A DNA stretch of 64,000 bases from Synechococcus sp. RS9909 (lineage in GTDB: Bacteria; Cyanobacteriota; Cyanobacteriia; PCC-6307; Cyanobiaceae). Below the pieces are notes generated by a model, which did not search any database, was not told the origin of the DNA, and saw only the letters and a list, made by a program, of their open reading frames with translations. The stretch spans positions 434,001-498,000 of the forward strand of contig NZ_CP047943.1 in the NCBI RefSeq assembly GCF_014279595.1. Direction: 5' to 3'. Positions 1 through 64,000 of this stretch are shown here, in pieces. Within the stretch, counting starts at the first letter, position 1. The number at the start of each line of letters is the position of its first letter. Made by a program: the position numbers and the translations under genes.

Positions 1-93
1 CGGCAGGAAGGGGTCGCTGAATAGGGCCTCTGGAGCGGGCAGCTCCCGGGGCAGCTGGAAGAACCGGCTGAGGGGATTGACGTGCTGGCGCAT
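1..93 (-). CDS. trmB: tRNA (guanine-N7)-methyltransferase, N-terminal fragment (runs off window)
   Basis: Only the first 31 codons are inside the window; the gene continues leftward. The peptide opens MRQHVNPLSRFFQLP, which matches the usual start of cyanobacterial TrmB, the SAM-dependent enzyme that makes m7G46 in tRNA variable loops. The ATG shares one base with the stop codon of the upstream FIST gene (TGATG), so the two are probably co-transcribed and translationally coupled. The catalytic domain is not visible, so the call rests on the N-terminal signature alone. Confidence 0.75.
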   Translation of the reverse strand, partial: MRQHVNPLSRFFQLPRELPAPEALFSDPFLP

Positions 94-1355
94 CAGCTCG
101 ATAGGGGCGCCTGGCGCAGCAACCCCCAGCAGGCGGTGTAGCCATGGAGATGGGTGCTGCCGCCCAGGGGGCCGATTTCGCCATTGCAGAAGGCGCCGCT
201 GATGGGCAGATCGGTCATCACGCTCCGGGCGATCGACACATCGCCGTCGGCGACGCCGAAGAGGCCGCTGCCGCGACCGAGGCAGGCGAACAGCAGCCCC
301 AGCAGGGGTGGGCGTTCCGCCCGTTCACGGGCGGCGCAGAGCAGCTGGCTCGCCTCCTGGCGTGAGGCATTCGCCTCGCGCAACTGAAACTGCACGTTTT
401 GTCCGGGGCGCACCCGTTCCGCCACCGCCACGGCGCCGTTGCGGGGGTCGACCCCGATCAGATTGCGCACCAGGAAGGCACTGCCGGGTTCGCTCGGTTG
501 ATTGCCGCCGATCAACAGATCCCGTCGTTCCACCCCAAGGAAGAGGGAATCCTTCGCCATCTCCCTTTCGTCCTCCGTGAGTTCCGCCAGCACCCGCTGC
601 AGGCAGGCGACCGGGCTGTCGCGACGGCTGCCTTCGCTCAGCTGCAGCAGCACGTTGCGATGGGATTGTTCGATTGCAAACACGGGGCCGATCGGGCGAC
701 ACCCCTGGGCCACCACCGGGTCCAGGGTCCAGTCGCCGCCGATGCCGAGGCCCACGGCACCGCTCACCACCTGATCTCCGCTCAACAGCGAGCCATGGGG
801 GGCGTTGTGGGGTGCGGCGATGCCGCCGATGCAGGCGGCTGCGGGGTAGGCGTAGTCGCGGCCACTGATCAGGTCGTTGATGCCGCTGCTGCCAGGATCC
901 ACCAGCAGCAGCATGGCGCGGGTGGTGTTGGGGGCGAGCCCGAACCAGCGGTGCCACTCTTCGCTGGACCCATCGAGATCGGGCAGGCTGTCGGTGGCGA
1001 CGGCGAAGGGCTGCAGTACCGCGCCGGGGAGGTTGAGCAGGGTGACGCTGAGGGCGGCGTTGCGTTCCACTTCGGAGGCTTTGCCGGAGCGGTCGGTGCC
1101 GATGACGCCTCCACCCACGGCCCCGAGCCAGTGGGTGCTCTGCAGCCGTTTGTGGAGCAGGGGCAGCAGCCGCGGCAGGTCACTGGCGAAATGGCTGGAC
1201 ACGAACACCAGAGCCAGATCGGCCGCGGCGGAGCCGAGCTCATCCGCCACCTGCCTCACCGCCTCGTCCAGGGAGGCTTCGCATGACAACGCCGTCCGGC
1301 AGGACGCCTGCGTAGCAGGCGATCGAAACCAGTTGAGCGGTGAAAACGGCGTCAT
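93..1355 (-). CDS. FIST domain-containing protein
   Basis: A 420-residue protein with the layout of FIST_N (about residues 35-225) followed by FIST_C (about 230-395). FIST proteins are presumed small-ligand sensors; in bacteria they often stand alone or are linked to signalling domains. There is no signal peptide or membrane segment, so it should be cytoplasmic. The ATG at 1355 collides with the start region of the divergent DUF3177 gene, so a later start is possible, although no strong internal candidate stands out before the conserved part. It is followed directly by trmB with a TGATG overlap. The ligand is unknown. Confidence 0.75.
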   Translation of the reverse strand: MTPFSPLNWFRSPATQASCRTALSCEASLDEAVRQVADELGSAAADLALVFVSSHFASDLPRLLPLLHKRLQSTHWLGAVGGGVIGTDRSGKASEVERNAALSVTLLNLPGAVLQPFAVATDSLPDLDGSSEEWHRWFGLAPNTTRAMLLLVDPGSSGINDLISGRDYAYPAAACIGGIAAPHNAPHGSLLSGDQVVSGAVGLGIGGDWTLDPVVAQGCRPIGPVFAIEQSHRNVLLQLSEGSRRDSPVACLQRVLAELTEDEREMAKDSLFLGVERRDLLIGGNQPSEPGSAFLVRNLIGVDPRNGAVAVAERVRPGQNVQFQLREANASRQEASQLLCAARERAERPPLLGLLFACLGRGSGLFGVADGDVSIARSVMTDLPISGAFCNGEIGPLGGSTHLHGYTACWGLLRQAPLSS

Positions 1356-1401
1356 GAACTGGACCTTACCAACGTCGCTGTCGCCAGCGCCGGCGTCGAT
1401 A

Positions 1402-2037
1402 ATGGCGCCTTCCCGAACCGTGCCGGTGCCCGATCTCCCTTACCGCAGCCTGGTCTGGCTCACCTATCGGCTGGGGGCCTGCTTCGCGTTTGGCTTGCCG
1501 CTGGTGCTGCTGATCTGGGCGGCGCTGCGGCGGGAGCCAGCGATGGTGCGACTGCTCACGATCTACTGGAAGGTCGCCAGCCTGTTGGCGATCAGCCTGC
1601 TTCTGCTCACCGATCAGCGTCCGCTCGGTTACGTCACTCTGCTGCTGGCTCCCGTGTTGATGCTGGTGTCGATCTGGTTCTGGGTTGACCTGAACGAAGA
1701 GCTGGCCGACTCGCCGACCTGGCGACCTCTCCCGCTCACCGTGCGGATCTGGCGTTGGGCGTTCACGGGTTTCGCTGTGCTGGCCACGCTGATGGCCGCC
1801 ACAGGTCTGCCCTGTGTCCGTCAGCTGGAGGGTGCCGATTGCAAGGTCTGGTTGGAGGCTCCCCAGGGGTTGCATCGGGTGGTGGAGCGCCTGTTCGATT
1901 TCGTGTTCGGCGGCCAGTGGACCGCGGCGGTCGCTGCGTTTGTGGGCTATGTGGTGTTGGTGGCCTACGTGGTGGGCCTGATCCAGTGGTTGCTGGTGCG
2001 TTTGCCGCGGCAGGGACGGGTGGCCGGTGAGTTCTGA
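1402..2037 (+). CDS. DUF3177 family membrane protein
   Basis: A protein of about 211 residues with some five hydrophobic segments and the pattern of the cyanobacterial DUF3177 family, function unknown. Two starts are possible. ATG 1354 overlaps the first codon of the divergent FIST gene. ATG 1402 leaves a 46-bp divergent spacer and starts just before the conserved PYRSLVWLTYRLG stretch, so I prefer 1402. The last 11 bp overlap the next gene on the same strand, which points to co-translation. Confidence 0.7.
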   Translation: MAPSRTVPVPDLPYRSLVWLTYRLGACFAFGLPLVLLIWAALRREPAMVRLLTIYWKVASLLAISLLLLTDQRPLGYVTLLLAPVLMLVSIWFWVDLNEELADSPTWRPLPLTVRIWRWAFTGFAVLATLMAATGLPCVRQLEGADCKVWLEAPQGLHRVVERLFDFVFGGQWTAAVAAFVGYVVLVAYVVGLIQWLLVRLPRQGRVAGEF

Positions 2038-2335
2038 TCTGCTGCAAGCGCTGGAGGCGATCAGTCGCGAGCGCGCCGATCGGGTGGTGCGTCTGAGCGG
2101 CAGGGTGATCACGGCCACGGGCGAGATCGAGCCACTGGAAGTGCTGATCTATCGCGGCTTTTCCAGTTGCACCACCCATCCCACGGCCTTTGACCCCGAC
2201 ACCTGTGTGTTGCCTGAGGGTGGCGTGCTCGATGCGGCCGAGTTGTTGGTTGGCCCCCTTCTGCCCCAGCAGGAGCAGCGGTTACAGGGGCCGATTCCGG
2301 CCCAGGCGTTGCTGGATCCAGCCCGGTGGTGTTGA
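2027..2335 (+). CDS. Conserved hypothetical protein, 102 aa
   Basis: The GTG start at 2027 lies inside the end of the DUF3177 gene (11-bp overlap), so the two are likely translationally coupled. The product is a small soluble protein with a beta-rich middle (VVRLSGRVITATGEIEPLEVLIYRG, broken here at residue 20 in the family core) and two cysteines around the centre. It resembles small proteins found in picocyanobacterial genomes, but I cannot assign a function. It ends 12 bp from the stop codon of convergent ileS. Confidence 0.6.
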   Translation: MSSDLLQALEAISRERADRVVRLSGRVITATGEIEPLEVLIYRGFSSCTTHPTAFDPDTCVLPEGGVLDAAELLVGPLLPQQEQRLQGPIPAQALLDPARWC

Positions 2336-2347
2336 GGGCAGGCTGTT

Positions 2348-5257
2348 TCAGCGCCGTTTGAGCACGGCCACGCAGCGGCCGCAGAGGCTGGGGTGATCGG
2401 CATGCTGGCCGATGTCGCTTTCGTAATGCCAACAGCGTTCGCATTTTTCGCCGCGGGCGCGCGCCACCTCGATCACGGCGAGGGGATTGCTGTCGTCGCT
2501 CGCCAGCAGTTCCGCCCAGGGTTCGCCCCCGAGTTGCAGCTGGGACACAAGCAGCCAATCCCGCAACCCATCCACCTCCGGATCGCCGTGGTCGGCCAGC
2601 CAGGTCAGCGCTGACTGGAGCGACTCGGAGCGGGCCTCGACCCGCACCGCTGCCTCCAACGCGGCGCCCAGCTCCTGACGGCCGCGGCACTCTTCCAGCA
2701 CCCGGTTCACCGCGCCGCGCAGGTCGCGCAGCTGTTGCATCGGCGCATTCAGGCTCTCGTCCCGCCAGCTGTCAGGCACCACCGGCCAGCCGCGTCGGAA
2801 CACCGAGTCTTCGGCCACGGCGTAGGGCAGGTTCTGCCAGATGTCTTCGGCCATGTGGCAGAGCACGGGCGCGATCGCTCCGGCAAGGCGTTCGATGATC
2901 AACGCCATCACCGTCTGGCAGCTGCGCCGCCGCCGGTCGTTCGGTGCACTCACATAAAGCCTGTCCTTGGCGATGTCGAGGTAGAAGTTGGAGAGATCGG
3001 CAACGCAGTAGTTCTGCAGCAGCTGGAAGAAGCGGAAGAACTCGTAGCGTTCGAAGGCTTCGCTGATCTCATCGAGCACCACGGCCGTGCGCTGCAGCAT
3101 CCAGCGATCGAGCAATGGCAGCGCTTCCATCGGCACGCCATCGCGGCCAGGATCGAAATCGTGGAGATTACCGAGCAGGTAGCGCGCGGTGTTGCGCACC
3201 TTCCGGTACACATCGGCCAGTTGGCGCAGGATGCCGGCGCCGATCGGCACATCGGCGGAGTAGTCGACGGAACTCACCCACAGGCGCAGCACATCGGCGC
3301 CGTAGGGAGGTTCCTGTTTCTGGTTTTTGCCACCCTCGATGATCACCATCGGATCCACCACATTGCCGAGGGATTTGCTCATCTTGCGGCCCTTCTCATC
3401 CAGGGCGAAGCCATGGGTGAGCACGGTGCGGTAGGGGGCATGGCCATTCACCGCCACCGAGGTGAGCAGGGAGCTCTGGAACCAGCCGCGGTGCTGATCC
3501 GATCCCTCCAGGTAGAGGTCAGCCGGGTAGCTGAGGCCATCGCGCTGGCTGGCGACGGCGGCCCAGCTGGAGCCAGAGTCGAACCACACATCCATCGTGT
3601 CGGTGCCCTTGCGCCACTGCACCGCTTCGCCCTGATGGCTGGGGGGGAGCAGCACGCTCTCGTCGTTCTCCCACCAGACGTCGGCACCGTGTTCGGCGAT
3701 CAGCGCCTGGATGTGGGCAATCGAGTCGGCGTTCAGCAGCACTTCGCCGCTGCTGCGGTGATAAAACACGGGGATCGGCACCCCCCAGGTGCGCTGGCGC
3801 GAGATGCACCAGTCACCCCGTTCCGCCACCATCGCTTCGATCCGGTTCCGGCCGGAGGCCGGCAGCCACTCCACCGCGTCGATGGCGGCGAGGGCTTCGC
3901 TGCGGAAGCCCTCCACAGAGGCGAACCATTGCTCCGTGGCCCGGAAGATCGTGGGTTTCTTCGTGCGCCAGTCGTAGGGATAGCGGTGGCTGTAGCTCTC
4001 CTGCAGGAGCAGTGCTCCGGCGGTCTCCAGGGCGTCGATGATCGCCGGGTTGGCGTCTTTGAGCACGTTCAGACCGGCAAAGGGGCCGGCTTCTTCCGTG
4101 AGGGTGCCGGCTTCATCCACCGGGCAGAGCACCGGCAGGCCGTGTTTGCGGCCGGTGTTGAAGTCATCCACGCCATGGCCAGGTGCGGTGTGCACCAGGC
4201 CCGTGCCTGATTCGGTGGTGATGTACTCGCCACCGACCAAAACCGGGCTTTCCCGTTCCAGAAGGGGATGGCGGTAGACGAGCCCCGCCAGGAGCGCTCC
4301 CTTCACGACGGCCTTCGCCGCCAGCGGTCGCCCGAGTTTGCCGGCGAGGGTGTCGCGCAGGTCGGCTGCCACGATCAGTAAGCTTCCCCTGCCGTCGTCG
4401 GCCAGGCAGTAGTCGAGGCGGTCATTGACCGACACGGCCAGGTTGGCGGGCAGGGTCCAGGGCGTGGTGGTCCAGATCGCCACCTGCAGGGCGTCCTGTA
4501 GGGCGTCGCCGTCCGCTGGTAGCTCAACGCCCTGCTGTTGCAATGCCGTCCGGAGCGCTGGCGGGGCTTCGAGGGTTGGGAAGGCCACATAAACGCTCGG
4601 GCTTGTGTGGCCGTCGGGATACTCCAGCTCCGCTTCCGCCAGGGCCGTGCGGGAGCTGGGGCTCCAGTGCACGGGCTTGAGGCCTCGATAGATGTGCCCC
4701 TTGAGGGCCATCGTGCCGAACACCTCGATCTGGGCCGCTTCGTAGTCCTTCTGGAGGGTGAGGTAGGGGTGCTCCCAGTCGGCCCAGATGCCCCAGCGTT
4801 TGAAGCCGGCCATCTGGCCTTCCACCTGTTTGCGGGCGTAGGCGGCGGCTTTCTTGCGCAGCTTGAGGGGGGTCAGGGCCTGGCGTTGCTCCTGGTCCAT
4901 CGCCTGAAGCACCTTGAGTTCGATCGGCAGGCCGTGGCAGTCCCAGCCGGGCACGAAGCGCACCCGGCGGCCCTGCATCAGCCGATGCTTGTTGATGATG
5001 TCCTTGAGCACCTTGTTGAGGGCGTGGCCCATGTGCAGGGCGCCGTTGGCGTAGGGCGGCCCGTCGTGCAGGGTGAACACGGGGCCGGGATTCTCCACGC
5101 CGAGCTTGAGATCCACGCCTCGCTCGCTCCAGAACGCCTGGAGCTCCGGTTCCCGTTGCCTGGCGTTGGCCCGCATGCCGAAGCCGGTCTGCAGGAGGTT
5201 GAGGCTGTCCTTGTACGACGGTCGTGCGTCAGCGTCAGGGCGCGTCTGTTCGGTCAC
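2348..5257 (-). CDS. ileS: Isoleucyl-tRNA synthetase
   Basis: A full-length 969-residue class I synthetase that charges tRNA-Ile. The HIGH motif appears as HMGH at residues 75-78 and KMSKS at 625-629. The CP1 editing domain includes TTTPWTLP near 263-270. The C-terminus has a zinc finger with cysteines 939, 942, 959 and 962 (CERC...CGRC). The start codon is GTG at 5257. It lies 22 bp downstream of a small membrane-protein gene on the same strand, likely one transcript, and it almost touches the stop of the convergent 102-residue gene. Confidence 0.98.
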
Positions 5258-5279
5258 GGTGGCGCTGTGGCAGAGGGAA

Positions 5280-5828
5280 TTATCCGTCCTGGCCGGAGCT
5301 CTCTGCGGCGCCGGTGTCAGCGACGCCGGTGTCAGCGGGCTTGGTGGTTTCGGTGTTGGTGGCCTCGGGGTTGGTCGCCTGGGTCGACGGCTCAGGCCTC
5401 ACCCAGCGCTTGCCGCTGCGGTTGCTGCCCTCAGGGCGGTCGGGAGCGGCGCTTGGCGGTTTGAGGCTGGCCAGGGCGCTGCCGGTGTTGCCGGCCAGAC
5501 GACGGATCGCAGCCAGCAACTGCTGCAGGCTGGTGCTCCAGCGTTCACTGGAACGCAGCCGTTGACGTTCCTCCTCGCCAAGCTGGTTCCAGCGCCCCTG
5601 GCCAACCTCCACCCCCAGCCGGGTGATCAGCAACGTGGCGCAGACCACGGCCAGCATCGGGGCGCCGCGCAGGCGATCACTGCTGGTCACCAGCACCAGC
5701 CCGAGCAGGAGCACCAGGGCTCCCCAGGCGCTGTCGCGGGGGCGGCTCAGCTCGGTGGCGAGCAGGGGCAGCAGCAGCAGGGCCAGACCCGCCAGCAGAC
5801 AGAGATCCCCTGTGAGGGTGGCCAGCAT
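5280..5828 (-). CDS. Membrane protein of unknown function (possibly Ycf66-like)
   Basis: A 182-residue protein with two to three hydrophobic segments in residues 1-70, a basic and polar stretch containing GEEERQRL, and a proline-, threonine- and alanine-rich tail (about 125-182) that looks disordered. The N-terminal layout is reminiscent of the Ycf66 family of cyanobacterial and plastid membrane proteins, but I am not sure of that assignment. It sits 22 bp upstream of ileS on the same strand and 55 bp from the divergent tRNA-Leu gene. Confidence 0.6.
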
Positions 5829-5883
5829 TCGAGCACTCCGCCGCTTGGGTCCATTCTGGGCCGATGCCTACAGTTCAACTCTT

Positions 5884-5965
5884 GCCCATCTGGCGGAATT
5901 GGTAGACGCGCTGGTTTTAGGTACCAGTGGCTTCGGTCGTGGGGGTTCAAGTCCCCCGGTGGGCA
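5884..5965 (+). tRNA. tRNA-Leu (anticodon UAG)
   Basis: An 82-nt class II tRNA. The acceptor arm GCCCATC pairs with GGTGGGC (one T-G pair) with discriminator A. The D-loop contains GGTAGACGCG, the anticodon stem is CTGGT/ACCAG around loop TTTAGGT, there is a short variable arm, and the T-arm is GGGGGTTCAAGTCCCCC. CCA is not encoded. Confidence 0.95.
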
Positions 5966-6022
5966 TCACTTGTCACCTAGGGTCATAACGCTTCTGGCAT
6001 GTTGAGAGGGTCGCGTCCACCG

Positions 6023-7027
6023 ATGACACAGGCTTCCGTTCAGGCCGTTGCACCACTGCGTTCCGTGCCGAGGGAATTTCTGGATCCTCCCGGGGTCTGG
6101 AATCCCACCGTGGCGCTCTTCCTCGGCGGTTATGGCCTGGCTGCCCTCACGGTGTGGGGATGGTTTGTGGGGGGCTGGCCTCTGCCCTTGCTGCTGATCA
6201 CCGGGTTTCTTGCCCTGCATCTTGAGGGCACGGTTGTGCACGACGCCTGCCACAAGGCGGCCCATCCGGTGCCCTGGATCAACCAGGCGATGGGCCATGG
6301 CTCCGCCCTGCTGCTGGGGTTCAGCTTTCCCGTGTTCACTCGGGTGCATCTCCAGCACCACTCCCATGTGAACGATCCCAAAAACGATCCGGACCACATC
6401 GTGAGCACCTTCGGTCCGCTCTGGTTGATCGCGCCGCGCTTCTTTTATCACGAGGTGTTTTTCTTTCAGCGCAAGCTCTGGAGGCGCTGGGAATTGATGC
6501 AATGGGGCCTGGAGCGTGCCGTGTTCTTCACGATCATTGCGGCGGCGGTGCGCTTTGGCTTCCTGCCTTTCATCTTCAATTGCTGGTTTGCGCCTGCCCT
6601 GATGGTGGGTGTCACATTGGGGTTGTTTTTTGATTACCTTCCCCACCGCCCCTTTCTGTCACGCAACCGCTGGTTGAACGCTCGTGTGTATCCGGGGCGC
6701 ACGATGAACTGGCTGATCATGGGCCAGAACTATCACCTGGTGCATCACCTCTGGCCGTCGATCCCCTGGTTTGAATACAAGCCGGCCTACGAAGCCACCA
6801 AGCCATTGCTGGATGCCAAAGGTTCTCCTCAGCGTCTGGGTCTGTTTGAGACCCGCCATGATCTGGTGAATTTCCTCTACGACATCTTTCTCGGGGTGCG
6901 CAGTCACAAGCCCCATGGCAGCAAGATGCGCCCTCTGGCCCGGGTGATGCCCAGCCGCCGCATGCGCCGTGGTTGGTTGAATCTGTTGCAACGCACGGCC
7001 GTGACGCCGTCCCGTCGGGGCTCCTGA
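6023..7027 (+). CDS. crtR: Beta-carotene hydroxylase (CrtR type)
   Basis: A 334-residue membrane di-iron hydroxylase of the fatty-acid-desaturase superfamily that adds the 3-hydroxyls to beta-carotene to make zeaxanthin. Counting from ATG 6023, the histidine boxes are HDACH (73-77), HLQHHSH (109-115) and HLVHH (238-242), with further histidines such as YLPHRP. An upstream in-frame ATG at 5999 exists, but 6023 gives the family-typical N-terminus. It lies 57 bp downstream of tRNA-Leu. Its stop is one base from the convergent gatC stop. Confidence 0.9.
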   Translation: MTQASVQAVAPLRSVPREFLDPPGVWNPTVALFLGGYGLAALTVWGWFVGGWPLPLLLITGFLALHLEGTVVHDACHKAAHPVPWINQAMGHGSALLLGFSFPVFTRVHLQHHSHVNDPKNDPDHIVSTFGPLWLIAPRFFYHEVFFFQRKLWRRWELMQWGLERAVFFTIIAAAVRFGFLPFIFNCWFAPALMVGVTLGLFFDYLPHRPFLSRNRWLNARVYPGRTMNWLIMGQNYHLVHHLWPSIPWFEYKPAYEATKPLLDAKGSPQRLGLFETRHDLVNFLYDIFLGVRSHKPHGSKMRPLARVMPSRRMRRGWLNLLQRTAVTPSRRGS

Positions 7028-7028
7028 A

Positions 7029-7322
7029 TCAATCCGCCAGGATCTTCGGCACCCGGAAGAAATCACCCTCCCGCTGCGGCGCCTGATCCAGCAGTTCTTC
7101 ACGCACCTGAGTGGCCACGACGCGATCGTCGCGGGTGGCATTGATCACCTCCACGGCGCGGGTGGTGGGAGGAACGCCATCGGTGTCCACGGCCTGGAGC
7201 TGGTCGACGTAGTCGAGGATGCGCTCCAGCTGGCCGGTGTAGGTGGAGATTGTGTCTTCAGGCAGTTCGAGACGAGCCAGCTGCGCCACCTTGCGCACGT
7301 CGTCAGCCGTGATCTTGCTCAT
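7029..7322 (-). CDS. gatC: Aspartyl/glutamyl-tRNA amidotransferase subunit C
   Basis: A 97-residue protein with the GatC pattern [15 protein letters not shown] at the N-terminus and [11 protein letters not shown] in the middle. GatC is the small belt subunit of GatCAB, which converts Glu-tRNA(Gln) to Gln-tRNA(Gln) in organisms without GlnRS. Its ATG overlaps the stop of the preceding creatininase-family gene (ATGA), so translation is probably coupled. Confidence 0.93.
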
Positions 7323-8107
7323 GCGGCGTTGAGGAAAGTTTCCAGATCTTCGCGCAGGGCGGTCGCGGCCGTGTCGAGCAGTTCAGCGCCATGGTCTGGC
7401 GTGGCCAGGGAGGGATCGGATCCCATGCGGCCGTCGGGGTAACGCGCACGGAAATCAGCCGGACCATGGATGGGCCCGCAGGCAGCCGGCTCCGGCAGGG
7501 GGCGCTGCTTGCGCTGCAGGCAGCTGTGCAGATGCAGGGTGAGGGCGATCTCGCTGGGGGTGGCGTGCTGGCCTTCCCGTTCGCCGTAGAGCTCTCGGGC
7601 TCGACGCATCACAGGCCCAGCCATGAACCAGTTGGCCAGTTTGCAACGCAAGCGCGGCGCCACCGCGAGGCCGCGGCTCGCAGCTGTGCCGTAGGCCTGG
7701 GCGAAGGCGGCTTTGGCGGTGGCGATGTTGCCGCCATGGCCATTCACCACGAAGATGCGCTCGAAGCCATGGCCGGCCAGCGACAGCACCAGGTCGTGCA
7801 ACACGCTGAGGAGAGTGCTCGGCTGCAGGCTCATGGTGCCGGCGAAGCCCAGGTGGTGCTCGGCCATGCCGAAGGCCTGGGTCGGCGTCACCAGCACACC
7901 GCTGCGGCGGCCCAGCTCCAGAGCCACCGCTTCGGCGGTGAGGGCGTCGGTGCCGATCGCTCCTGTGGGGCCGTGCTGTTCGGTGGATCCCAAGGGAAGG
8001 ATGACGCCGCGGCAGCGTTCCAGGTAGGCCTCCACGTCGGGCCAGGTCTGGAGATCAAGTCGGATGGCGTCAGTGCTGGTGACGGGACCGGGCAGGGGTG
8101 ATGTCAT
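7319..8107 (-). CDS. Creatininase family protein
   Basis: A 262-residue metal-dependent hydrolase of the creatininase superfamily. The motif [14 protein letters not shown] gives Glu, His and Asp metal ligands, and VNGHGGN is the second signature. A further ATG at 8176 is in frame, but using it would overrun the 47-residue gene upstream, so 8107 is preferred. Family members act on cyclic amides (creatinine, formamides in flavin or F420 metabolism, mycofactocin); the substrate here is unknown. It overlaps gatC by 4 bp. Confidence 0.8.
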
Positions 8108-8126
8108 CAAGCCAGTCTGAACGCCA

Positions 8127-8270
8127 TCAGTGGGCGGTGCCGTTGCCGTCGTATTGATCGGTGTTGTAGTAGCCACCGCGGGTGCCGAAATACAGCGTCG
8201 TCAGCACGAACAGACCGCTGCCGAACAGCAGCACGGTGCCGAGGTTGAACGAATGCAGGGCGGCGTCCAT
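8127..8270 (-). CDS. Small single-span membrane protein, 47 aa
   Basis: A 47-residue ORF beginning MDAALHSFNLGTVLLFGSG, with one hydrophobic helix (about residues 10-28) and a polar tail (GTRGGYYNTDQYDGNGTAH). It starts 5 bp after the stop of the YhhQ-type gene and ends 19 bp before the preferred creatininase start, so it looks like an operon member. The short N-terminus, single helix and aromatic/Asp-rich tail recall small accessory subunits of thylakoid complexes such as NDH-1 or the photosystems. I cannot name it, and that comparison is inference. Confidence 0.65.
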   Translation of the reverse strand: MDAALHSFNLGTVLLFGSGLFVLTTLYFGTRGGYYNTDQYDGNGTAH

Positions 8271-8275
8271 GACAG

Positions 8276-9040
8276 TCAGAGGGTCTCGCTACAGCCTGGC
8301 AGCGTTTCGGTCGCTGTCATCCCTGCAGCGGGCACATCCAGCCACTGCCGCAGCCAGCCCGTGAGCCAGATGAACGGCAGGGTGTCAGCGAGGGCTGCCA
8401 GTGCCTTGAACAGGTAGCCACTGGCGATGTAGGCCCCCAGTTGGGGCAGCACGGGGTCGTCGCTGCGCAGGGGCAGCACGTGGGCGCCGTAATGGCTGAT
8501 CAGCACCACGGCGGTGGTGTCCACGAGCTGGCTCACCAGGGTGGAGCCGTTGTTGCGCAACCACAGCGCCTTGCCGTTCGTGCGCTGTTTCCAGAAGTGA
8601 AAGAGACGCACATCCACGAACTGGGCGGTGACATAGGCCGCCATCGAGGCTCCCACCGAGCCGAAGGCCAGGCGTTGAATCGCGAAGAACGTGCTCTCTG
8701 GCGCTCCTTCCAGTCCCGGCAGGATGCCGCCAAGCCAGAGGATCAGCACCACCCAGCCATTGAGGAGCAGGCCCACCCACACCACCTGGGCTGCCCGTTG
8801 TTCTCCCCACAGTTCGCTGATCAGATCGGTGCAGAGAAACGTCACCGGGTAGGGCAGGGCGCCGACGGCAACGACGATCGGCCAGGAGCCGATGTGGCCC
8901 AGGTCCAGGAAGCGGGTGAGGCCGAGAATGTTGAGCATGCCCAGCGTGCCTAGAAACAGGCCCGACAGCACTAGGAAAACGAGTGTGCGGCGTGCCTGGT
9001 GATCGGGAGTCATCCGGTTGGCGCCAGCAGGCTTGCCCAT
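8276..9040 (-). CDS. Queuosine precursor transporter family protein (YhhQ/VUT, DUF165)
   Basis: A 254-residue inner-membrane protein with about six membrane helices. The signature YPVTFLCTDLISELWGE (a conserved Asp/Glu in the membrane) and the FVDVRLFHFWK segment are typical of YhhQ proteins, which import queuosine precursors (preQ0/preQ1). A later ATG at 9013 would start at MTPDHQARRT and would remove the tight head-to-head overlap with the divergent glycosylase gene. It leads the operon with the 47-residue protein, the creatininase homologue and gatC. Confidence 0.82.
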   Translation of the reverse strand: MGKPAGANRMTPDHQARRTLVFLVLSGLFLGTLGMLNILGLTRFLDLGHIGSWPIVVAVGALPYPVTFLCTDLISELWGEQRAAQVVWVGLLLNGWVVLILWLGGILPGLEGAPESTFFAIQRLAFGSVGASMAAYVTAQFVDVRLFHFWKQRTNGKALWLRNNGSTLVSQLVDTTAVVLISHYGAHVLPLRSDDPVLPQLGAYIASGYLFKALAALADTLPFIWLTGWLRQWLDVPAAGMTATETLPGCSETL

Positions 9041-9042
9041 GA

Positions 9043-9684
9043 TTGAGGGACGCTCGGCTTCTGTCTATCGCTCCCTCAGCTCTTCCCCAGGCCTTCTTCG
9101 CGCGCCCCGCCCAGCGGGTCGCCCCCGACCTGATCGGCTGCCTGCTGGTGAAACGCCAAGCGGATGGCGAGTTGCTGTGGGGCGTGATTGTGGAAACGGA
9201 GGCGTATTCCCAGGAGGAGCCTGCCTGCCATGGCTACCGCCGCCGCAGCCCCAGCAACGAAACCCTGTTTGGTGAGCCTGGGCGGTTTTACGTGTATGTG
9301 AGCTATGGCATTCACCACTGCGTGAATGTGGTGACCGATCGGGCCGACTGGGCCAATGGCGTGCTGCTGCGGGCGGTGGCATTGCCGGGCGAGCCTGAGC
9401 GGGTGGCGGCGGGGCCTGGGCTGCTGGCCCGGCGCTTCGGCATCGACCGAGCTCATGACAGCTGGTCCGTCTGTGGTGAGAATGACCTGTGGCTGGCTCC
9501 CCGGCCTTCCGTTCTCGGTCATCCTGAGCTTGTGAGCACCACACGGATCGGCATTGCTCAGGGCCAGGATTGGCCCTGGCGTTGGTATCTCAAGGCCAGT
9601 CGGAGCGTCAGCCGGCGGGCGAGCGGCGATCGGATGCCAACAAAGGCACAGGCCTGGAGCCCTGAGGGGATCAGCGCGGTATGA
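9043..9684 (+). CDS. 3-methyladenine DNA glycosylase (AAG/MPG family)
   Basis: A protein of about 213 residues of the mammalian-type alkyladenine glycosylase family, a base-excision repair enzyme that removes alkylated purines. Visible signatures are [26 protein letters not shown] (catalytic Glu in the ETEAY context), [15 protein letters not shown] and [11 protein letters not shown]. No ATG is available before the conserved part; TTG at 9043 is the furthest plausible start. It overlaps pyrB by 4 bp (ATGA), so the pair is probably translated together. Confidence 0.88.
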
Positions 9685-10727
9685 GCGCCTGGAGCCATCG
9701 CCACATTCTCGATCTCGCCGCCTTCTCGCGGGAGGATTTCGCTGCCGTGCTCGAGTTGGCCCACCGCTTCCGGGCCCTGCCCGTGACCGGTGCCCGCAAG
9801 CTGCCCGCGCTTCAGGGGCGCTTGGTGGCCACGCTCTTTTTCGAGCCCAGCACCCGCACCCGCAGCAGCTTCGAGCTGGCGGCCCGCCGACTATCGGCCG
9901 ACGTGGCAAGTTTTTCGCCCGCCAGCAGCTCCCTCAGCAAGGGAGAGTCGCTGCTCGACACCGCGCGCACCTACGTGGCGATGGGGGCCGATGTGTTGGT
10001 GGTGCGCCATCAGTGCACCAGTGTTCCCCAGCAGCTGGCGGAGGCCTTGGAGGCGGCCGGAGAGCGCACCGTGGTGCTCAACGGTGGCGATGGACTCCAC
10101 AGCCATCCCAGCCAGGGACTGCTGGATCTCTACACCCTGGCCCAGGTTTTCGACCCTCTGCACCCTCTGCCCGAGGCCCTGCGGGGCAAGCGGATCCTGA
10201 TCGTGGGCGACATTCTCCATTCCCGGGTGGCCCGCTCCAATCTCTGGGCCCTGACGGCCTGCGGCGCGGAGGTGGTGCTCTGCGGCCCTCCCAGTTTGGT
10301 GCCGCCGCAGTTCGCCGCCTTTGTGGAGGCGCCTCCTCCAGGGCAACCTGGGGATCCGGTGCCGCAGCGGGGCCGGATCAGCGTGATCCATGACCTTGAT
10401 GCCGCCCTGCCAGGCGTTGATGCCGTGATGACGCTGCGTCTGCAGAAGGAGCGCATGCGCCAGCACCTGCTGACGGATCTCGACCGCTATCACCGCGCCT
10501 ATGGACTGAGCCATGCCCGTTTGCAACGCTGCGGCAAGCCGGTGCCTGTGCTCCACCCGGGGCCGGTGAATCGGGGGGTGGAGATGACCGGGGCCCTGCT
10601 CGATGATCGGCGTTGCTGCCTGGTGGAGGAGCAGGTGCGGAACGGCGTGCCGATCCGCATGGCCCTGCTCTATTTGATGGCGGCGGTGGAGTCTTCAGCG
10701 GAATCGGCGCTGGGTTCGCCGGCCTGA
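9681..10727 (+). CDS. pyrB: Aspartate carbamoyltransferase catalytic subunit
   Basis: A 348-residue enzyme that joins carbamoyl phosphate to aspartate, the committed step of pyrimidine synthesis. The carbamoyl-phosphate loop [12 protein letters not shown] is at residues 54-65, HPSQGLLDL follows in the middle, and [10 protein letters not shown] lies near the C-terminus. There is no adjacent pyrI. The last 58 bp overlap the 3' end of the convergent NDH-2 gene. Confidence 0.96.
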
Positions 10728-12181
10728 TCCCCCAGGCCGGACACGTGATTGGAGTAGTAGTCGATCGCTGCCTTGAGGGCAGCATCGGGGGAGGCGATCG
10801 AGGGGCCGCTGCCGCTCTTCATCGGGAAGGGCGCATCCGGTGCATCCAGGCCCATGTGCTGGCTCGGCATGCCGGTGAGCAGCATGGAGGCACGCTCCTG
10901 CGACACCACGGCGAACAACCACTTGATCAAAAGGGAGATGCGGTTCTCGGTGTTGGGCATGAAGGCCAGGTGGGCGACCGCCCAGAGCAGCCAGCCGATG
11001 CCGCCGGAGAATTTGAAGCCGCGCAGGTCGGCCACGGCCGAGACCCGATCGAGCACGGCCATGCTGCCGAAGTCAAACCAGCTGAAGTTGGGCCGATTGC
11101 TTCCGGCCACGATCGCGGCGATGTCTTTGCCGACGAAACCGCCGGCCTGGGTGGCGGGCCCTGCCATTCCAGGCAGCGGCTTGCCGTCCTTGGTGTGCGT
11201 GTAGCAGCAGAGATCTCCCACCACCCGGATTTCTGGGTGCCCTTTCACGGAGAAGTCGGGCTCCACCACCACCCGGCCGCCACGATCGAGATCACAGTCG
11301 ATTTCCTCCGCCAACTTGCGGCCGAGGTGGGAGGGGCGCACGCCGGCGGTCCAGATCACCGTGGCCGCCTGCAGGCGACGATCACCTTCCGGTGTGCCAA
11401 CCGTGACTTCGCCGGGACGCATGGTCTGAACGCGTCCCTTGAAGAGCATCTCCACCCCGAGGCCTTCCAGGGTTTTGCGGGCCGACTCCGAGAGCATCTC
11501 CGGCATCGCCCGGAGCACCCGATCACCGGGATCCACCAGCACGATCCGCGTGGTGTCGGGGTTCAATTGCCGAAACTCCCGACGCATGGCGTTGCGCATC
11601 AGTTCCGAGACGGCGCCGGCCATTTCACAGCCGGTCGGGCCGCCACCCACGATCACCACGGTCTGCAGGAATTGACGCACCTGGGGATCGGGAGTCTGTT
11701 CCGCCTGTTCCAGCGCCATCAGAAGACGGCGGCGGATTTCCTCAGCGTGCTCAAGGATCTTCATCGGTGGCGCGAAGGTGCGCCAGTCTTCATGGCCGAA
11801 GAAGGTGCTGCCCGAGCCGGTCGCCAAGACCAGGTGGTCGTAGCTGTAGGCCTTGCCGTTGAAGACGATCTGTTTCCCGGCCGGGTGGATCTGGGTGACC
11901 TCTCCGAGCAACACCTGCACATTGCGCTGCTTGCCCACCAGCTGGCGCAGCGGTGTGGCGACATCACCGCGCGACACCAGACCGGTGGCCACCTGATACA
12001 GCAGGGGCTGGAACAGGTTGAAATTGCGTTTGTCGATCAGAGTGATGCGCACTTCAGCGTTGGCCAGGGCCTTGCAGGCGCGTACGCCGGCAAAACCACC
12101 TCCCACGATCACCACGTGGGGGGCATGGCGCAGCCGCTCCTCAGGGGGCTCCAGCTCCAGGAAGAAATGCTCACCAGCCAT
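10670..12181 (-). CDS. Type 2 NAD(P)H dehydrogenase (NDH-2)
   Basis: A 503-residue single-subunit flavoprotein that oxidises NAD(P)H and reduces quinone without pumping protons. It has two Rossmann folds: FAD-binding [17 protein letters not shown] near residue 23 and NAD(P)H-binding [15 protein letters not shown] near 175. Mid-protein [13 protein letters not shown] is characteristic of NDH-2. Amphipathic C-terminal stretches ([16 protein letters not shown]) should hold it to the membrane. The frame stays open upstream, but ATG 12181 is the best start. The tail overlaps pyrB on the other strand by 58 bp. Confidence 0.92.
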
Positions 12182-12258
12182 GGGGCTTCGCTTCGATGCT
12201 CTGTCTCCGCAGACTATGGAGAACCGCCCGTTTTGTCTGTGCCCTTCAAACGGGCCCG

Positions 12259-12600
12259 TCACAGCAGCTTGAAGCCCTCGAGCAGAAGGCCATACAGCAG
12301 TCCGATCCTGGCCATGTCGAGCATTTGGACGCTCAGCCCACCCCGCAGGTCGGGGCGCCAGGAGCGGCGGAGGCGCACCATCACCTCCCAGATCACCACC
12401 GTCACCAGGGCGGCGATCGGATCCATCAAGCCGCTGGCACCGGCGATGCTGCCAATGGCGTTGCCGAGGAAGAACCCCGTCATCAGAACGATCAGCAGCA
12501 ATGAACCCCGCCGCCAGGGGTTCTGCGCCCACTCACTCAGGCGTGTCGTCCATTCACCAACGCGGGTCTGCAGCCGAGTGGATTGCAGGCGGGAGGTCAT
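12259..12600 (-). CDS. ycf20: Ycf20-like (DUF565) membrane protein
   Basis: A 113-residue protein with a polar N-terminus and two to three membrane segments (SLLLIVLMTGFFLGNAIG; PIAALVTVVIWEVMVRL; IGLLYGLLLEGFKLL). The RGSLLLIVLMTGFFLG pattern is typical of the Ycf20/DUF565 family of cyanobacteria and plastids, whose function is not settled (linked to photoprotection in algae and plants). It lies 77 bp upstream of NDH-2 on the same strand. Confidence 0.8.
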   Translation of the reverse strand: MTSRLQSTRLQTRVGEWTTRLSEWAQNPWRRGSLLLIVLMTGFFLGNAIGSIAGASGLMDPIAALVTVVIWEVMVRLRRSWRPDLRGGLSVQMLDMARIGLLYGLLLEGFKLL

Positions 12601-12853
12601 GGCCCTGCAAGACGAACTGACTGCAGAAGAGGTTGGTTAAGAAAAAGTGGCAGGGAATCGTCCCAAGGATCCCCATCACCCAGCCCGAAGCCCTGCCAAG
12701 GCCTGTATACACCAAATAGGGAGAATGTGCCGTTGCCAAACACTACTGATAGGGTTTCGCGATCGCTCGCTCCGATCACGTCGGGCTGGCTGATGGGATT
12801 GGCATCAACAAAGCCTTTGTCGAGCGATTTGGCAAGAGGGCTAGCGCAGGATC
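12601..12853. other. 253-bp intergenic region with an open, protein-like reading frame
   Basis: No tRNA, terminator or clear promoter is visible between ycf20 and the 66-residue gene. On the minus strand one frame stays open through the whole stretch and reads like protein (for example DANPISQPDVIGASDRETL and FGNGTFSLFGVY), but it has no start of its own unless it runs into the next gene in another frame. The stretch is less GC-rich than its neighbours and contains one GCGATCGC octamer. It may be a gene remnant, or the upstream leader of ycf20. Confidence 0.35.
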
Positions 12854-13054
12854 TCAGTCTGATTCGGCCTTGGCTTTGCGTGAACCCTTGCCTTCCAGCA
12901 GTTCCAGCAACGCTTCCATCTGGGCCATGACGCCGCGCACCTCTCCCGCTTCCGGAAGCAGGCCGTCTTCCATGACGCCTTGATGCATCTCGCGCAATTC
13001 CTGTCGGATGTAGCGCAGATGACTCACCACCTGTTCCCGTTTGGACTGTGACAT
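12854..13054 (-). CDS. Small conserved-looking hypothetical protein, 66 aa
   Basis: A 66-residue, highly charged protein (MSQSKREQVVSHLRYIRQEL...) predicted to be mostly helical, probably a two-helix hairpin or coiled coil, with a lysine- and glutamate-rich end. It is the last of three consecutive small genes on the minus strand downstream of tRNA-Ala. The composition and clean start argue that it is real; I do not recognise a domain. Confidence 0.6.
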   Translation of the reverse strand: MSQSKREQVVSHLRYIRQELREMHQGVMEDGLLPEAGEVRGVMAQMEALLELLEGKGSRKAKAESD

Positions 13055-13096
13055 TGCTGCGGCGACCCTTCAGCCTCCCTTTTACCAAATTGCGGG

Positions 13097-13255
13097 TCAG
13101 CCCCTGCGACCCGACCGCCCGAGTTGTCCGGCCAGGGCAATCAACCCGAAGGTGAGCAGAGCCGAAGGCCTGGCGATCACACTGAGGGTTGCCAGACAGC
13201 CCAGCCCTGTCAGCCAGGTGGATCGGCGCATCGCGATGGGCGAGGGGAAGGTCAT
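13097..13255 (-). CDS. Small membrane protein, 52 aa, coupled to the PCP-reductase-domain gene
   Basis: The ATG at 13255 overlaps the stop codon of the upstream PCP-reductase-domain gene (ATGA), which argues strongly that this is a real, translationally coupled gene. The product begins MTFPSPIAMRRSTWLTGLG, has one or two hydrophobic stretches (about residues 14-24 and 31-43) and ends in a basic tail (GRSGRRG). There is no recognised family. The pairing suggests a membrane partner or anchor for the upstream protein. Confidence 0.55.
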   Translation of the reverse strand: MTFPSPIAMRRSTWLTGLGCLATLSVIARPSALLTFGLIALAGQLGRSGRRG

Positions 13256-13413
13256 GGCTGCCCGAAGCGGGCGCGCGCCTCTGTGTAAAAACTGAGATCG
13301 ATCGGATCCCGCTTCGACTCCCGGGCCATGGCTTCGATGCGTTTCCGCACGGCAGGCCGCACGAAGAAAGGCACTTCTTTGAGAGCCTGCTCGGCTTCGC
13401 TGGTCCAGTTCAT
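13252..13413 (-). CDS. PCP reductase-domain protein, 53 aa
   Basis: A 53-residue protein that is almost entirely a PCP_red domain: it starts MNWTSEAEQALKEVPFFV, followed by RPAVRKRIEAMARES. This domain forms the C-terminal end of the ChlB/BchB subunit of the light-independent protochlorophyllide reductase, and free-standing copies are common in cyanobacteria with no settled role. The start codon is 20 bp after the tRNA-Ala gene on the same strand. The stop overlaps the start of the 52-residue membrane gene. Confidence 0.8.
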   Translation of the reverse strand: MNWTSEAEQALKEVPFFVRPAVRKRIEAMARESKRDPIDLSFYTEARARFGQP

Positions 13414-13433
13414 CCGCGCTGACGGATCCTCGA

Positions 13434-13506
13434 TGGAGAATAGGAGATTCGAACTCCTGACCTCTGCGGTGCGATCGCAGCGCTCTACCAGCTGAGCTAA
13501 TTCCCC
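13434..13506 (-). tRNA. tRNA-Ala (anticodon CGC)
   Basis: A 73-nt tRNA on the minus strand. The acceptor arm GGGGAAT pairs with ATTCTCC (one G-T pair), the D-arm is GCTCAGCTGGTAGAGC, the anticodon stem CTGCG/CGCAG flanks loop ATCGCAC (anticodon CGC), and the T-arm is AGGAGTTCGAATCTCCT. CCA is not encoded. The anticodon arm happens to contain a GCGATCGC octamer. Confidence 0.93.
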
Positions 13507-13563
13507 GATGAAGGGAATGTAGCGCTGTCCTCCAGGCAAAATGAAGCAGATGTCAGCGCCGCC

Positions 13564-13761
13564 ATGACGCAGGATCGACTCGACGCTTTTGACGAAGAGG
13601 CTGTCGCTGTGCTGGCGCAACGGCTGGAGGAGGACGACTACCCTTCGCCCTTCGCCGGTCTCGACGATTGGCATCTGTTGCGGGCTCTCGCCATCCATCG
13701 ACCGGATCTGACGCGTCCCTACGTCCATCTGATCGATCAGGAACCCTTCGATGAGGACTGA
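13564..13761 (+). CDS. DUF2555 family protein, 65 aa
   Basis: A 65-residue acidic protein with the DUF2555 pattern LAQRLEEDDYPSPFAGLDDWHLL, then RPDLTRPYVHLIDQEP. The family is confined to cyanobacteria and related plastids and has no known function. It lies 5 bp upstream of coaBC on the same strand, so the two are probably co-transcribed. It is divergent from tRNA-Ala. Confidence 0.82.
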   Translation: MTQDRLDAFDEEAVAVLAQRLEEDDYPSPFAGLDDWHLLRALAIHRPDLTRPYVHLIDQEPFDED

Positions 13762-13766
13762 GTCGT

Positions 13767-15086
13767 TTGTCCGGGCCTGATCGTTTCGTTTCGGGCCCAC
13801 TGGTGGGCAGGCGTGTGCTTGTCGCGGCCAGCGGCAGCATCGCTGCAGTCAAGACCCCTTTGTTGGTGAGTGCTCTTGTGCGTGCCGGTGCGGAGGTGCG
13901 CTGCCTGCTCACCCCCAGCGCCGCCAGGCTGGTGAGTCCGGTGGCGCTGGCCTGCCTCAGCCGGCATCGCTGTTATCAGGACGTCGACCAATGGCAGCCG
14001 AGCGAACCGCGCCCACTCCACATCGACTTGGCCGAATGGGCCGAGCTGGTGATCGTTGCTCCCCTCAGCGCCACAAGCCTGGCCCGATGGACGCAGGGGT
14101 TGGCGGATGGCCTGCTGGCCGGGGTGCTGCTGGCCTGCGAGCGGCCGGTGCTGGCGGCCGCGGCCATGAACACCGGCATGTGGACCCAGGCCGCCGTGCG
14201 CCGCAATTGGCAGCAGCTGCAGGTTGATCCGCGGGTGTGGGCCCTCGATCCTGCCGCGGGTCTGCTGGCCTGCGATCGCATCGGCGATGGACGGATGGCG
14301 TCGCCCGAGTTGATTGAACTGGCTGCCGTCCATGCTCTGATGCAGGCCGACCCGGACGGCCACCTGCCCAGGGACTGGGCCGGGCGCAGGCTGCTGGTGT
14401 CTGCGGGGCCGACGCTGGAAGCGCTTGACCCGGCGCGCTTGATCAGCAATCGCAGCAGTGGGCGCATGGGAGTGTTGATCGCCCAGGCGGCTCGGCTGCG
14501 GGGTGCTGCGGTCACGCTCGTGCATGGTCCGCTCAACCTGCCTGAGGCCTGGCTGGAGGGGCTGTCTTGTGAACCGGTCGAGAGCGCCGTGCAGATGGGG
14601 CGGGCCCTGGAGGCCCGCTGGCCTGAGGCCGACGCCCTGGTGATGGCCGCTGCCGTCGCTGACTGGCGGCGACGCGGTGGTCCGGCGGCGTCGAAAGCCA
14701 GCAAGGACACCACGGCGGCGGCGCTCGTGGGCGACCTGGAGCTTGTGCCCGATCTCCTGGCGACATTGGTGCAAACCAGACGGCGCGACCAGGTCTGCCT
14801 CGGTTTTGCCGCCCTCAGCGGCGATGACGCCACCCTTCAGGAGCGGGCCGACGCCAAGATCAGGGCGAAGCGCTGCGACTGGCTGTTCGCCAACCCGATC
14901 GATCGGCCTGGGCAGGGCTTCGGCGAGGCCGCTAACGGTGGCTGGTTGCTGGGGCTGGAGCGTACGCCGGCGGCGGAGACGACGCTGGAGTCGATCCCAG
15001 CGATGGACAAATCACTCCTGGCCCACACGCTGCTGGACCGGCTGCTCGAACGTTTGGATCAGGCGGCCATGCCCGCCGGATCCTGA
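13767..15086 (+). CDS. coaBC: Bifunctional phosphopantothenoylcysteine decarboxylase / phosphopantothenate-cysteine ligase
   Basis: A 439-residue coenzyme A biosynthesis enzyme. The N-terminal CoaC flavoprotein part (about 1-190) shows VLVAASGSIAAVKTP and the AMNTGMW substrate clamp. The C-terminal CoaB ligase part (about 205-430) shows SAGPTLEALDPARLISNRSSG (written here as two parts: SAGPTLEALDPAR and ISNRSSG) and the KIRAKRCDWLFANP segment. The track start is TTG at 13767; a GTG slightly downstream is possible. Its 3' end overlaps the convergent 119-residue gene by 28 bp. Confidence 0.93.
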   Translation: MSGPDRFVSGPLVGRRVLVAASGSIAAVKTPLLVSALVRAGAEVRCLLTPSAARLVSPVALACLSRHRCYQDVDQWQPSEPRPLHIDLAEWAELVIVAPLSATSLARWTQGLADGLLAGVLLACERPVLAAAAMNTGMWTQAAVRRNWQQLQVDPRVWALDPAAGLLACDRIGDGRMASPELIELAAVHALMQADPDGHLPRDWAGRRLLVSAGPTLEALDPARLISNRSSGRMGVLIAQAARLRGAAVTLVHGPLNLPEAWLEGLSCEPVESAVQMGRALEARWPEADALVMAAAVADWRRRGGPAASKASKDTTAAALVGDLELVPDLLATLVQTRRRDQVCLGFAALSGDDATLQERADAKIRAKRCDWLFANPIDRPGQGFGEAANGGWLLGLERTPAAETTLESIPAMDKSLLAHTLLDRLLERLDQAAMPAGS

Positions 15087-15418
15087 TCGAGCAGTTCGAT
15101 GAACGTTTTCAACTGAAGGCGGGGGATGTAGGGCCAACCGCCACTGCGTTCCATCGCCTGAAGCAAGGTGAAGAGCTTGTTGCGATCTTCGGGAAGACTG
15201 CTTCGGAAGGGGCCGTCCTGAATGCTGCGATGCAGGCCCTCAATGCTGCGCAGGATCTCCAGCAGTGCTTCAGGCTGGTCGCTGCACGCTTCGGCAAGGT
15301 CCTGCAGGGCGGTGAGCAGGGGGACCAGCCGCTCCTGCAGTGCTCCCGGGGGAGTGGTGGCGTCGGGGCTGGACACGGGATCGCGACGGGTTGTTGAGAG
15401 CTGCAAAAGGCTAGCCAA
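15059..15418 (-). CDS. Hypothetical protein, 119 aa
   Basis: A soluble, largely helical protein (ERLVPLLTALQDLAEACSD; ALLEILRSIEGLHRSI) ending in a segment rich in aromatic and basic residues (GGWPYIPRLQLKTFIELL). I do not recognise a family. It is divergent from psbO, with a 74-bp spacer that must hold both promoters, and it overlaps the end of coaBC by 28 bp on the opposite strand. Confidence 0.6.
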   Translation of the reverse strand: MASLLQLSTTRRDPVSSPDATTPPGALQERLVPLLTALQDLAEACSDQPEALLEILRSIEGLHRSIQDGPFRSSLPEDRNKLFTLLQAMERSGGWPYIPRLQLKTFIELLDQDPAGMAA

Positions 15419-15492
15419 ACCTCCGGTTTGACCCCTGTAGGATCCGCCTGATCGGTGGATACCGTCGTCGTCTGGCCATTCGGCTTCCTTTC

Positions 15493-16317
15493 ATGAGCAT
15501 CCGTCCCCTGCTGGCCCTGGTGCTGGCTCTCTGTCTCACCCTGGTCACTGCATGCAGTGGTGGTGCCCAGGCGGTCGACCGCTCCAGTGCCACCCGTTAC
15601 GAAGACATCGTCAACACGGGCAAGGCGAACGATTGCCCGACCCTGTCTGATGCCGCCCGTGGCTCCATTGCGCTCGATATCGGCGGTTCCTATGAATTGC
15701 GCGATGTCTGCATGCACCCCTTGCAGGTGTCTGTGAAGGGCGAGCCCGCCAACAAGCGCCAGGAAGCCCAGTTCGTGGAAGGCAAGATTCTGACGCGCTA
15801 CACCTCCAGCCTTGATGAGGTGTATGGCGACCTTGAAGTGAGCGAGGAGGGTCTCAGCTTCTCGGAAAAGGGTGGCATCGATTTCCAGCCGATCACCGTG
15901 CTCATTCCAGGTGGTGAGGAGTATCCCTTCACTTTCTCCAGTAAGAATCTCCAGGCCAAGGCATCGGGAGCCGCCATCACCACCAGCACTGATTTTGAAG
16001 GCACCTATCGCACCCCCAGCTATCGCACCAGCAACTTCATCGACCCCAAGGGTCGGGCCCTGACCACCGGTGTCGACTACCCCCAGGGACTGATCGGCCT
16101 GGGTGGTGATTACGAGGAGCTGCAGACCGAGAACGTCAAGCGCTACATCGATGGCACCGGTGTGATGAGCCTGTCGATCACGAAGGTTGATCCGGAGACC
16201 GGTGAATTCGCTGGTGTGTTCACCGCCATACAGCCCTCCGACTCCGATATGGGTGGTCGCGAAATCGTGGATGTGAAGATCACTGGTGAGCTTTACGGCC
16301 GTCTGGAAGAGGCCTGA
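15493..16317 (+). CDS. psbO: Photosystem II manganese-stabilizing protein PsbO
   Basis: A 274-residue lumenal extrinsic subunit that stabilises the oxygen-evolving Mn cluster. The mature part shows the PsbO landmarks YEDIVNTGKANDCPTL, a second cysteine at RDVCMHP (the usual disulfide pair), and GGDYEELQTEN. The signal peptide carries a lipobox-like VTAC with Cys21 as well as an AQA-VD signal peptidase I site after residue 27. It is followed by a strong terminator and forms a single-gene unit, as expected for a highly expressed gene. Confidence 0.97.
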   Translation: MSIRPLLALVLALCLTLVTACSGGAQAVDRSSATRYEDIVNTGKANDCPTLSDAARGSIALDIGGSYELRDVCMHPLQVSVKGEPANKRQEAQFVEGKILTRYTSSLDEVYGDLEVSEEGLSFSEKGGIDFQPITVLIPGGEEYPFTFSSKNLQAKASGAAITTSTDFEGTYRTPSYRTSNFIDPKGRALTTGVDYPQGLIGLGGDYEELQTENVKRYIDGTGVMSLSITKVDPETGEFAGVFTAIQPSDSDMGGREIVDVKITGELYGRLEEA

Positions 16318-16349
16318 TCCCCTGATCAGGCTGTCCACTCTGGGATCGA

Positions 16350-16372
16350 GGGGGGCGTTGCCCCCCTTTTTT
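16350..16372 (+). terminator. Rho-independent terminator after psbO
   Basis: A perfect 7-bp stem GGGGGGC/GCCCCCC with loop GTT is followed at once by TTTTTT. It lies 32 bp after the psbO stop codon and 65 bp before the sat start. Confidence 0.92.
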
Positions 16373-16437
16373 GATGCCGATCCGGGGGTGTGATCTGGGA
16401 GAATCGCGCCGTCTCCCGATCGATCGCCGCGCCTGTC

Positions 16438-17607
16438 ATGACTGCCACCACCTCCAGTTCTCAGGCCTCCGGCGTGATCGCCCCCTATGGCGGCACCCTG
16501 GTGGATCTGATGGTGCCCGCCAGCGAGCAGGCAGCCGTCAAGGCGTCGGCTTCCACCAGCATCGAGTGCTCCGATCGCAATGCCTGCGATGTGGAGCTGT
16601 TGGTGGTGGGAGGGTTCTCCCCCGAGCGTGGCTTCATGCATCGCGCCGACTATGAGGCGGTGGTGGCGGGGCATCGCACCACCTCCGGCTACCTCTTCGG
16701 CCTGCCGATCGTGATGGACACCGATCGGCAGGATCTGGCCATTGGCGACAAGGTGCTGCTGACTTACCAGGGCCAGGACCTGGCGGTGCTCACCATCGAG
16801 GACAAGTGGGAGCCCGACAAGGTTGTGGAGGCCAAGGGCTGCTACGGAACCACGTCGCTGGAGCATCCGGCGGTGCGCATGATCGCCACAGAGCGTCGTC
16901 GTTTTTATCTCGGTGGCCTGGTACAGGGGCTGGAGCTGCCGAAGCGGGTGTTCCCGTGCAAGACGCCGGCGGAGGTGCGGGCTGGCCTGCCGGAAGGTGA
17001 AGACGTGGTGGCCTTCCAGTGCCGCAATCCGATCCATCGCGCCCACTACGAACTGTTCACCCGGGCGCTCCACGCCAGCAATGTGAGCGAGAACGCTGTG
17101 GTGCTGGTTCATCCCACCTGCGGCCCCACCCAGCAGGACGACATTCCCGGCACGGTGCGGTTTCAGACTTATGAGCGACTCGCCGCCGAGGTGGAGAACC
17201 CCCGCATCCGCTGGGCCTACCTGCCCTACGCCATGCACATGGCGGGGCCTCGCGAGGCGCTCCAGCACATGATCATTCGCCGCAATTACGGCTGCACCCA
17301 CTTCATCATCGGCCGCGATATGGCTGGTTGTAAGTCGTCGCTCACTGGCGAGGACTTCTACGGCCCTTATGACGCTCAGAACTTTGCCAAGGAGTGTGCC
17401 CCTGAGCTCATGATGGAAACCGTGCCCTCGCTCAACCTCGTGTACACCGAGGAAGAGGGGTATGTGACTGCTGAGCATGCGGAGGCCCGTGGGCTGCATG
17501 TGAAGAAGCTCAGCGGCACCCAGTTCCGCAAGCTGCTCCGCAGCGGCGAGGAGATCCCTGAATGGTTCGCCTTCCGTAGCGTGGTGGACGTGCTGCGGGC
17601 CGCCTGA
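16438..17607 (+). CDS. sat: Sulfate adenylyltransferase (ATP sulfurylase)
   Basis: A 389-residue homo-oligomeric ATP sulfurylase that makes APS from sulfate and ATP, the first step of sulfate assimilation. It has the phosphate-binding motif QCRNPIHRAHYELF and GRDMAGCKSS. There is no C-terminal APS kinase domain. ATG 16438 is chosen over the more upstream open frame because the conserved protein begins soon after (GGTLVDLMVP). It lies 46 bp upstream of ftsH on the same strand. Confidence 0.96.
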   Translation: MTATTSSSQASGVIAPYGGTLVDLMVPASEQAAVKASASTSIECSDRNACDVELLVVGGFSPERGFMHRADYEAVVAGHRTTSGYLFGLPIVMDTDRQDLAIGDKVLLTYQGQDLAVLTIEDKWEPDKVVEAKGCYGTTSLEHPAVRMIATERRRFYLGGLVQGLELPKRVFPCKTPAEVRAGLPEGEDVVAFQCRNPIHRAHYELFTRALHASNVSENAVVLVHPTCGPTQQDDIPGTVRFQTYERLAAEVENPRIRWAYLPYAMHMAGPREALQHMIIRRNYGCTHFIIGRDMAGCKSSLTGEDFYGPYDAQNFAKECAPELMMETVPSLNLVYTEEEGYVTAEHAEARGLHVKKLSGTQFRKLLRSGEEIPEWFAFRSVVDVLRAA

Positions 17608-17653
17608 GCTCTCAGGAACCCATTAACATTCCTTCATCAGAGGCGAAACAACC

Positions 17654-19504
17654 TTGAACAAGCGCTGGCGCAATGTGGGGCTCTACGTGCTCCTCGTCGT
17701 GGTCGTGATCGTGGTGGGTACCGCCTTCCTCGAACGACCGGATCCATCCACAGCGGCCCGCACCCTTCGCTATAGCGACTTCGTGGAGGCGGTGCAGGAC
17801 AACCAGGTCAGCCGGGTGTTGATCTCACCTGATCGGGGCACCGCCCAGGTGGTGGAGAACGATGGTCGCCGCGCTGAGGTGAACCTCGCCCCCGACAAGG
17901 ACCTGCTTAAGCTGCTCACCGAGCACAACGTGGACATCGCCGTGCAGCCCACCCGGCAGCCCGGTGCCTGGCAGCAGGCAGCCGGCAGCCTGATTTTCCC
18001 CCTGCTGCTTCTGGGGGGGCTGTTCTTCCTGTTCCGTCGCGCTCAGGGGGGCGGCGGTGGCGGCAACCCGGCCATGAATTTCGGCAAGAGCAAGGCGCGG
18101 GTGCAAATGGAGCCTTCCACGCAGATCACCTTCGGGGATGTGGCGGGGATTGAAGGCGCCAAGCTTGAGCTCACCGAGGTCGTGGATTTCCTCAAGAACC
18201 CCGACCGTTTCACCGCCGTCGGTGCCAAGATCCCCAAGGGTGTTCTGCTGGTGGGGCCTCCCGGAACAGGCAAAACCCTTCTCGCCAAGGCCGTGGCTGG
18301 AGAAGCTGGCGTTCCGTTCTTCTCGATCTCCGGCTCCGAGTTCGTGGAGATGTTTGTGGGCGTCGGTGCCAGCCGTGTGCGCGATCTGTTCGAGCAGGCC
18401 AAGAAAAACGCCCCCTGCATCGTGTTCATCGATGAGATCGATGCGGTCGGGCGTCAGCGTGGCGCTGGTCTGGGCGGCGGCAACGACGAGCGTGAACAAA
18501 CCCTCAACCAGCTGCTCACCGAGATGGATGGCTTCGAGGGCAACACCGGCATCATCATCGTGGCGGCCACCAATCGCCCCGACGTGCTGGATGCGGCCCT
18601 GATGCGTCCTGGTCGCTTTGACCGTCAGGTGGTGGTGGATCGTCCTGATTACAGCGGTCGCCTTCAGATTCTCCAGGTTCATGCCCGTGGCAAGACCCTG
18701 GCGAAGGATGTGGATCTCGACAAGGTGGCTCGCCGCACGCCCGGCTTCACCGGCGCCGATCTGTCCAATTTGCTCAATGAGGCCGCCATCCTCGCGGCTC
18801 GTCGTGAACTCACCGAAGTGAGTAACGATGAAATCAGTGATGCGATCGAGCGGGTGATGGCCGGTCCGGAGAAGAAGGACCGGGTGATGAGTGAACGGCG
18901 GAAGCGACTGGTTGCTTATCACGAAGCGGGGCATGCCCTCGTCGGTGCGCTCATGCCCGATTACGACCCGGTGCAGAAGATTTCGATCATTCCCCGCGGT
19001 CAGGCCGGTGGTCTCACCTTCTTCACCCCCAGTGAGGAGCGGATGGAATCGGGGCTTTACTCCCGTGCTTATCTGCAGAACCAGATGGCTGTGGCGCTCG
19101 GTGGTCGCGTTGCTGAGGAGATCGTCTACGGCGAAGACGAAGTCACCACCGGTGCCTCCAACGATCTGCAGCAGGTGGCTCAGGTGGCCCGCCAGATGGT
19201 CACCCGCTTCGGCATGAGTGACAAGCTGGGCCCGGTGGCGCTGGGCCGTGCCCAGGGCGGCATGTTCCTGGGGCGCGACATCGCCGCGGAGCGCGATTTT
19301 TCGGAAGACACCGCAGCCACCATCGATGAGGAGGTTTCTGATCTCGTGTCGGTCGCTTACAAGCGGGCCACCCAGGTGCTCACGCAGAATCGTTCCGTGC
19401 TCGATGAACTGGCCGAGATGCTGGTGGATCAGGAAACGGTCGACGCGGAGGATCTGCAGGAGCTGCTGATGCGTCGCGACGTCCGGGTTGCCGAATACGT
19501 CTGA
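17654..19504 (+). CDS. ftsH: ATP-dependent zinc metalloprotease FtsH
   Basis: A 616-residue thylakoid or plasma-membrane AAA+ protease. Transmembrane helices lie at about 7-26 and 112-128, Walker A is GPPGTGKT (201-208), Walker B is [10 protein letters not shown] (255-264), the SRH region is [19 protein letters not shown], and the zinc site is HEAGH (423-427). The start codon is TTG at 17654. Cyanobacterial FtsH hexamers degrade damaged D1 in photosystem II repair; which paralogue this is cannot be decided from one copy. Confidence 0.97.
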
Positions 19505-19511
19505 TTCAGGC

Positions 19512-20165
19512 GTGGCCGACCACTCCCGCTGGCGTAAGCGTCAGCGGGAGTTGATCGTGTCGCTTCGATCCCATCCGCTCCTGATGGTGTTCCGACCCGA
19601 TCCTGCCGATCTCAGCGCGATTGATGTCTCACGCACCCGGCTGTGCGGCTGGATCGATCAGCTCTCCGATCGGGGCGTTCGCCATGTGGAGCTGGCCTGG
19701 TCAAATTCCCCCCAATGGCCTGATCTGATCCGTGCTCTGCAGCAGCGTCACCCGCGACTGAGCATCGGTGCCGCTTCGATTCGCTGCCAACGCGCGCTTG
19801 AGCAAGCGGCGGAGCTGGGATTGACCTACGCGATGTCGCCTTGCCTTGATGAGGTTCTGTTGGCGTTGGCTCGGCGCCTCGATCTGGTGCTTGTGCCCGG
19901 AGTGATGACGCCGTCGGAGATCCATCGTGCTGTGACCTGCGGATGTGAGCTGGTGAAACTGTTCCCTGCCGCCAGCCTCGGCATCGACTACCACCGCCTG
20001 CTGGCGGCGCCGATGGCACCGTTGCCCTTCATGATTGCCGCCGGTGGTTTACGGGCTGATGGCTTGCGGGCCTGGCTGGCTGCTGGCTATGACGCGATCG
20101 CCCTGGGCCGTTCAGCGATCGTGGCTGAAGGCCTTGACCCAGCCCTGGATGAGTGGTTGACGTGA
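19512..20165 (+). CDS. eda: KDPG/KHG aldolase family protein, diverged active site
   Basis: A protein of about 217 residues with the (beta/alpha)8 pattern of 2-keto-3-deoxy-6-phosphogluconate aldolase. From GTG 19512, the Schiff-base lysine is K149 in VKLFPA, PGVMTPSEI is intact, and E60 sits in VELAW. The Thr-Leu-Arg-Thr segment that carries the substrate arginine in classical Eda reads AWSNS here, and the phosphate-loop PTGG reads AAGG. A TTG at 19488 inside ftsH is another possible start. The role is probably in the Entner-Doudoroff route or a related aldol cleavage. Confidence 0.78.
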   Translation: MADHSRWRKRQRELIVSLRSHPLLMVFRPDPADLSAIDVSRTRLCGWIDQLSDRGVRHVELAWSNSPQWPDLIRALQQRHPRLSIGAASIRCQRALEQAAELGLTYAMSPCLDEVLLALARRLDLVLVPGVMTPSEIHRAVTCGCELVKLFPAASLGIDYHRLLAAPMAPLPFMIAAGGLRADGLRAWLAAGYDAIALGRSAIVAEGLDPALDEWLT

Positions 20166-20204
20166 GACTTGGATGCTACAGAGGAGATAGACGTCTGTGG
20201 TTCT

Positions 20205-20825
20205 ATGTCTCAACTCTCGATTCAATTGAGTGACAAGGCCGATGCCCTGATCGCTCAGCTGCAGAAGGAGATCTTCAATCGACGGCGCAAGAAGGTCACC
20301 GCTGCCGGCGTGGTGGAGTCTCTGGTCGAAAGTGGTGCCCGCTCCCAGTCTGATAAGCGCTTTGCCACATCCTGGGCCAACCTGATCAAAGACATCGAGA
20401 AAGCGGCCAAACTCGCGGATGCGCATGGCAGTAAGCCGTCGTCACTCAGCGACGAGGAGTGGGTGCTGGTGTTGAGCCACCGGGCGCGCCTGGGCACAAC
20501 CTCTGGCAGCAGGAAGCCTGCGAAACGGGCAACAACGCGCAAGCCAGCTGCGGCCAACACAACCGCCGCGAAAACAGCCCCTGCGAAAACAGCTTCAGCG
20601 AAAACAGCCGTGGCCAAAAAGCCCCCAGCCCGCGCCGCTGCTGCTGATCAAGCTCCAGAGAGCAAGCCCAGGCCGGCCAGGCGCGCCCGCAAGAGTGCCG
20701 CCGCCGGTTCCACCAACACCTCGGTCGCCAAGCGCATGGCCAAGGCGGTGGGTCGCCTCGGCTCCACCCCCTTGCCTTCCCTCACCAGCGGCGGCAACGG
20801 CATCAGCTCTCCGGCCCGGAGCTGA
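20205..20825 (+). CDS. Hypothetical protein with basic, alanine/lysine-rich tail
   Basis: A 206-residue protein with two parts. Residues 1-100 look folded and helical ([38 protein letters not shown]) and resemble a small DNA-binding or ribbon-helix-helix style domain by eye only. Residues about 105-180 are low-complexity Ala/Lys/Thr repeats ([18 protein letters not shown]) like histone H1 or HU tails. ATG 20205 is preferred over 20169. The 3' end overlaps convergent aroC by 23 bp. No function is assigned. Confidence 0.65.
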
Positions 20826-21909
20826 GCAGGCTGCACTGGCCGTGCTGGCGGAGCAGATGGTCCGCCAGCACCAGGTTCACCATCGCTTCCACCATCGGCA
20901 CCGCACGGGGCAACACGCAGGGGTCGTGACGCCCTTTGGCGGCCAGGGTGGTGGCCTCGCCGGCAGCATTGATGGTCTCTTGTTCGCGGCGGATCGTGGC
21001 CGTTGGTTTGAAGCCCACCCGGATCAGGATCGGTTCGCCGTTGCTGATGCCCCCCTGGATGCCGCCGGAGTTGTTGGTGGCGGTGCGCAACCGGCCGTCG
21101 GTGCTGGGGAGGAAGGCATCGTTGTGCTCACTGCCCTTCAGGAGGGTGCCCGCAAAGCCTGAGCCGATCTCAAACCCCTTCGTGGCGGGAAGCGACATCA
21201 CCGCTTTGGCGAGATCAGCCTCGAGCTTGTCGAACACCGGCATGCCCAGCCCCACCGGCGGGCGTCGCACCACGCATTCGATCACGCCACCGCAGGAGTC
21301 GCCGTCGCGGCCGATCGCCTCGATGCGCTCGATCATGCGCTCGGCCATGGCGGTATCGGGGCAGCGCACGATGGTGGCTTCCACATCGGCCCGCTGCACC
21401 TGGGCAGGGTCCACTTTAGCTTCCAGGTCGTGGATGCGTGTCACCCAGGCGATCACCTCCGTGCCATGGATTGTGTGAAGAAGCTGTCGCGCGATCGCCC
21501 CAGCCGCCACGCGACCGATGGTTTCACGGGCTGAGGCGCGACCGCCGCCGCTGCGGGCCTGAATGCCGTATTTCGCTTGATAGGTGGCATCGGCATGGGA
21601 GGGGCGGAAGGCCACGTCCATCTCCCGATAGTCCTGGGGGCGTTGGTCCTTGTTGCGCACCAGCATCGCGATCGGTGTGCCCAGAGTCACGCCGTCAAGC
21701 AGGCCGCTGAGGATCTCCACCTGGTCGGCTTCGTTGCGCGGTGTGGTGATTTTGCTCTGGCCCGGTCTGCGCCGGTCGAGCTCCGCCTGAATGGCCGCCA
21801 GATCGAGTGGAAGCCTCGGCGGGCAGCCATCCACGATCACCCCCACGCCACCGCCATGGGATTCGCCGAAGGTGCTGATGCGAAACAGTTCGCCGAAACT
21901 GCTGCCCAT
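20803..21909 (-). CDS. aroC: Chorismate synthase
   Basis: A 368-residue enzyme that makes chorismate from EPSP with reduced FMN, the last step of the shikimate pathway. It shows the family signatures [29 protein letters not shown] and a conserved GFKPTATI stretch near the C-terminus. The length is normal. It overlaps the tail of the preceding convergent gene by 23 bp. Confidence 0.97.
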
Positions 21910-21948
21910 GGGATCTCTGCGCTGGCTAGAGCGTAAAGACCCGGCCCC

Positions 21949-22803
21949 TCAGTGTTTGCGGAAACGCATCAGGCCCCAGCTGAGCCGGCCCGCTTTGCCG
22001 CCGTCCACCCAATGGCCGAGGCCCGCGTCCATCCGTTCCAGGTAGGTGGGGCTGATGCTCTGGCTGAGTTCAGCTTTGCGCTGTCGCAATTCCTCGCGCA
22101 CTCGGCTGTAGTGGCGCACCAGCATGCTGGTGCGATCGTTCCAGATCTCCCGCGCCAGGCCAACGGCCTCGGCCCACTGCTGATAGCGGCAAGGAGAGCC
22201 GAGATCGGCGAGATGGATGCGTTGGAGAATGGCGTCGAGGGAGTCGGCGGCCACACCATCGGCTGCCATCGGATCGGTCATCACCATCACACCGCCGGGC
22301 CGGAGCACGCGGGCCGCTTCGCGCATCACCTGCTGGCGATCGCCGGAATGGAGAATCGCATCCTGACTCCACACCACATCGGCGCAGCCATCCGGCAGGG
22401 GCACCGCTTCAAAGGAGGCATCGTGCACGGTGATGCGCTCCTGCAGGCCGGCTTCAAGGTTGAGGCTGCGATGGCGTGAATTTTCGACCCTGGAAATGTT
22501 GATCGCATCCACCTGCACCCCGGGATGACGACAGAGGTACCGGGCGGCACCGCCGTAGCCGGAACCCAGATCCACGATCCGGGAGCCGGCTGAAGCCCTG
22601 GCGGCGATGGTGTCGTCGATCAGCGCTTCCAGCGCTTCAACCGTGCGGCGGCTGGCCTGGGCGATCGGCTCGTTGTCGGTGGCGTAGAGGCCCACATGGA
22701 TGTCTTCACCACCCCAGATCTCGGCGTAGAAGCGGTCGGCGTCGTCACTGTCGTAATACCCGGCGGCGGTGGTGGCCGCCGGAGAGAAGGAGGTCTGGCT
22801 CAT
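21949..22803 (-). CDS. bsmB: Sarcosine/dimethylglycine N-methyltransferase
   Basis: A 284-residue SAM-dependent methyltransferase that converts sarcosine and dimethylglycine to glycine betaine. SAM motif I is RIVDLGSGYGGAARYL (75-90), and the post-motif SQDAILHSGDR matches the betaine-pathway enzymes. It starts 3 bp after the stop of bsmA, so the two form one operon. Together they make betaine from glycine by three methylations rather than by choline oxidation, a route known in halophilic and some marine cyanobacteria. A related alternative would be another small-molecule N-methyltransferase, but the pairing makes that unlikely. Confidence 0.9.
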   Translation of the reverse strand: MSQTSFSPAATTAAGYYDSDDADRFYAEIWGGEDIHVGLYATDNEPIAQASRRTVEALEALIDDTIAARASAGSRIVDLGSGYGGAARYLCRHPGVQVDAINISRVENSRHRSLNLEAGLQERITVHDASFEAVPLPDGCADVVWSQDAILHSGDRQQVMREAARVLRPGGVMVMTDPMAADGVAADSLDAILQRIHLADLGSPCRYQQWAEAVGLAREIWNDRTSMLVRHYSRVREELRQRKAELSQSISPTYLERMDAGLGHWVDGGKAGRLSWGLMRFRKH

Positions 22804-22806
22804 GGT

Positions 22807-23655
22807 TCAGATCGCTGTGACGTCGGTGTCGCAGAGGTACTCCTTCTCGGCCACGTGCACGTAGAAGTCGGGATCGTCGTGACCGCGTTGGTAGTCGCCG
22901 TAGGTGCTGATGCGCTGGAAGCCCACCTCGCGCATCAGGCGACGCACGTAGCCATGACGCAGCGGAAACATGTTGAGGTGATAGGTGCTGCCGTCGCTGA
23001 AGGCGTAGCGGAAACGGGCCAGGCCTTCATCGACGCAGTCGGGGCGCACCTCCACGTCCTTGCCGCAGTACACGTTGCCCTTGCCCTGCTTCACCGCAGC
23101 ACCGCCCTCGAGCAGTCGGTCGTAATTGCGGTGGTCGAGAATCAGGATGCCGTTGTGCTTCAGAACGGCGTAATACTCAGCGAGCGACTTGCGACGGTCT
23201 CGCTCGCGGAACAGATGGGTGAAGGAGTTGCCCAGGCAGATCACCGCATCGAATTCGCCATGAATGTCGCGGTTGAGAAAGCGCCAGTCGGCTTGAGCGG
23301 TGCGCAGCAGCTGATTGCGCTCGCGAGCATTGTGGAAGGCGCGCGCCAGCATGTTGGGGCTGCCATCGGCGCTCACCACGTCAAACCCCTCACGCAGCAG
23401 CCGGATCGAGTGAAATCCGGTGCCGGTGGCCACATCCAGCACCGACTTGGCGCCATGCTCATGCAGCAGCTTCACGAAGAAGTCACCTTCGGCTTCTTCC
23501 CTTGCATCCCAGTCGATCAGCCGATCCCAGCGATCCGCGAATTGTTCGACATACTCCTGCTGGTAGTGATCGGTTTCTCGAACGCTCTCAGGAGATTCTC
23601 CGAACCGTTGGGCATCGGCGACTTCGGCTGATGCGTGGTTCCTGGTTGAGGTCAT
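22807..23655 (-). CDS. bsmA: Glycine/sarcosine N-methyltransferase
   Basis: A 282-residue SAM-dependent enzyme that methylates glycine to sarcosine and then dimethylglycine. SAM motif I is SVLDVATGTGFH (71-82). The N-terminal YVEQFADRWDRLIDWDARE and the segments LGNSFTHLF and LDHRNYDRLL are typical of GSMT. It is the first gene of a two-gene operon with bsmB and is divergent from the proVWX transporter. The shared 298-bp region may allow joint salt control. Confidence 0.92.
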   Translation of the reverse strand: MTSTRNHASAEVADAQRFGESPESVRETDHYQQEYVEQFADRWDRLIDWDAREEAEGDFFVKLLHEHGAKSVLDVATGTGFHSIRLLREGFDVVSADGSPNMLARAFHNARERNQLLRTAQADWRFLNRDIHGEFDAVICLGNSFTHLFRERDRRKSLAEYYAVLKHNGILILDHRNYDRLLEGGAAVKQGKGNVYCGKDVEVRPDCVDEGLARFRYAFSDGSTYHLNMFPLRHGYVRRLMREVGFQRISTYGDYQRGHDDPDFYVHVAEKEYLCDTDVTAI

Positions 23656-23953
23656 GCTGGTCTCGTCCTGTGTTGCGCAGGGATGTCAGCGTTTCCGGCA
23701 GCACGATGTGCTTCCGGTGATCGCGCAGGCGACACCCTGACGCCGAATCGCAGCGGATTCTCGCCACCTCCCGAACCTAACCCTCAGAGCTCAGGTTGTC
23801 AGCATCGCAGTCAACATCGTTGGATCACGATGCTTCGGGATTCACTCAGAAGCCAATGCTGCCAATGGGTCTGCCTGGATCGAGCCTCGCCTCGATGGCG
23901 TCATTGTTTGCTTGTTCCTGCGGAGTCTGCGTGCAGGTTGCTAGGGTCAAGAA
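23656..23953. promoter_or_regulatory. Divergent control region between bsmAB and proVWX
   Basis: A 298-bp region with no gene that must hold the promoters for both the betaine synthesis operon (leftward) and the betaine transporter operon (rightward). A weak extended -10-like TGCTAGGGT lies about 15 bp before the proV ATG. I see no convincing inverted repeat, so operators cannot be assigned. Confidence 0.5.
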
Positions 23954-25108
23954 ATGGTGAAATGCGGATCCGAGATGCAATCGGAGATCTGTCTTCAGTC
24001 TGTCTGGAAAATATTCGGCGGTGCTGCGGATGAGGTGATTGCTCAGCTTCGTGCTGGTGAAGATCCCGCTGTTTTGCATCAGCGCAGTGGTGCGCGTGCT
24101 GCTGTGCAGGATGTGTCTCTCGAGATTGGACACGGTGAGATTTTTGTGGTGATGGGGCTCTCCGGCTCCGGCAAGTCCACCCTGCTGCGCATGCTCAACG
24201 GCCTGATCGCGCCCTGTTCCGGGGAGGTGGTGGTGCAGGGGCGTGCCCTGTCGTCGATGACCAGTGTCGACCTCAACGCCATGCGTCGCCACCAGATGGC
24301 GATGGTGTTTCAGTCGTTCGCCCTTTTCCCGCAGCGCAGCGTGCTCGAAAACGCTGCCTTCGGCCTGGAGGTCGCCGGCGTTCCCAGGCGGGAGCGCCAT
24401 GACAAAGCGCTGCAGGCGCTGGAGAGGGTCGGCTTGGCCCAGGAGGCCCGAAAACGGCCTCGCCAGCTTTCCGGTGGCATGCAGCAGCGGGTCGGGCTGG
24501 CCCGCGCCCTGGCCCTGGATCCACCCATCCTGTTGATGGACGAGGCGTTCTCAGCCCTGGATCCCCTGATCCGGCGCGACATGCAGACCCTGCTTCTCGA
24601 GCTTCAGAGTGAGCAGCAGCGCACGATCGTCTTCATCTCCCACGACCTCGACGAAGCGATCCGCCTCGGTGATCGCATCGCCCTGATGCAGGGCGGATGC
24701 CTGTTGCAGTGCGACACCGCCGAAAACCTGCTGCATCATCCGGCCAGCAACGCAGTGCGTCATTTCTTCCGCGACGTGGATGTGGCCTCGGTGCTGGCCG
24801 TGGAAGCGATCGCGCAACGTCCCTCCCGTCTGGCGGTGATCGCTGCCGACGAGGCCCTGCCGGAGGCGGCTGGCGAGCCCCTCTATGTGCTCGGTCGGGA
24901 TCAGGCCTTTCGGGGTGTGTTGTCGGAAGCCAGAGGTTGGGTGAGTGCCGAGCGGGGCCCGGCCCTCACCACCGGAATGCGGGTGCGGGAGGCGATCGAG
25001 CTGGTCGCCAGCACCCCCTATCCGCCCCCTGTGCTGGATGACGCCCATCGCCTCGTCGGTGTGATCAGCCCGCGCCAGTTGTTGCAATCGATGGAGGGAG
25101 GCACCTGA
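23954..25108 (+). CDS. proV: Glycine betaine/proline ABC transporter, ATP-binding subunit
   Basis: A 384-residue ABC ATPase of the ProV/OpuAA type. Walker A is GLSGSGKST (about 69-77), the signature is LSGGMQQRVGLARAL, and Walker B is PILLMDEAFSALD. The N-terminus WKIFGG.ADEVIAQL and the long C-terminal part after residue 270, with two CBS-like repeats, match betaine importers, in which the CBS pair senses ionic strength. A second ATG at 23975 is possible. The stop overlaps the proW start (TGATG). Confidence 0.93.
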   Translation: MVKCGSEMQSEICLQSVWKIFGGAADEVIAQLRAGEDPAVLHQRSGARAAVQDVSLEIGHGEIFVVMGLSGSGKSTLLRMLNGLIAPCSGEVVVQGRALSSMTSVDLNAMRRHQMAMVFQSFALFPQRSVLENAAFGLEVAGVPRRERHDKALQALERVGLAQEARKRPRQLSGGMQQRVGLARALALDPPILLMDEAFSALDPLIRRDMQTLLLELQSEQQRTIVFISHDLDEAIRLGDRIALMQGGCLLQCDTAENLLHHPASNAVRHFFRDVDVASVLAVEAIAQRPSRLAVIAADEALPEAAGEPLYVLGRDQAFRGVLSEARGWVSAERGPALTTGMRVREAIELVASTPYPPPVLDDAHRLVGVISPRQLLQSMEGGT

Positions 25109-26004
25109 TGCTGTTGTTCGCTGCTGCCCATCAGGCCGGTTGGCTCGGCAAGGCGGTGGATGCGGCGGTCGCCTGGCTGCTCACCCATGCCCAGGTGCTC
25201 TTTCAGGCGATCAATGGGGTGGTGCTGGCGATCGTGGCGGCCACCGAAGCGGTGCTCCAGTGGCCATCGGCCTGGTTCTTCGCCTTGCTGGTGGCCTTGC
25301 TGGGGCTCTGGCGCGTCAATGGCGGCTTCGCCCTGTTCGTGCTGCTCGGCCTCAATCTTGTTTTGTCGATGGATCTCTGGGCACCGATGATCACCACTCT
25401 GTCGCTGGTGTTGGCGGCATCGCTGCTCGCCCTGATCGTCGGGCTGCCTCTCGGCATCCTGTCGGCGCGTCACGCCATGGTCTGGCGCCTGGTGCGTCCT
25501 GGCCTCGATCTGATGCAGACGATGCCGGCCTTCGTGTATCTGATTCCAGCTGTGATGCTTTTCAGCACCGGCGCGGTTCCCTCGATCATCGCCACGCTGA
25601 TCTTTGCCATGCCTCCGGTGGTGCGACTCACCCAGCTGGGTCTGTCCCAGGTGCCCGCCGATCTGCTCGAGGCTGGCCGATCCTTCGGTTGCAGTGAGCG
25701 TCAGCTGCTCTGGAAAGTGCAGATGCCCAGTGCCCTGCCCACGGTGATGACCGGGGTGAATCAAACGATCATGCTGTCGCTCTCGATGGTGGTGATCGCC
25801 TCGATGATCGGTGGCGGCGGTCTCGGCGATGTGGTGCTGCGCGGAATTCAGCAGCTCGATGTGGGCCTTGGCTTTGAAGGCGGGATTGCCGTGGTGATCC
25901 TCGCGGTGATTCTCGATCGGCTCAGTCAGAGCCTGGCCAGTGATGCCACACCGTCCTTGCCGGAGCGGCTCCGCACCTGGCGGTTGCTCTGGAGGTCGGC
26001 ATGA
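25108..26004 (+). CDS. proW: Glycine betaine/proline ABC transporter, permease subunit
   Basis: A 298-residue permease with about seven membrane helices and the BPD_transp_1 domain. The EAA loop reads EAGRSFGCSERQLLWKVQMP (coupling to the ATPase). Its start shares a base with the proV stop and its end overlaps the proX start by 4 bp, so the three are tightly coupled. It lacks a long N-terminal tail of the E. coli ProW type, but the order and family are clear. Confidence 0.93.
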   Translation: MLLFAAAHQAGWLGKAVDAAVAWLLTHAQVLFQAINGVVLAIVAATEAVLQWPSAWFFALLVALLGLWRVNGGFALFVLLGLNLVLSMDLWAPMITTLSLVLAASLLALIVGLPLGILSARHAMVWRLVRPGLDLMQTMPAFVYLIPAVMLFSTGAVPSIIATLIFAMPPVVRLTQLGLSQVPADLLEAGRSFGCSERQLLWKVQMPSALPTVMTGVNQTIMLSLSMVVIASMIGGGGLGDVVLRGIQQLDVGLGFEGGIAVVILAVILDRLSQSLASDATPSLPERLRTWRLLWRSA

Positions 26005-26984
26005 GTGGATCGCCGATGCGTCGACGCACTGTGCTGCTGGGAGGTCTCGGCCTGGCAGGAGCTTCAATCGCCAGTCTGGTGCAGCTCAGTCGGCCCAAAC
26101 CCGGGCAGACCACGCGATTGGAGGATGGCGGACCGGTGGGATCGTCGTCGACCCGTCCCCTCGCTTCTTCTGCCAGTGGACGTCCGACGCTGCGCATGGG
26201 CTGGTCGCCCTGGGCCGATGCGGAGGTGGTGAGCTTGATCGCTCAGCAGGTGATCCAGCAGGCCTACGACATCCAGGTGGAGCGGGTGCTCGCCGATATC
26301 GGCATTCAGTACGCCTCCGTGGCCCGGGGCGATCTCGACATGATGCTGATGGCCTGGCTGCCGCTCACCCACCGTGATTACTGGACGCGGGTGCGCGACC
26401 GGGTGGTGGATTTCGGTTCGATGTACTCCGGGCGGCTCGGTTGGGTGGTGCCCGATTACGTGAGCGAGAGCGAGGTGCGCTCGATCCCCAACCTGGGCGA
26501 TCCCGCGATCGCCTCCCGTTTTGGCGATCAGGTGCAGGGAATCGACCCCGGTTCCGGTCTCAATCAGGCCTCGGAAGAGGCCTTGCGTGTGTACAACCTG
26601 CGTGATCTGAAGCTGGTGTCATCCAGCAGTGCGGCGATGACGGCGGTGCTGGATCAGGCGATCCGTCAGCAGCGCTGGGTCGTGGTCACGAGCTGGACGC
26701 CCCACTGGATGTTTGCCCGCTACAAGCTGCGGTTCCTTGACGATCCTGATCGGGTCTTCGGTGGGATCGAATGGATCCATGCCCTGGGTCGTCAGCAACT
26801 GGATCTGGACATACCGGAGGTGGCCGGTTTTCTCACGCGGTTCCACCTGCCGGACCGGGAGTTGTCAGATCTGCTGCTGGCCGCCAATGAGACCTCCGCT
26901 GAGGCGGCGGTGGAGGCCTATCTCGCCCGCCATCCCGCCAGGGTCCGCTACTGGACCACCGGCGAGATCGGTGCTGCCGGCTGA
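26001..26984 (+). CDS. proX: Glycine betaine/proline ABC transporter, substrate-binding protein
   Basis: A 327-residue periplasmic binding protein of the OpuAC family. The N-terminus MRRRTVLLGGLGLAGAS looks like a twin-arginine signal. The mature part contains several tryptophans expected for an aromatic betaine cage (MGWSPWADAEV, LMAWLPLTHRDYW, VVTSWTPHWMF). It overlaps proW by 4 bp. Its last 37 bp overlap the end of gpgS on the other strand. Confidence 0.9.
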   Translation: MSGSPMRRRTVLLGGLGLAGASIASLVQLSRPKPGQTTRLEDGGPVGSSSTRPLASSASGRPTLRMGWSPWADAEVVSLIAQQVIQQAYDIQVERVLADIGIQYASVARGDLDMMLMAWLPLTHRDYWTRVRDRVVDFGSMYSGRLGWVVPDYVSESEVRSIPNLGDPAIASRFGDQVQGIDPGSGLNQASEEALRVYNLRDLKLVSSSSAAMTAVLDQAIRQQRWVVVTSWTPHWMFARYKLRFLDDPDRVFGGIEWIHALGRQQLDLDIPEVAGFLTRFHLPDRELSDLLLAANETSAEAAVEAYLARHPARVRYWTTGEIGAAG

Positions 26985-28246
26985 GGTTGGCGGCAGGGTG
27001 CGCTGCCACCCCGATGCCGCAGACTCGGCCGTTGATGCAGGGTGGGCGTGCTCCGGGTTGGCCGTGCACCAGCCGTCACCAGGTCGGATTGCAGCCCATG
27101 GGTGCAGCTGAGCAGACGTGACCAGCTCGGGAGCTGATGGGCGACGGGGGTGGTCATCAAGCCCTGCACACCCGGACGCAGCAACGTGGCGAAACTCTGC
27201 ACGGCGAGTTCTTCGTTGTGGCGGTTGTAGGGCAGGCGATTGATCGCGGCGTCGAGGCCGAACTGGCGCACGTGGTCTTCACCGACGCGGCGGTAGAGCA
27301 CTTCGAGGGTGGGAATCTGCTCGCTGGCCAGGCTGCGGCCCTCGTGCTCCATCAGGCCGCGCAGCACGGTGCCCAGGATTTCGCTGGCCATTTTCTGCAG
27401 ACCTTCGCTGGGCTGGTTGCCCAACGCCTTGTGTTTGTGGTCGAACAGGCCCAGGTCCACCTGGGCGATCCGGCTCGATGCCACATGGCGATACACCTCA
27501 GAGAGCAGGCCGATCTCCAGACCCCAGTCGCAGGGAATGCGCAGATTCATGGCCAGATCGCGACGGAAGGCGAATTCCCCGGCGAGCGGGTAGCGAAACG
27601 CCTGGAGATAGCGCAGGTAGGGCACGGGCCCGAAAATCTGTGCCAGGGCGGTCAGCAAGGGACCCACGAACAGGCGTGTGGCGCGACCCTGCAGGGCCTG
27701 GGTCTCCAGCGACAGGCGGCTGTAGTAGGCCTTCACGTAGGCGACGCCATGGGATGGGTCGAGCAGCGGCCGCAGCATCCGCTCCGGATAGGCCGGCGAG
27801 AAGGTGCGGATGTCGGCATCAAACAGGCCGATCACCTCAGCCTCCCGACAGGCCAGCCCCAGCCCTTGCCACACGGCCCAGCCTTTCCCGGCTGGACCGG
27901 TCACATCCAGACCCAGGCCACGCATCGATTCCAGCAGTTCGCGCACGGCCGGACCATTGGTCCAGTGCACACGCACCGGGAAGGGCATGCCCCTGAAGAA
28001 CGTCTCCGCGGCTGCGACGTCATCGCTGCTGTCGGCGGCGAGGGCGATCACCAGTTCATGCAGTCCGCTCAGGTCGGAGAGCACCTCGCGGATCAGCCCC
28101 AGGGCCGGTCGGCTGAACTCCTCCATCAGACAGGGAATCAGCAACGCCGTGGGGCAATGCTTGAGTTGACGCCGGAACTCCGCCAGATCGAGATTGCCGA
28201 GGCCGTAGTCATGGATGGTGCTGATCAGGCCCTGCTGAAAATCCAT
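26948..28246 (-). CDS. gpgS: Glucosyl-3-phosphoglycerate synthase
   Basis: A protein of about 432 residues of the GT81/GpgS type, which transfers glucose from NDP-glucose to 3-phosphoglycerate. Visible features are LLIPCLMEEFSRPAL at the N-terminus, GKGWAVWQGL, the DxD-type metal site LFDADIRTF, and AFRYPLAGEFAFRRDLA. ATG 28246 (MDFQQGLIS) is preferred to the more upstream open frame. The C-terminal 35-40 residues (after LPSWSRLL) look like a non-conserved arginine- and proline-rich extension lying over the proX tail. Next to gpgP and a GH13 phosphorylase, it belongs to glucosylglycerate metabolism. Confidence 0.9.
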   Translation of the reverse strand: MDFQQGLISTIHDYGLGNLDLAEFRRQLKHCPTALLIPCLMEEFSRPALGLIREVLSDLSGLHELVIALAADSSDDVAAAETFFRGMPFPVRVHWTNGPAVRELLESMRGLGLDVTGPAGKGWAVWQGLGLACREAEVIGLFDADIRTFSPAYPERMLRPLLDPSHGVAYVKAYYSRLSLETQALQGRATRLFVGPLLTALAQIFGPVPYLRYLQAFRYPLAGEFAFRRDLAMNLRIPCDWGLEIGLLSEVYRHVASSRIAQVDLGLFDHKHKALGNQPSEGLQKMASEILGTVLRGLMEHEGRSLASEQIPTLEVLYRRVGEDHVRQFGLDAAINRLPYNRHNEELAVQSFATLLRPGVQGLMTTPVAHQLPSWSRLLSCTHGLQSDLVTAGARPTRSTPTLHQRPSLRHRGGSAPCRQPQPAAPISPVVQ

Positions 28247-28327
28247 GCGGTGATCAATGCGACAACAGGAGGAAGAGCCCTGGTCCATACCTGTGGCACG
28301 CGCCCCAGGTGAGTGATGAGGCAGCCC

Positions 28328-30055
28328 ATGGCCAATGCAGCATTGCCAGCGCTTCTCAAGGAGCTCTACCCCACGCATTGTTTGGAGGATCTCGAAACTC
28401 TGTCGTCGCAATTGCTGCAATCTGCCGGGCATCGGTCAGCGAATGCCCATGGCAGTGCTGCCGCGCAGGAGCGTTGGCATGCCGGCACGTGTGTGTTGAT
28501 CACCTACGCCGACACGGTGGTAGCCGAGGGGCAACCGGCGCTGCGGCAGCTGCAGAGGCTGTTGGAGGGGCCTCTCGCCGGCCTTTCCTCCGTGGTGCAT
28601 GTGCTGCCGTTTCTCAAAGCCACCAGTGATGGTGGCTTTGCCGTGGCCAGTCATGAGGCTCTGGAGGAGCGTTTCGGCGATTGGGACGATCTGGCGGCGC
28701 TCGCTGCAGGGCGTCAGCTGATGGCCGATCTGGTGCTGAATCACGTGTCGGCGTCCCATCCCTGGGTGCGCGCGTTTCAGCGCGGTGCTGAGCCTGGGTC
28801 ACGCTGTGTGCTTGCGGCCTCGGCTGATCCCTGTTGGGACCGGGTGGTGCGGCCGCGCAGTTCGGCCCTGTTCACCACCCTCGCCACCGATCGCGGCCCG
28901 GAGACGGTGTGGACCACCTTCGGCTCTGACCAGGTGGATGTGAACTGGCGGCAGCCTGAGGTGCTGATCGGGTTCACCCGTCTGCTCGATCGCTTCTGCG
29001 CGCACGGGGTGAGCTGGTTGCGCCTGGATGCGGTGGGATTTGTCTGGAAGGAGCCCTTCACCGACTGCATCCATCGTCCGGAGGCACACCGGTTGGTGGA
29101 GGTGCTGCGGTTGCTGCTGGGCGCGCGTTGCCGCCGCGGTGTTGTGGTGACGGAAACGAATGTTCCGGAGCAGGAGAACCTCTCTTATCTCCGCAGTGGC
29201 ACTGAGGCGCATCTGGCCTACAACTTTCCCTTGCCGCCGCTGTTGCTGGAGGCCTGCATCAGTCAAAGAGCCGACCTGCTGAACCGCTGGCTCGCCCGCT
29301 GGCCCAAGTTGCCCGCCGGCACCGGACTGCTCAATTTCAGCGCCTGCCACGACGGCGTTGGCCTGCGGCCTCTGGAGGGGCTGATGGCGGAGGAGCGGTT
29401 GTTGCGTTTGCTCGGCGCCTGTGAACAGCGTGGCGGTTTGGTGAGTCACCGGCGTTTGGCCGATGGCCGAGACGTGCCTTACGAGATCAATATCAGCTGG
29501 TGGAGTGCGATGGAGAGTGCCGGCAGGGATCCGGCCCATCGACAACGGGAGCGGTTTCTGTTGAGCCAGTTGTTCGTGCTGGCCTTGCCCGGTGTGCCAG
29601 CGTTCTACTTACCGGCGGTGCTGGCCACGGCGAACGACAAGGCCCGGTTCAGGCGCACGGGGCATCGCCGCGATCTCAACCGCCCCCAGTTCCAGATTGA
29701 GCGCCTGGAACGGTTGCTGGCTGACCCCCAGAGTGATGCCAGTCGGGTGTTGGCCAGCATGCGCCGGGCGATGGCGCTGCGCCGCACTCAGAACGCCCTT
29801 GCTCCGTCGGCGTCGATGACGCTTCTCAGCGGCGGGCGAGCCGATTGCGTGGTGGTGCAGCGAGGTTCGGGTGAGGATGTGCTGCTGGCGGTTCACAATT
29901 TCAGTGAGGTTCGTCTCAGCCTGTCGCTGACCAACTTGGTGCAGGCACCAGCCGGGCGTTGCTGGCACGATTGTCTTGCCGATGCTTCCCTCCCGGACGG
30001 GCAGCAGTGGATCGATCTGGAGCCCTTCGCCGTGCAATGGCTGATCCCACGATGA
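28328..30055 (+). CDS. GH13 sucrose-phosphorylase-like enzyme, probable glucosylglycerate phosphorylase
   Basis: A protein of about 575 residues from ATG 28328 (ATG 28316 and GTG 28313 are also possible). It is a GH13 (alpha/beta)8 enzyme: MADLVLNHVSASHPW, nucleophile D234 in WLRLDAVGF, acid/base E276 in VVTETNVPEQ, and D342 in FSACHDGVG. The compact form, without the usual GH13 calcium domain features, matches subfamily 18 (sucrose phosphorylase). Its place between gpgS and gpgP argues for glucosylglycerate phosphorylase, which would recycle the solute to glucose-1-phosphate and glycerate. Sucrose phosphorylase or a related disaccharide phosphorylase remains possible. It overlaps gpgP by 4 bp. 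Confidence 0.82.
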   Translation: MANAALPALLKELYPTHCLEDLETLSSQLLQSAGHRSANAHGSAAAQERWHAGTCVLITYADTVVAEGQPALRQLQRLLEGPLAGLSSVVHVLPFLKATSDGGFAVASHEALEERFGDWDDLAALAAGRQLMADLVLNHVSASHPWVRAFQRGAEPGSRCVLAASADPCWDRVVRPRSSALFTTLATDRGPETVWTTFGSDQVDVNWRQPEVLIGFTRLLDRFCAHGVSWLRLDAVGFVWKEPFTDCIHRPEAHRLVEVLRLLLGARCRRGVVVTETNVPEQENLSYLRSGTEAHLAYNFPLPPLLLEACISQRADLLNRWLARWPKLPAGTGLLNFSACHDGVGLRPLEGLMAEERLLRLLGACEQRGGLVSHRRLADGRDVPYEINISWWSAMESAGRDPAHRQRERFLLSQLFVLALPGVPAFYLPAVLATANDKARFRRTGHRRDLNRPQFQIERLERLLADPQSDASRVLASMRRAMALRRTQNALAPSASMTLLSGGRADCVVVQRGSGEDVLLAVHNFSEVRLSLSLTNLVQAPAGRCWHDCLADASLPDGQQWIDLEPFAVQWLIPR

Positions 30056-30849
30056 AGGCCGCCATGAATGCTGCGCCGGCCTGGTGGGTGGTCACCGATC
30101 TGGATGGCACCCTGTTGGATCACCGCTACGACTGGCAGCCGGCCGAGGCGGCGATGCGGGGCTTGCAGGATCGGGGCATCCCCGTGATTCCCTGCACGAG
30201 CAAAACGGCAGAGGAGGTGCGGCGCTTTCGTGCTGAGGCGGGGTTGCACGATCCCTTCATCGTTGAGAACGGTGGTGCGGTTTGCGGTGAGACGGAGGAT
30301 GGCGTTCCCTGGGAGTTGGCCTTGGGGGAGCCTGCTGAAGCGCTGCGCCCTGTGTTGCGGGAGCTTGAGCGCCTTGTGCAGGAACCGCTTCAGGCCATTG
30401 ATGCACTGACCGAGGAGCAGGCCGCGGCCCTGTTGGGGCTCACCGGTGAGGCACTGCAGCGGGCGGCGCGGCGCCGTTGGAGTCTTCCCTTTGTGCCCCC
30501 CTCAGCAGCAGCTCGTCTGCGACTGCCTCTCTTGGCCCAGAACCTCGGTGTGTCGGTGGTGCAGGGCAACCGTATGGGCCATCTGCTCGGTGCTCAGGTC
30601 AGCAAGGGCCGGGCGCTTGAGCGCCTGAAAACCAGGATGGGCGGCGCCTCGGTGCGGGTGCTTGCTTTAGGAGATTCTCCCAATGATCTTCCCCTGCTCG
30701 AGGCCGCCGATGTGGCGGTGGTGGTGCCAGGTTCCGATGGCCCCCATCCGGTGTTTGCCGAGGCGCTGGCGTCGGGTCGTTTTCAGCTGGCCAGTGCACC
30801 CCATGCCGCGGGCTGGGCGGAGGCCGTGCAACAGGTGGTGATGGCTTGA
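30052..30849 (+). CDS. gpgP: Glucosyl-3-phosphoglycerate phosphatase (HAD family)
   Basis: A 265-residue HAD phosphatase of the mannosyl/glucosyl-3-phosphoglycerate phosphatase group. Motif I is VTDLDGTLLD (nucleophile and acid/base Asp) near residues 14-23; motif II is in PCTSKTAEEV; motif IV is LGDSPNDLPLLEAAD. ATG 30052 overlaps the stop of the GH13 gene (ATGA). It would dephosphorylate the GpgS product to glucosylglycerate. Confidence 0.88.
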   Translation: MKAAMNAAPAWWVVTDLDGTLLDHRYDWQPAEAAMRGLQDRGIPVIPCTSKTAEEVRRFRAEAGLHDPFIVENGGAVCGETEDGVPWELALGEPAEALRPVLRELERLVQEPLQAIDALTEEQAAALLGLTGEALQRAARRRWSLPFVPPSAAARLRLPLLAQNLGVSVVQGNRMGHLLGAQVSKGRALERLKTRMGGASVRVLALGDSPNDLPLLEAADVAVVVPGSDGPHPVFAEALASGRFQLASAPHAAGWAEAVQQVVMA

Positions 30850-30873
30850 CTGCCCTGATCGGGGCGGTCGGTC

Positions 30874-31332
30874 TCAGATCAGCTCCTCTAGCGCTCCGGG
30901 GGGCCATTGCTCCTTGACGAGATCGTGAAGCAGGTCGAAGTCTGCGAAGTCAAAGCCTGGGCCGACGCAGCAGCTCACCAGGGCATAGCTGCCTTGGGGC
31001 CGGGCGGCTTGCCAGTGATCCGCTGGGATCACCTGGATGGGATGGTCCGGTGAGAGCATGGTGCTGCTGGCACGGCCTCCCGCCGGTGCAAGCGAGAACA
31101 GCTCCAGCGGCGCACCCTGCAGATGCACCCACATTTCGTCGGCACCGCGCACGCGATGCCAGCGACTGATCGATGCAGCATCCAGTAGGAACAGGATGCT
31201 GGTGAGCCCCGGGCGCGTTTGTCCATCCTTGCGGATGACGAGGGCAGGGCTGCGATGCACCTCCTTGTACCAACCGCCTTCGGGGTGGGGCGCCAGCTCC
31301 CACCGATGGATCAGTTCCTTGCACAAGCTCAT
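30874..31332 (-). CDS. Cupin-like DUF985 family protein
   Basis: A 152-residue single-domain cupin of the DUF985 type. The N-terminus LIHRWELAPHPEGGWYKEVHR is characteristic; later segments SILFLLDAASISRWHRVRG, DEMWVHLQGAPLEL and CCVGPGFDFADF complete the barrel. No metal or ligand is known. The start MSLCKELIH at 31332 fits the family; an upstream in-frame ATG at 31482 would add an atypical tail. It stands alone between the gpgP end and the alsS/alsD scar. Confidence 0.82.
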   Translation of the reverse strand: MSLCKELIHRWELAPHPEGGWYKEVHRSPALVIRKDGQTRPGLTSILFLLDAASISRWHRVRGADEMWVHLQGAPLELFSLAPAGGRASSTMLSPDHPIQVIPADHWQAARPQGSYALVSCCVGPGFDFADFDLLHDLVKEQWPPGALEELI

Positions 31333-31381
31333 GGGCGCCGTCTTCTGGAATCCCTTCCGGAACCCCGTGGTGGGGTGGGGG

Positions 31382-31685
31382 TTAGCTGTGTTTGCTCTCG
31401 GCCTTGGCCAGGGCCTCGGCTGGATCTCCCTGGAGATCGGCCATGAGGAAACCCGGTGTTTCCGGTAGAGCGAGATGCACATGGTTGTCCATATGCAGTT
31501 TCACGCTGAGATCACTGGCCTGCAGATCAAGGATGTGGCCCCCGTGCTGATGGTCATCACTGAGAAGGTGCAGGTGATAACCAGGCACGTTGATCGTGCG
31601 GGCATAGCTGGGTGTCCAGAAGCCCACGAGAGTGCCGCGGATGCTGTTGTTGCTGAATTCGGCCTGATGGCTTGTGGCCGTGACC
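31382..31685 (-). pseudogene. alsD: Acetolactate decarboxylase, C-terminal remnant
   Basis: About 100 codons that read as the C-terminal part of alpha-acetolactate decarboxylase: the frame runs [16 protein letters not shown], then [33 protein letters not shown] (zinc-binding histidines) and a normal-looking end. The N-terminal half is missing. At about 31680-31686 it joins the alsS remnant out of frame. A GTG at 31627 could start an 81-residue peptide, but that lacks most of the enzyme, so this should be non-functional. Confidence 0.85.
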
Positions 31686-31919
31686 GACCCGTCCGGTCAG
31701 ACGTCCGAAGGCCTGGGCCATGAAGGCGGCGTTCTGCTCATGTCGGCAGAGCACCAGTTCAATGGGCGAATCGAGCAGGGCTGTGAACACGCTGTCGACC
31801 TTGGCGCCGGGGATCCCGAACACATGCGTGACCCCGTGGGCTTGCAGGGCCTTCACCAGGAATTCCGCGCCGTTCATGGTTGTTGCTGATGTCACCAGCA
31901 CCCTGACCAGGGGAGCCAT
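31681..31919 (-). pseudogene. alsS: Acetolactate synthase (catabolic type), N-terminal remnant
   Basis: About 80 codons that match the start of a thiamine-diphosphate acetolactate synthase: [55 protein letters not shown] and RLTGRVG, where the conserved Glu of the ThDP site (RHEQ) is present. Sequence similarity stops after RLTGRVG, exactly where ALVTSGPG should follow, and the frame then runs into the alsD remnant. The rest of the roughly 550-residue protein is gone. Confidence 0.85.
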
Positions 31920-31984
31920 CGGCAGTCGGGTTGTTCACGATTTATTTGTTTTCTTGCTTCGGCTCTGGCTGCCTTGATCGCCAA

Positions 31985-32015
31985 CAAAAAGCCCCCACCG
32001 TGCGGTGAGGGCTTT
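31985..32015 (-). terminator. Rho-independent terminator after psbA
   Basis: On the minus strand a long hairpin (AAAGCCC/GGGCTTT outer stem, CACCG/CGGTG inner stem, one mismatch between them) is followed by a T-run where the plus strand has AAAAA at 31986-31990. It lies about 55 bp past the psbA stop, as expected for a strongly expressed single-gene transcript. Confidence 0.88.
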
Positions 32016-32070
32016 CCGATTCAGTTGACCTGAATCGTTATTGTTCGCTAAGGAACGTGTTGACTTCAGA

Positions 32071-33150
32071 TCAACCGATGGCGGGAGCCTGCAGAGCCAC
32101 GGGGGTGGACTCAGCAGCAGCCAGGTCGAGGGGGAAGTTGTGAGCGTTACGCTCGTGCATCACTTCCATGCCGAGGTTGGCGCGGTTCAGCACATCAGCC
32201 CAGGTGTTCAGGACGCGGCCCTGACCATCAAGGATGGACTGGTTGAAGTTGAAACCGTTCAGGTTGAAGGCCATGGTGCTGACGCCCAGGGCAGTGAACC
32301 AGATGCCGACCACAGGCCAGGCAGCCAGGAAGAAGTGAAGGCTGCGGCTGTTGTTGAAGGAGGCGTATTGGAAGATCAGGCGACCGAAGTAACCGTGGGC
32401 AGCCACGATGTTGTAGGTCTCTTCCTCTTGGCCGAACTTGTAGCCGTAGTTCTGGGACTCGCTCTCAGTGGTTTCACGCACCAGGGAGGAGGTCACCAGG
32501 GAACCGTGCATGGCGGAGAACAGGGAACCACCGAACACACCGGCCACACCCAGCATGTGGAAGGGGTGCATCAGGATGTTGTGCTCAGCCTGGAACACCA
32601 GCATGAAGTTGAAGGTGCCGGAGATGCCGAGGGGCATGCCGTCGGAGAAGGAGCCCTGACCGAAGGGGTACACCAGGAACACGGCGGAGGCAGCAGCCAC
32701 AGGAGCGCTGTAAGCAACGCAGATCCAGGGGCGCATGCCGAGGCGGTAGGAGAGTTCCCACTCGCGACCCATGTAGCAGAAGATGCCGATCAGGAAGTGG
32801 AACACAACCAGCTGGTAAGGACCGCCGTTGTAGAGCCACTCATCGAGGGAGGCCGCTTCCCAGATGGGATAGAAGTGCAGGCCGATGGCGTTGGAGGAGG
32901 GCACAACAGCACCGGAGATGATGTTGTTGCCGTAGATCAGGGAGCCGGCGACGGGCTCACGGATGCCGTCGATGTCGACGGGAGGCGCTGCGATGAAGGC
33001 AACGATGAAGCAGGTGGTGGCAGCCAGCAGGGTGGGGATCATCAGCACACCGAACCAACCCACATAGAGGCGGTTGTTGGTGGAGGTGACCCACTCGCAG
33101 AAGGACTGCCAGCCATTGGCGCCGGAGCGCTGCTGAATGGTGGTGGTCAT
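32071..33150 (-). CDS. psbA: Photosystem II D1 protein
   Basis: A 359-residue D1 reaction-centre protein that binds P680 chlorophyll, pheophytin, QB and the Mn cluster. Residue 130 is Glu ([11 protein letters not shown]), the form associated with high-light D1:2 in cyanobacteria, rather than Gln130 of D1:1. It has Tyr161 in the expected region, [15 protein letters not shown] for the heme/iron His ligands, and the C-terminal processing site after Ala344 (PLDLA-AAES) with a 15-residue tail. The 5' region holds a stable hairpin, and a strong terminator follows. Confidence 0.98.
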
Positions 33151-33189
33151 GAGAACGGGAAAGAAAGCTCCGAAGAGCAGTTACGGAAG

Positions 33190-33206
33190 GGCAGGGATGC
33201 CCTGCC
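33190..33206 (-). promoter_or_regulatory. Hairpin in the psbA 5' leader
   Basis: A perfect 7-bp inverted repeat GGCAGGG/CCCTGCC with a 3-base loop lies 40 bp upstream of the psbA start codon, so it is probably in the 5' UTR. A -10-like TACAGT lies about 17 bp further upstream on the minus strand. It may affect mRNA stability or translation; no experimental basis is visible here. Confidence 0.55.
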
Positions 33207-33300
33207 AATGCCGACTGTAACGGAAGATTGCGGGATGTGTGCGGCTGTTCATGAAATTCGAGCGGAACGCTGGTCATGGCGAGATTGTTAGCGTCCGGCC

Positions 33301-34917
33301 ATGGCCCGCTCCACGCCGTTGACACCTGATTCGCCGTTGTGCCCTGCTGCTGGTGAGCGGGTGCTGTTTGTGCGCCTGCCCTGCAATCCGATCTTCCCGA
33401 TCGGGCCGATTTATCTGGCCGACCATCTGCACAAGTGCTTTCCGGCTCTTCCTCAGGCCATCCTCGATCTGGCGGCCCTGCCCGTGCTCGATGTGGAGCG
33501 GGTGCTGTTGGCCGAGATCGATCAGTTCCGGCCCACCCTGCTGGTGTTCTCCTGGCGCGACATCCAGATCTATGCCCCGGTGGACGGCCGGGGGGGCAAT
33601 CCGCTGCAGAACTCCTTTGAAGTTTTCTACGCCCAGAATCCGTTGAAGCGTCTCCGCGGTGCCCTCGGTGGAGTTCGGCTGATGGCGAGCCATTACGGCG
33701 AGCTCTGGCGCAATCAGCGCCTCGTGCGTCGGGGCCTGCGGCGGGCCCGACGCCACCACCCTGCCGCCCGTGTCGTGCTGGGGGGTGGAGCCGTGAGTGT
33801 GTTCTATGAACAACTCGGTCGCTCCCTGCCCCGGGGCACGATCGTGTCGTTGGGGGAGGGAGAGCCGCTGCTGGAGAAGTTGCTGCGGGGTGAAGCGATC
33901 ACCTCCGAGCGCTGTTATGTGGTCGGTGAGACCCCACGTCCAGGCCTGATTCACGAACAGCCGGAGAGTCGGCCGAAAACCGCCTGCGATTACGACTACA
34001 TCGCCAGGATCTGGCCCCAGCTCGACTGGTATCTCGAAGGCGGCGACTTCTACGTGGGAGTGCAGACCAAACGGGGTTGCCCTCACAACTGTTGCTACTG
34101 CGTTTACACCGTGGTGGAGGGCAAGCAGGTGCGCCTCAATCCGGTGGAGGAGGTGGTGAAGGAGATGCGCCAGCTCTATGACCGCGGCGTGCGCGGCTTC
34201 TGGTTCACCGACGCCCAGTTCATCCCGGCTCGCCGCTACATCGAGGATGCCAAAACCCTGCTGCAGGCGATCCAGGCCGAGGGGTTGGAGGGAATCCGCT
34301 GGGCGGCCTACATCCGGGCCGACAATCTCGATGCCGAGCTGGCCGAGCTCATGGTGGCCACCGGCATGAGCTATTTCGAGATCGGCATCACCTCCGGCTC
34401 CCAGGAGCTCGTGCGCAAGATGCGCATGGGCTACAACCTGCGCACCGTGCTGGAGAGCTGCCGGATGTTGGCGGCGGCAGGGTTCCGCGATCACGTGTCG
34501 GTGAATTACTCATTCAATGTGATCGATGAGCGGCCCGACACCATCCGCCAGACCGTGGCGTATCAACGGGAACTGGAGCAGATCTTCGGTGCTGAGCGGG
34601 TGGAGCCTGCGATCTTCTTCATCGGGCTTCAGCCCCACACCCATCTCGAGCAGTATGGCTTTGACCAGGGGCTGCTCAAACCTGGCTACAACCCGATGAG
34701 CATGATGCCCTGGACCGCCCGAAAGCTGCTCTGGAATCCGGAGCCGATGGGCAGCACCTTCGGCCGCCTCTGCCTGGAGGCGTTCGATCGCAATCCGACC
34801 GACTTCGGTCGCACCGTGATGGCGTTGTTGGAGCGGGACTACGGCGTTGCGCCGTTGGATGAAGCTCTGCGGGCTCCTGTTCAGGGGCGGGCGGCCTTGG
34901 CCCGGGCGGTGAGCTGA
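33301..34917 (+). CDS. Radical SAM protein next to psbA (photosystem II high-light-acclimation type)
   Basis: A 538-residue protein with an N-terminal B12-binding-like Rossmann region (about 20-200) and a radical SAM core whose cluster motif is CPHNCCYC (C260, C264, C267). Proteins of this arrangement next to psbA in cyanobacteria have been annotated as photosystem II high-light-acclimation radical SAM proteins; the reaction is not established. It is divergent from psbA with a 150-bp spacer, and its 3' end overlaps the CPBP protease gene by 37 bp. Confidence 0.8.
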   Translation: MARSTPLTPDSPLCPAAGERVLFVRLPCNPIFPIGPIYLADHLHKCFPALPQAILDLAALPVLDVERVLLAEIDQFRPTLLVFSWRDIQIYAPVDGRGGNPLQNSFEVFYAQNPLKRLRGALGGVRLMASHYGELWRNQRLVRRGLRRARRHHPAARVVLGGGAVSVFYEQLGRSLPRGTIVSLGEGEPLLEKLLRGEAITSERCYVVGETPRPGLIHEQPESRPKTACDYDYIARIWPQLDWYLEGGDFYVGVQTKRGCPHNCCYCVYTVVEGKQVRLNPVEEVVKEMRQLYDRGVRGFWFTDAQFIPARRYIEDAKTLLQAIQAEGLEGIRWAAYIRADNLDAELAELMVATGMSYFEIGITSGSQELVRKMRMGYNLRTVLESCRMLAAAGFRDHVSVNYSFNVIDERPDTIRQTVAYQRELEQIFGAERVEPAIFFIGLQPHTHLEQYGFDQGLLKPGYNPMSMMPWTARKLLWNPEPMGSTFGRLCLEAFDRNPTDFGRTVMALLERDYGVAPLDEALRAPVQGRAALARAVS

Positions 34918-35672
34918 CGCTGCACCCCCAGCAGGGCCGCGATGGCGACGATGCCCACCAGGCCGCCGAGCGGGTTGCCGCCTGGACCGGTGAGCCAGGT
35001 CGGTGAGGCCGGAGACCAGGTCATCAGCCCGGCCTGGAGGGCAAACCAGCCCCCCACGAGGCCGCCGTGGAGCCCGATGCAGCCCCACAGCGAGCCGCCG
35101 TCCAGGCGGCGACGGCTCGCCAGGGTGAGGCCGAGCAGAAAAAGCCCGAGCAGCAACCCCAGCATGGGCAAGAGACCAAGGTTGAAGCGGGTGTGCACCA
35201 GGCTGAAGATCAGAGCCTGGCCAGGCAGGGCCCAGCGCCGGCCGATCAACAGCTCCAGTTCCCCCCAGAGCCAGCCCCGGAACAGCAGTTCCTCAGCAAG
35301 GCCCACGCCGAAACACAGCAGCAGAGCATTCCAGAGGCTGGCCGGGTCGAGCACTCCGAGCCAGGCGCCCCAGGGGCCGGCGAGGCTGATGCCAGCGATC
35401 AGCAGGAGCAGAAGCAGGGCCCAGGCCAGGCCTCGCATCAGGGCCTTGGCTTCGGCGGTCTGGCCTGCATCGCGGCGAAGCCCGAGGCTGTGCCAGGGCT
35501 GAGGAACCCGCCAGCGACTCCGCACCCAGCTCGGCAGCAGACCGAGAAACAGCAGCAGGCTGATCAAGGTTCCGAGCAGATCCAGGCTCCCTCTCGGCAC
35601 TCCTGGGATCAGGGCCCCGACCGGTTGGATCAGCAGCCACCCCAGCCCGTAGAGGGCTGGAATGAACACCAC
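34881..35672 (-). CDS. CPBP family intramembrane metalloprotease
   Basis: A protein of at least 263 residues with seven or more membrane helices and the CPBP (Abi/CAAX protease-like) motifs: EELLFRG with the two catalytic glutamates, FSLVHTRFN, and IGLHGGLVGGW with the zinc histidines. The reading frame stays open past the GTG at 35672 and contains a basic cytoplasmic-looking stretch (CWLRQRRRWLP), so the true start may lie upstream, even as a CTG overlapping the clpS stop at about 35744. Substrates are unknown. Confidence 0.8.
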   Translation of the reverse strand: MVFIPALYGLGWLLIQPVGALIPGVPRGSLDLLGTLISLLLFLGLLPSWVRSRWRVPQPWHSLGLRRDAGQTAEAKALMRGLAWALLLLLLIAGISLAGPWGAWLGVLDPASLWNALLLCFGVGLAEELLFRGWLWGELELLIGRRWALPGQALIFSLVHTRFNLGLLPMLGLLLGLFLLGLTLASRRRLDGGSLWGCIGLHGGLVGGWFALQAGLMTWSPASPTWLTGPGGNPLGGLVGIVAIAALLGVQRQLTARAKAARP

Positions 35673-35740
35673 GGTGGGAAGCCAGCGACGGCGTTGCCGA
35701 AGCCAGCACTCCCAGAGGGAGGGGCGGCGGCTTGGGGTGC

Positions 35741-36055
35741 TCAGGTCTCGGGCTCCAGGGTGCTGGTGAGGCCCTTGGCCTTCAGGGTTTCGCAGTAGAA
35801 CTCAGCCGGCTCGAGATCACACACAATCACCAACCCCACACCGGTGTTGTGGGCCTCAAGCATCACCGCCATGGCATCTTGCTCGCTGAGCTGTGGCACG
35901 ACCTGCCGCAGGGTCGTCACCACATACTCCATGGTGTTGACCGGATCGTTGTGCAGCAGCACTTTGTAGCGGGGAGAATGTTTCCTCACCCGCTCGGTCT
36001 GCTTGTCGAGCACGGCGGCCCCGCCGGGGCTGGTGCTGGAGGTGGAACCCACCAT
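35741..36055 (-). CDS. clpS: ATP-dependent Clp protease adaptor ClpS
   Basis: A 104-residue N-end-rule adaptor that hands substrates to ClpAP/ClpCP. It has the conserved YKVLLHNDPVNTMEYVV (Asp/Asn at the degron pocket) and VMLEAHNTGVGLVIV. ATG 36055 gives the usual flexible N-terminus; ATGs at 36094 and 36097 are also in frame, but would extend past the usual length. It lies between CPBP and dapL on the same strand. Confidence 0.93.
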   Translation of the reverse strand: MVGSTSSTSPGGAAVLDKQTERVRKHSPRYKVLLHNDPVNTMEYVVTTLRQVVPQLSEQDAMAVMLEAHNTGVGLVIVCDLEPAEFYCETLKAKGLTSTLEPET

Positions 36056-36093
36056 GGCCAGATCGCTGCGGTGCATTGAATGTAAGGCGGCCA

Positions 36094-37323
36094 TCATCCG
36101 AGGCGGCGGATCCGGGCCATGGCCTCCTCCACGTTGCTGCGGCTGTTGAAGGCGGAGAGGCGGAAGTAGCCCTCACCGGCAGCGCCGAACCCACTGCCGG
36201 GGGTGCCCACCACATGGGCCTTGTGGAGAAGATGGTCAAAGAACCCCCAGGAGTCGAGGCCTTCGGGGGTCTTCAGCCACACATAGGGCGCATGTTCACC
36301 GCCATGCACCTCGATCCCCGCGGCTGATAACTCCCGTCGAATGATGGCGGCGTTCTCCATATAGAAGCTCACCAGTGCCTTCACTTCGGCCTGGCCCTGG
36401 GGTGAATACACCGCTTCTGCGCCTCGCTGAATGATGTAGCTCACCCCGTTGAACTTGGTGCTCTGGCGGCGATTCCACAGGCCCCACAGTTCCACCTCGC
36501 TGCCATCGGCGGCCTGGCCCTTGAGCCCCTTCGGCACCACGGTGAAAGCACAGCGGGTGCCGGTGAAGCCGGCATTTTTCGAGAAGGAGCGAAATTCGAT
36601 GGCGCAGTCGCGGGCGCCCTCGATCTCGTAGATCGAATGCGGCAGGGAGGGATCCTGGATGAAGGCTTCATAGGCCGCATCGAACAGGATCAGGGCCTTG
36701 TGGGCGCGGGCGAAATCGACCCAGGCTTTCAGTTGTTCCTTGCTGGCCACCGCACCGGTGGGGTTGTTGGGGAAGCAGAGATAGATCAGATCCACCGGTT
36801 CACTCGGGATCTGGGCGGCGAAGCCGTTCTCGGCACTGATCGGCAGGTAACGAAGGCCGCCGTAACGACCGTTCTCACCAGCCTCGCCGGTGCGGCCGGC
36901 CATCACGTTGCTGTCGACGTACACCGGATACACCGGATCGGTGACGGCGATGCGATTGCCCTCTCCGAGGATGTCGAGAATGTTGCTGCTGTCGCATTTG
37001 GAGCCGTCGGAGACAAAGATCTCCTCCGCATCCACGGCGCAGCCCCGCGCCTGAAAATCGTTGGTGGCGATTGCTTCGCGGAGCCAGCCATACCCCTGTT
37101 CGGGGCCGTAGCCATGAAAGCCCTCCGGCGTGCCCATCGCGTCGATCGCCGCCTTCATCGCCTCGCGGCAAGCCTGGGGCAGCGGTTCGGTCACATCACC
37201 GATCCCCAGGCGGATCAGGGCGGCATCAGGATGCTCGGCACCGAAGCTTTTCACCCGGCGGGCGATCTCCGGAAACAGATAGCCGGCTTTGAGTTTCAGA
37301 TAGTTGCTGTTGACCAGAACCAC
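36094..37323 (-). CDS. dapL: LL-diaminopimelate aminotransferase
   Basis: A 409-residue PLP-dependent aminotransferase that makes LL-diaminopimelate directly from tetrahydrodipicolinate, the lysine route of cyanobacteria and plants. The PLP lysine is in [14 protein letters not shown], and CFPNNPTG is the family fingerprint. The family start is the [17 protein letters not shown] stretch, so GTG 37323 just before it is chosen over the upstream ATG. It is the first gene of a run with clpS and the CPBP protease. Confidence 0.94.
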
Positions 37324-37418
37324 GGGCACAGGGGGGGCGTTTCTGGGGGGCATCCTGCTATGCGGTCGGCAGATCCGGGGCGATCGCTCCATACGATGCG
37401 GGAAGCGCTTGCCTGGCC

Positions 37419-40139
37419 ATGACCATTGCGTCCACCAGTCCTGCCGCCGGGATCCCAGCTGGAGCGGCGCCGGCTCTGGATCGGTGGCCGCCGGTGGCGT
37501 TTGAAGCGCTCGTGGCCGAGGGCATCAACAAGCCCGCGCGTTACATGGGCCATGAGCTGGGGGTGAAACCTCGCGACTGGACGACCGCCAGGGTGCGATG
37601 GGCCCTCACCTACCCCGAGGTCTACGAGGTGGGGGCCAGCAATCTCGGCCACATCATCCTGTATTCGATTCTCAACGCCGTTCCTGGTCAGCTCTGCGAT
37701 CGGGCCTATCTGCCCGCGAGTGATCTGGCCACGCGCCTGAGAGACCGGCAGCTTCCCCTGTTTGCGGTGGAGAGTCGGCGTCCCTTGCCGGCCTTCGACA
37801 TCCTTGGTTTCAGTCTCAGTTACGAGCTGGGGGCCACCAATATCCTCGAGATGCTGGATCTCGCCGGGGTGCCGCTGCATGCCAGCGAACGGGGCGATCG
37901 TCCCTTGCAGGATCCCGAGGCGCCACCGCTGATCTTTGCGGGTGGACCGACGGCCACCAGCAACCCTGAGCCCTACGCCGCCTTCTTTGATTTCATTGCC
38001 CTCGGCGATGGTGAGGAACTGCTGCCCGAAATCGGGCTGGTGGTGGCCGATGCCAAGGCAGCGGGCTGGTCCCGTTCACGTCTGCTTCGCGATCTCGCCC
38101 AGGTGCCGGGCGTGTATGTGCCCTCGCTCTATGCCCCCGGCGCCGACGGCGTCACGGTGGAGCCCCTGCATGCCGATCTGCCCCGACGCCTGCTGCGTCG
38201 CGTCGCCACCCCGATGCCGCACTACGCCATGGGCCTGGTGCCCCACGTGGAAACCGTTCATGACCGGCTCACCGTGGAGATCCGCCGCGGCTGCACCCGC
38301 GGCTGTCGGTTCTGCCAACCGGGCATGCTCACCCGCCCCGCCCGGGACGTGGAACCTGACGCCGTGATCGAGGCGGTGGAAACCGGGATGGCGATGACTG
38401 GCTACAGCGACTTTTCCCTGCTGTCGCTGAGCTGCAGCGACTACCTGGCCCTGCCGGCGGTCGGGGTGGAGTTGCGCAACCGTCTGGCCGATCGCAACGT
38501 GACGCTCCAGCTGCCCAGCCAGCGGGTCGATCGTTTTGATGACGACATCGCCCATATCCTCGGCGGTGGTCGCCAGGCCGGTCTCACCTTTGCGCCGGAA
38601 GCGGGAACGCAGCGTCTGCGCGACATCGTCAACAAGGGCCTCACCGATGCGGATCTGCTCAACGGAATCCGTACGGCGATGCAGAACGGGTATCGCAAGG
38701 TGAAGCTCTATTTCATGATCGGTCTACCCGGGGAAACGGATGCCGATGTGCTCGGCATCGCCGAGACCTGCCGGATGCTTCAAGAGCGTTGCCGCGACCT
38801 GGGGCGGCTGAATCTGAACATCACGATCAGCAATTTCACGCCGAAGCCCCACACACCGTTTCAGTGGCACAGCGTGTCCACCAGCGAATTCCGGCGCCGC
38901 CAGGAGCTGTTACGGCACGCGTCCCGGTCGCTCCGGGGGGTGCGGTTCAACTTCACCGATGTGCGGCTGTCGGCGATGGAAGACTTCGTGGGGCGAGGAG
39001 ACCGGCGCCTGGCCCCCGTGATCGAGGCGGCCTGGCGGGCCGGTGCCGGCATGGATGCCTGGTTTGAGTCGTTGGATCGCACCGATGCCGCCTGGACGGA
39101 AGCGATCGCTGCTGCCGGGCTCGAGGGTCGCTACCGGGATCTCGAGCTCGGCGGCTGGAGTGCAGCCGCTGCGTTGGATCGGGATGATCTGGAGCGGTTC
39201 TGCCTGCAGCCGCTGCCCTGGGATCATATCGACACCGGCCTTGCCAAAACCTGGCTGGCCGAGGATCTGCAACGGGCGCTGGCGGCGGCGGTGGTGCCCG
39301 ATTGTTCCTTCGAGGGGTGCAGCAGCTGCGGCGTGTGTGGACCGGATCTCGGTCACAACGTGGTGGTGCCTCCCCCCCAGGTGCCCGAGCAGCGCCCAAC
39401 GCTGCCACCGCCGAGTGCCCGGGTCTGTCGCCTCCGCTTCGGCTTCAGCAAAACAGGCGCGATGGCCCTGCTCAGTCATCTTGATCTGGTGCGGATGCTG
39501 GAGCGCTCCCTGCGGCGTTCCGGCTTGCCGGTGAGTTACACCGGCGGATTTCACCCCCTGCCCCGCCTGCAGATTGCCCTGGCCCTCCCCCTGGGGGTGG
39601 AAGCCTATGGGGAATGGTTGGATCTGGAATTTCTGGAGATGGTGGATCCTGCCGCTGCGATGGAGGCCTGGCAGCGCACGCTTCCCGCAGGCTTCCAGTT
39701 GCGCTCTGTGGAAGCGGTGCCTGTCTTCGAGCCGAGCCTGTCGCAACGGCTGGCATCGGCCGAATGGCGATTTCGTCTTCGGCCCGTCTCGGGCGAGATC
39801 CTGACCCCCGAGCGGTGGGATGGGGCAATGGCTGCTGTGTTGGCCAGGGAGGTGTTGGTGTGGCACGACACCGATAAAAAAGGGCGGCCGCGGCAGCGGG
39901 ACTGCCGCCCATCGCTCCTGGCCCTGCGTCGACTCGAGGCGGAGCCGGCCGTCCCCATGCCCTTCGCCCTCGAGGCTGCCATCGATGCCCAGGGGCGCAG
40001 CCTCAGGCCAGTGCAACTTCAGCATTGGCTTGCGGAAGCCCTGGCACTCGAGCTGAGCGTTCACTCCCTCGAGCGCACAGCGTTACGGCTGCACCCCGCC
40101 GCCACGCCAGTGCTAGGTTGCCATCAAGACGACACCTGA
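37419..40139 (+). CDS. TIGR03960-type B12-binding radical SAM protein with DUF2344 domain
   Basis: A 906-residue protein. The N-terminal half has the TIGR03960 pattern, with the cluster motif CTRGCRFC (C292, C296, C299). The C-terminal third (from about 670) has the DUF2344/TIGR03936 pattern ([27 protein letters not shown]). A cysteine-rich insertion ([13 protein letters not shown]) separates them. In cyanobacteria this gene lies directly before rne, as here, which suggests a role in RNA metabolism; the reaction is unknown. Confidence 0.88.
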
Positions 40140-40388
40140 TGGGCGTTTTCGCCATCACGACGTCCCGGCTTCTTGCTCCCAGATCCTGAGGACAACGAGG
40201 CCCTACCGCCTCCGGTTCCGTCCAATTCGATGGTTGGGTCGGAATTGTTCATAGGAGGTCATCCTCCGATTTCTTTGATAGCGGCTCCGGCCATTGCGGC
40301 TTTAGCCCTTGTTGTTTCTTCCCCGTGCAGCGGGCCGGTAGGCCCTTGATCGGGTTCCAGCCCCGACGGGCGCTCACTGACCTTCTCC
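40140..40388 (+). promoter_or_regulatory. Structured 249-bp leader region of rne
   Basis: No gene is present. The region contains several small perfect hairpins: GGAGG/CCTCC with loop TCAT (40254-40267), which hides a ribosome-binding-like GGAGG, and GGGCC/GGCCC with loop GGTA (40332-40345). Long structured 5' leaders are used for rne autoregulation in E. coli and are seen in cyanobacteria. A promoter cannot be pinned down. Confidence 0.5.
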
Positions 40389-42356
40389 ATGCCCCAGCAG
40401 ATAGTCATCGCCGAGCAGCTGCGGATCGCCGCAGTGCTCACCGATGAGCGTGTTGATGAACTGATCGTTGCCCAGGGCCGATACCAGATCGGTGACGTGT
40501 ATCTCGGCACCGTTGAAAATGTGTTGCCTGGAATCGACGCCGCTTTCGTCAACATCGGTGAGAGCGAAAAGAATGGATTCATTCATGTCACCGATCTCGG
40601 CCCCCTCCGCCTGAAGAAAGGGGCGGCCGGCATCACCGAATTGCTCGAGCCCCGTCAGCGGGTGTTGGTGCAAGTGATGAAGGAGCCCACCGGCACCAAG
40701 GGGCCAAGGCTCACCGGCAACCTGGCCTTGCCCGGTCGCTATTTGGTGCTTCAGCCCAGTGGCCAGGGCGTTAACATCTCTCGCCGGATCAGTGCCGAAG
40801 GCGAGCGCAACCGTTTGCGAGCCCTCGGTGTGTTGGTGAAGCCGCCCGGCGCTGGCTTGCTGATCCGCACGGAAGCGGAGGGGATCAGCGAGGAGCTGCT
40901 GATTGATGACCTCGAGGCCCTGTTGCGGCAATGGGAGGCGATCCAGCGGGCTGCAGAAACGGCCACCCCTCCGGTGCTCCTCAACCGTGATGAAGACTTC
41001 ATCCACCGTATCCTGCGCGATCACACCGGCCCTGAGCTGGTGCGCGTTGTGGTGGATGATCCCGCTGCGGTGGAGCGGGTGAGCAGCTTCTTGGGTGAGG
41101 AGGGCGCCAATGTGCTGGTGGAGTCCCACCCGGAGCCGGGCGAACTTCTTGAGCATTACAAGGTCAATGCGGCCATCCGGGATGCCCTCAAGCCCCGCGT
41201 CGATCTTCCGTCCGGCGGCTACGTGATCATCGAGCCCACCGAGGCGCTCACGGTGATCGACGTCAATTCCGGCTCGTTCACCCGTTCGGCCAATGCGCGC
41301 GAAACGGTGTTGTGGACCAACTGTGAGGCGGCTGTGGAGATCGCCCGACAGCTGAAGTTGCGCAACATCGGTGGCGTGATCATTGTCGATTTCATCGACA
41401 TGGATTCGCGGCGTGATCAGCTCCAGTTGCTGGAGTATTTCACCGCCGCCATTCGCAACGACAGTGCCCGGCCTCAGATCGCCCAGCTCACGGAGCTCGG
41501 CCTCGTGGAGCTGACCCGTAAACGGCAGGGCCAGAACATCTATGAGCTGTTCGGACGGGCCTGCCCCAGCTGCGGAGGGCTGGGCCATGTGGCCGTGCTG
41601 CCCGGCAAGGATCTGCTGCAACCGTTGGCCACGGCAACGGGCCTGGTGCGCTCGGCTGCGTCGGCCCGGGCAGAGGTGGCGCCGCCTGCGGAGGCTGGAT
41701 CCGTCCGTCGCCGTCGCGGCGGACGGGGGCGTGGCGGTGCTGCAGCCGCTGCTGACGACACCATCAGCACCGTCAGTGCCGACGCCAGCTCGGCCGAGGT
41801 GGATGTGTCGGATGCCGTGGCCACCCAGGAGTTGCCATCCCGCCGCCAGGATCCTGAGTTGGTGGCGGTGCCGATGACGGATCAGCAGGAGGAGGTGTAT
41901 GGCTGGTTGGGCCTCAATCCTGCGCTGCTGTTGGATGAGCCGCCCGAGAGTGACAACCTCATGGTGCGGGTCGTGCGCCCCGGTGCCGATGCGGAGGCGG
42001 TGTTGGAGGAAGCGCGCCAGCACCTGGCCGCTGCGGGCAGCCGGCGGCGGCGGCGGGGCAGTCGGGGCGGCACCCGGAGCAACGGTCGCGGTGCCGGCGC
42101 GAACGGTGACGCAGGCGCTACCGATCGCGGCAGTGCGGAGCGCGACGCTGCCCCTCTGATGGTGGAGATCACGCCTCTGGAGATCACCCCGTTGGACACC
42201 AGTCCGCTGGAGCCTGCACTTCAGACGCCTGAACCGCAGACGCCTGAACCCGTTGGCACCATGCCGTTGTCTGCCACCAGCGCCGATGAGGGCGTCGATC
42301 CGGATCAGGAGCCTCGCCGCCGCCGTCGCCGCTCCTCGGCGGCCACAGCGGACTGA
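40389..42356 (+). CDS. rne: Ribonuclease E/G
   Basis: A 655-residue single-strand endoribonuclease of the RNase E/G family that starts decay and processes rRNA and tRNA. The S1 domain covers about residues 35-115, catalytic Asp291 is in VIDVNSG and Asp334 in IIVDFIDMD, and the zinc-link is CPSC (392-395). The C-terminal part is shorter than in E. coli and low in complexity. It ends in RRRRRRSSA (643-651), the cyanobacterial nonapeptide that binds PNPase. It lies 20 bp upstream of rnhB. Confidence 0.95.
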
Positions 42357-42375
42357 TCCCCTGTCCAGAGCCGCG

Positions 42376-43014
42376 ATGGCGGAATGGACGGCGGGGGTGG
42401 ATGAAGTCGGCCGGGGCTGTTGGTTCGGTCCGGTGCTGGCGGCGGCCGTGGTGTTGTCGGAGCCCGCAGCATCGCGTCTGCTGGCCCAAGGGCTCACCGA
42501 CAGCAAGCGGCTCAGCCAGCGTCGTCGCGCCCAGCTGGTGCCGTTGATTGAAGCGGAAGCCTGCGCCTGGGCTCTGGGGCAGGCGTCGGCGCAGGACATT
42601 GACAGCGGAGGCATCCGCGCAGCGACCGAGCTGGCGATGCTGCGCGCCTTGCAGCGCTTGCCTCGCTGTCCTGATCAGGTGCTGGTGGATGGGGTGTTGC
42701 CGCTCCGGCTCTGGCTGGGCCCCCAGGAGACGATCGTGCGAGGTGACAGTCACTGTGCCTCCATTGCGGCCGCCAGTGTGTTGGCCAAGCAAGCCCGCGA
42801 TGGTCTGATCCAGCGTCTGGCCTGCCATTTTCCTGAGTACGGTCTGGAGCGCCATGCCGGCTATGGCACCGCCCGGCATCGCCAGGCGCTGCTGAGACAC
42901 GGCCCCACGCCTCTGCATCGCCGCACCTTTCTGCGCAAGCTGTTCAGCGCGATGCCGGATCCCGGCACCAGGCCTGAAAGTCGGCCACCAGCTGCCGACC
43001 GACGCGTCCCTTGA
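42376..43014 (+). CDS. rnhB: Ribonuclease HII
   Basis: A 212-residue RNase HII that removes ribonucleotides from RNA-DNA hybrids. The N-terminal [15 protein letters not shown] carries the catalytic Asp9 and Glu10; a third Asp lies in VLVDGVLPL, and [14 protein letters not shown] is the family signature. ATG 42376 follows 19 bp after the rne stop. The last 71 bp overlap the end of the convergent DUF1997 gene, the longest overlap in the window, and code a tail beyond the usual family end. Confidence 0.95.
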
Positions 43015-43486
43015 TCGTGAGCAGGATGCCGTTGAGGATGGATTCGCCGGTGCTCTCCAGCACCTTGCGAGGAATCAAGCGCAGCAAGGGCGGCTGACTC
43101 ACCTGCACTCCGAGGGTGGCGAGTCCCTGCAGACCGGAGTCGCCGGCTTCCAGCACCGCTTCCAGGCTCAACTGAAAATCATCCACCAGGCCGAGGCCTT
43201 CAAGATTGGCCTCGATCGCCCGCATGATCAGCCGATGGTCGGAATGGCTGATCTCCAGGCTCACCACCGGCTTCACCCGCAACTGAAACACCTGCAGGGT
43301 GGTGACGGTGTAGCGGTACCGGCCAGGAGACAGCAGGGTGAGTTGCTGAGGATCCAGGAGGGCCTTGATGACCCGGTCTGTTTCCTGGAGGTAGGCCGGC
43401 AGTGCCTCCGCCTGCTCGTGGACAGGAAGATCCAGGTGCTGGCTGGCGCGGAAGGCCAGGGGCATGGGCGGCGGCAGAGGCGGCAT
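42944..43486 (-). CDS. DUF1997 family protein
   Basis: A 180-residue soluble protein of the cyanobacterial and plastid DUF1997 family, function unknown. It begins [24 protein letters not shown] (split here at the conserved [11 protein letters not shown]) and continues [22 protein letters not shown], a beta-rich layout like SRPBCC-type folds. ATG 43486 or 43466 could start it. It is divergent from pheA (30 bp) and overlaps rnhB by 71 bp at the 3' end. Confidence 0.75.
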
Positions 43487-43516
43487 GATCCTATCGAGTG
43501 TCTGTGGAACGAATCG

Positions 43517-44362
43517 ATGCCCACCCGCGTGGCTTTTCTCGGGCCGGAAGGGACCTATGGCGAGCGTGCGGCCCGTGCCATGGTGAGGCTGGAAGGCCTG
43601 GAGGCGGTGGAACTGGTTCCCTGCGCTGGCCTGCGGTCGGTGGTGGAGCACGTGGCCGATGGCCGTTGTGGCGCCGCCGTGGTGCCCGTGGAGAATTCCG
43701 TGGAGGGTGGGGTGACCGCCAGCCTCGATGGGCTCTGGTCCCATCCCCAGCTGTGCATTCGCAGGGCGCTGGTGCTCCCGATCCGTCATGCCCTGCTCAG
43801 CAGTGGCCGCCTGGACCAGATCTCGGAAGTGCTCTCCCACCCCCAGGCCCTGGCCCAGTGCAGTGGCTGGTTGGCTGAGCATCTACCGGGTGCCCTGCAG
43901 CTCCCCACCAGCTCCACGGCGGAAGCTGCACGCATGGTGCGAGGCAGCCAGTTTCGAGCGGCGATCGCCAGCCGTTCGCTCGCCACGCCGGGAGCGCTGG
44001 AGGTGTTGGCCTATCCGATCAATGACGCCGTCGGCAACTGCACCCGGTTTCTCTTGTTGCAACGCGGCGATCGATGCCAATCGGGTGACGTGGCCAGCCT
44101 GGCCTTCTCCCTGCATCGCAACGCGCCTGGAGCCCTCCTGGAGGCCCTGGGCGCTGTGGCGGCGCTGGGCCTGAACATGAGTCGGATCGAATCGCGACCG
44201 TCGAAGCGTGAACTGGGTGAATACGTGTTTTTTGTGGATGTGGAGCTGCCCCCGGGAGACGATGGTCTCCTGCTCAGTGCCCTGACGGAACGCTTGTCTC
44301 CGTTCTGCGAGCACCTGAGCCAATTCGGCGCCTATCCCAGCACGGAGTTGGAGCCTGATTAA
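43517..44362 (+). CDS. pheA: Prephenate dehydratase
   Basis: A 281-residue stand-alone prephenate dehydratase, which makes phenylpyruvate for phenylalanine. The catalytic domain (1-180) begins RVAFLGPEGTYGERAA and has the NDAVGNCTRF motif near 178. The C-terminal ACT domain (about 195-275, NAPGALLEALGAVAALGLNM, ESRPSK) should give feedback control. No chorismate mutase domain is present. Its last 4 bp overlap the next convergent gene. Confidence 0.96.
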   Translation: MPTRVAFLGPEGTYGERAARAMVRLEGLEAVELVPCAGLRSVVEHVADGRCGAAVVPVENSVEGGVTASLDGLWSHPQLCIRRALVLPIRHALLSSGRLDQISEVLSHPQALAQCSGWLAEHLPGALQLPTSSTAEAARMVRGSQFRAAIASRSLATPGALEVLAYPINDAVGNCTRFLLLQRGDRCQSGDVASLAFSLHRNAPGALLEALGAVAALGLNMSRIESRPSKRELGEYVFFVDVELPPGDDGLLLSALTERLSPFCEHLSQFGAYPSTELEPD

Positions 44363-45303
44363 TCACGGCGGAACACCCCGAACTGCATCAGCCCGGTGGC
44401 GAACGCCCAGTGCATCAAAAGGAGCGTTGGCGTTTCCCTCAAGCCTTGCAGCACTGCCTTGGGGCCGAGGCTGAGCACGGCGCCGGGGCGACGCACGCCC
44501 TCCATGATCGAGTCAATCCAGGAGGGCAGGGTCGCCGCGGTCCAGTCGGCGCTGACGATGGTGCCGCCATGGTTGTAGGGGCTGGCGTTGAGATTGGCGC
44601 CAAAGCCTTTGATGCTGGCAAATTCCGGATGGGCCCACTGCGTGAGCAGTTGGTGCATCACCTGCCGCTCGAGCCCCGACATGGCCCCGTCAGAGACATC
44701 GCGGCGATTCCAGTCCGCCACGGCGAGAACGCCGCCGGGGCGGAGCACGCGCAACAGTTCATCGGCGTAACGCTGTTTGTCGGGCATGTGGGGACCGGCC
44801 TCGACGCTCCACACGGCATCAAACTGGCCGTCGGCGAGTTTCAGATCGAGGGCATCCATCACCGCAAAGCGGCAACTCAGACCCGTGGGGGTGAGGCTGG
44901 TGGCGCGGGCCACCTGAGCGGGACTGATGCTGATGCCCAGAACATCAAAGCCGTACTCACGCGCCAGGATTCGGGCGCTGCCGCCAATGCCGCAGCCCAC
45001 ATCGAGAAGGCGCGAGCCGGGGGGCAGCTGATCAAGACCACTCCAGTGCACGAGGGCATGCACGAAATCGGCCTTGGCGGCTCGGAAGTCTCGGCGCCGA
45101 GGCGGCTCGCCGTAGTGCCCGAGGTGCACGTGTTCGCCCCAGAGCTGCTCGAGCAAGCGATCGTCGGTCCAGGCGTCGTAAGCCGCAGCGACACTGGCGC
45201 TGGAGTGATAGGCGCGATTGCGGCGACTCCAGATCGCAAGGCCCACGGCAGCGGCGGCCGTGGGAATGCCAAGGGCCAGGGCGAAGCCGGTGGCGTTCAG
45301 CAT
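44359..45303 (-). CDS. 2-methyl-6-phytyl/solanyl-benzoquinol methyltransferase (Sll0418 type)
   Basis: A 314-residue SAM methyltransferase with an N-terminal membrane anchor (about 8-25). SAM motif I is RLLDVGCGIGG. The stretches YDAWTDDRLLEQLWGEHVHLG (written here as YDAWTDD and EHVHLGHYG) and WSVEAGPHMPDK closely match Sll0418 of Synechocystis, which methylates the precursor of tocopherol and plastoquinone. A gamma-tocopherol methyltransferase is the closest alternative. The 3' end overlaps pheA by 4 bp, and the start overlaps the LON-domain gene by 7 bp. Confidence 0.82.
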   Translation of the reverse strand: MLNATGFALALGIPTAAAAVGLAIWSRRNRAYHSSASVAAAYDAWTDDRLLEQLWGEHVHLGHYGEPPRRRDFRAAKADFVHALVHWSGLDQLPPGSRLLDVGCGIGGSARILAREYGFDVLGISISPAQVARATSLTPTGLSCRFAVMDALDLKLADGQFDAVWSVEAGPHMPDKQRYADELLRVLRPGGVLAVADWNRRDVSDGAMSGLERQVMHQLLTQWAHPEFASIKGFGANLNASPYNHGGTIVSADWTAATLPSWIDSIMEGVRRPGAVLSLGPKAVLQGLRETPTLLLMHWAFATGLMQFGVFRRD

Positions 45304-45953
45304 CCCTCTGAATTCGCCAGCGTGTCGCGGAGCACTGTCCGCGCCGCCAACTGGCGGCGCGTTTCATCGAGCATGGCGAATTCCTGTTCCAGTCGCTCTC
45401 GGGTGTTGGTGAGTTCCAGCAACTCCTGTTGCTGGTCTGCCACAGGACCTCCCAGGTGGGCGCCGATCCAGAACGACAACTCCCGTGGCAGATCGGGCAG
45501 GTCATCGGGAAGGCTGGCGGGTGATCCGGTCAGTTTCCCGGTCAGTTCCACCACATCGCGGAGGGCGTGATCGACGGAGCGAGTGAGTGATTCAAGGTCG
45601 GACTCGGCCGTGACCGGCTCATCTTCGATCCAGCTCACCATGGCCGTGCGGAAGGGGGTCTCGCGCACCACATCCAACACGCGGAAACGCTGTTGGCCCA
45701 GGGTCACGATGTTGCTGCGACCGTCCTCAGCGGTTTGATGCTGCAGAACTTCAGCACAGCACCCCACCGCAGCCATCGCTTGATTCTGTGGATCCCAGCG
45801 CACAACGCCGAAACGGCGATCATCTTCCAGCACGCTCTTGAGCATCATCCGGTAGCGCGACTCGAAAATATGGAGTGGCAGCACCTCACGCGGAAAGAGA
45901 ACAACATCCGGCAGAGGGAACAGCGGTAACTCTCTGACGGACAGGTCAGCCAC
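45297..45953 (-). CDS. LON peptidase substrate-binding domain protein
   Basis: A 218-residue protein made of the LON N-terminal domain only: LPLFPLPDVVLFPREVLPLH with HIFESRYRMM at the N-terminus, and a helical C-terminal part (LLELTNTRERLEQEF). No ATPase or protease domain is present. Such proteins are common in cyanobacteria and of unknown role. It overlaps the start of the quinone methyltransferase gene by 7 bp on the same strand, so the two are likely co-translated. Confidence 0.88.
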   Translation of the reverse strand: MADLSVRELPLFPLPDVVLFPREVLPLHIFESRYRMMLKSVLEDDRRFGVVRWDPQNQAMAAVGCCAEVLQHQTAEDGRSNIVTLGQQRFRVLDVVRETPFRTAMVSWIEDEPVTAESDLESLTRSVDHALRDVVELTGKLTGSPASLPDDLPDLPRELSFWIGAHLGGPVADQQQELLELTNTRERLEQEFAMLDETRRQLAARTVLRDTLANSEGC

Positions 45954-46009
45954 GCAGTTTCATTGCAATCACAGCAATCCTAGGCAGCTGACCCGGGTGA
46001 CGGGGAGGC

Positions 46010-46330
46010 TCAGAGCTTCACTTCAATATCGACACCACTGGGAAGATCCAGCTTCATCAGGGCGTCAATCGTCTTCGCCGAGGGGCTGTAGATGTCGATG
46101 ATCCGGCGGTGGGTGCGGGTCTCGAAATGTTCGCGGGAATCCTTGTCCACATGGGGTGAACGCAGAACGCAATAGATCTTGCGTTTTGTGGGGAGGGGAA
46201 TGGGGCCGATGGCGGTTGCCGCGGTGTTGTCGGCCGTTTCAATGATTTTGTCGCAGGAGAGATCCAGCATGCGGCGATCAAACGCCTTCAGGCGGATGCG
46301 AATCTTCTGCTGAGCAATGGCAGTGGACAT
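46010..46330 (-). CDS. rpsJ: 30S ribosomal protein S10
   Basis: A 106-residue S10 protein, full length ([40 protein letters not shown]). S10 also takes part in NusB-linked antitermination. It is the last gene of the str operon in the order rpsL-rpsG-fusA-tuf-rpsJ, the usual cyanobacterial layout. A long hairpin sits between it and tuf. Confidence 0.98.
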
Positions 46331-46400
46331 GGAAAGCGCAGGAGAGGCCCCCGCCGGTGGCGGAAGCTGTGAATTGTCGAGGTTCGTCTTGAAAACTTTA

Positions 46401-46432
46401 GGGGATGGCCCTGCCAGAGCAGAACCATCCCC
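46401..46432 (-). promoter_or_regulatory. Long hairpin between tuf and rpsJ
   Basis: An inverted repeat: outer stem GGGGATGG/CCATCCCC (8 bp), a 2x2 internal loop, then inner stem CTGC/GCAG with loop CAGA. On the transcribed strand it is followed by TAAAGTTTTC, a weak T-run. It may act as a partial terminator or processing site that lowers rpsJ relative to tuf. Confidence 0.6.
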
Positions 46433-46452
46433 CGAGACTCATCGCCGTGCGA

Positions 46453-47652
46453 TCACTCGATGATCTTGGACACCACGCCGGCACCGATGGTGCGGCCACC
46501 TTCGCGAATGGCGAAGCGCATGCCCTGCTCAATGGCGACGGGGCAGATCAGTTCGCCGGTCATCTTGATGCGGTCACCGGGCATCACCATTTCCACATCG
46601 CTGCCATCGTCAGCGGTGAAGGCGGTGATCTGACCGGTCACATCCGTGGTGCGGATGTAGAACTGCGGGCGGTAACCCGCGAAGAAGGGGGTGTGACGAC
46701 CACCTTCTTCTTTCTTGAGCACATACACCTCACCCTCGAACTTGGTGTGGGGGGTGATGGAGCCAGGCTTCACGAGCACCATGCCGCGCTCGATGTCTTC
46801 TTTCTGGATGCCGCGGAGGAGCAGACCGACGTTGTCGCCAGCCATGCCCTCATCGAGAAGCTTGCGGAACATCTCCACACCGGTGACGGTGGTTTTGCGG
46901 GTGTCCTTGATGCCGACGATTTCGATTTCCTCGCCTACCTTGACCTTTCCGCGCTCGATCCGGCCGGTGGCTACGGTGCCGCGACCGGTGATGGAGAACA
47001 CGTCTTCCACGGCCATCAGGAAGGGCTTGTCAATCTCCCTCTCAGGCTCGGGGATGTTTTCGTCAACGGCTTTCATCAGCTCGTCGATCTTGGCTTCCCA
47101 CTCGGCGTCGCCTTCGAGGGCCTTCAGGCCAGAGACCTGCACGACGGGGATGTCATCGCCGGGGAAGTCGTAGCTGGAGAGTAGTTCGCGGATTTCCAGT
47201 TCCACCAGTTCGATGATCTCCTCATCGTCGACCATGTCGCACTTGTTCAGTGCCACGACCAGGGCGGGCACGCCGACCTGCTTGGCCAGGAGGATGTGCT
47301 CCTTGGTCTGCGCCATCGGGCCATCGGTGGCGGCGCACACGAGGATGGCGCCATCCATCTGGGCGGCACCGGTGATCATGTTCTTCACGTAGTCCGCGTG
47401 ACCAGGGCAGTCCACGTGGGCGTAGTGACGGGTGTCCGTCTCGTACTCAACGTGGGCCGTGTTGATGGTGATGCCACGCTCACGCTCCTCGGGAGCACCA
47501 TCGATGTCGGCATAGTCCTGTTTCTTGGCCATACCCTTCTTGGCGAGCACGTTGGTGATCGCAGCGGTGAGGGTGGTTTTGCCGTGGTCAACGTGGCCGA
47601 TGGTGCCGATGTTGACGTGGGGCTTGTTCCTTTCGAACTTCTCGCGAGCCAT
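46453..47652 (-). CDS. tuf: Elongation factor Tu
   Basis: A 399-residue EF-Tu, the GTPase that brings aminoacyl-tRNA to the ribosome. GTPase motifs are GHVDHGKTT (19-27), DCPGH and NKCD, followed by two beta-barrel domains with normal EF-Tu sequence ([13 protein letters not shown]). It lies between fusA (42 bp upstream) and rpsJ. Confidence 0.98.
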
Positions 47653-47694
47653 TGTGGTTAAAGAATCGGGGGTGGAATTAGGGTTGGGTAGAGA

Positions 47695-49770
47695 TCAGGA
47701 ATTGCCCTGATTCTTGGAGATGATGGCTTCAGCGACGTTGCGAGGAACATCCTCGTAGTGGCTGAATTCCATCGAGAAGATACCCCGACCCTGGGTCATG
47801 GATCGGAGCTCAGTGGCGTAGCCGAACATTTCGGCCAAGGGCACCTTGGCCGAGACCTTTGACGTGCCATCGTCAATGGCCTGACCTTCAACCTGTCCCC
47901 GACGGGATGACAGGTCGCCGATGATCGAGCCGAGGAAATCCTCGGGGATCTCGACCTCGACCTTCATCATCGGTTCAAGCAGCACGGGATTGCACTTCTT
48001 CACCGCATCTTTGAAGGCCATGGAGCCGGCAATTTTGAACGCCATTTCCGACGAGTCCACATCGTGGTAAGACCCGTCCACCATGGTGACTCTGACGTCG
48101 ATCATGGGGAATCCAGCGATGACGCCGGATTCACAGGTTTCCTTCATGCCCATTTCTGAGGGCTTGATGAATTCCTTGGGAACGACACCGCCAACAATTT
48201 TATTGACGAACTCAAAGCCAGACTCGGGTTCGCCGGGCTCCATTTCGATTACCACGTGGCCGTACTGGCCCTTACCGCCGGTCTGGCGGGAGAACTTGCC
48301 TTCACCCCGTGCTGAGGCGCGAATCGTTTCGCGGTACGACACCTGTGGTGCGCCGATGTTGGCTTCCACCTTGAATTCCCGCAGCATGCGATCCACAAGG
48401 ATTTCCAGGTGAAGTTCTCCCATGCCGGCAATCACGGTCTGGCCGGTTTCAGCGTCGGTGTTGACACGGAATGTGGGGTCTTCTTCGGCGAGGGCCACCA
48501 GGGCCTTCGACAGCTTCTCCATGTCGCCCTTGGTTTTGGGTTCCACGGCCACCGAGATCACCGGCTCGGGCACGAACAGGGTCTCGAGAACGATGGGATC
48601 GTCCGCTGCACAGAGGGTGTCGCCGGTGGTGGTGGCTTTCAAGCCCAGAACGGCTCCAAGGTCACCGGCGCGCAGTTCATCCACCTCTTCCCGATCGTCT
48701 GCTTTCAGCACCACCAGGCGGGAGATGCGTTCCTTTTCCCCTTTAGTGGAGTTGAGCACGTAGCTGCCCTTCTCCAGCACGCCGGAATACATCCGCACGA
48801 AGGTGAGCTTGCCGTAGGGATCGGCCATCACCTTGAAGGCCAAGGCACTGAATGGAGCCTTGTCGTCGGAAGGGCGAACCGCTTCCTTGCCGTCGGGCAG
48901 CACGCCCTGGATGGGCGGCACATCCACGGGGGCGGGCAGGTAATCGACCACGGCGTCGAGCACCAGCTGCACGCCTTTGTTCTTGAAGGCGGAGCCACAG
49001 AGCATGGGCACCAGCCCATGCTTCAGTACACCAATGCGGATTCCGCTCTTGAGTTCCTCGTCGCTGAGTTCACCCGTTTCCAGGAACTTCTCGATCAAAG
49101 CCTCATCGGTTTCCGCAACGGCTTCCATCAAGGTGTTGCGCCACTCCGCAACTTCGTCGGCCATGTCTGCGGGGACATCGGTGATTTCGATGTCTTTCCC
49201 TAAATCATCTTTGTAGATGTAAGCCTTGTTGGCGACGAGATCAATGATGCCGCTCAGGTCACCTTCAGCACCGATCGGAAGCTGGATCGGCACCGCATTC
49301 GCCTTGAGGCGATCCTTGATCTGACCATGCACCTTGAGGAAATCAGCGCCGGTGCGGTCCATCTTGTTGACGAACACCATGCGGGGCACGGAGTAGCGAT
49401 CGGCCTGGCGCCAGACGGTTTCCGACTGGGGCTGCACGCCACCCACGGCGCAGAACACAGCGATCACACCATCGAGAACACGCATGGAGCGCTCCACCTC
49501 AATGGTGAAGTCCACGTGTCCGGGAGTATCAATGATATTGATTCTGTGGTCTTTCCAACTGGTGGAGATGGCGGCCGCAGTGATGGTGATTCCGCGTTCG
49601 CGCTCCTGGGCCATCCAGTCGGTGACGGCGGCGCCATCGTGCACCTCACCAATCTTGTGCACCACCCCGGAATAGAACAGGATTCGTTCGGTGGTGGTGG
49701 TTTTGCCGGCGTCGATATGGGCGGCGATACCGATATTTCTGACGCGTTCCAGGGGAAAGGCGCGAGCCAC
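47695..49770 (-). CDS. fusA: Elongation factor G
   Basis: A 691-residue EF-G, the translocation GTPase. The P-loop is [15 protein letters not shown] (17-31), then [13 protein letters not shown], and domains II-V to the normal C-terminus. The start codon is GTG at 49770. It lies 87 bp after rpsG in the str operon. Confidence 0.98.
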
Positions 49771-49857
49771 AGGATACTCCGGGTTGGGGCGTTAAAAGGC
49801 GGGTGAGACTCTACAGGTCCGCCCTGAACAGGCGAGAGCTGGCAGGGCGACGCTGAG

Positions 49858-50328
49858 TCAGTAGCGGTAGTGGGCGAAGGCCTTGTTGGCTTCAGCCATC
49901 TTGTGGGTCTCTTCCCGCTTGCGAACGGCGTTGCCCGACTCATTCGCCGCATCCATCAGCTCACCGGCCAGCTTCTGGGCCATGCTGCGGCCGTTGCGGG
50001 AGCGGGAGAAATTGACCAGCCAGCGCAGGGCCATGGCAGTGCCCCGCTCCTGGCGCACTTCCATCGGCACCTGGTAGGTGGCACCACCGACACGGCGGGC
50101 TCGGACTTCCACCAGGGGGGTGGCGTTCTTCACCGCGGTTTCGAACAGCTCAAGGGGATCGCCGCCGGTGCGCTCTCCGATCAGGCCGAAGGCGTCGGAC
50201 AGGATCCGCTGGGCCGTCGACTTTTTGCCGTGCTTCATTAGGCGGGCCACCATCATCGTGGCCAGGCGGCTGTTGAACTGGGGATCGGGAAGGATCGGGC
50301 GCTTTTCGGCAGCGTTGCGGCGGGACAT
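49858..50328 (-). CDS. rpsG: 30S ribosomal protein S7
   Basis: A 156-residue S7 protein, full length ([52 protein letters not shown]-type central segment). It binds the 3' major domain of 16S rRNA. It lies between rpsL and fusA. Confidence 0.98.
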
Positions 50329-50411
50329 GAACCGTTAAGGAAGAGGAGGGGATGGACGGGAAAAACGAGAACGCGACAGCAGATCAATGGGCTTGCGTAA
50401 GGCCCGACTGA

Positions 50412-50786
50412 TCACTCCTTCGGAGTCTTGGCGCCGTACTTAGAGCGCGATTGACGGCGATCCTTCACGCCGGCCGTATCCAGCGTTCCACGGATGATGT
50501 GATAACGAACGCCGGGCAGATCCTTCACACGACCGCCGCGGATCAGCACTACGGAGTGTTCCTGCAGGTTGTGACCGATGCCGCCGATGTAGGCCGTGAC
50601 TTCGAAACCGGAGGTCAGGCGCACACGGGCCACCTTGCGCAGCGCCGAATTGGGCTTTTTCGGAGTGGAGGTATAGACGCGGGTGCACACACCACGGCGC
50701 TCAGGGCAGGCCCGCAGGGCCGGCGATTTGGTCTTCGCCTTGAGGCTCTGACGCTCGTGACGGATCAGTTGTTGGATGGTTGGCAT
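50412..50786 (-). CDS. rpsL: 30S ribosomal protein S12
   Basis: A 124-residue S12 protein. The conserved [14 protein letters not shown] and [17 protein letters not shown] segments surround the decoding site where streptomycin-resistance mutations fall. ATG 50786 ([11 protein letters not shown]) is the universal start; the open frame upstream of it is not used. It is the first gene of the str operon. Confidence 0.98.
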
Positions 50787-50861
50787 CGACGGTCGGGTTG
50801 CGGCCGGAGACCCGACCTGATTCGACAATCCACAACCATACCGGGTCGCCTGCCCCGCGCT

Positions 50862-51188
50862 TCAGAGCCGGGTGAAGGCACTGCCGCAGGGGCAGCAACG
50901 GATGCCGGTGCGGGCGGTCACCAGGAAACCGCCGCCACTGAGGTCGCCGCGATAATCCAGGCACAGCCCTTCCAGAACCTGGGCCTGGCTGCTGGGAGCG
51001 TGCAGGGTGATGCCGTCCGCCCGGGCAATCGGCTGCCCGCCCATCGGTCCCGGTTGCAGGCGGATCACATGCTCTTCACAGCTGCCGCTCACCAGGTCGA
51101 GGTGCATCTGGCCGGGGGTGCCGGCCGCTGCGGCCTGACGACCCAGCTCTGCAGCGGCGGCAGGGGTAATCAGCAGGTTGGCACCCAT
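50862..51188 (-). CDS. IscA/HesB-like iron-sulfur assembly protein
   Basis: A 108-residue A-type carrier-like protein. The C-terminal CCPCGSAF matches the paired-cysteine end of IscA/HesB, and Cys36 in SGSCEEH sits where the first cluster ligand is expected. The glycine-rich loop around that cysteine is changed from the usual GGCSG, so it is a diverged member. It lies upstream of the str operon on the same strand, 75 bp from rpsL. Confidence 0.72.
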   Translation of the reverse strand: MGANLLITPAAAAELGRQAAAAGTPGQMHLDLVSGSCEEHVIRLQPGPMGGQPIARADGITLHAPSSQAQVLEGLCLDYRGDLSGGGFLVTARTGIRCCPCGSAFTRL

Positions 51189-51216
51189 GGAATCGTCAAC
51201 TCAGCTGGGGATTCCA

Positions 51217-52914
51217 TCACTCTGGCACCAGCCCCAGGGCGTTCTGCACCCGGGGCGGGAAGGAGCGCCCTGTCATCACCAGTTGGTTGGCGACGAGCAG
51301 GGAGGTGGAGCTGCCGCCATCCAGATTCAGCGCATCTCCGAGGCCGAGTTGCTGGAGGGCAAGGCTGGTCTCCAGCAGGGTGGGATCGCTGCCTCTGGCG
51401 CCTTCGATCGTCATCAACCAGAGCCGCTGCTGATCCTGAGCCACGACCGTCCGGGGGGCCCGCAGCGCCATGAATCCCGCGCTGAAGCCCTCCTGGCGTC
51501 CGTTGAGCACGACCCGGCCGTTGCTGAGCAGCAGTGGACCGCCGCCGAGCACCTGGGACCGCTCACCGAGGGGAGCGGAACTGCTGACCTTGATCTCCAC
51601 CGCGTCATCCAGGCCTGCCGGTAGCGGGGCGCCGCCCCGGGCGACGATCAGATCGGTGCCGCTGGCCAGGGGGACGCCACGGGCCAGTTCGGCTCTGCTG
51701 TGGAGGGCGACGACACGGCCTGCGCGCACGCTCAGCGCCTGCTCTTCGCCGCTGAGAGCGCGGTAATAAGGACCCCAGGCTCGGGTGTAGCGACTCAGGC
51801 CCCGTTGCACGAAGCCGCTGTTGAGCAGTCCCAGACCCCAGCGTTCCCCGCCGGAAAGGATGAGTTCCTGATTGAGGCGCAGCCGACCGAACGCGAGGCG
51901 CTCGCCGGGATCCCAGCCAATGGCGCCCCGATTGAGGATCGGCCCGGAAAGCCAGGAGCCGTTGAGGCGCACCGCCCCGAGGGGCAATTGACGCACCCGG
52001 TTGAAGAAACCACCGTTCACGGCCACCAGGGCGCCGGCCGGTTGGGCCAACTGGTTCAGGAAGCGCAGCCCCTGCTGGGCCTGCGTGGGCGCCAGGGGGA
52101 GCAGGCGGAGCCCCTGGCCCTGGGGAACCGTGCCGGCCCGATACACGGTGAGGGGTTTGACGCCGACGGTGACCGTGCGTCGATCGAGCACAAGCCCGCG
52201 GCTGATCAGGGATTGGACCGCTGGGCTCATCAGGGCGGTCGCCAGGCGGTCGATGCCCTGGCTGCGGTTGCCTTCACCCCCGGCAGAGACGCCATCGAGA
52301 ACGATGCGCCAGGGATCGGCCAGGGTGAGGGTGGCGAGAGCCTGGCCCTGGCCGGGTAAGGCCAGTTGGGACCGCTGGCGCTGGATCCGCAGCCCCATGC
52401 CGCGCAGTTGGCCGGCCTGGGTGGGCGTCGTGCTGACGCCAAGCACCAGATCATTGCCGAGGCGCTGCACCAGGGCCGGGCCGCTGAGATCCAGAACCAG
52501 CCGATTGGCGGTGCTGCCCTTGCCCCGTCGCAGCTGCTGCACCCGGGGCGCGGGGAGTGAGACCCTCAGGCTGCGGCTCGAGCGGCTGGTCTGCACGCCG
52601 GTGGAGTCCAGCCACCCGGCGACCTCGATCGCCACTTCATCCTCGAGGCTGCGTTGCGGCAGAGAGCTGAGCGTTGCTTTGCGGCCATACCACTCCAGCA
52701 GTTCGCCCCGATCGGACTGGGTGCGTGCAAAACCGAACTGGCTGATCAGAAGATCTAACGGCAGCCAGAGTTGCTCGGGCCGCCGGTTGTCGCTTCCGAC
52801 CCAAAGCCAGGCTGCCTCGAGGTCATGACCACCGATCCGGATGCGATCGCCGCGCTGCGATGGGGAGAGCCGCACCTCGGCGATGGGGCTGGGTGGTGGC
52901 GGCAGATCGACCAT
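51217..52914 (-). CDS. Phosphodiester glycosidase (NAGPA-like) family protein
   Basis: A 565-residue protein. The C-terminal part (from about residue 300) has the NAGPA/exopolysaccharide phosphodiester-glycosidase pattern: VAVNGGFFNRVRQLPLGAV, VLGGGPLLLSNGRVVL, and GDALNLDGGSSTSLLV. The N-terminal half (about 1-270) looks beta-rich, like an AMIN or copper-amine-oxidase-N-type wall-binding region. No clear signal peptide is seen at this start. It may act on surface polysaccharide. It is divergent from glsF and 29 bp upstream of the IscA-like gene. Confidence 0.75.
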   Translation of the reverse strand: MVDLPPPPSPIAEVRLSPSQRGDRIRIGGHDLEAAWLWVGSDNRRPEQLWLPLDLLISQFGFARTQSDRGELLEWYGRKATLSSLPQRSLEDEVAIEVAGWLDSTGVQTSRSSRSLRVSLPAPRVQQLRRGKGSTANRLVLDLSGPALVQRLGNDLVLGVSTTPTQAGQLRGMGLRIQRQRSQLALPGQGQALATLTLADPWRIVLDGVSAGGEGNRSQGIDRLATALMSPAVQSLISRGLVLDRRTVTVGVKPLTVYRAGTVPQGQGLRLLPLAPTQAQQGLRFLNQLAQPAGALVAVNGGFFNRVRQLPLGAVRLNGSWLSGPILNRGAIGWDPGERLAFGRLRLNQELILSGGERWGLGLLNSGFVQRGLSRYTRAWGPYYRALSGEEQALSVRAGRVVALHSRAELARGVPLASGTDLIVARGGAPLPAGLDDAVEIKVSSSAPLGERSQVLGGGPLLLSNGRVVLNGRQEGFSAGFMALRAPRTVVAQDQQRLWLMTIEGARGSDPTLLETSLALQQLGLGDALNLDGGSSTSLLVANQLVMTGRSFPPRVQNALGLVPE

Positions 52915-52915
52915 C

Positions 52916-52950
52916 GCGCAGACGCTAACCCCGTGGCGCAGACGCTAGCC
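52916..52950. repeat. Two direct repeats in the glsF upstream region
   Basis: GCGCAGACGCTA followed by A/G and CCC occurs at 52916-52930 and again at 52936-52950, 20 bp apart centre to centre, in the spacer between the divergent glycosidase gene and glsF. The spacing of two helical turns fits a tandem protein-binding site, but no known factor motif (for example NtcA GTA-N8-TAC) is present. Confidence 0.5.
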
Positions 52951-53005
52951 CGGTCTTTGGGGCTGCACCGTGCCTCCTTAAGATCTGAGATCGCGTCGAT
53001 GGGTT

Positions 53006-56000
53006 ATGACACACCTCACAGGCTCTTCCTGGCCCCATTCCGACAGCCGCGCTCCGGCTGCCGTGGCTGGTGAGAAGGATGCCTGTGGTGTGGGCTTCCT
53101 CGCCAATCTTGAGGGTGTCGCCAGCCACTGGCTCCTGGAGCAGGCGCTGCGCGGGCTGGGTTGCATGGAGCACCGTGGCGGCTGCGGCGGCGATGGGGAC
53201 TCAGGTGATGGCGCCGGTGTGCTCTGCGGCATCCCATGGCCCTATCTGGAGGCGGTGTGGCCTGAGGCGGCAGCCGTGGAGACGCCACGCGGCCTGGGCA
53301 TGCTCTTCATGCCAATCGATCCGGAGCGGCGCGCTGAGGCGCAGCGTTTTGCGGAACAGGAGGCTGCGGCCCTCGGTCTCCGCTCCAGTGGCTGGCGAGA
53401 GGTTCCTGTCGATTCCCTGGTTTTAGGGCCCCTGGCGCGGGAGACCGCCCCCAGCATTGTTCAGTGGTTGTTGTGTGGCGGCAGTGATGGCGACGCCCTG
53501 GAGGCGCTGCTGTTCCGCCTCCGCCGTCGCATTGGTGAGCGCGCACGTCAGGCCTGGGGTGCGGAGGCCGCTCGCGACCTCTACATCGCCTCCCTGAGCT
53601 CCCGCACCGTTGTTTACAAGGGGATGGTGCGCTCGGAGGTGCTGGCAGCCTTTTACGCCGACCTTCGGGATCCCCGTTTTGCGGTCAGCTTTGCAGTCTA
53701 TCACCGGCGCTTCAGCACCAACACCCTGCCGCGTTGGCCCCTGGCGCAACCGATGCGCCTGTTGGGACACAACGGTGAAATCAACACGCTGCTGGGCAAT
53801 CTGAACTGGGCCCGCGCTTCAGAAGCTCATCTTGAGGATGTGTGGGGTGATGCGGCTGCCGATCTCAATCCGGTGGTGAATCCCGCTTTCAGTGATTCCG
53901 CCAATCTCGATGCCACCCTCGAGCTGCTGGTTCGCAGTGGTCGTTCGATCACCGACAGCCTGATCACTCTGGTGCCGGAAGCGTTCCGCCATCAACCCGA
54001 GCTGGAGCATCGCCCGGCGGTGCGAGCGATGTATGAGTTCAATGCCGGTTTGCAGGAGCCATGGGACGGCCCGGCGTTGCTGGTGTTCGCCGATGGTAAG
54101 CGGGTCGGCGCCACGCTGGATCGCAATGGCCTGCGGCCCGCGCGTTACTGCATCACCGACGATGGCTTTGTGGTGATGGGTTCCGAAACCGGCGTCGTTG
54201 ATCTCAGTGGGAAAACTGTGATCAGTCGTGGTCGACTCGGGCCTGGGCAGATGCTGGCGGTGGATCTCGAGCGCGGCGAGCTGCTGGAGAACTGGGCGGT
54301 GAAAGAGGATGCGGCCGCTCGCCATCCCTATGCCCAGTGGCTGGAGCAGCACCGCCGCAATCTGGCGCCCCAGCCCTGGAGCAACGACCAGCAGCTGGCT
54401 GATCTCGATCTGCTGCGGTTGCAGACGGCCACCGGATTCACGGCCGAGGATCTGGAACTGGTGATCGAAGACATGGCGGGCGCCGCGAAGGAGCCCACCT
54501 ACTGCATGGGGGATGACATCCCACTGGCGGTGCTCTCCGACAAGCCCCATCTCCTCTACGACTACTTCAAACAGCGGTTCGCCCAGGTCACCAACCCGCC
54601 GATCGACCCCCTGCGGGAACAACTGGTGATGAGCCTGGAGATGTATCTGGGGGAACGTCGTCCGGCGCTCCGCCCTCAGCCCGAGGCCGCCGCCCTCGTC
54701 CATCTCGATTCGCCGGTGCTGAATGAAGCGGAGCTCGAGGCGATTGCCCATCAAGGATTGCCCTGCACTTCGCTCTCCACCCAGTTCGATCCCGCCGCCT
54801 CACTCGATGGGCTCGAGAAGGCGCTGGATCGGCTCTGCGCTGCGGCATCCGCTGCGGTGGAGGCGGGATCTCAGATCCTGGTGCTGAGTGATCGCCATGG
54901 CCTGGCCGGTGCTCCCGCCCATCCAGCAGCCACCGCCGCCTCCCTGCCACCGCTGCTTGCGGTTGGGGCTGTGCACCATCACCTCCTCCGCGCCGGACAG
55001 CGCCTGCGCTGTTCCCTGGTGGTGGACACCGCCCAGTGCTGGAGCACCCACCATCTCGCCTGTCTGATCGGCTACGGCGCCAGTGCCGTCTGTCCTTGGC
55101 TCACCTGGGAGACAACGCGCCACTGGTTGGCCCATCCCAAGACTCAGAAACGGATCGAGCAGGGCAAGCTGCCGTCCCTGACTGCCGCCAAGGCCCAGGC
55201 GAATGTGCGGCTGGCTCTGGAGAACGGTCTGCGCAAGATCCTCTCCAAGATCGGGATTTCTCTGCTCGCCAGTTATCACGGCGCCCAGATCTTTGAGGCC
55301 ATTGGCCTCGGTGCCGATGTGATCGATCGCGCTTTCTCCGGCACCACCAGCCGGGTGGCCGGGCTTTCACTCCAGGAGTTGGCTCGCGAGACCCTGCTGT
55401 TGCACGCCAAGGCGTTTCCCGAGCTCAATCGCAGCAAGCTCGAGTTCATGGGCTTCGTGCAGTACCGCACCGGCGGGGAATACCACCTCAACAGTCCGGA
55501 GATGGCCAAGGCCCTGCACAAGGCGGTGCATGAAGGACCGGGTTATGACCATTTCTCCACCTATCGGACCCTGTTGGAGAACCGGCCGGTGACGGCGTTG
55601 CGGGATCTGCTCGAGTTCAAGCCGGCCACCACACCGCTGCCCCTCGATCAGGTGGAGAGTGTGGACAGCATCTGTGCCCGCTTCTGCACCGGTGGCATGA
55701 GTCTCGGGGCACTGTCGAGGGAGGCCCATGAAGTGCTGGCGGTGGCGATGAATCGCATCGGCGGCAAGAGCAACAGTGGTGAGGGGGGTGAAGATCCAGC
55801 GCGCTTCAAGGTGTTGAACGACGTTGACGCGGCCGGCCACTCCACCACCCTGCCCGCGATCCAGGGACTCCGGAACGGTGACACCGCCTGTTCGGCGATC
55901 AAGCAGATCGCCTCGGGGCGTTTCGGCGTGACGGCGGAGTATCTGCGCAGCGGTAGACAACTGGAGATCAAGGTGGCGCAGGGCGCCAAACCCGGTGAAG

Positions 56001-57613
56001 GGGGCCAGCTGCCTGGACCCAAGGTCGATGCGTACATCGCCTGGCTTCGCAACAGCAAACCGGGCGTGGCCCTGATCTCACCGCCACCCCATCACGACAT
56101 CTATTCCATCGAGGATCTGGCCCAGCTCATTCATGACTTGCATCAGGTGCATCCCAGCGCCAGGGTGTCGGTGAAGCTGGTGGCGGAAATCGGCATCGGC
56201 ACCATCGCCGCCGGTGTGGCGAAGGCCAATGCGGATGTGATCCAGATTTCCGGCCATGACGGTGGCACCGGTGCTTCCCCGTTGAGTTCGATCAAGCATG
56301 CGGGCAGCCCCTGGGAGCTCGGTCTCACCGAGGTGCATCGCAGCCTCATGGAGAACGGTTTGCGGGATCGGGTGCTGCTGCGCGCCGACGGTGGCTTGAA
56401 GACCGGCTGGGATGTGGTGATGGCCGCCCTGCTCGGCGCTGAGGAATACGGCTTCGGTTCGGTGGCGATGATCGCGGAGGGTTGCATCATGGCCAGGGTC
56501 TGTCACACCAACAATTGCCCCGTGGGCGTGGCCACCCAGAAGGAAGCCCTGCGCAAGCGCTTCACCGGTCTGCCGGAGCACGTGGTGAACTTCTTCCTCT
56601 ATGTGGCCGAGGAGGTGCGTCAGTTGCTGAGTGTGCTCGGCGTGGCCCGCCTGGAGGATCTCATCGGTCGCAATGAGCTGCTCCAGCCCCGGCAGGTGGC
56701 ATTGGAGAAAACCGCCGCGCTCGATCTCACCACCCTGTTGGCACCGGTGCCCGGCCATGGTGAGCGCACCTGGTTGCAGCATGCCGCTGAAGCCCATGGC
56801 AATGGCCCGGTTCTGGAGGATCAACTCCTGGCCGATGCCGAGCTGATGGCTGCAATCGAGAGTCACGGTTCGATTCGCCGCAGCCTGGAGATCGTCAACA
56901 CCGATCGCAGCGTTTGTGCGCGCCTGGCCGGTGAGATCGCCGCTCGCCATGGCAATCGGGGCTTCCGAGGCCAGCTGCAGCTCCATTTCCAGGGTGCTGC
57001 CGGTCAGAGCTTCGGCGCTTTTCTGGTGCAGGGCATGGATGTGCGGCTGCAGGGCGAGGCCAATGACTACATCGGCAAAGGCATGAACAGTGGCCGCATC
57101 GTGCTGGTGCCGACGGCCGAGGTCCTCTCCCCCGGCGAGCAGGTGATCATCGGCAACACCTGCCTGTATGGCGCCACTGGAGGCGAGGTGTTCGTGCATG
57201 GTCGCGCCGGGGAGCGCTTCGCTGTGCGCAACAGCGGCGCCCGCACTGTGGTGGAGGGCGCTGGCGATCACTGCTGCGAATACATGACCGGTGGCGTTGT
57301 GGTGGTGCTCGGCAGCACCGGTCGGAACGTCGCCGCGGGCATGACCGGTGGGGTGGCTTTCCTGCTTGATGAGAACGGAGGAGTCGCTGACCGGGTGAAT
57401 CCGGAGATCGTTGAGATCTGCAGCCTCGAGACCGCAGAGCAGGAGGCCGTGCTCAAACCTCTGCTCGAAGCCCATCAAGCCGCAACCGGCAGCGAGAAAG
57501 TCGCGGCGATCTTGTCGGACTGGCCACGCTGGAGGCCACGCTTCAAGCTGCTGGTTCCCCCCAGCGAGAGAGCGGCCATGGGGCTGGTGGATCGCGCGGC
57601 CGTCACGGCCTGA
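53006..57613 (+). CDS. glsF: Ferredoxin-dependent glutamate synthase (Fd-GOGAT)
   Basis: A 1535-residue large glutamate synthase that makes two glutamates from glutamine and 2-oxoglutarate with ferredoxin, the second half of the GS-GOGAT cycle. The glutaminase N-terminal cysteine is C27 after a short propeptide-like stretch (EKDACGVGF). The [3Fe-4S] cluster motif is CIMARVCHTNNC, and the C-terminal beta-helix domain (GEVFVHGRAGERFAVRNSG) is present. The length and the lack of a GltD partner gene point to the ferredoxin form. Confidence 0.97.
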   Translation: MTHLTGSSWPHSDSRAPAAVAGEKDACGVGFLANLEGVASHWLLEQALRGLGCMEHRGGCGGDGDSGDGAGVLCGIPWPYLEAVWPEAAAVETPRGLGMLFMPIDPERRAEAQRFAEQEAAALGLRSSGWREVPVDSLVLGPLARETAPSIVQWLLCGGSDGDALEALLFRLRRRIGERARQAWGAEAARDLYIASLSSRTVVYKGMVRSEVLAAFYADLRDPRFAVSFAVYHRRFSTNTLPRWPLAQPMRLLGHNGEINTLLGNLNWARASEAHLEDVWGDAAADLNPVVNPAFSDSANLDATLELLVRSGRSITDSLITLVPEAFRHQPELEHRPAVRAMYEFNAGLQEPWDGPALLVFADGKRVGATLDRNGLRPARYCITDDGFVVMGSETGVVDLSGKTVISRGRLGPGQMLAVDLERGELLENWAVKEDAAARHPYAQWLEQHRRNLAPQPWSNDQQLADLDLLRLQTATGFTAEDLELVIEDMAGAAKEPTYCMGDDIPLAVLSDKPHLLYDYFKQRFAQVTNPPIDPLREQLVMSLEMYLGERRPALRPQPEAAALVHLDSPVLNEAELEAIAHQGLPCTSLSTQFDPAASLDGLEKALDRLCAAASAAVEAGSQILVLSDRHGLAGAPAHPAATAASLPPLLAVGAVHHHLLRAGQRLRCSLVVDTAQCWSTHHLACLIGYGASAVCPWLTWETTRHWLAHPKTQKRIEQGKLPSLTAAKAQANVRLALENGLRKILSKIGISLLASYHGAQIFEAIGLGADVIDRAFSGTTSRVAGLSLQELARETLLLHAKAFPELNRSKLEFMGFVQYRTGGEYHLNSPEMAKALHKAVHEGPGYDHFSTYRTLLENRPVTALRDLLEFKPATTPLPLDQVESVDSICARFCTGGMSLGALSREAHEVLAVAMNRIGGKSNSGEGGEDPARFKVLNDVDAAGHSTTLPAIQGLRNGDTACSAIKQIASGRFGVTAEYLRSGRQLEIKVAQGAKPGEGGQLPGPKVDAYIAWLRNSKPGVALISPPPHHDIYSIEDLAQLIHDLHQVHPSARVSVKLVAEIGIGTIAAGVAKANADVIQISGHDGGTGASPLSSIKHAGSPWELGLTEVHRSLMENGLRDRVLLRADGGLKTGWDVVMAALLGAEEYGFGSVAMIAEGCIMARVCHTNNCPVGVATQKEALRKRFTGLPEHVVNFFLYVAEEVRQLLSVLGVARLEDLIGRNELLQPRQVALEKTAALDLTTLLAPVPGHGERTWLQHAAEAHGNGPVLEDQLLADAELMAAIESHGSIRRSLEIVNTDRSVCARLAGEIAARHGNRGFRGQLQLHFQGAAGQSFGAFLVQGMDVRLQGEANDYIGKGMNSGRIVLVPTAEVLSPGEQVIIGNTCLYGATGGEVFVHGRAGERFAVRNSGARTVVEGAGDHCCEYMTGGVVVVLGSTGRNVAAGMTGGVAFLLDENGGVADRVNPEIVEICSLETAEQEAVLKPLLEAHQAATGSEKVAAILSDWPRWRPRFKLLVPPSERAAMGLVDRAAVTA

Positions 57614-57631
57614 TCGGCCAGGCTCCTCACC

Positions 57632-57973
57632 GTGCCCTTCTTCATCAAACATGAGACGTTCACGCCTGCCACGGCGGCCTTGTCCGTGGCTCAGCGTCGT
57701 CGTCACCTGGAGGCCCATCGCGATTGGGTGGAGCAGCAGCGGACCTTGGGATCGATTCTCTCCAGTGGCTTCCTTGTCGATGGCGCGGGCCAACCCGGCG
57801 GCGGCGGGCTGCTGGTGCTGGAGGCCGAGAGTTATGCCCAGGCCCTGGCGCTGGTGCAGCAGGATCCGATGGTGGCCCGTGGCCTGGTGAATTGGACTCT
57901 GCAGCAGTGGCGGCCGGTGGCGGGGCTGCCGCTCATTGACGCCCCGTCTCCAGCTCCAGACCGGCCCGACTGA
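57632..57973 (+). CDS. YciI-like protein
   Basis: A 113-residue protein of the YCII (ferredoxin-like) family: VAQRRRHLEAHRDWVEQQR with the family His-Asp pair, then GGGLLVLEAESYAQALALVQQDP. The start is GTG at 57632, 18 bp after the glsF stop, so it is probably co-transcribed with glsF. The last 41 bp overlap the end of the convergent TolC-like gene. The role is unknown. Confidence 0.82.
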   Translation: MPFFIKHETFTPATAALSVAQRRRHLEAHRDWVEQQRTLGSILSSGFLVDGAGQPGGGGLLVLEAESYAQALALVQQDPMVARGLVNWTLQQWRPVAGLPLIDAPSPAPDRPD

Positions 57974-59369
57974 GATTCCATTGCTGGATCGCCGTTGCTT
58001 CAGCGCTGCGGGCTGCTTGCAGGTCGCGTTGGGCCAGCAGCAGTTCGGTGACCGGCGCGATGCCGGCGCGATAGCGCAGCTGGGCGTCACGCACCGCTTC
58101 TTCGGTGGCGATCACAGCCTCCCTGCTGGAGACCATGGCGGCCTTGGCGCTGCGGTGGGTGTGCCAGAAGGTCTCCACCGCCTGGATGATCGCCTGTTTG
58201 CGTTGTTCCAGCAGCAGGCGTTGTTGGTCGACCTGACTGCGCGCCAGGGCTGCACTCTGGGCTGACAGCCCACCGTCGAACAGGGGTTGGCGCAGGGTGA
58301 GCAGCACGCCGTAGTCGTAGAAGCTGCCGCTGGCACTGCCGCTGCTGCTCAACGTTGGCAACTCCAGCTCACCGGCGACGGGTACGTTGCTGAAGCGACC
58401 ATTGCTGTTGAGCACCGGCACATTCAGGTTGTCGCCACTGATGCCGCCGCCGAGCAGGAGCCCCACCCGCGGCAGCATCGTGCCACTGGCGGCCCTTACT
58501 TTCGCTTCCGCGGCGGCCTGTGCCTGCGCGATCACCTCCAGAGCCGGGCGATTGCGGGTGGCGGCCTCGATCGAAGCCTGCAGCTCCAGGGGCCATGACG
58601 ACTCGGCCAGGAGGGGATCGGTGGCTTCCACCCTCTGATCGGCCGGAAGGTTGAGCAATCGGGCCAGGGCGCTGGCGGCAATCGCCCGGGCCGAGCGGGC
58701 GGCGCTGAGTCCGCGCTGGTCGGTGGCGAGCAGGGCACGAGCGCGGAACACATCGATGCGTGCGCCCAGGCCGCCATCTCGCAGCGCTTCCGCATCCTTG
58801 AGCAGCTCGCTGGAGAGGGCGATCGATCGCTGCCACACGGGGATCAGCGCGTCGCTGAGCTGCAGGTTCAGATAGGCATTGGTGATGGCGAACCGGCTTT
58901 GCCGCCGCTGCTCGGCGATCCGTGCCGCGGCGGCCCGATCCAGGGCCTTGGCCGCCGACAGCAGCGGTCCACGTTCGAAGTCGATCAGGGGATAGGTGAG
59001 TGCGAGCCCGATGTTGCCGAAGGTGTTCTGGATCACGGCGTAGCCATCAGCGCCGAGATCGAGATCGAGGTCGCCGATGGTGGGCAGATTGGAGATGAAC
59101 CCGATCGAGCTGCCCACCTGGGCCCAGCTGCCGAGGCCCACCACATCGAGCTTCGGCAGAAACAGGCTGCGGCTGACGCCGACACCCGCTGCGGTGCTTG
59201 CCTTTTCGGCCTCGCTCTGCTGGAGCATGAGCGAGTCTTCCATGCCCTGCGCCAGGGCCTGGTCCAGGCTCAGGCCGAGAGGGTCGCTCAGCCTTTCGGG
59301 TGCGGCGTTGGCCGGCAGCCAGGATGCGGCGGCCATCAGCAGGGAAACCAGGAGCCGTCGTCGGAGCAT
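57933..59369 (-). CDS. TolC-family outer membrane efflux protein
   Basis: A 478-residue outer-membrane factor. A Sec signal (MLRRRLLVSLLMAAASWLPANA) precedes two OEP repeats of long helices (LSLDQALAQGMEDSLMLQ; AIIQAVETFWHTHRSAKAAM) and beta-barrel strands (FYDYGVLLTLRQPLFDGG). It is divergent, with an 87-bp gap, from a HlyD-type adaptor gene, so the two should form a tripartite export path. Confidence 0.9.
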   Translation of the reverse strand: MLRRRLLVSLLMAAASWLPANAAPERLSDPLGLSLDQALAQGMEDSLMLQQSEAEKASTAAGVGVSRSLFLPKLDVVGLGSWAQVGSSIGFISNLPTIGDLDLDLGADGYAVIQNTFGNIGLALTYPLIDFERGPLLSAAKALDRAAAARIAEQRRQSRFAITNAYLNLQLSDALIPVWQRSIALSSELLKDAEALRDGGLGARIDVFRARALLATDQRGLSAARSARAIAASALARLLNLPADQRVEATDPLLAESSWPLELQASIEAATRNRPALEVIAQAQAAAEAKVRAASGTMLPRVGLLLGGGISGDNLNVPVLNSNGRFSNVPVAGELELPTLSSSGSASGSFYDYGVLLTLRQPLFDGGLSAQSAALARSQVDQQRLLLEQRKQAIIQAVETFWHTHRSAKAAMVSSREAVIATEEAVRDAQLRYRAGIAPVTELLLAQRDLQAARSAEATAIQQWNLSRAGLELETGRQ

Positions 59370-59456
59370 GCCGGTGGAGCCTTCAGCGGTGGCGCGGAGC
59401 CATCCAAAAACGGCGCTACCCTACGCGCGTTTTCAAAGCGCATGGGTGAAGCGCGG

Positions 59457-60692
59457 ATGAGTGCTCTGTTGCAACGGTGCTGGCCGATTGCCCTCGTCAC
59501 CGGTGCGACAGCGGTGTGGGCGGTGGTTCCGGCGATCAATGTGCAGGTGTTCGGATCCGCCGTGTTGCTCGCCCCTGGCGACCGCCGGGGGCTGTACAGC
59601 CGCTCACCCGGCCAGGTGCTCAACCTGAGCGTTCCAGTCGGAACACGTGTGGCCAAGGATCAGGTGCTCGTCCGGCTCGATCGCATCGATCAGGCCGCCC
59701 CTGGTGGTGCCGCCCCCACCGGTCAGCCCCAGGCTCTGGATCGTCAGCTCGAGGCCAACGCGGATCAACAGCAGGGACTGGTGGAGCAGTTGCGCGCCAA
59801 CACCTCTGAGGTGGAGGCCCTGCGTCAGCAGATCACCACGCTGCAGGTGAGCAATCAACCGGTGGGGCAGCAGCTCACGGCGCTGGAAAGCTTGCGTCAG
59901 AAGCAGGTGATCCCCACCTACAGCCCCCTCTGGGTGGCCGCCCAGGATCTTTATCTCGGCAATAAGGCGGCCATCCGTTCGCTCGAGGCGAAGATCGCTC
60001 AGCTGGAAGCGAATCGCGGGCTTCTTCAGGCCCAGCAGGCCGAGTTGCGGGCGGTGCGGGCCGAGCTGGAGGCCGTGAGTCAGTCGCTGGAGCTGCGTGC
60101 TCCCGAGCCCGGCCGGTTGGTGAGCTGGGCCGTGGAGGAGGGCCAGCCCGTGCTGCCTGGCGAGCGCCTGGGCACGTTGGCTCTGGAGCGGCCGAGTGCG
60201 GCATCCAGGCAGGCGATGGCGCTGTTCACCGAGGCGGATGCCACGCGGCTTCGCGTCGGCGCACCGATCGAAATCGAGCCGATCCTGCAGAGCCGCAATC
60301 AATACGGCGGCACGGCGCAGCGCTACGGCGGCGTCGAAGGAACGATCAAGGCGATTTCGCCCACACCGCTGGATGCAGCTGCCCTTGCCAGTGTGGTGGG
60401 CGAAGCCGATCTGGCGCTGTCGCTGGTGGCGCGGGCCCGGCAGGAAGCCTATGGAGAAGGCGGTGATCCGCTGGCGATTCTTCCTGGCAAGGCCACAGCG
60501 CCACTGATGCTCGTGCGGGTGGAGTTGGAGTCGGCGCCAACCCCCTCCGGATTGCGCTGGAGTGGGGGCCGCGGGCCTGATCTGCGGTTTGACGATGGTC
60601 AGCCCGCTGAAGCCAAGGCCTCCGTCGAACGACGGTCTCTGGTGAGCTACGCCCTGCCGTTTCTGCGCTGGATTGCCGGCTTCAATCGCTGA
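59457..60692 (+). CDS. HlyD-family membrane fusion protein
   Basis: A 411-residue periplasmic adaptor. One N-terminal membrane helix (about 8-28) is followed by a biotinyl-lipoyl half (SRSPGQVLNLSVPVGTRVAKDQ), a long coiled-coil hairpin (about 90-215), the second lipoyl half (GRLVSWAVEEGQPV), and beta-barrel segments. It resembles adaptors of peptide or bacteriocin export systems more than AaeA, but no ABC transporter lies nearby; instead a small membrane protein and an FUSC protein follow. ATG 59457 or 59442 could be the start. Confidence 0.85.
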   Translation: MSALLQRCWPIALVTGATAVWAVVPAINVQVFGSAVLLAPGDRRGLYSRSPGQVLNLSVPVGTRVAKDQVLVRLDRIDQAAPGGAAPTGQPQALDRQLEANADQQQGLVEQLRANTSEVEALRQQITTLQVSNQPVGQQLTALESLRQKQVIPTYSPLWVAAQDLYLGNKAAIRSLEAKIAQLEANRGLLQAQQAELRAVRAELEAVSQSLELRAPEPGRLVSWAVEEGQPVLPGERLGTLALERPSAASRQAMALFTEADATRLRVGAPIEIEPILQSRNQYGGTAQRYGGVEGTIKAISPTPLDAAALASVVGEADLALSLVARARQEAYGEGGDPLAILPGKATAPLMLVRVELESAPTPSGLRWSGGRGPDLRFDDGQPAEAKASVERRSLVSYALPFLRWIAGFNR

Positions 60693-60715
60693 CCTTTCGA
60701 TCTCCCCGCCTCCCC

Positions 60716-60919
60716 GTGTCCCGTCACCCCCTTGCCCCATCCAGTTGGTTGCACGCCCTGCGTCAGCCGGCCCCGTGGATCGCCCTCGTGTTGTTCACGA
60801 TCACGGTGTTCAGCACGGCACCAAGGCTCTGGTTCTGGTTGGCGCTGCTGATGATTGTGCTTCTGGTGGGCTGGGTTCAGGCGCTCAAGCATGACCCGGC
60901 CGATCCCCATGGCGACTGA
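60716..60919 (+). CDS. Small membrane protein, 67 aa
   Basis: The GTG start at 60716 lies 23 bp after the HlyD stop. The product has two hydrophobic helices (APWIALVLFTITVFSTAP; LWFWLALLMIVLLVGWV) with a short charged tail. Its last 11 bp overlap the start of the FUSC gene, so it is translated with it. By size and place it recalls the small AaeX-like protein of aromatic-acid efflux operons, but no sequence family is recognised. Confidence 0.65.
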   Translation: MSRHPLAPSSWLHALRQPAPWIALVLFTITVFSTAPRLWFWLALLMIVLLVGWVQALKHDPADPHGD

Positions 60920-62030
60920 GGCCCAGTGGCTCGGCTTGCGGGCAGCTCTGGCGATCGGCCTGGCTGCGAGCATCACGCGGCTGATTTGCCTCACGCTTGG
61001 TCTGGGCGACATCCCCGCCGCCTACGGCGTGGTGGTGGGCGTGTTGGTGGTGCGTCCCGATTTCTGTCGCTGGCCTCCGCTCATCTACCCGGTGTTGATG
61101 GTGATCGCCGCTGTGGCGATGGGCGTGGGGCTCAGTGTGCGCATGATGTTTCCCGATGCCCCCCAGGTGTGGTGGTTCGGCATTGTTGGTGTGGTGATGC
61201 AGCTCCTGGCGGTGGCACTGCCGGCCAAGCTGGCGTTGCTCACCAACGTGGTGGCCGCCGCCGGGGTGTTGCCCCTGCTGGATCCGTCGGCGACCTGGGC
61301 TGACTGGGGACATCAGCTGGAGGCCATCGCCATCGGGTTGGCCGTTGGCACCGCCCTGCAGTGGGGGTTGACGCCATCGGGCTATGGCGCCCCGGCACCA
61401 CCGAGTGGGCCGGAAGGGGAGGATTTGCCTCTGGCGGAGCGGTATCGCTTGGCCTTCGCCAGCTGGAGCTTCTGGCGCAAACTCGTGCTGGCGGCGTTCG
61501 CCCTGGCGATCGGCGTTGGCCTGGGAACGCTGACCCCCAAATACCTCTATTTCGGTGTGGTGCTGCTGCTCAACGACAGCATCGGCGCCACCATGGCCCG
61601 GGTGCGTGACCGGATGGTGGGGGTGAGCCTGGGGGTGTTGATGCCCCTGCTGGTGTTCAACACCATCGGTCTCAACAGCGTGGGTGTGGGGTTGGCCATG
61701 GGTGGCACGGCGGCCCTGGTGGCTGCCCTGAATCTCGGCCCCTACCTGCGCACGGCCCTGATCTCCAGCGGGGTGGCGTTTGCCGGCTATGGGCCGCTCG
61801 TGGCCTGGTATATCCCGAATCGCTGGATCGACTACCTGCTGGGAAGCGGCCTGGCGCTGTTGTCCGGGGTGCTCCTCTTCCCCCAGTCATCGCTGCGCCG
61901 CTACCGCCGTCTGCTCGATCGGGGTGATCCGGACAGTCTGGAGCAGCTGCGCCGGCTCTACCCGGCGGCCCGTGAAGAAGCCGCCTGGTTGGGGCAGGGC
62001 CTTGTCAGTCCAGACGCTCAGCGTGGGTGA
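60909..62030 (+). CDS. FUSC family inner-membrane transporter
   Basis: A 373-residue protein with two blocks of about five to six membrane helices separated by a soluble loop (about 150-180), as in FUSC/AaeB-like exporters. Typical stretches are [21 protein letters not shown] and the repeat-like [27 protein letters not shown] 60909 overlaps the 67-residue gene by 11 bp. The end overlaps convergent lipA by 13 bp. Substrates may be aromatic acids or other amphiphiles; this is inference from the family. Confidence 0.78.
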
Positions 62031-62896
62031 GTGGCCATCAGCCGTTGAACCTCCGCCGCGTGATAGCTGCTGCGCGTCAGCGGGCTGCTCACCACCTGCA
62101 GGAAGCCGAGCTGGTCTTCACCATGTCGGCGGAAGCTCTCGAATTGCTCCGGGGTCACGAACCGATGCACCGGCAGATGCTTAGGCCCCGGCGAGAGGTA
62201 CTGGCCGATGGTGACGATGTCGACCGCATGGCGCCGCAGGTCGGCCATTGTCTCGCGCACCTCGGCATCGGTTTCCCCCAGCCCCACCATCAGGCCTGAT
62301 TTGCTGTAGGCCTTCGGCCAGCCCTCCCGAACGCGTTGCAACAGCTCCAGCGAGCGGCTGTACATCCCCTGCGGTCGCGCCCGTTTGTAGAGGCTGGGAA
62401 CGGTTTCGATGTTGTGGTTCAGCACATCCGGTGCGGCGTCCATCACGGTGGCCAGGGCGTTCCAGTCGCCGCAGAAATCAGGAATCAGCAGTTCGATCGT
62501 GGTCAGGGGAGAGCGCTGACGCACCTGTTGGATGCAGGCGACGAACTGACTGGCCCCGCCGTCGTTCAGGTCGTCGCGGTTCACCGAGGTGATCACCACG
62601 TGGCGAAGTCCAAGTCGCGCCACCGCCTCGCCCAGCCGTTCGGGCTCGGTGGGGTCGAGTTCCCGCACGCTCTTGTCGAAATCGATGTCGCAGTAGGGGC
62701 AGGCGCGGGTGCAGCCGGGCCCCATGATCAGAAACGTGGCGGTGCCACCGGCGAAGCACTCGCCGATATTGGGGCAGCTCGCTTCCTGGCAGACCGTGTT
62801 GAGCCTGAGATCGAGCAGCAGATCGGCCACGGCGCCGATCCGTTCCCGCTGCGGCGCTTTGACGCGCAGCCACTCAGGTTTCAAGGCGGAGGTCAT
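62018..62896 (-). CDS. lipA: Lipoyl synthase
   Basis: A 292-residue radical SAM enzyme that inserts two sulfurs into octanoyl groups to make lipoate. Both [4Fe-4S] sets are present: auxiliary cluster C36, C41, C47 ([12 protein letters not shown]) and the radical SAM cluster C62, C66, C69 (CTRACPYC). The length is normal. It overlaps the FUSC gene by 13 bp on the opposite strand and is 18 bp from tRNA-Pro. Confidence 0.96.
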
Positions 62897-62914
62897 CTTC
62901 TACAGTCGAGCCAT

Positions 62915-62988
62915 CGGGATGTAGCGCAGCTTGGTAGCGCACTTCGTTCGGGACGAAGGGGCCGCAGGTTCGAATCCTGTCATCCCGA
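62915..62988 (+). tRNA. tRNA-Pro (anticodon CGG)
   Basis: A 74-nt tRNA. The acceptor arm CGGGATG pairs with CATCCCG with discriminator A, the D-arm is GCGCAGCTTGGTAGCGC, the anticodon stem CTTCG/CGAAG flanks loop TTCGGGA (anticodon CGG), and the T-arm is GCAGGTTCGAATCCTGT. CCA is not encoded. Confidence 0.95.
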
Positions 62989-62999
62989 CTGCATGACGA

Positions 63000-64000
63000 T
63001 CAGCTCAGGGCAGCGCCGGGGTACCCCCTCGGCGTCACCATCCGATCTGAGGCCACGTAGGTGCTGCTGTTGCCCACGAGCAACACTGTCAACATATCGA
63101 CGTCGTCTGGATTGAGAGCACCCAGGGTGGTGTGGTGCAGGCTCTCCTCCGGGCGGCCGAGCTGGCGAGCCAGCAGCACGGGTGTGACATTGCTCCGTTC
63201 CGCCAGCAGCAGGTCTTTGGCCCGGGCCAGTTGCCAGTCCCGATCCCGGGAGCGGGGGTTGTAGAGCGCTACGACGAAATCGCCCTTGGCGGCTGCCTCC
63301 AGCCGTCGTTCGATCACGGGCCAGGGGGTGAGGCGATCACTGAGGCTGATCGTGCAGAAGTCGTGCATCAGGGGGGCTCCTGCCCGGGCTGCCGCCAGCT
63401 GCAGGGCGGAGATGCCGGGGTGCACGGTAAAGGCGGGTCGCTCACATTCCGGCAATGCGAGCCAGAGCTCCAGGGCCAGTCCCGCCATGCCATAGATGCC
63501 GCTGTCGCCAGAGGACACCAACGCCACCCGCACGCCCTGCCGGGCCAGGTCCAGCGCCTGGACACAGCGTTCCCGTTCCCGGGTCAGCTGGCCATCCAGG
63601 CGCACCTGATCGCAGCGCCGCAAGGGTTCCAGCAGGTCGAGGTAGAGGCCATAGCCCACCCAGACGCTGCACTGGGCCAGGGCGCGCCGGGCCTCGGGAG
63701 TGAGGAGATTCAGATCTCCAGGACCGCTTCCGATCAGATGGAGCTGCCCCCGCTGGGGAGCGTGGGGCTGGGGCGCCTGGGCGATCGCCACTGTGGCGGC
63801 ACCCCGTTCCTGGCTGCTCTGTGGTTTTTCGATCGTTTTGGCCTGCCGGAGTCGGCCCTGTTCACCTGCAGCGAGAAGGGCCGCGGCTTCCGCCACCGAT
63901 GCCGTGCCCATCTCCGCTTCCACCACCTCGGACGGGTTGGGCACCGCCACGGCCGCCAGTGCTTCAGAGCTCTGCAGGCGCAGGGGCCAGCCGTGCTGCT
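63000..64000 (-). CDS. cobJ: CbiG-CobJ fusion (precorrin-3B C17-methyltransferase part), 5' end beyond window
   Basis: The frame is open to the window edge, so the start is missing. The last 240 residues are a complete precorrin-3B C17-methyltransferase (HLIGSGPGDLNLLTPEARR; SSGDSGIYGMAG; NPRSRDRDWQLARAKDLLL), which makes the ring-contracted precorrin-4 in B12 synthesis. Before it lies the end of a CbiG domain (VAVPNPSEVVEAEMGTAS; EAAALLAAGE) and a short linker. Cyanobacterial CobJ is often fused to CbiG like this. A GTG at 63950 exists but would cut through CbiG. Confidence 0.88.
   Translation of the reverse strand, partial: QHGWPLRLQSSEALAAVAVPNPSEVVEAEMGTASVAEAAALLAAGEQGRLRQAKTIEKPQSSQERGAATVAIAQAPQPHAPQRGQLHLIGSGPGDLNLLTPEARRALAQCSVWVGYGLYLDLLEPLRRCDQVRLDGQLTRERERCVQALDLARQGVRVALVSSGDSGIYGMAGLALELWLALPECERPAFTVHPGISALQLAAARAGAPLMHDFCTISLSDRLTPWPVIERRLEAAAKGDFVVALYNPRSRDRDWQLARAKDLLLAERSNVTPVLLARQLGRPEESLHHTTLGALNPDDVDMLTVLLVGNSSTYVASDRMVTPRGYPGAALS

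Follow-up and report, generated by a model that had tools for sequence, protein, structure and literature searches.

The interval between psbA and a cupin gene in Synechococcus sp. RS9909 (genome G000) carries the beginning of an acetolactate synthase gene (alsS) and the end of an acetolactate decarboxylase gene (alsD), joined out of frame at positions 31382–31919 of the window (the whole stretch of 64,000 nucleotides analysed here). This raises the question of whether the locus is the remnant of a lost acetoin operon, how and when the loss occurred, and whether the genome retains the pathway elsewhere. The features of the region are as follows, G018 being the nearest relative found.

32071–33150, minus strand: psbA (photosystem II D1), the upstream neighbour; 100% amino acid identity to the G018 copy
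31985–32020, minus strand: terminator-like inverted repeat after psbA, recognised by eye and nearly identical in G018; not listed by the terminator-type scan
31878–31983, minus strand: leader separating this repeat from the start of alsS; G018 lacks it
31683–31877, minus strand: alsS 5' fragment, codons 1–65, matching the NCBIfam AlsS profile; rest of the gene apparently deleted
31684–31692, minus strand: putative deletion joint, where the matches from the two sides share 9 bases, with a frame shift of one
31385–31684, minus strand: alsD 3' fragment, last 100 codons, matching TIGR01252; stop codon at 31384–31382
30874–31332, minus strand: cupin (DUF985) gene, the downstream neighbour (PF06172, 1.2e-39), starting 49 bases from the alsD stop

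In the profile search, the alsS fragment matched NCBIfam AlsS NF006378 over profile positions 9–72 of 556 (E, 9.8e-29), TIGR02418 (E, 1.2e-25), and Pfam TPP_enzyme_N (1.9e-21), and the alsD fragment matched TIGR01252 (E, 2.1e-25; profile positions 137–221 of 232) and PF03306 (1.8e-26; positions 136–218 of 219), with scores far beyond chance for both fragments. The alsS bit scores (90 and 100.1 bits, covering 63–64 profile positions) lie below the whole-protein cut-offs of TIGR02418 (551.1) and NF006378 (510), the fragment being homologous to AlsS and not a complete member; the 89.5 bits of the alsD fragment against the curated TIGR01252 cut-off of 180.65 similarly mark it as not a complete AlsD. 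The start of alsS by homology is the ATG at 31877, which gives 65 codons; the first-pass annotation had correctly described an alsS head joined out of frame to about 100 alsD codons, but counted about 80 alsS codons because its count began at the ATG at 31919. Since the alsD frame is one base off the alsS frame, the open reading frame from 31919 reads past the joint in the wrong frame and ends at 31557 (120 aa). The two DNA matches to genome G142, one from each side, have 9 bases in common (31684–31692), and this is the best break interval; the break is as sharp as first described, although its earlier placement at 31680–31686 only touches this interval. Neither fragment contains an internal stop codon, as the first reading had also stated. 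A microhomology of 2–4 bases at the joint is plausible, and one of up to 9 bases ambiguous, the relatives being too distant to fix the exact length.

The missing sequence is present in relatives. In G142 and G039, single-contig genomes of another genus (g10) of the same family, psbA is followed on the same strand and in the same order by complete alsS and alsD, with 283 and 262 bases, respectively, between the psbA stop and the alsS start (193 in G000). At the joint, 2,011 bases are missing in comparison with both genomes, and 2,023 in comparison with the operon of G018 from the same genus as G000, in agreement with the deletion of about 2 kb first proposed for a psbA-adjoining alsS–alsD pair. 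The intact psbA-adjoining genes sought in sister strains were thus found in another genus, and no sister strain with them was found. The scar has the form of a deletion pseudogene, with two truncated genes joined and the missing sequence carried in order at psbA by G142 and G039. The alsS fragment has amino acid identities of 95% to G142, 92% to G039, and 88% to G018, and the alsD fragment 85–87% to three psbA-linked g10 copies and 72–74% to G022 and G018. In G120, alsD directly follows psbA, and in G235 (genus g5) psbA is followed by a complete alsS (85% to G142) with no alsD within the 16 kb examined. Lone complete alsS genes of the catabolic type were seen in two g5 genomes, adjoining psbA in G235 (L227:8009-9652) and directly after the cupin gene in G208 (L228:5947-7590), with no alsD in the stretch examined. 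At the psbA–cupin site of G018 no als gene is found, and about 63 bases stand in place of the scar.

We interpret the scar, with a probability of roughly 93%, as the dead remnant of a psbA-linked alsS–alsD operon left by one deletion of about 2.0 kb, with a second als locus of the genome having decayed separately; the loss of function and the deletion mechanism are both deduced from sequence comparison. The intact operon would have converted two pyruvates to acetolactate (AlsS), followed by decarboxylation to acetoin (AlsD). The single deletion (about 2.0 kb), for which a few similar bases may have served as a guide, would have removed everything from codon 66 of alsS to the point where the last 100 codons of alsD begin, leaving an out-of-frame joint without function. 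The als locus of the other lineage in G000 would have decayed on its own, as described below.

PF03306 matches occur at two places in the G000 genome, both of them fragments, namely the scar and G000:C1:1695557-1695769; the latter belongs to the following feature.

L033:10353-10790 (G000:C1 about 1695352-1695789): second als locus, alsS gone and alsD in scraps, from alignment to G018

This locus, at 1.695 Mb, is orthologous to the intact alsS–alsD pair of G018. Its flank behind alsD shares 93% identity with G018 in a stretch of 4.1 kb and 92% in the adjoining 4.2 kb, and the stretch in front of alsS aligned only in a 77-base piece. Five matching pieces are separated by four missing stretches, one of which removes alsS together with the alsD start and three of which lie within alsD, and the alsD remnant also changes frame. 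The pieces overlap at the joints by 2, 7, 14, and 4 bases, as would be expected of deletions guided by short similar stretches. TPP_enzyme_N was found at four places in the genome: the scar, IlvB, an indolepyruvate-decarboxylase-like protein, and a 724-codon frame. The indolepyruvate-decarboxylase-like protein (570 aa, L004:160-1872) scores below its curated cut-off. The PF03306 and TPP_enzyme_N searches of the G000 genome found neither an intact alsD nor an intact alsS of the catabolic type. Without an intact alsD, acetoin could no longer be made by way of AlsD; since the second locus decayed differently, at least two loci had to fail, and the original proposal that the acetoin pathway was lost by one event is not upheld.

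The two als copies of G000 belong to different als lineages. In a tree of AlsS and AlsD (832 columns, 14 loci, G235 left out), the scar, which fills 20% of the columns, groups with G142, G039, and G120 with 100/100 support, and forcing it together with G018 and G022 of its own genus costs 41 log units and is rejected (p-AU, 5.4e-6). This grouping with g10 would also be produced if the psbA-linked operon had been gained from that genus by horizontal transfer and not inherited. Compatible with such a transfer, the identities of AlsS (92–95%, 65 residues) and AlsD (85–87%, 100 residues) equal or exceed those measured for four background proteins of G000 and three g10 genomes (83–86, 83–84, 72–74, and 57–59%), and none of 28 cupin loci of the genus holds an intact als gene within about 1.5 kb of the cupin gene. 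With that background, however, the als identities do not demand a recent transfer and fit inheritance equally well; moreover, G004, of the same genus as G000, has a relic at the same psbA–cupin site, the terminator repeat differs little from that of G018, and the cupin, at 47–48% identity, does not resemble those of g10. We therefore regard gain from g10 as rather unlikely. As a marker of a donor, the cupin was rejected: its nearest relative is that of G018, with about 67% amino acid identity although the flanks are 93–95% identical in DNA, the g10 cupins reaching only 47–48%, so that it names no donor. A phage route by way of phage-borne psbA was likewise not supported, as viral contigs contained no relative of the AlsD alignment (34 pattern matches, none confirmed), and the 10 matches in phage records, all below 60% identity, came from Listeria, Staphylococcus, and Enterococcus phages. 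Plasmid records gave 13 matches at 60–80% DNA identity and no support for a plasmid route; the five of the 13 that were listed cover the alsS part only and come from Pantoea and Klebsiella.

A separate question is whether the scar arose in the chromosome that now carries it, since it lies within a segment that differs from G018.

30451–31983, no strand: low-identity patch, comprising the 3' part of mpgP, the cupin gene, and the als scar, from 250-base windows against G018

The flanks are 93.6% identical to G018 over 18 kb and 95.1% over 21 kb, whereas 8 of 158 windows of 250 bases fall below 85% (unaligned bases being scored as differences), seven of them contiguous from 30451. Probably, the segment was exchanged in one of the two genomes. 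The scar might accordingly have come by homologous recombination, as part of a patch of about 1.5 kb (3' mpgP, cupin, and als remnant) from an unsampled relative, with the deletion having taken place in the donor; this would concern the history of the scar and not its identity. The identity to G018 falls from 93–95% to 73–78% from 30.45 kb and recovers at the psbA terminator, the scar is without a counterpart in G018, and the cupin is only 67% identical. Also, the 3' part of mpgP is slightly nearer to that of G019 in G018 (73%, 234 bases) than in G000 (68%, 303 bases). This mpgP comparison is weak, though, no donor was found, and G018 could equally be the exchanged genome; recombination is thus a serious possibility, to which we give a little less than an even chance.

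With regard to age, the pN/pS values of the fragments in comparison with g10 (0.045–0.068 for alsS and 0.127–0.143 for alsD) are close to those of intact single-lineage pairs (0.030 and 0.043 for alsS, 0.069–0.161 for alsD), alsD being within the intact range and alsS slightly above it on few changes, so that some decay of the alsS fragment is possible. The low values imply that most of the divergence accrued while the genes worked. In simulations, the frames stayed free of stop codons in 74% of the runs at 3% neutral divergence and in 57% at 5%; because stop-free frames are so common, the absence of stops does not show the deletion to be recent relative to the G000–G018 divergence (5–7%). The earlier inference of a recent deletion is accordingly upheld only in part: the codons point to purifying selection until late, but the missing stop codons date little (74% chance at 3%).

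Open frames and low pN/pS could also be taken as signs that the short frames have acquired a new function, either as the alsS-headed 120-aa open reading frame or as an AlsD C-terminal peptide. However, a gene that became inactive only late should still show low pN/pS, hardly anything of AlsS is left, and the full-length fused form was matched in G000 only among the 395 genomes scanned, which makes a new function highly improbable. Equally hard to credit is an assembly error, in which the genes would be intact and the joint artificial: the G000 assembly is a single contig of 2.60 Mb with 100% completeness, the second als locus is broken too, and comparable joints are present in the assemblies of G004 and G019. 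A dead remnant of the psbA-linked operon therefore remains our preferred reading.

The joints in G004 and G019 indicate that the scar is not an isolated case. Between psbA and the cupin gene, G004 carries a short-chain dehydrogenase, next a stretch matching the G142 alsS leader at 20 of 20 bases, and finally approximately the last 18 alsD codons, of which 16 of 18 residues are as in the group of G142; this relic represents another scar at the site of the G000 scar, its end points being different. The psbA–cupin als site thus looks old, and the psbA-linked operon may have been an old resident there. The G004 dehydrogenase between psbA and the als relic (L098:7470-8540) matches general SDR models best, with meso-2,3-butanediol dehydrogenase and acetoin reductase among the 25 models listed, all below cut-offs; it may once have been part of an acetoin/butanediol module. 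When 34 loci were scanned for alsD tails, 28 of them cupin loci of the genus and the other six additional stretches with some overlap, clear hits came from G000 and G004 only; more distant relics would be missed because most cupin loci span only about 1.5 kb per side, short of psbA. At the other als site, in G019, 93 alsS codons (99% DNA identity to G022) are joined to approximately the last 16 alsD codons.

Within the genus, PF03306 was matched in 11 of 31 genomes, the match being unbroken in seven, five of which are of a second AlsD type without linked alsS; the scar-type AlsS is complete in 2 of 31 genomes (G018 and G022) and present as a fragment in G000 and G019. The second AlsD type (L024, L025, L026, L028, and L066) is about 51–53% identical to G018 AlsD, lacks a linked catabolic-type alsS, and is broken in G021 and G015. 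In the family, PF03306 was found in 48 of 400 sampled genomes. From these hits, together with G004, G235, and G208 and leaving out the alsD-only type, 29 als loci were picked: 12 have complete alsS–alsD pairs (including G142, G039, G018, and G022), eight are damaged (G000 twice, G019, G004, G048, G237, G315, and G091), and in nine the stretch examined contains a single gene, several of these loci lying at contig ends. The G004 relic and the G019 alsD tail are below the threshold of this tally and rest on separate alignments, and some breaks in G048, G237, and G315 may be sequencing errors because these assemblies are multi-contig. Altogether, these loci suggest repeated loss of the acetoin pathway within the genus. 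At the psbA sites of G000 and G004 and at the other site of G019, each locus retains only the head or leader of alsS and the tail of alsD, with differing end points, and the fourth decayed locus (the second of G000) lost alsS entirely. We consider it doubtful, though conceivable, that selection has repeatedly removed the acetoin operon in the genus; in that case, some marine Synechococcus niches would disfavour overflow of acetoin or acetolactate, and the operon would not have been lost by drift.

Deletions across two neighbouring genes form a general class of pseudogenes, with one sharp joint and two truncated genes. The scar is fundamentally the same, an ordinary pseudogene, and the notable point is the recurrence at the als operon: it is made somewhat more interesting by relatives that lost the same type of operon separately. 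It resembles the alsS–alsD (budB–budA) acetoin operon (TIGR02418, TIGR01252) in gene order, strand, and families, and differs from it in comprising two ends only, out of frame, which are not predicted to form a working operon. In the open-licence literature, searched by title and the opening of the abstract, no published report of the scar was found. For the Black Sea Synechococcus strains BS55D and BS56D, acetoin fermentation genes have been reported, with the activity still unconfirmed there (PMC6776005, PMC7434838; also PMC8955281); these acetolactate synthase and decarboxylase genes, reported in marine Synechococcus of clades VIII/IX, are the two kinds of gene of which the scar keeps fragments, and the passages on them describe them as present with no mention of a scar, unlike the situation in G000.

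Acetoin fermentation in marine Synechococcus has been reported as a property of Black Sea strains, and scars are now seen at two chromosomal sites. The patchiness of the acetoin trait in the genus would be due at least partly to repeated deletion, and short AlsS or AlsD matches are unsafe for scoring the trait. For oxygenic phototrophs, the scars may serve as fixed marks by which to trace how a fermentation pathway is gained, exchanged, and lost.
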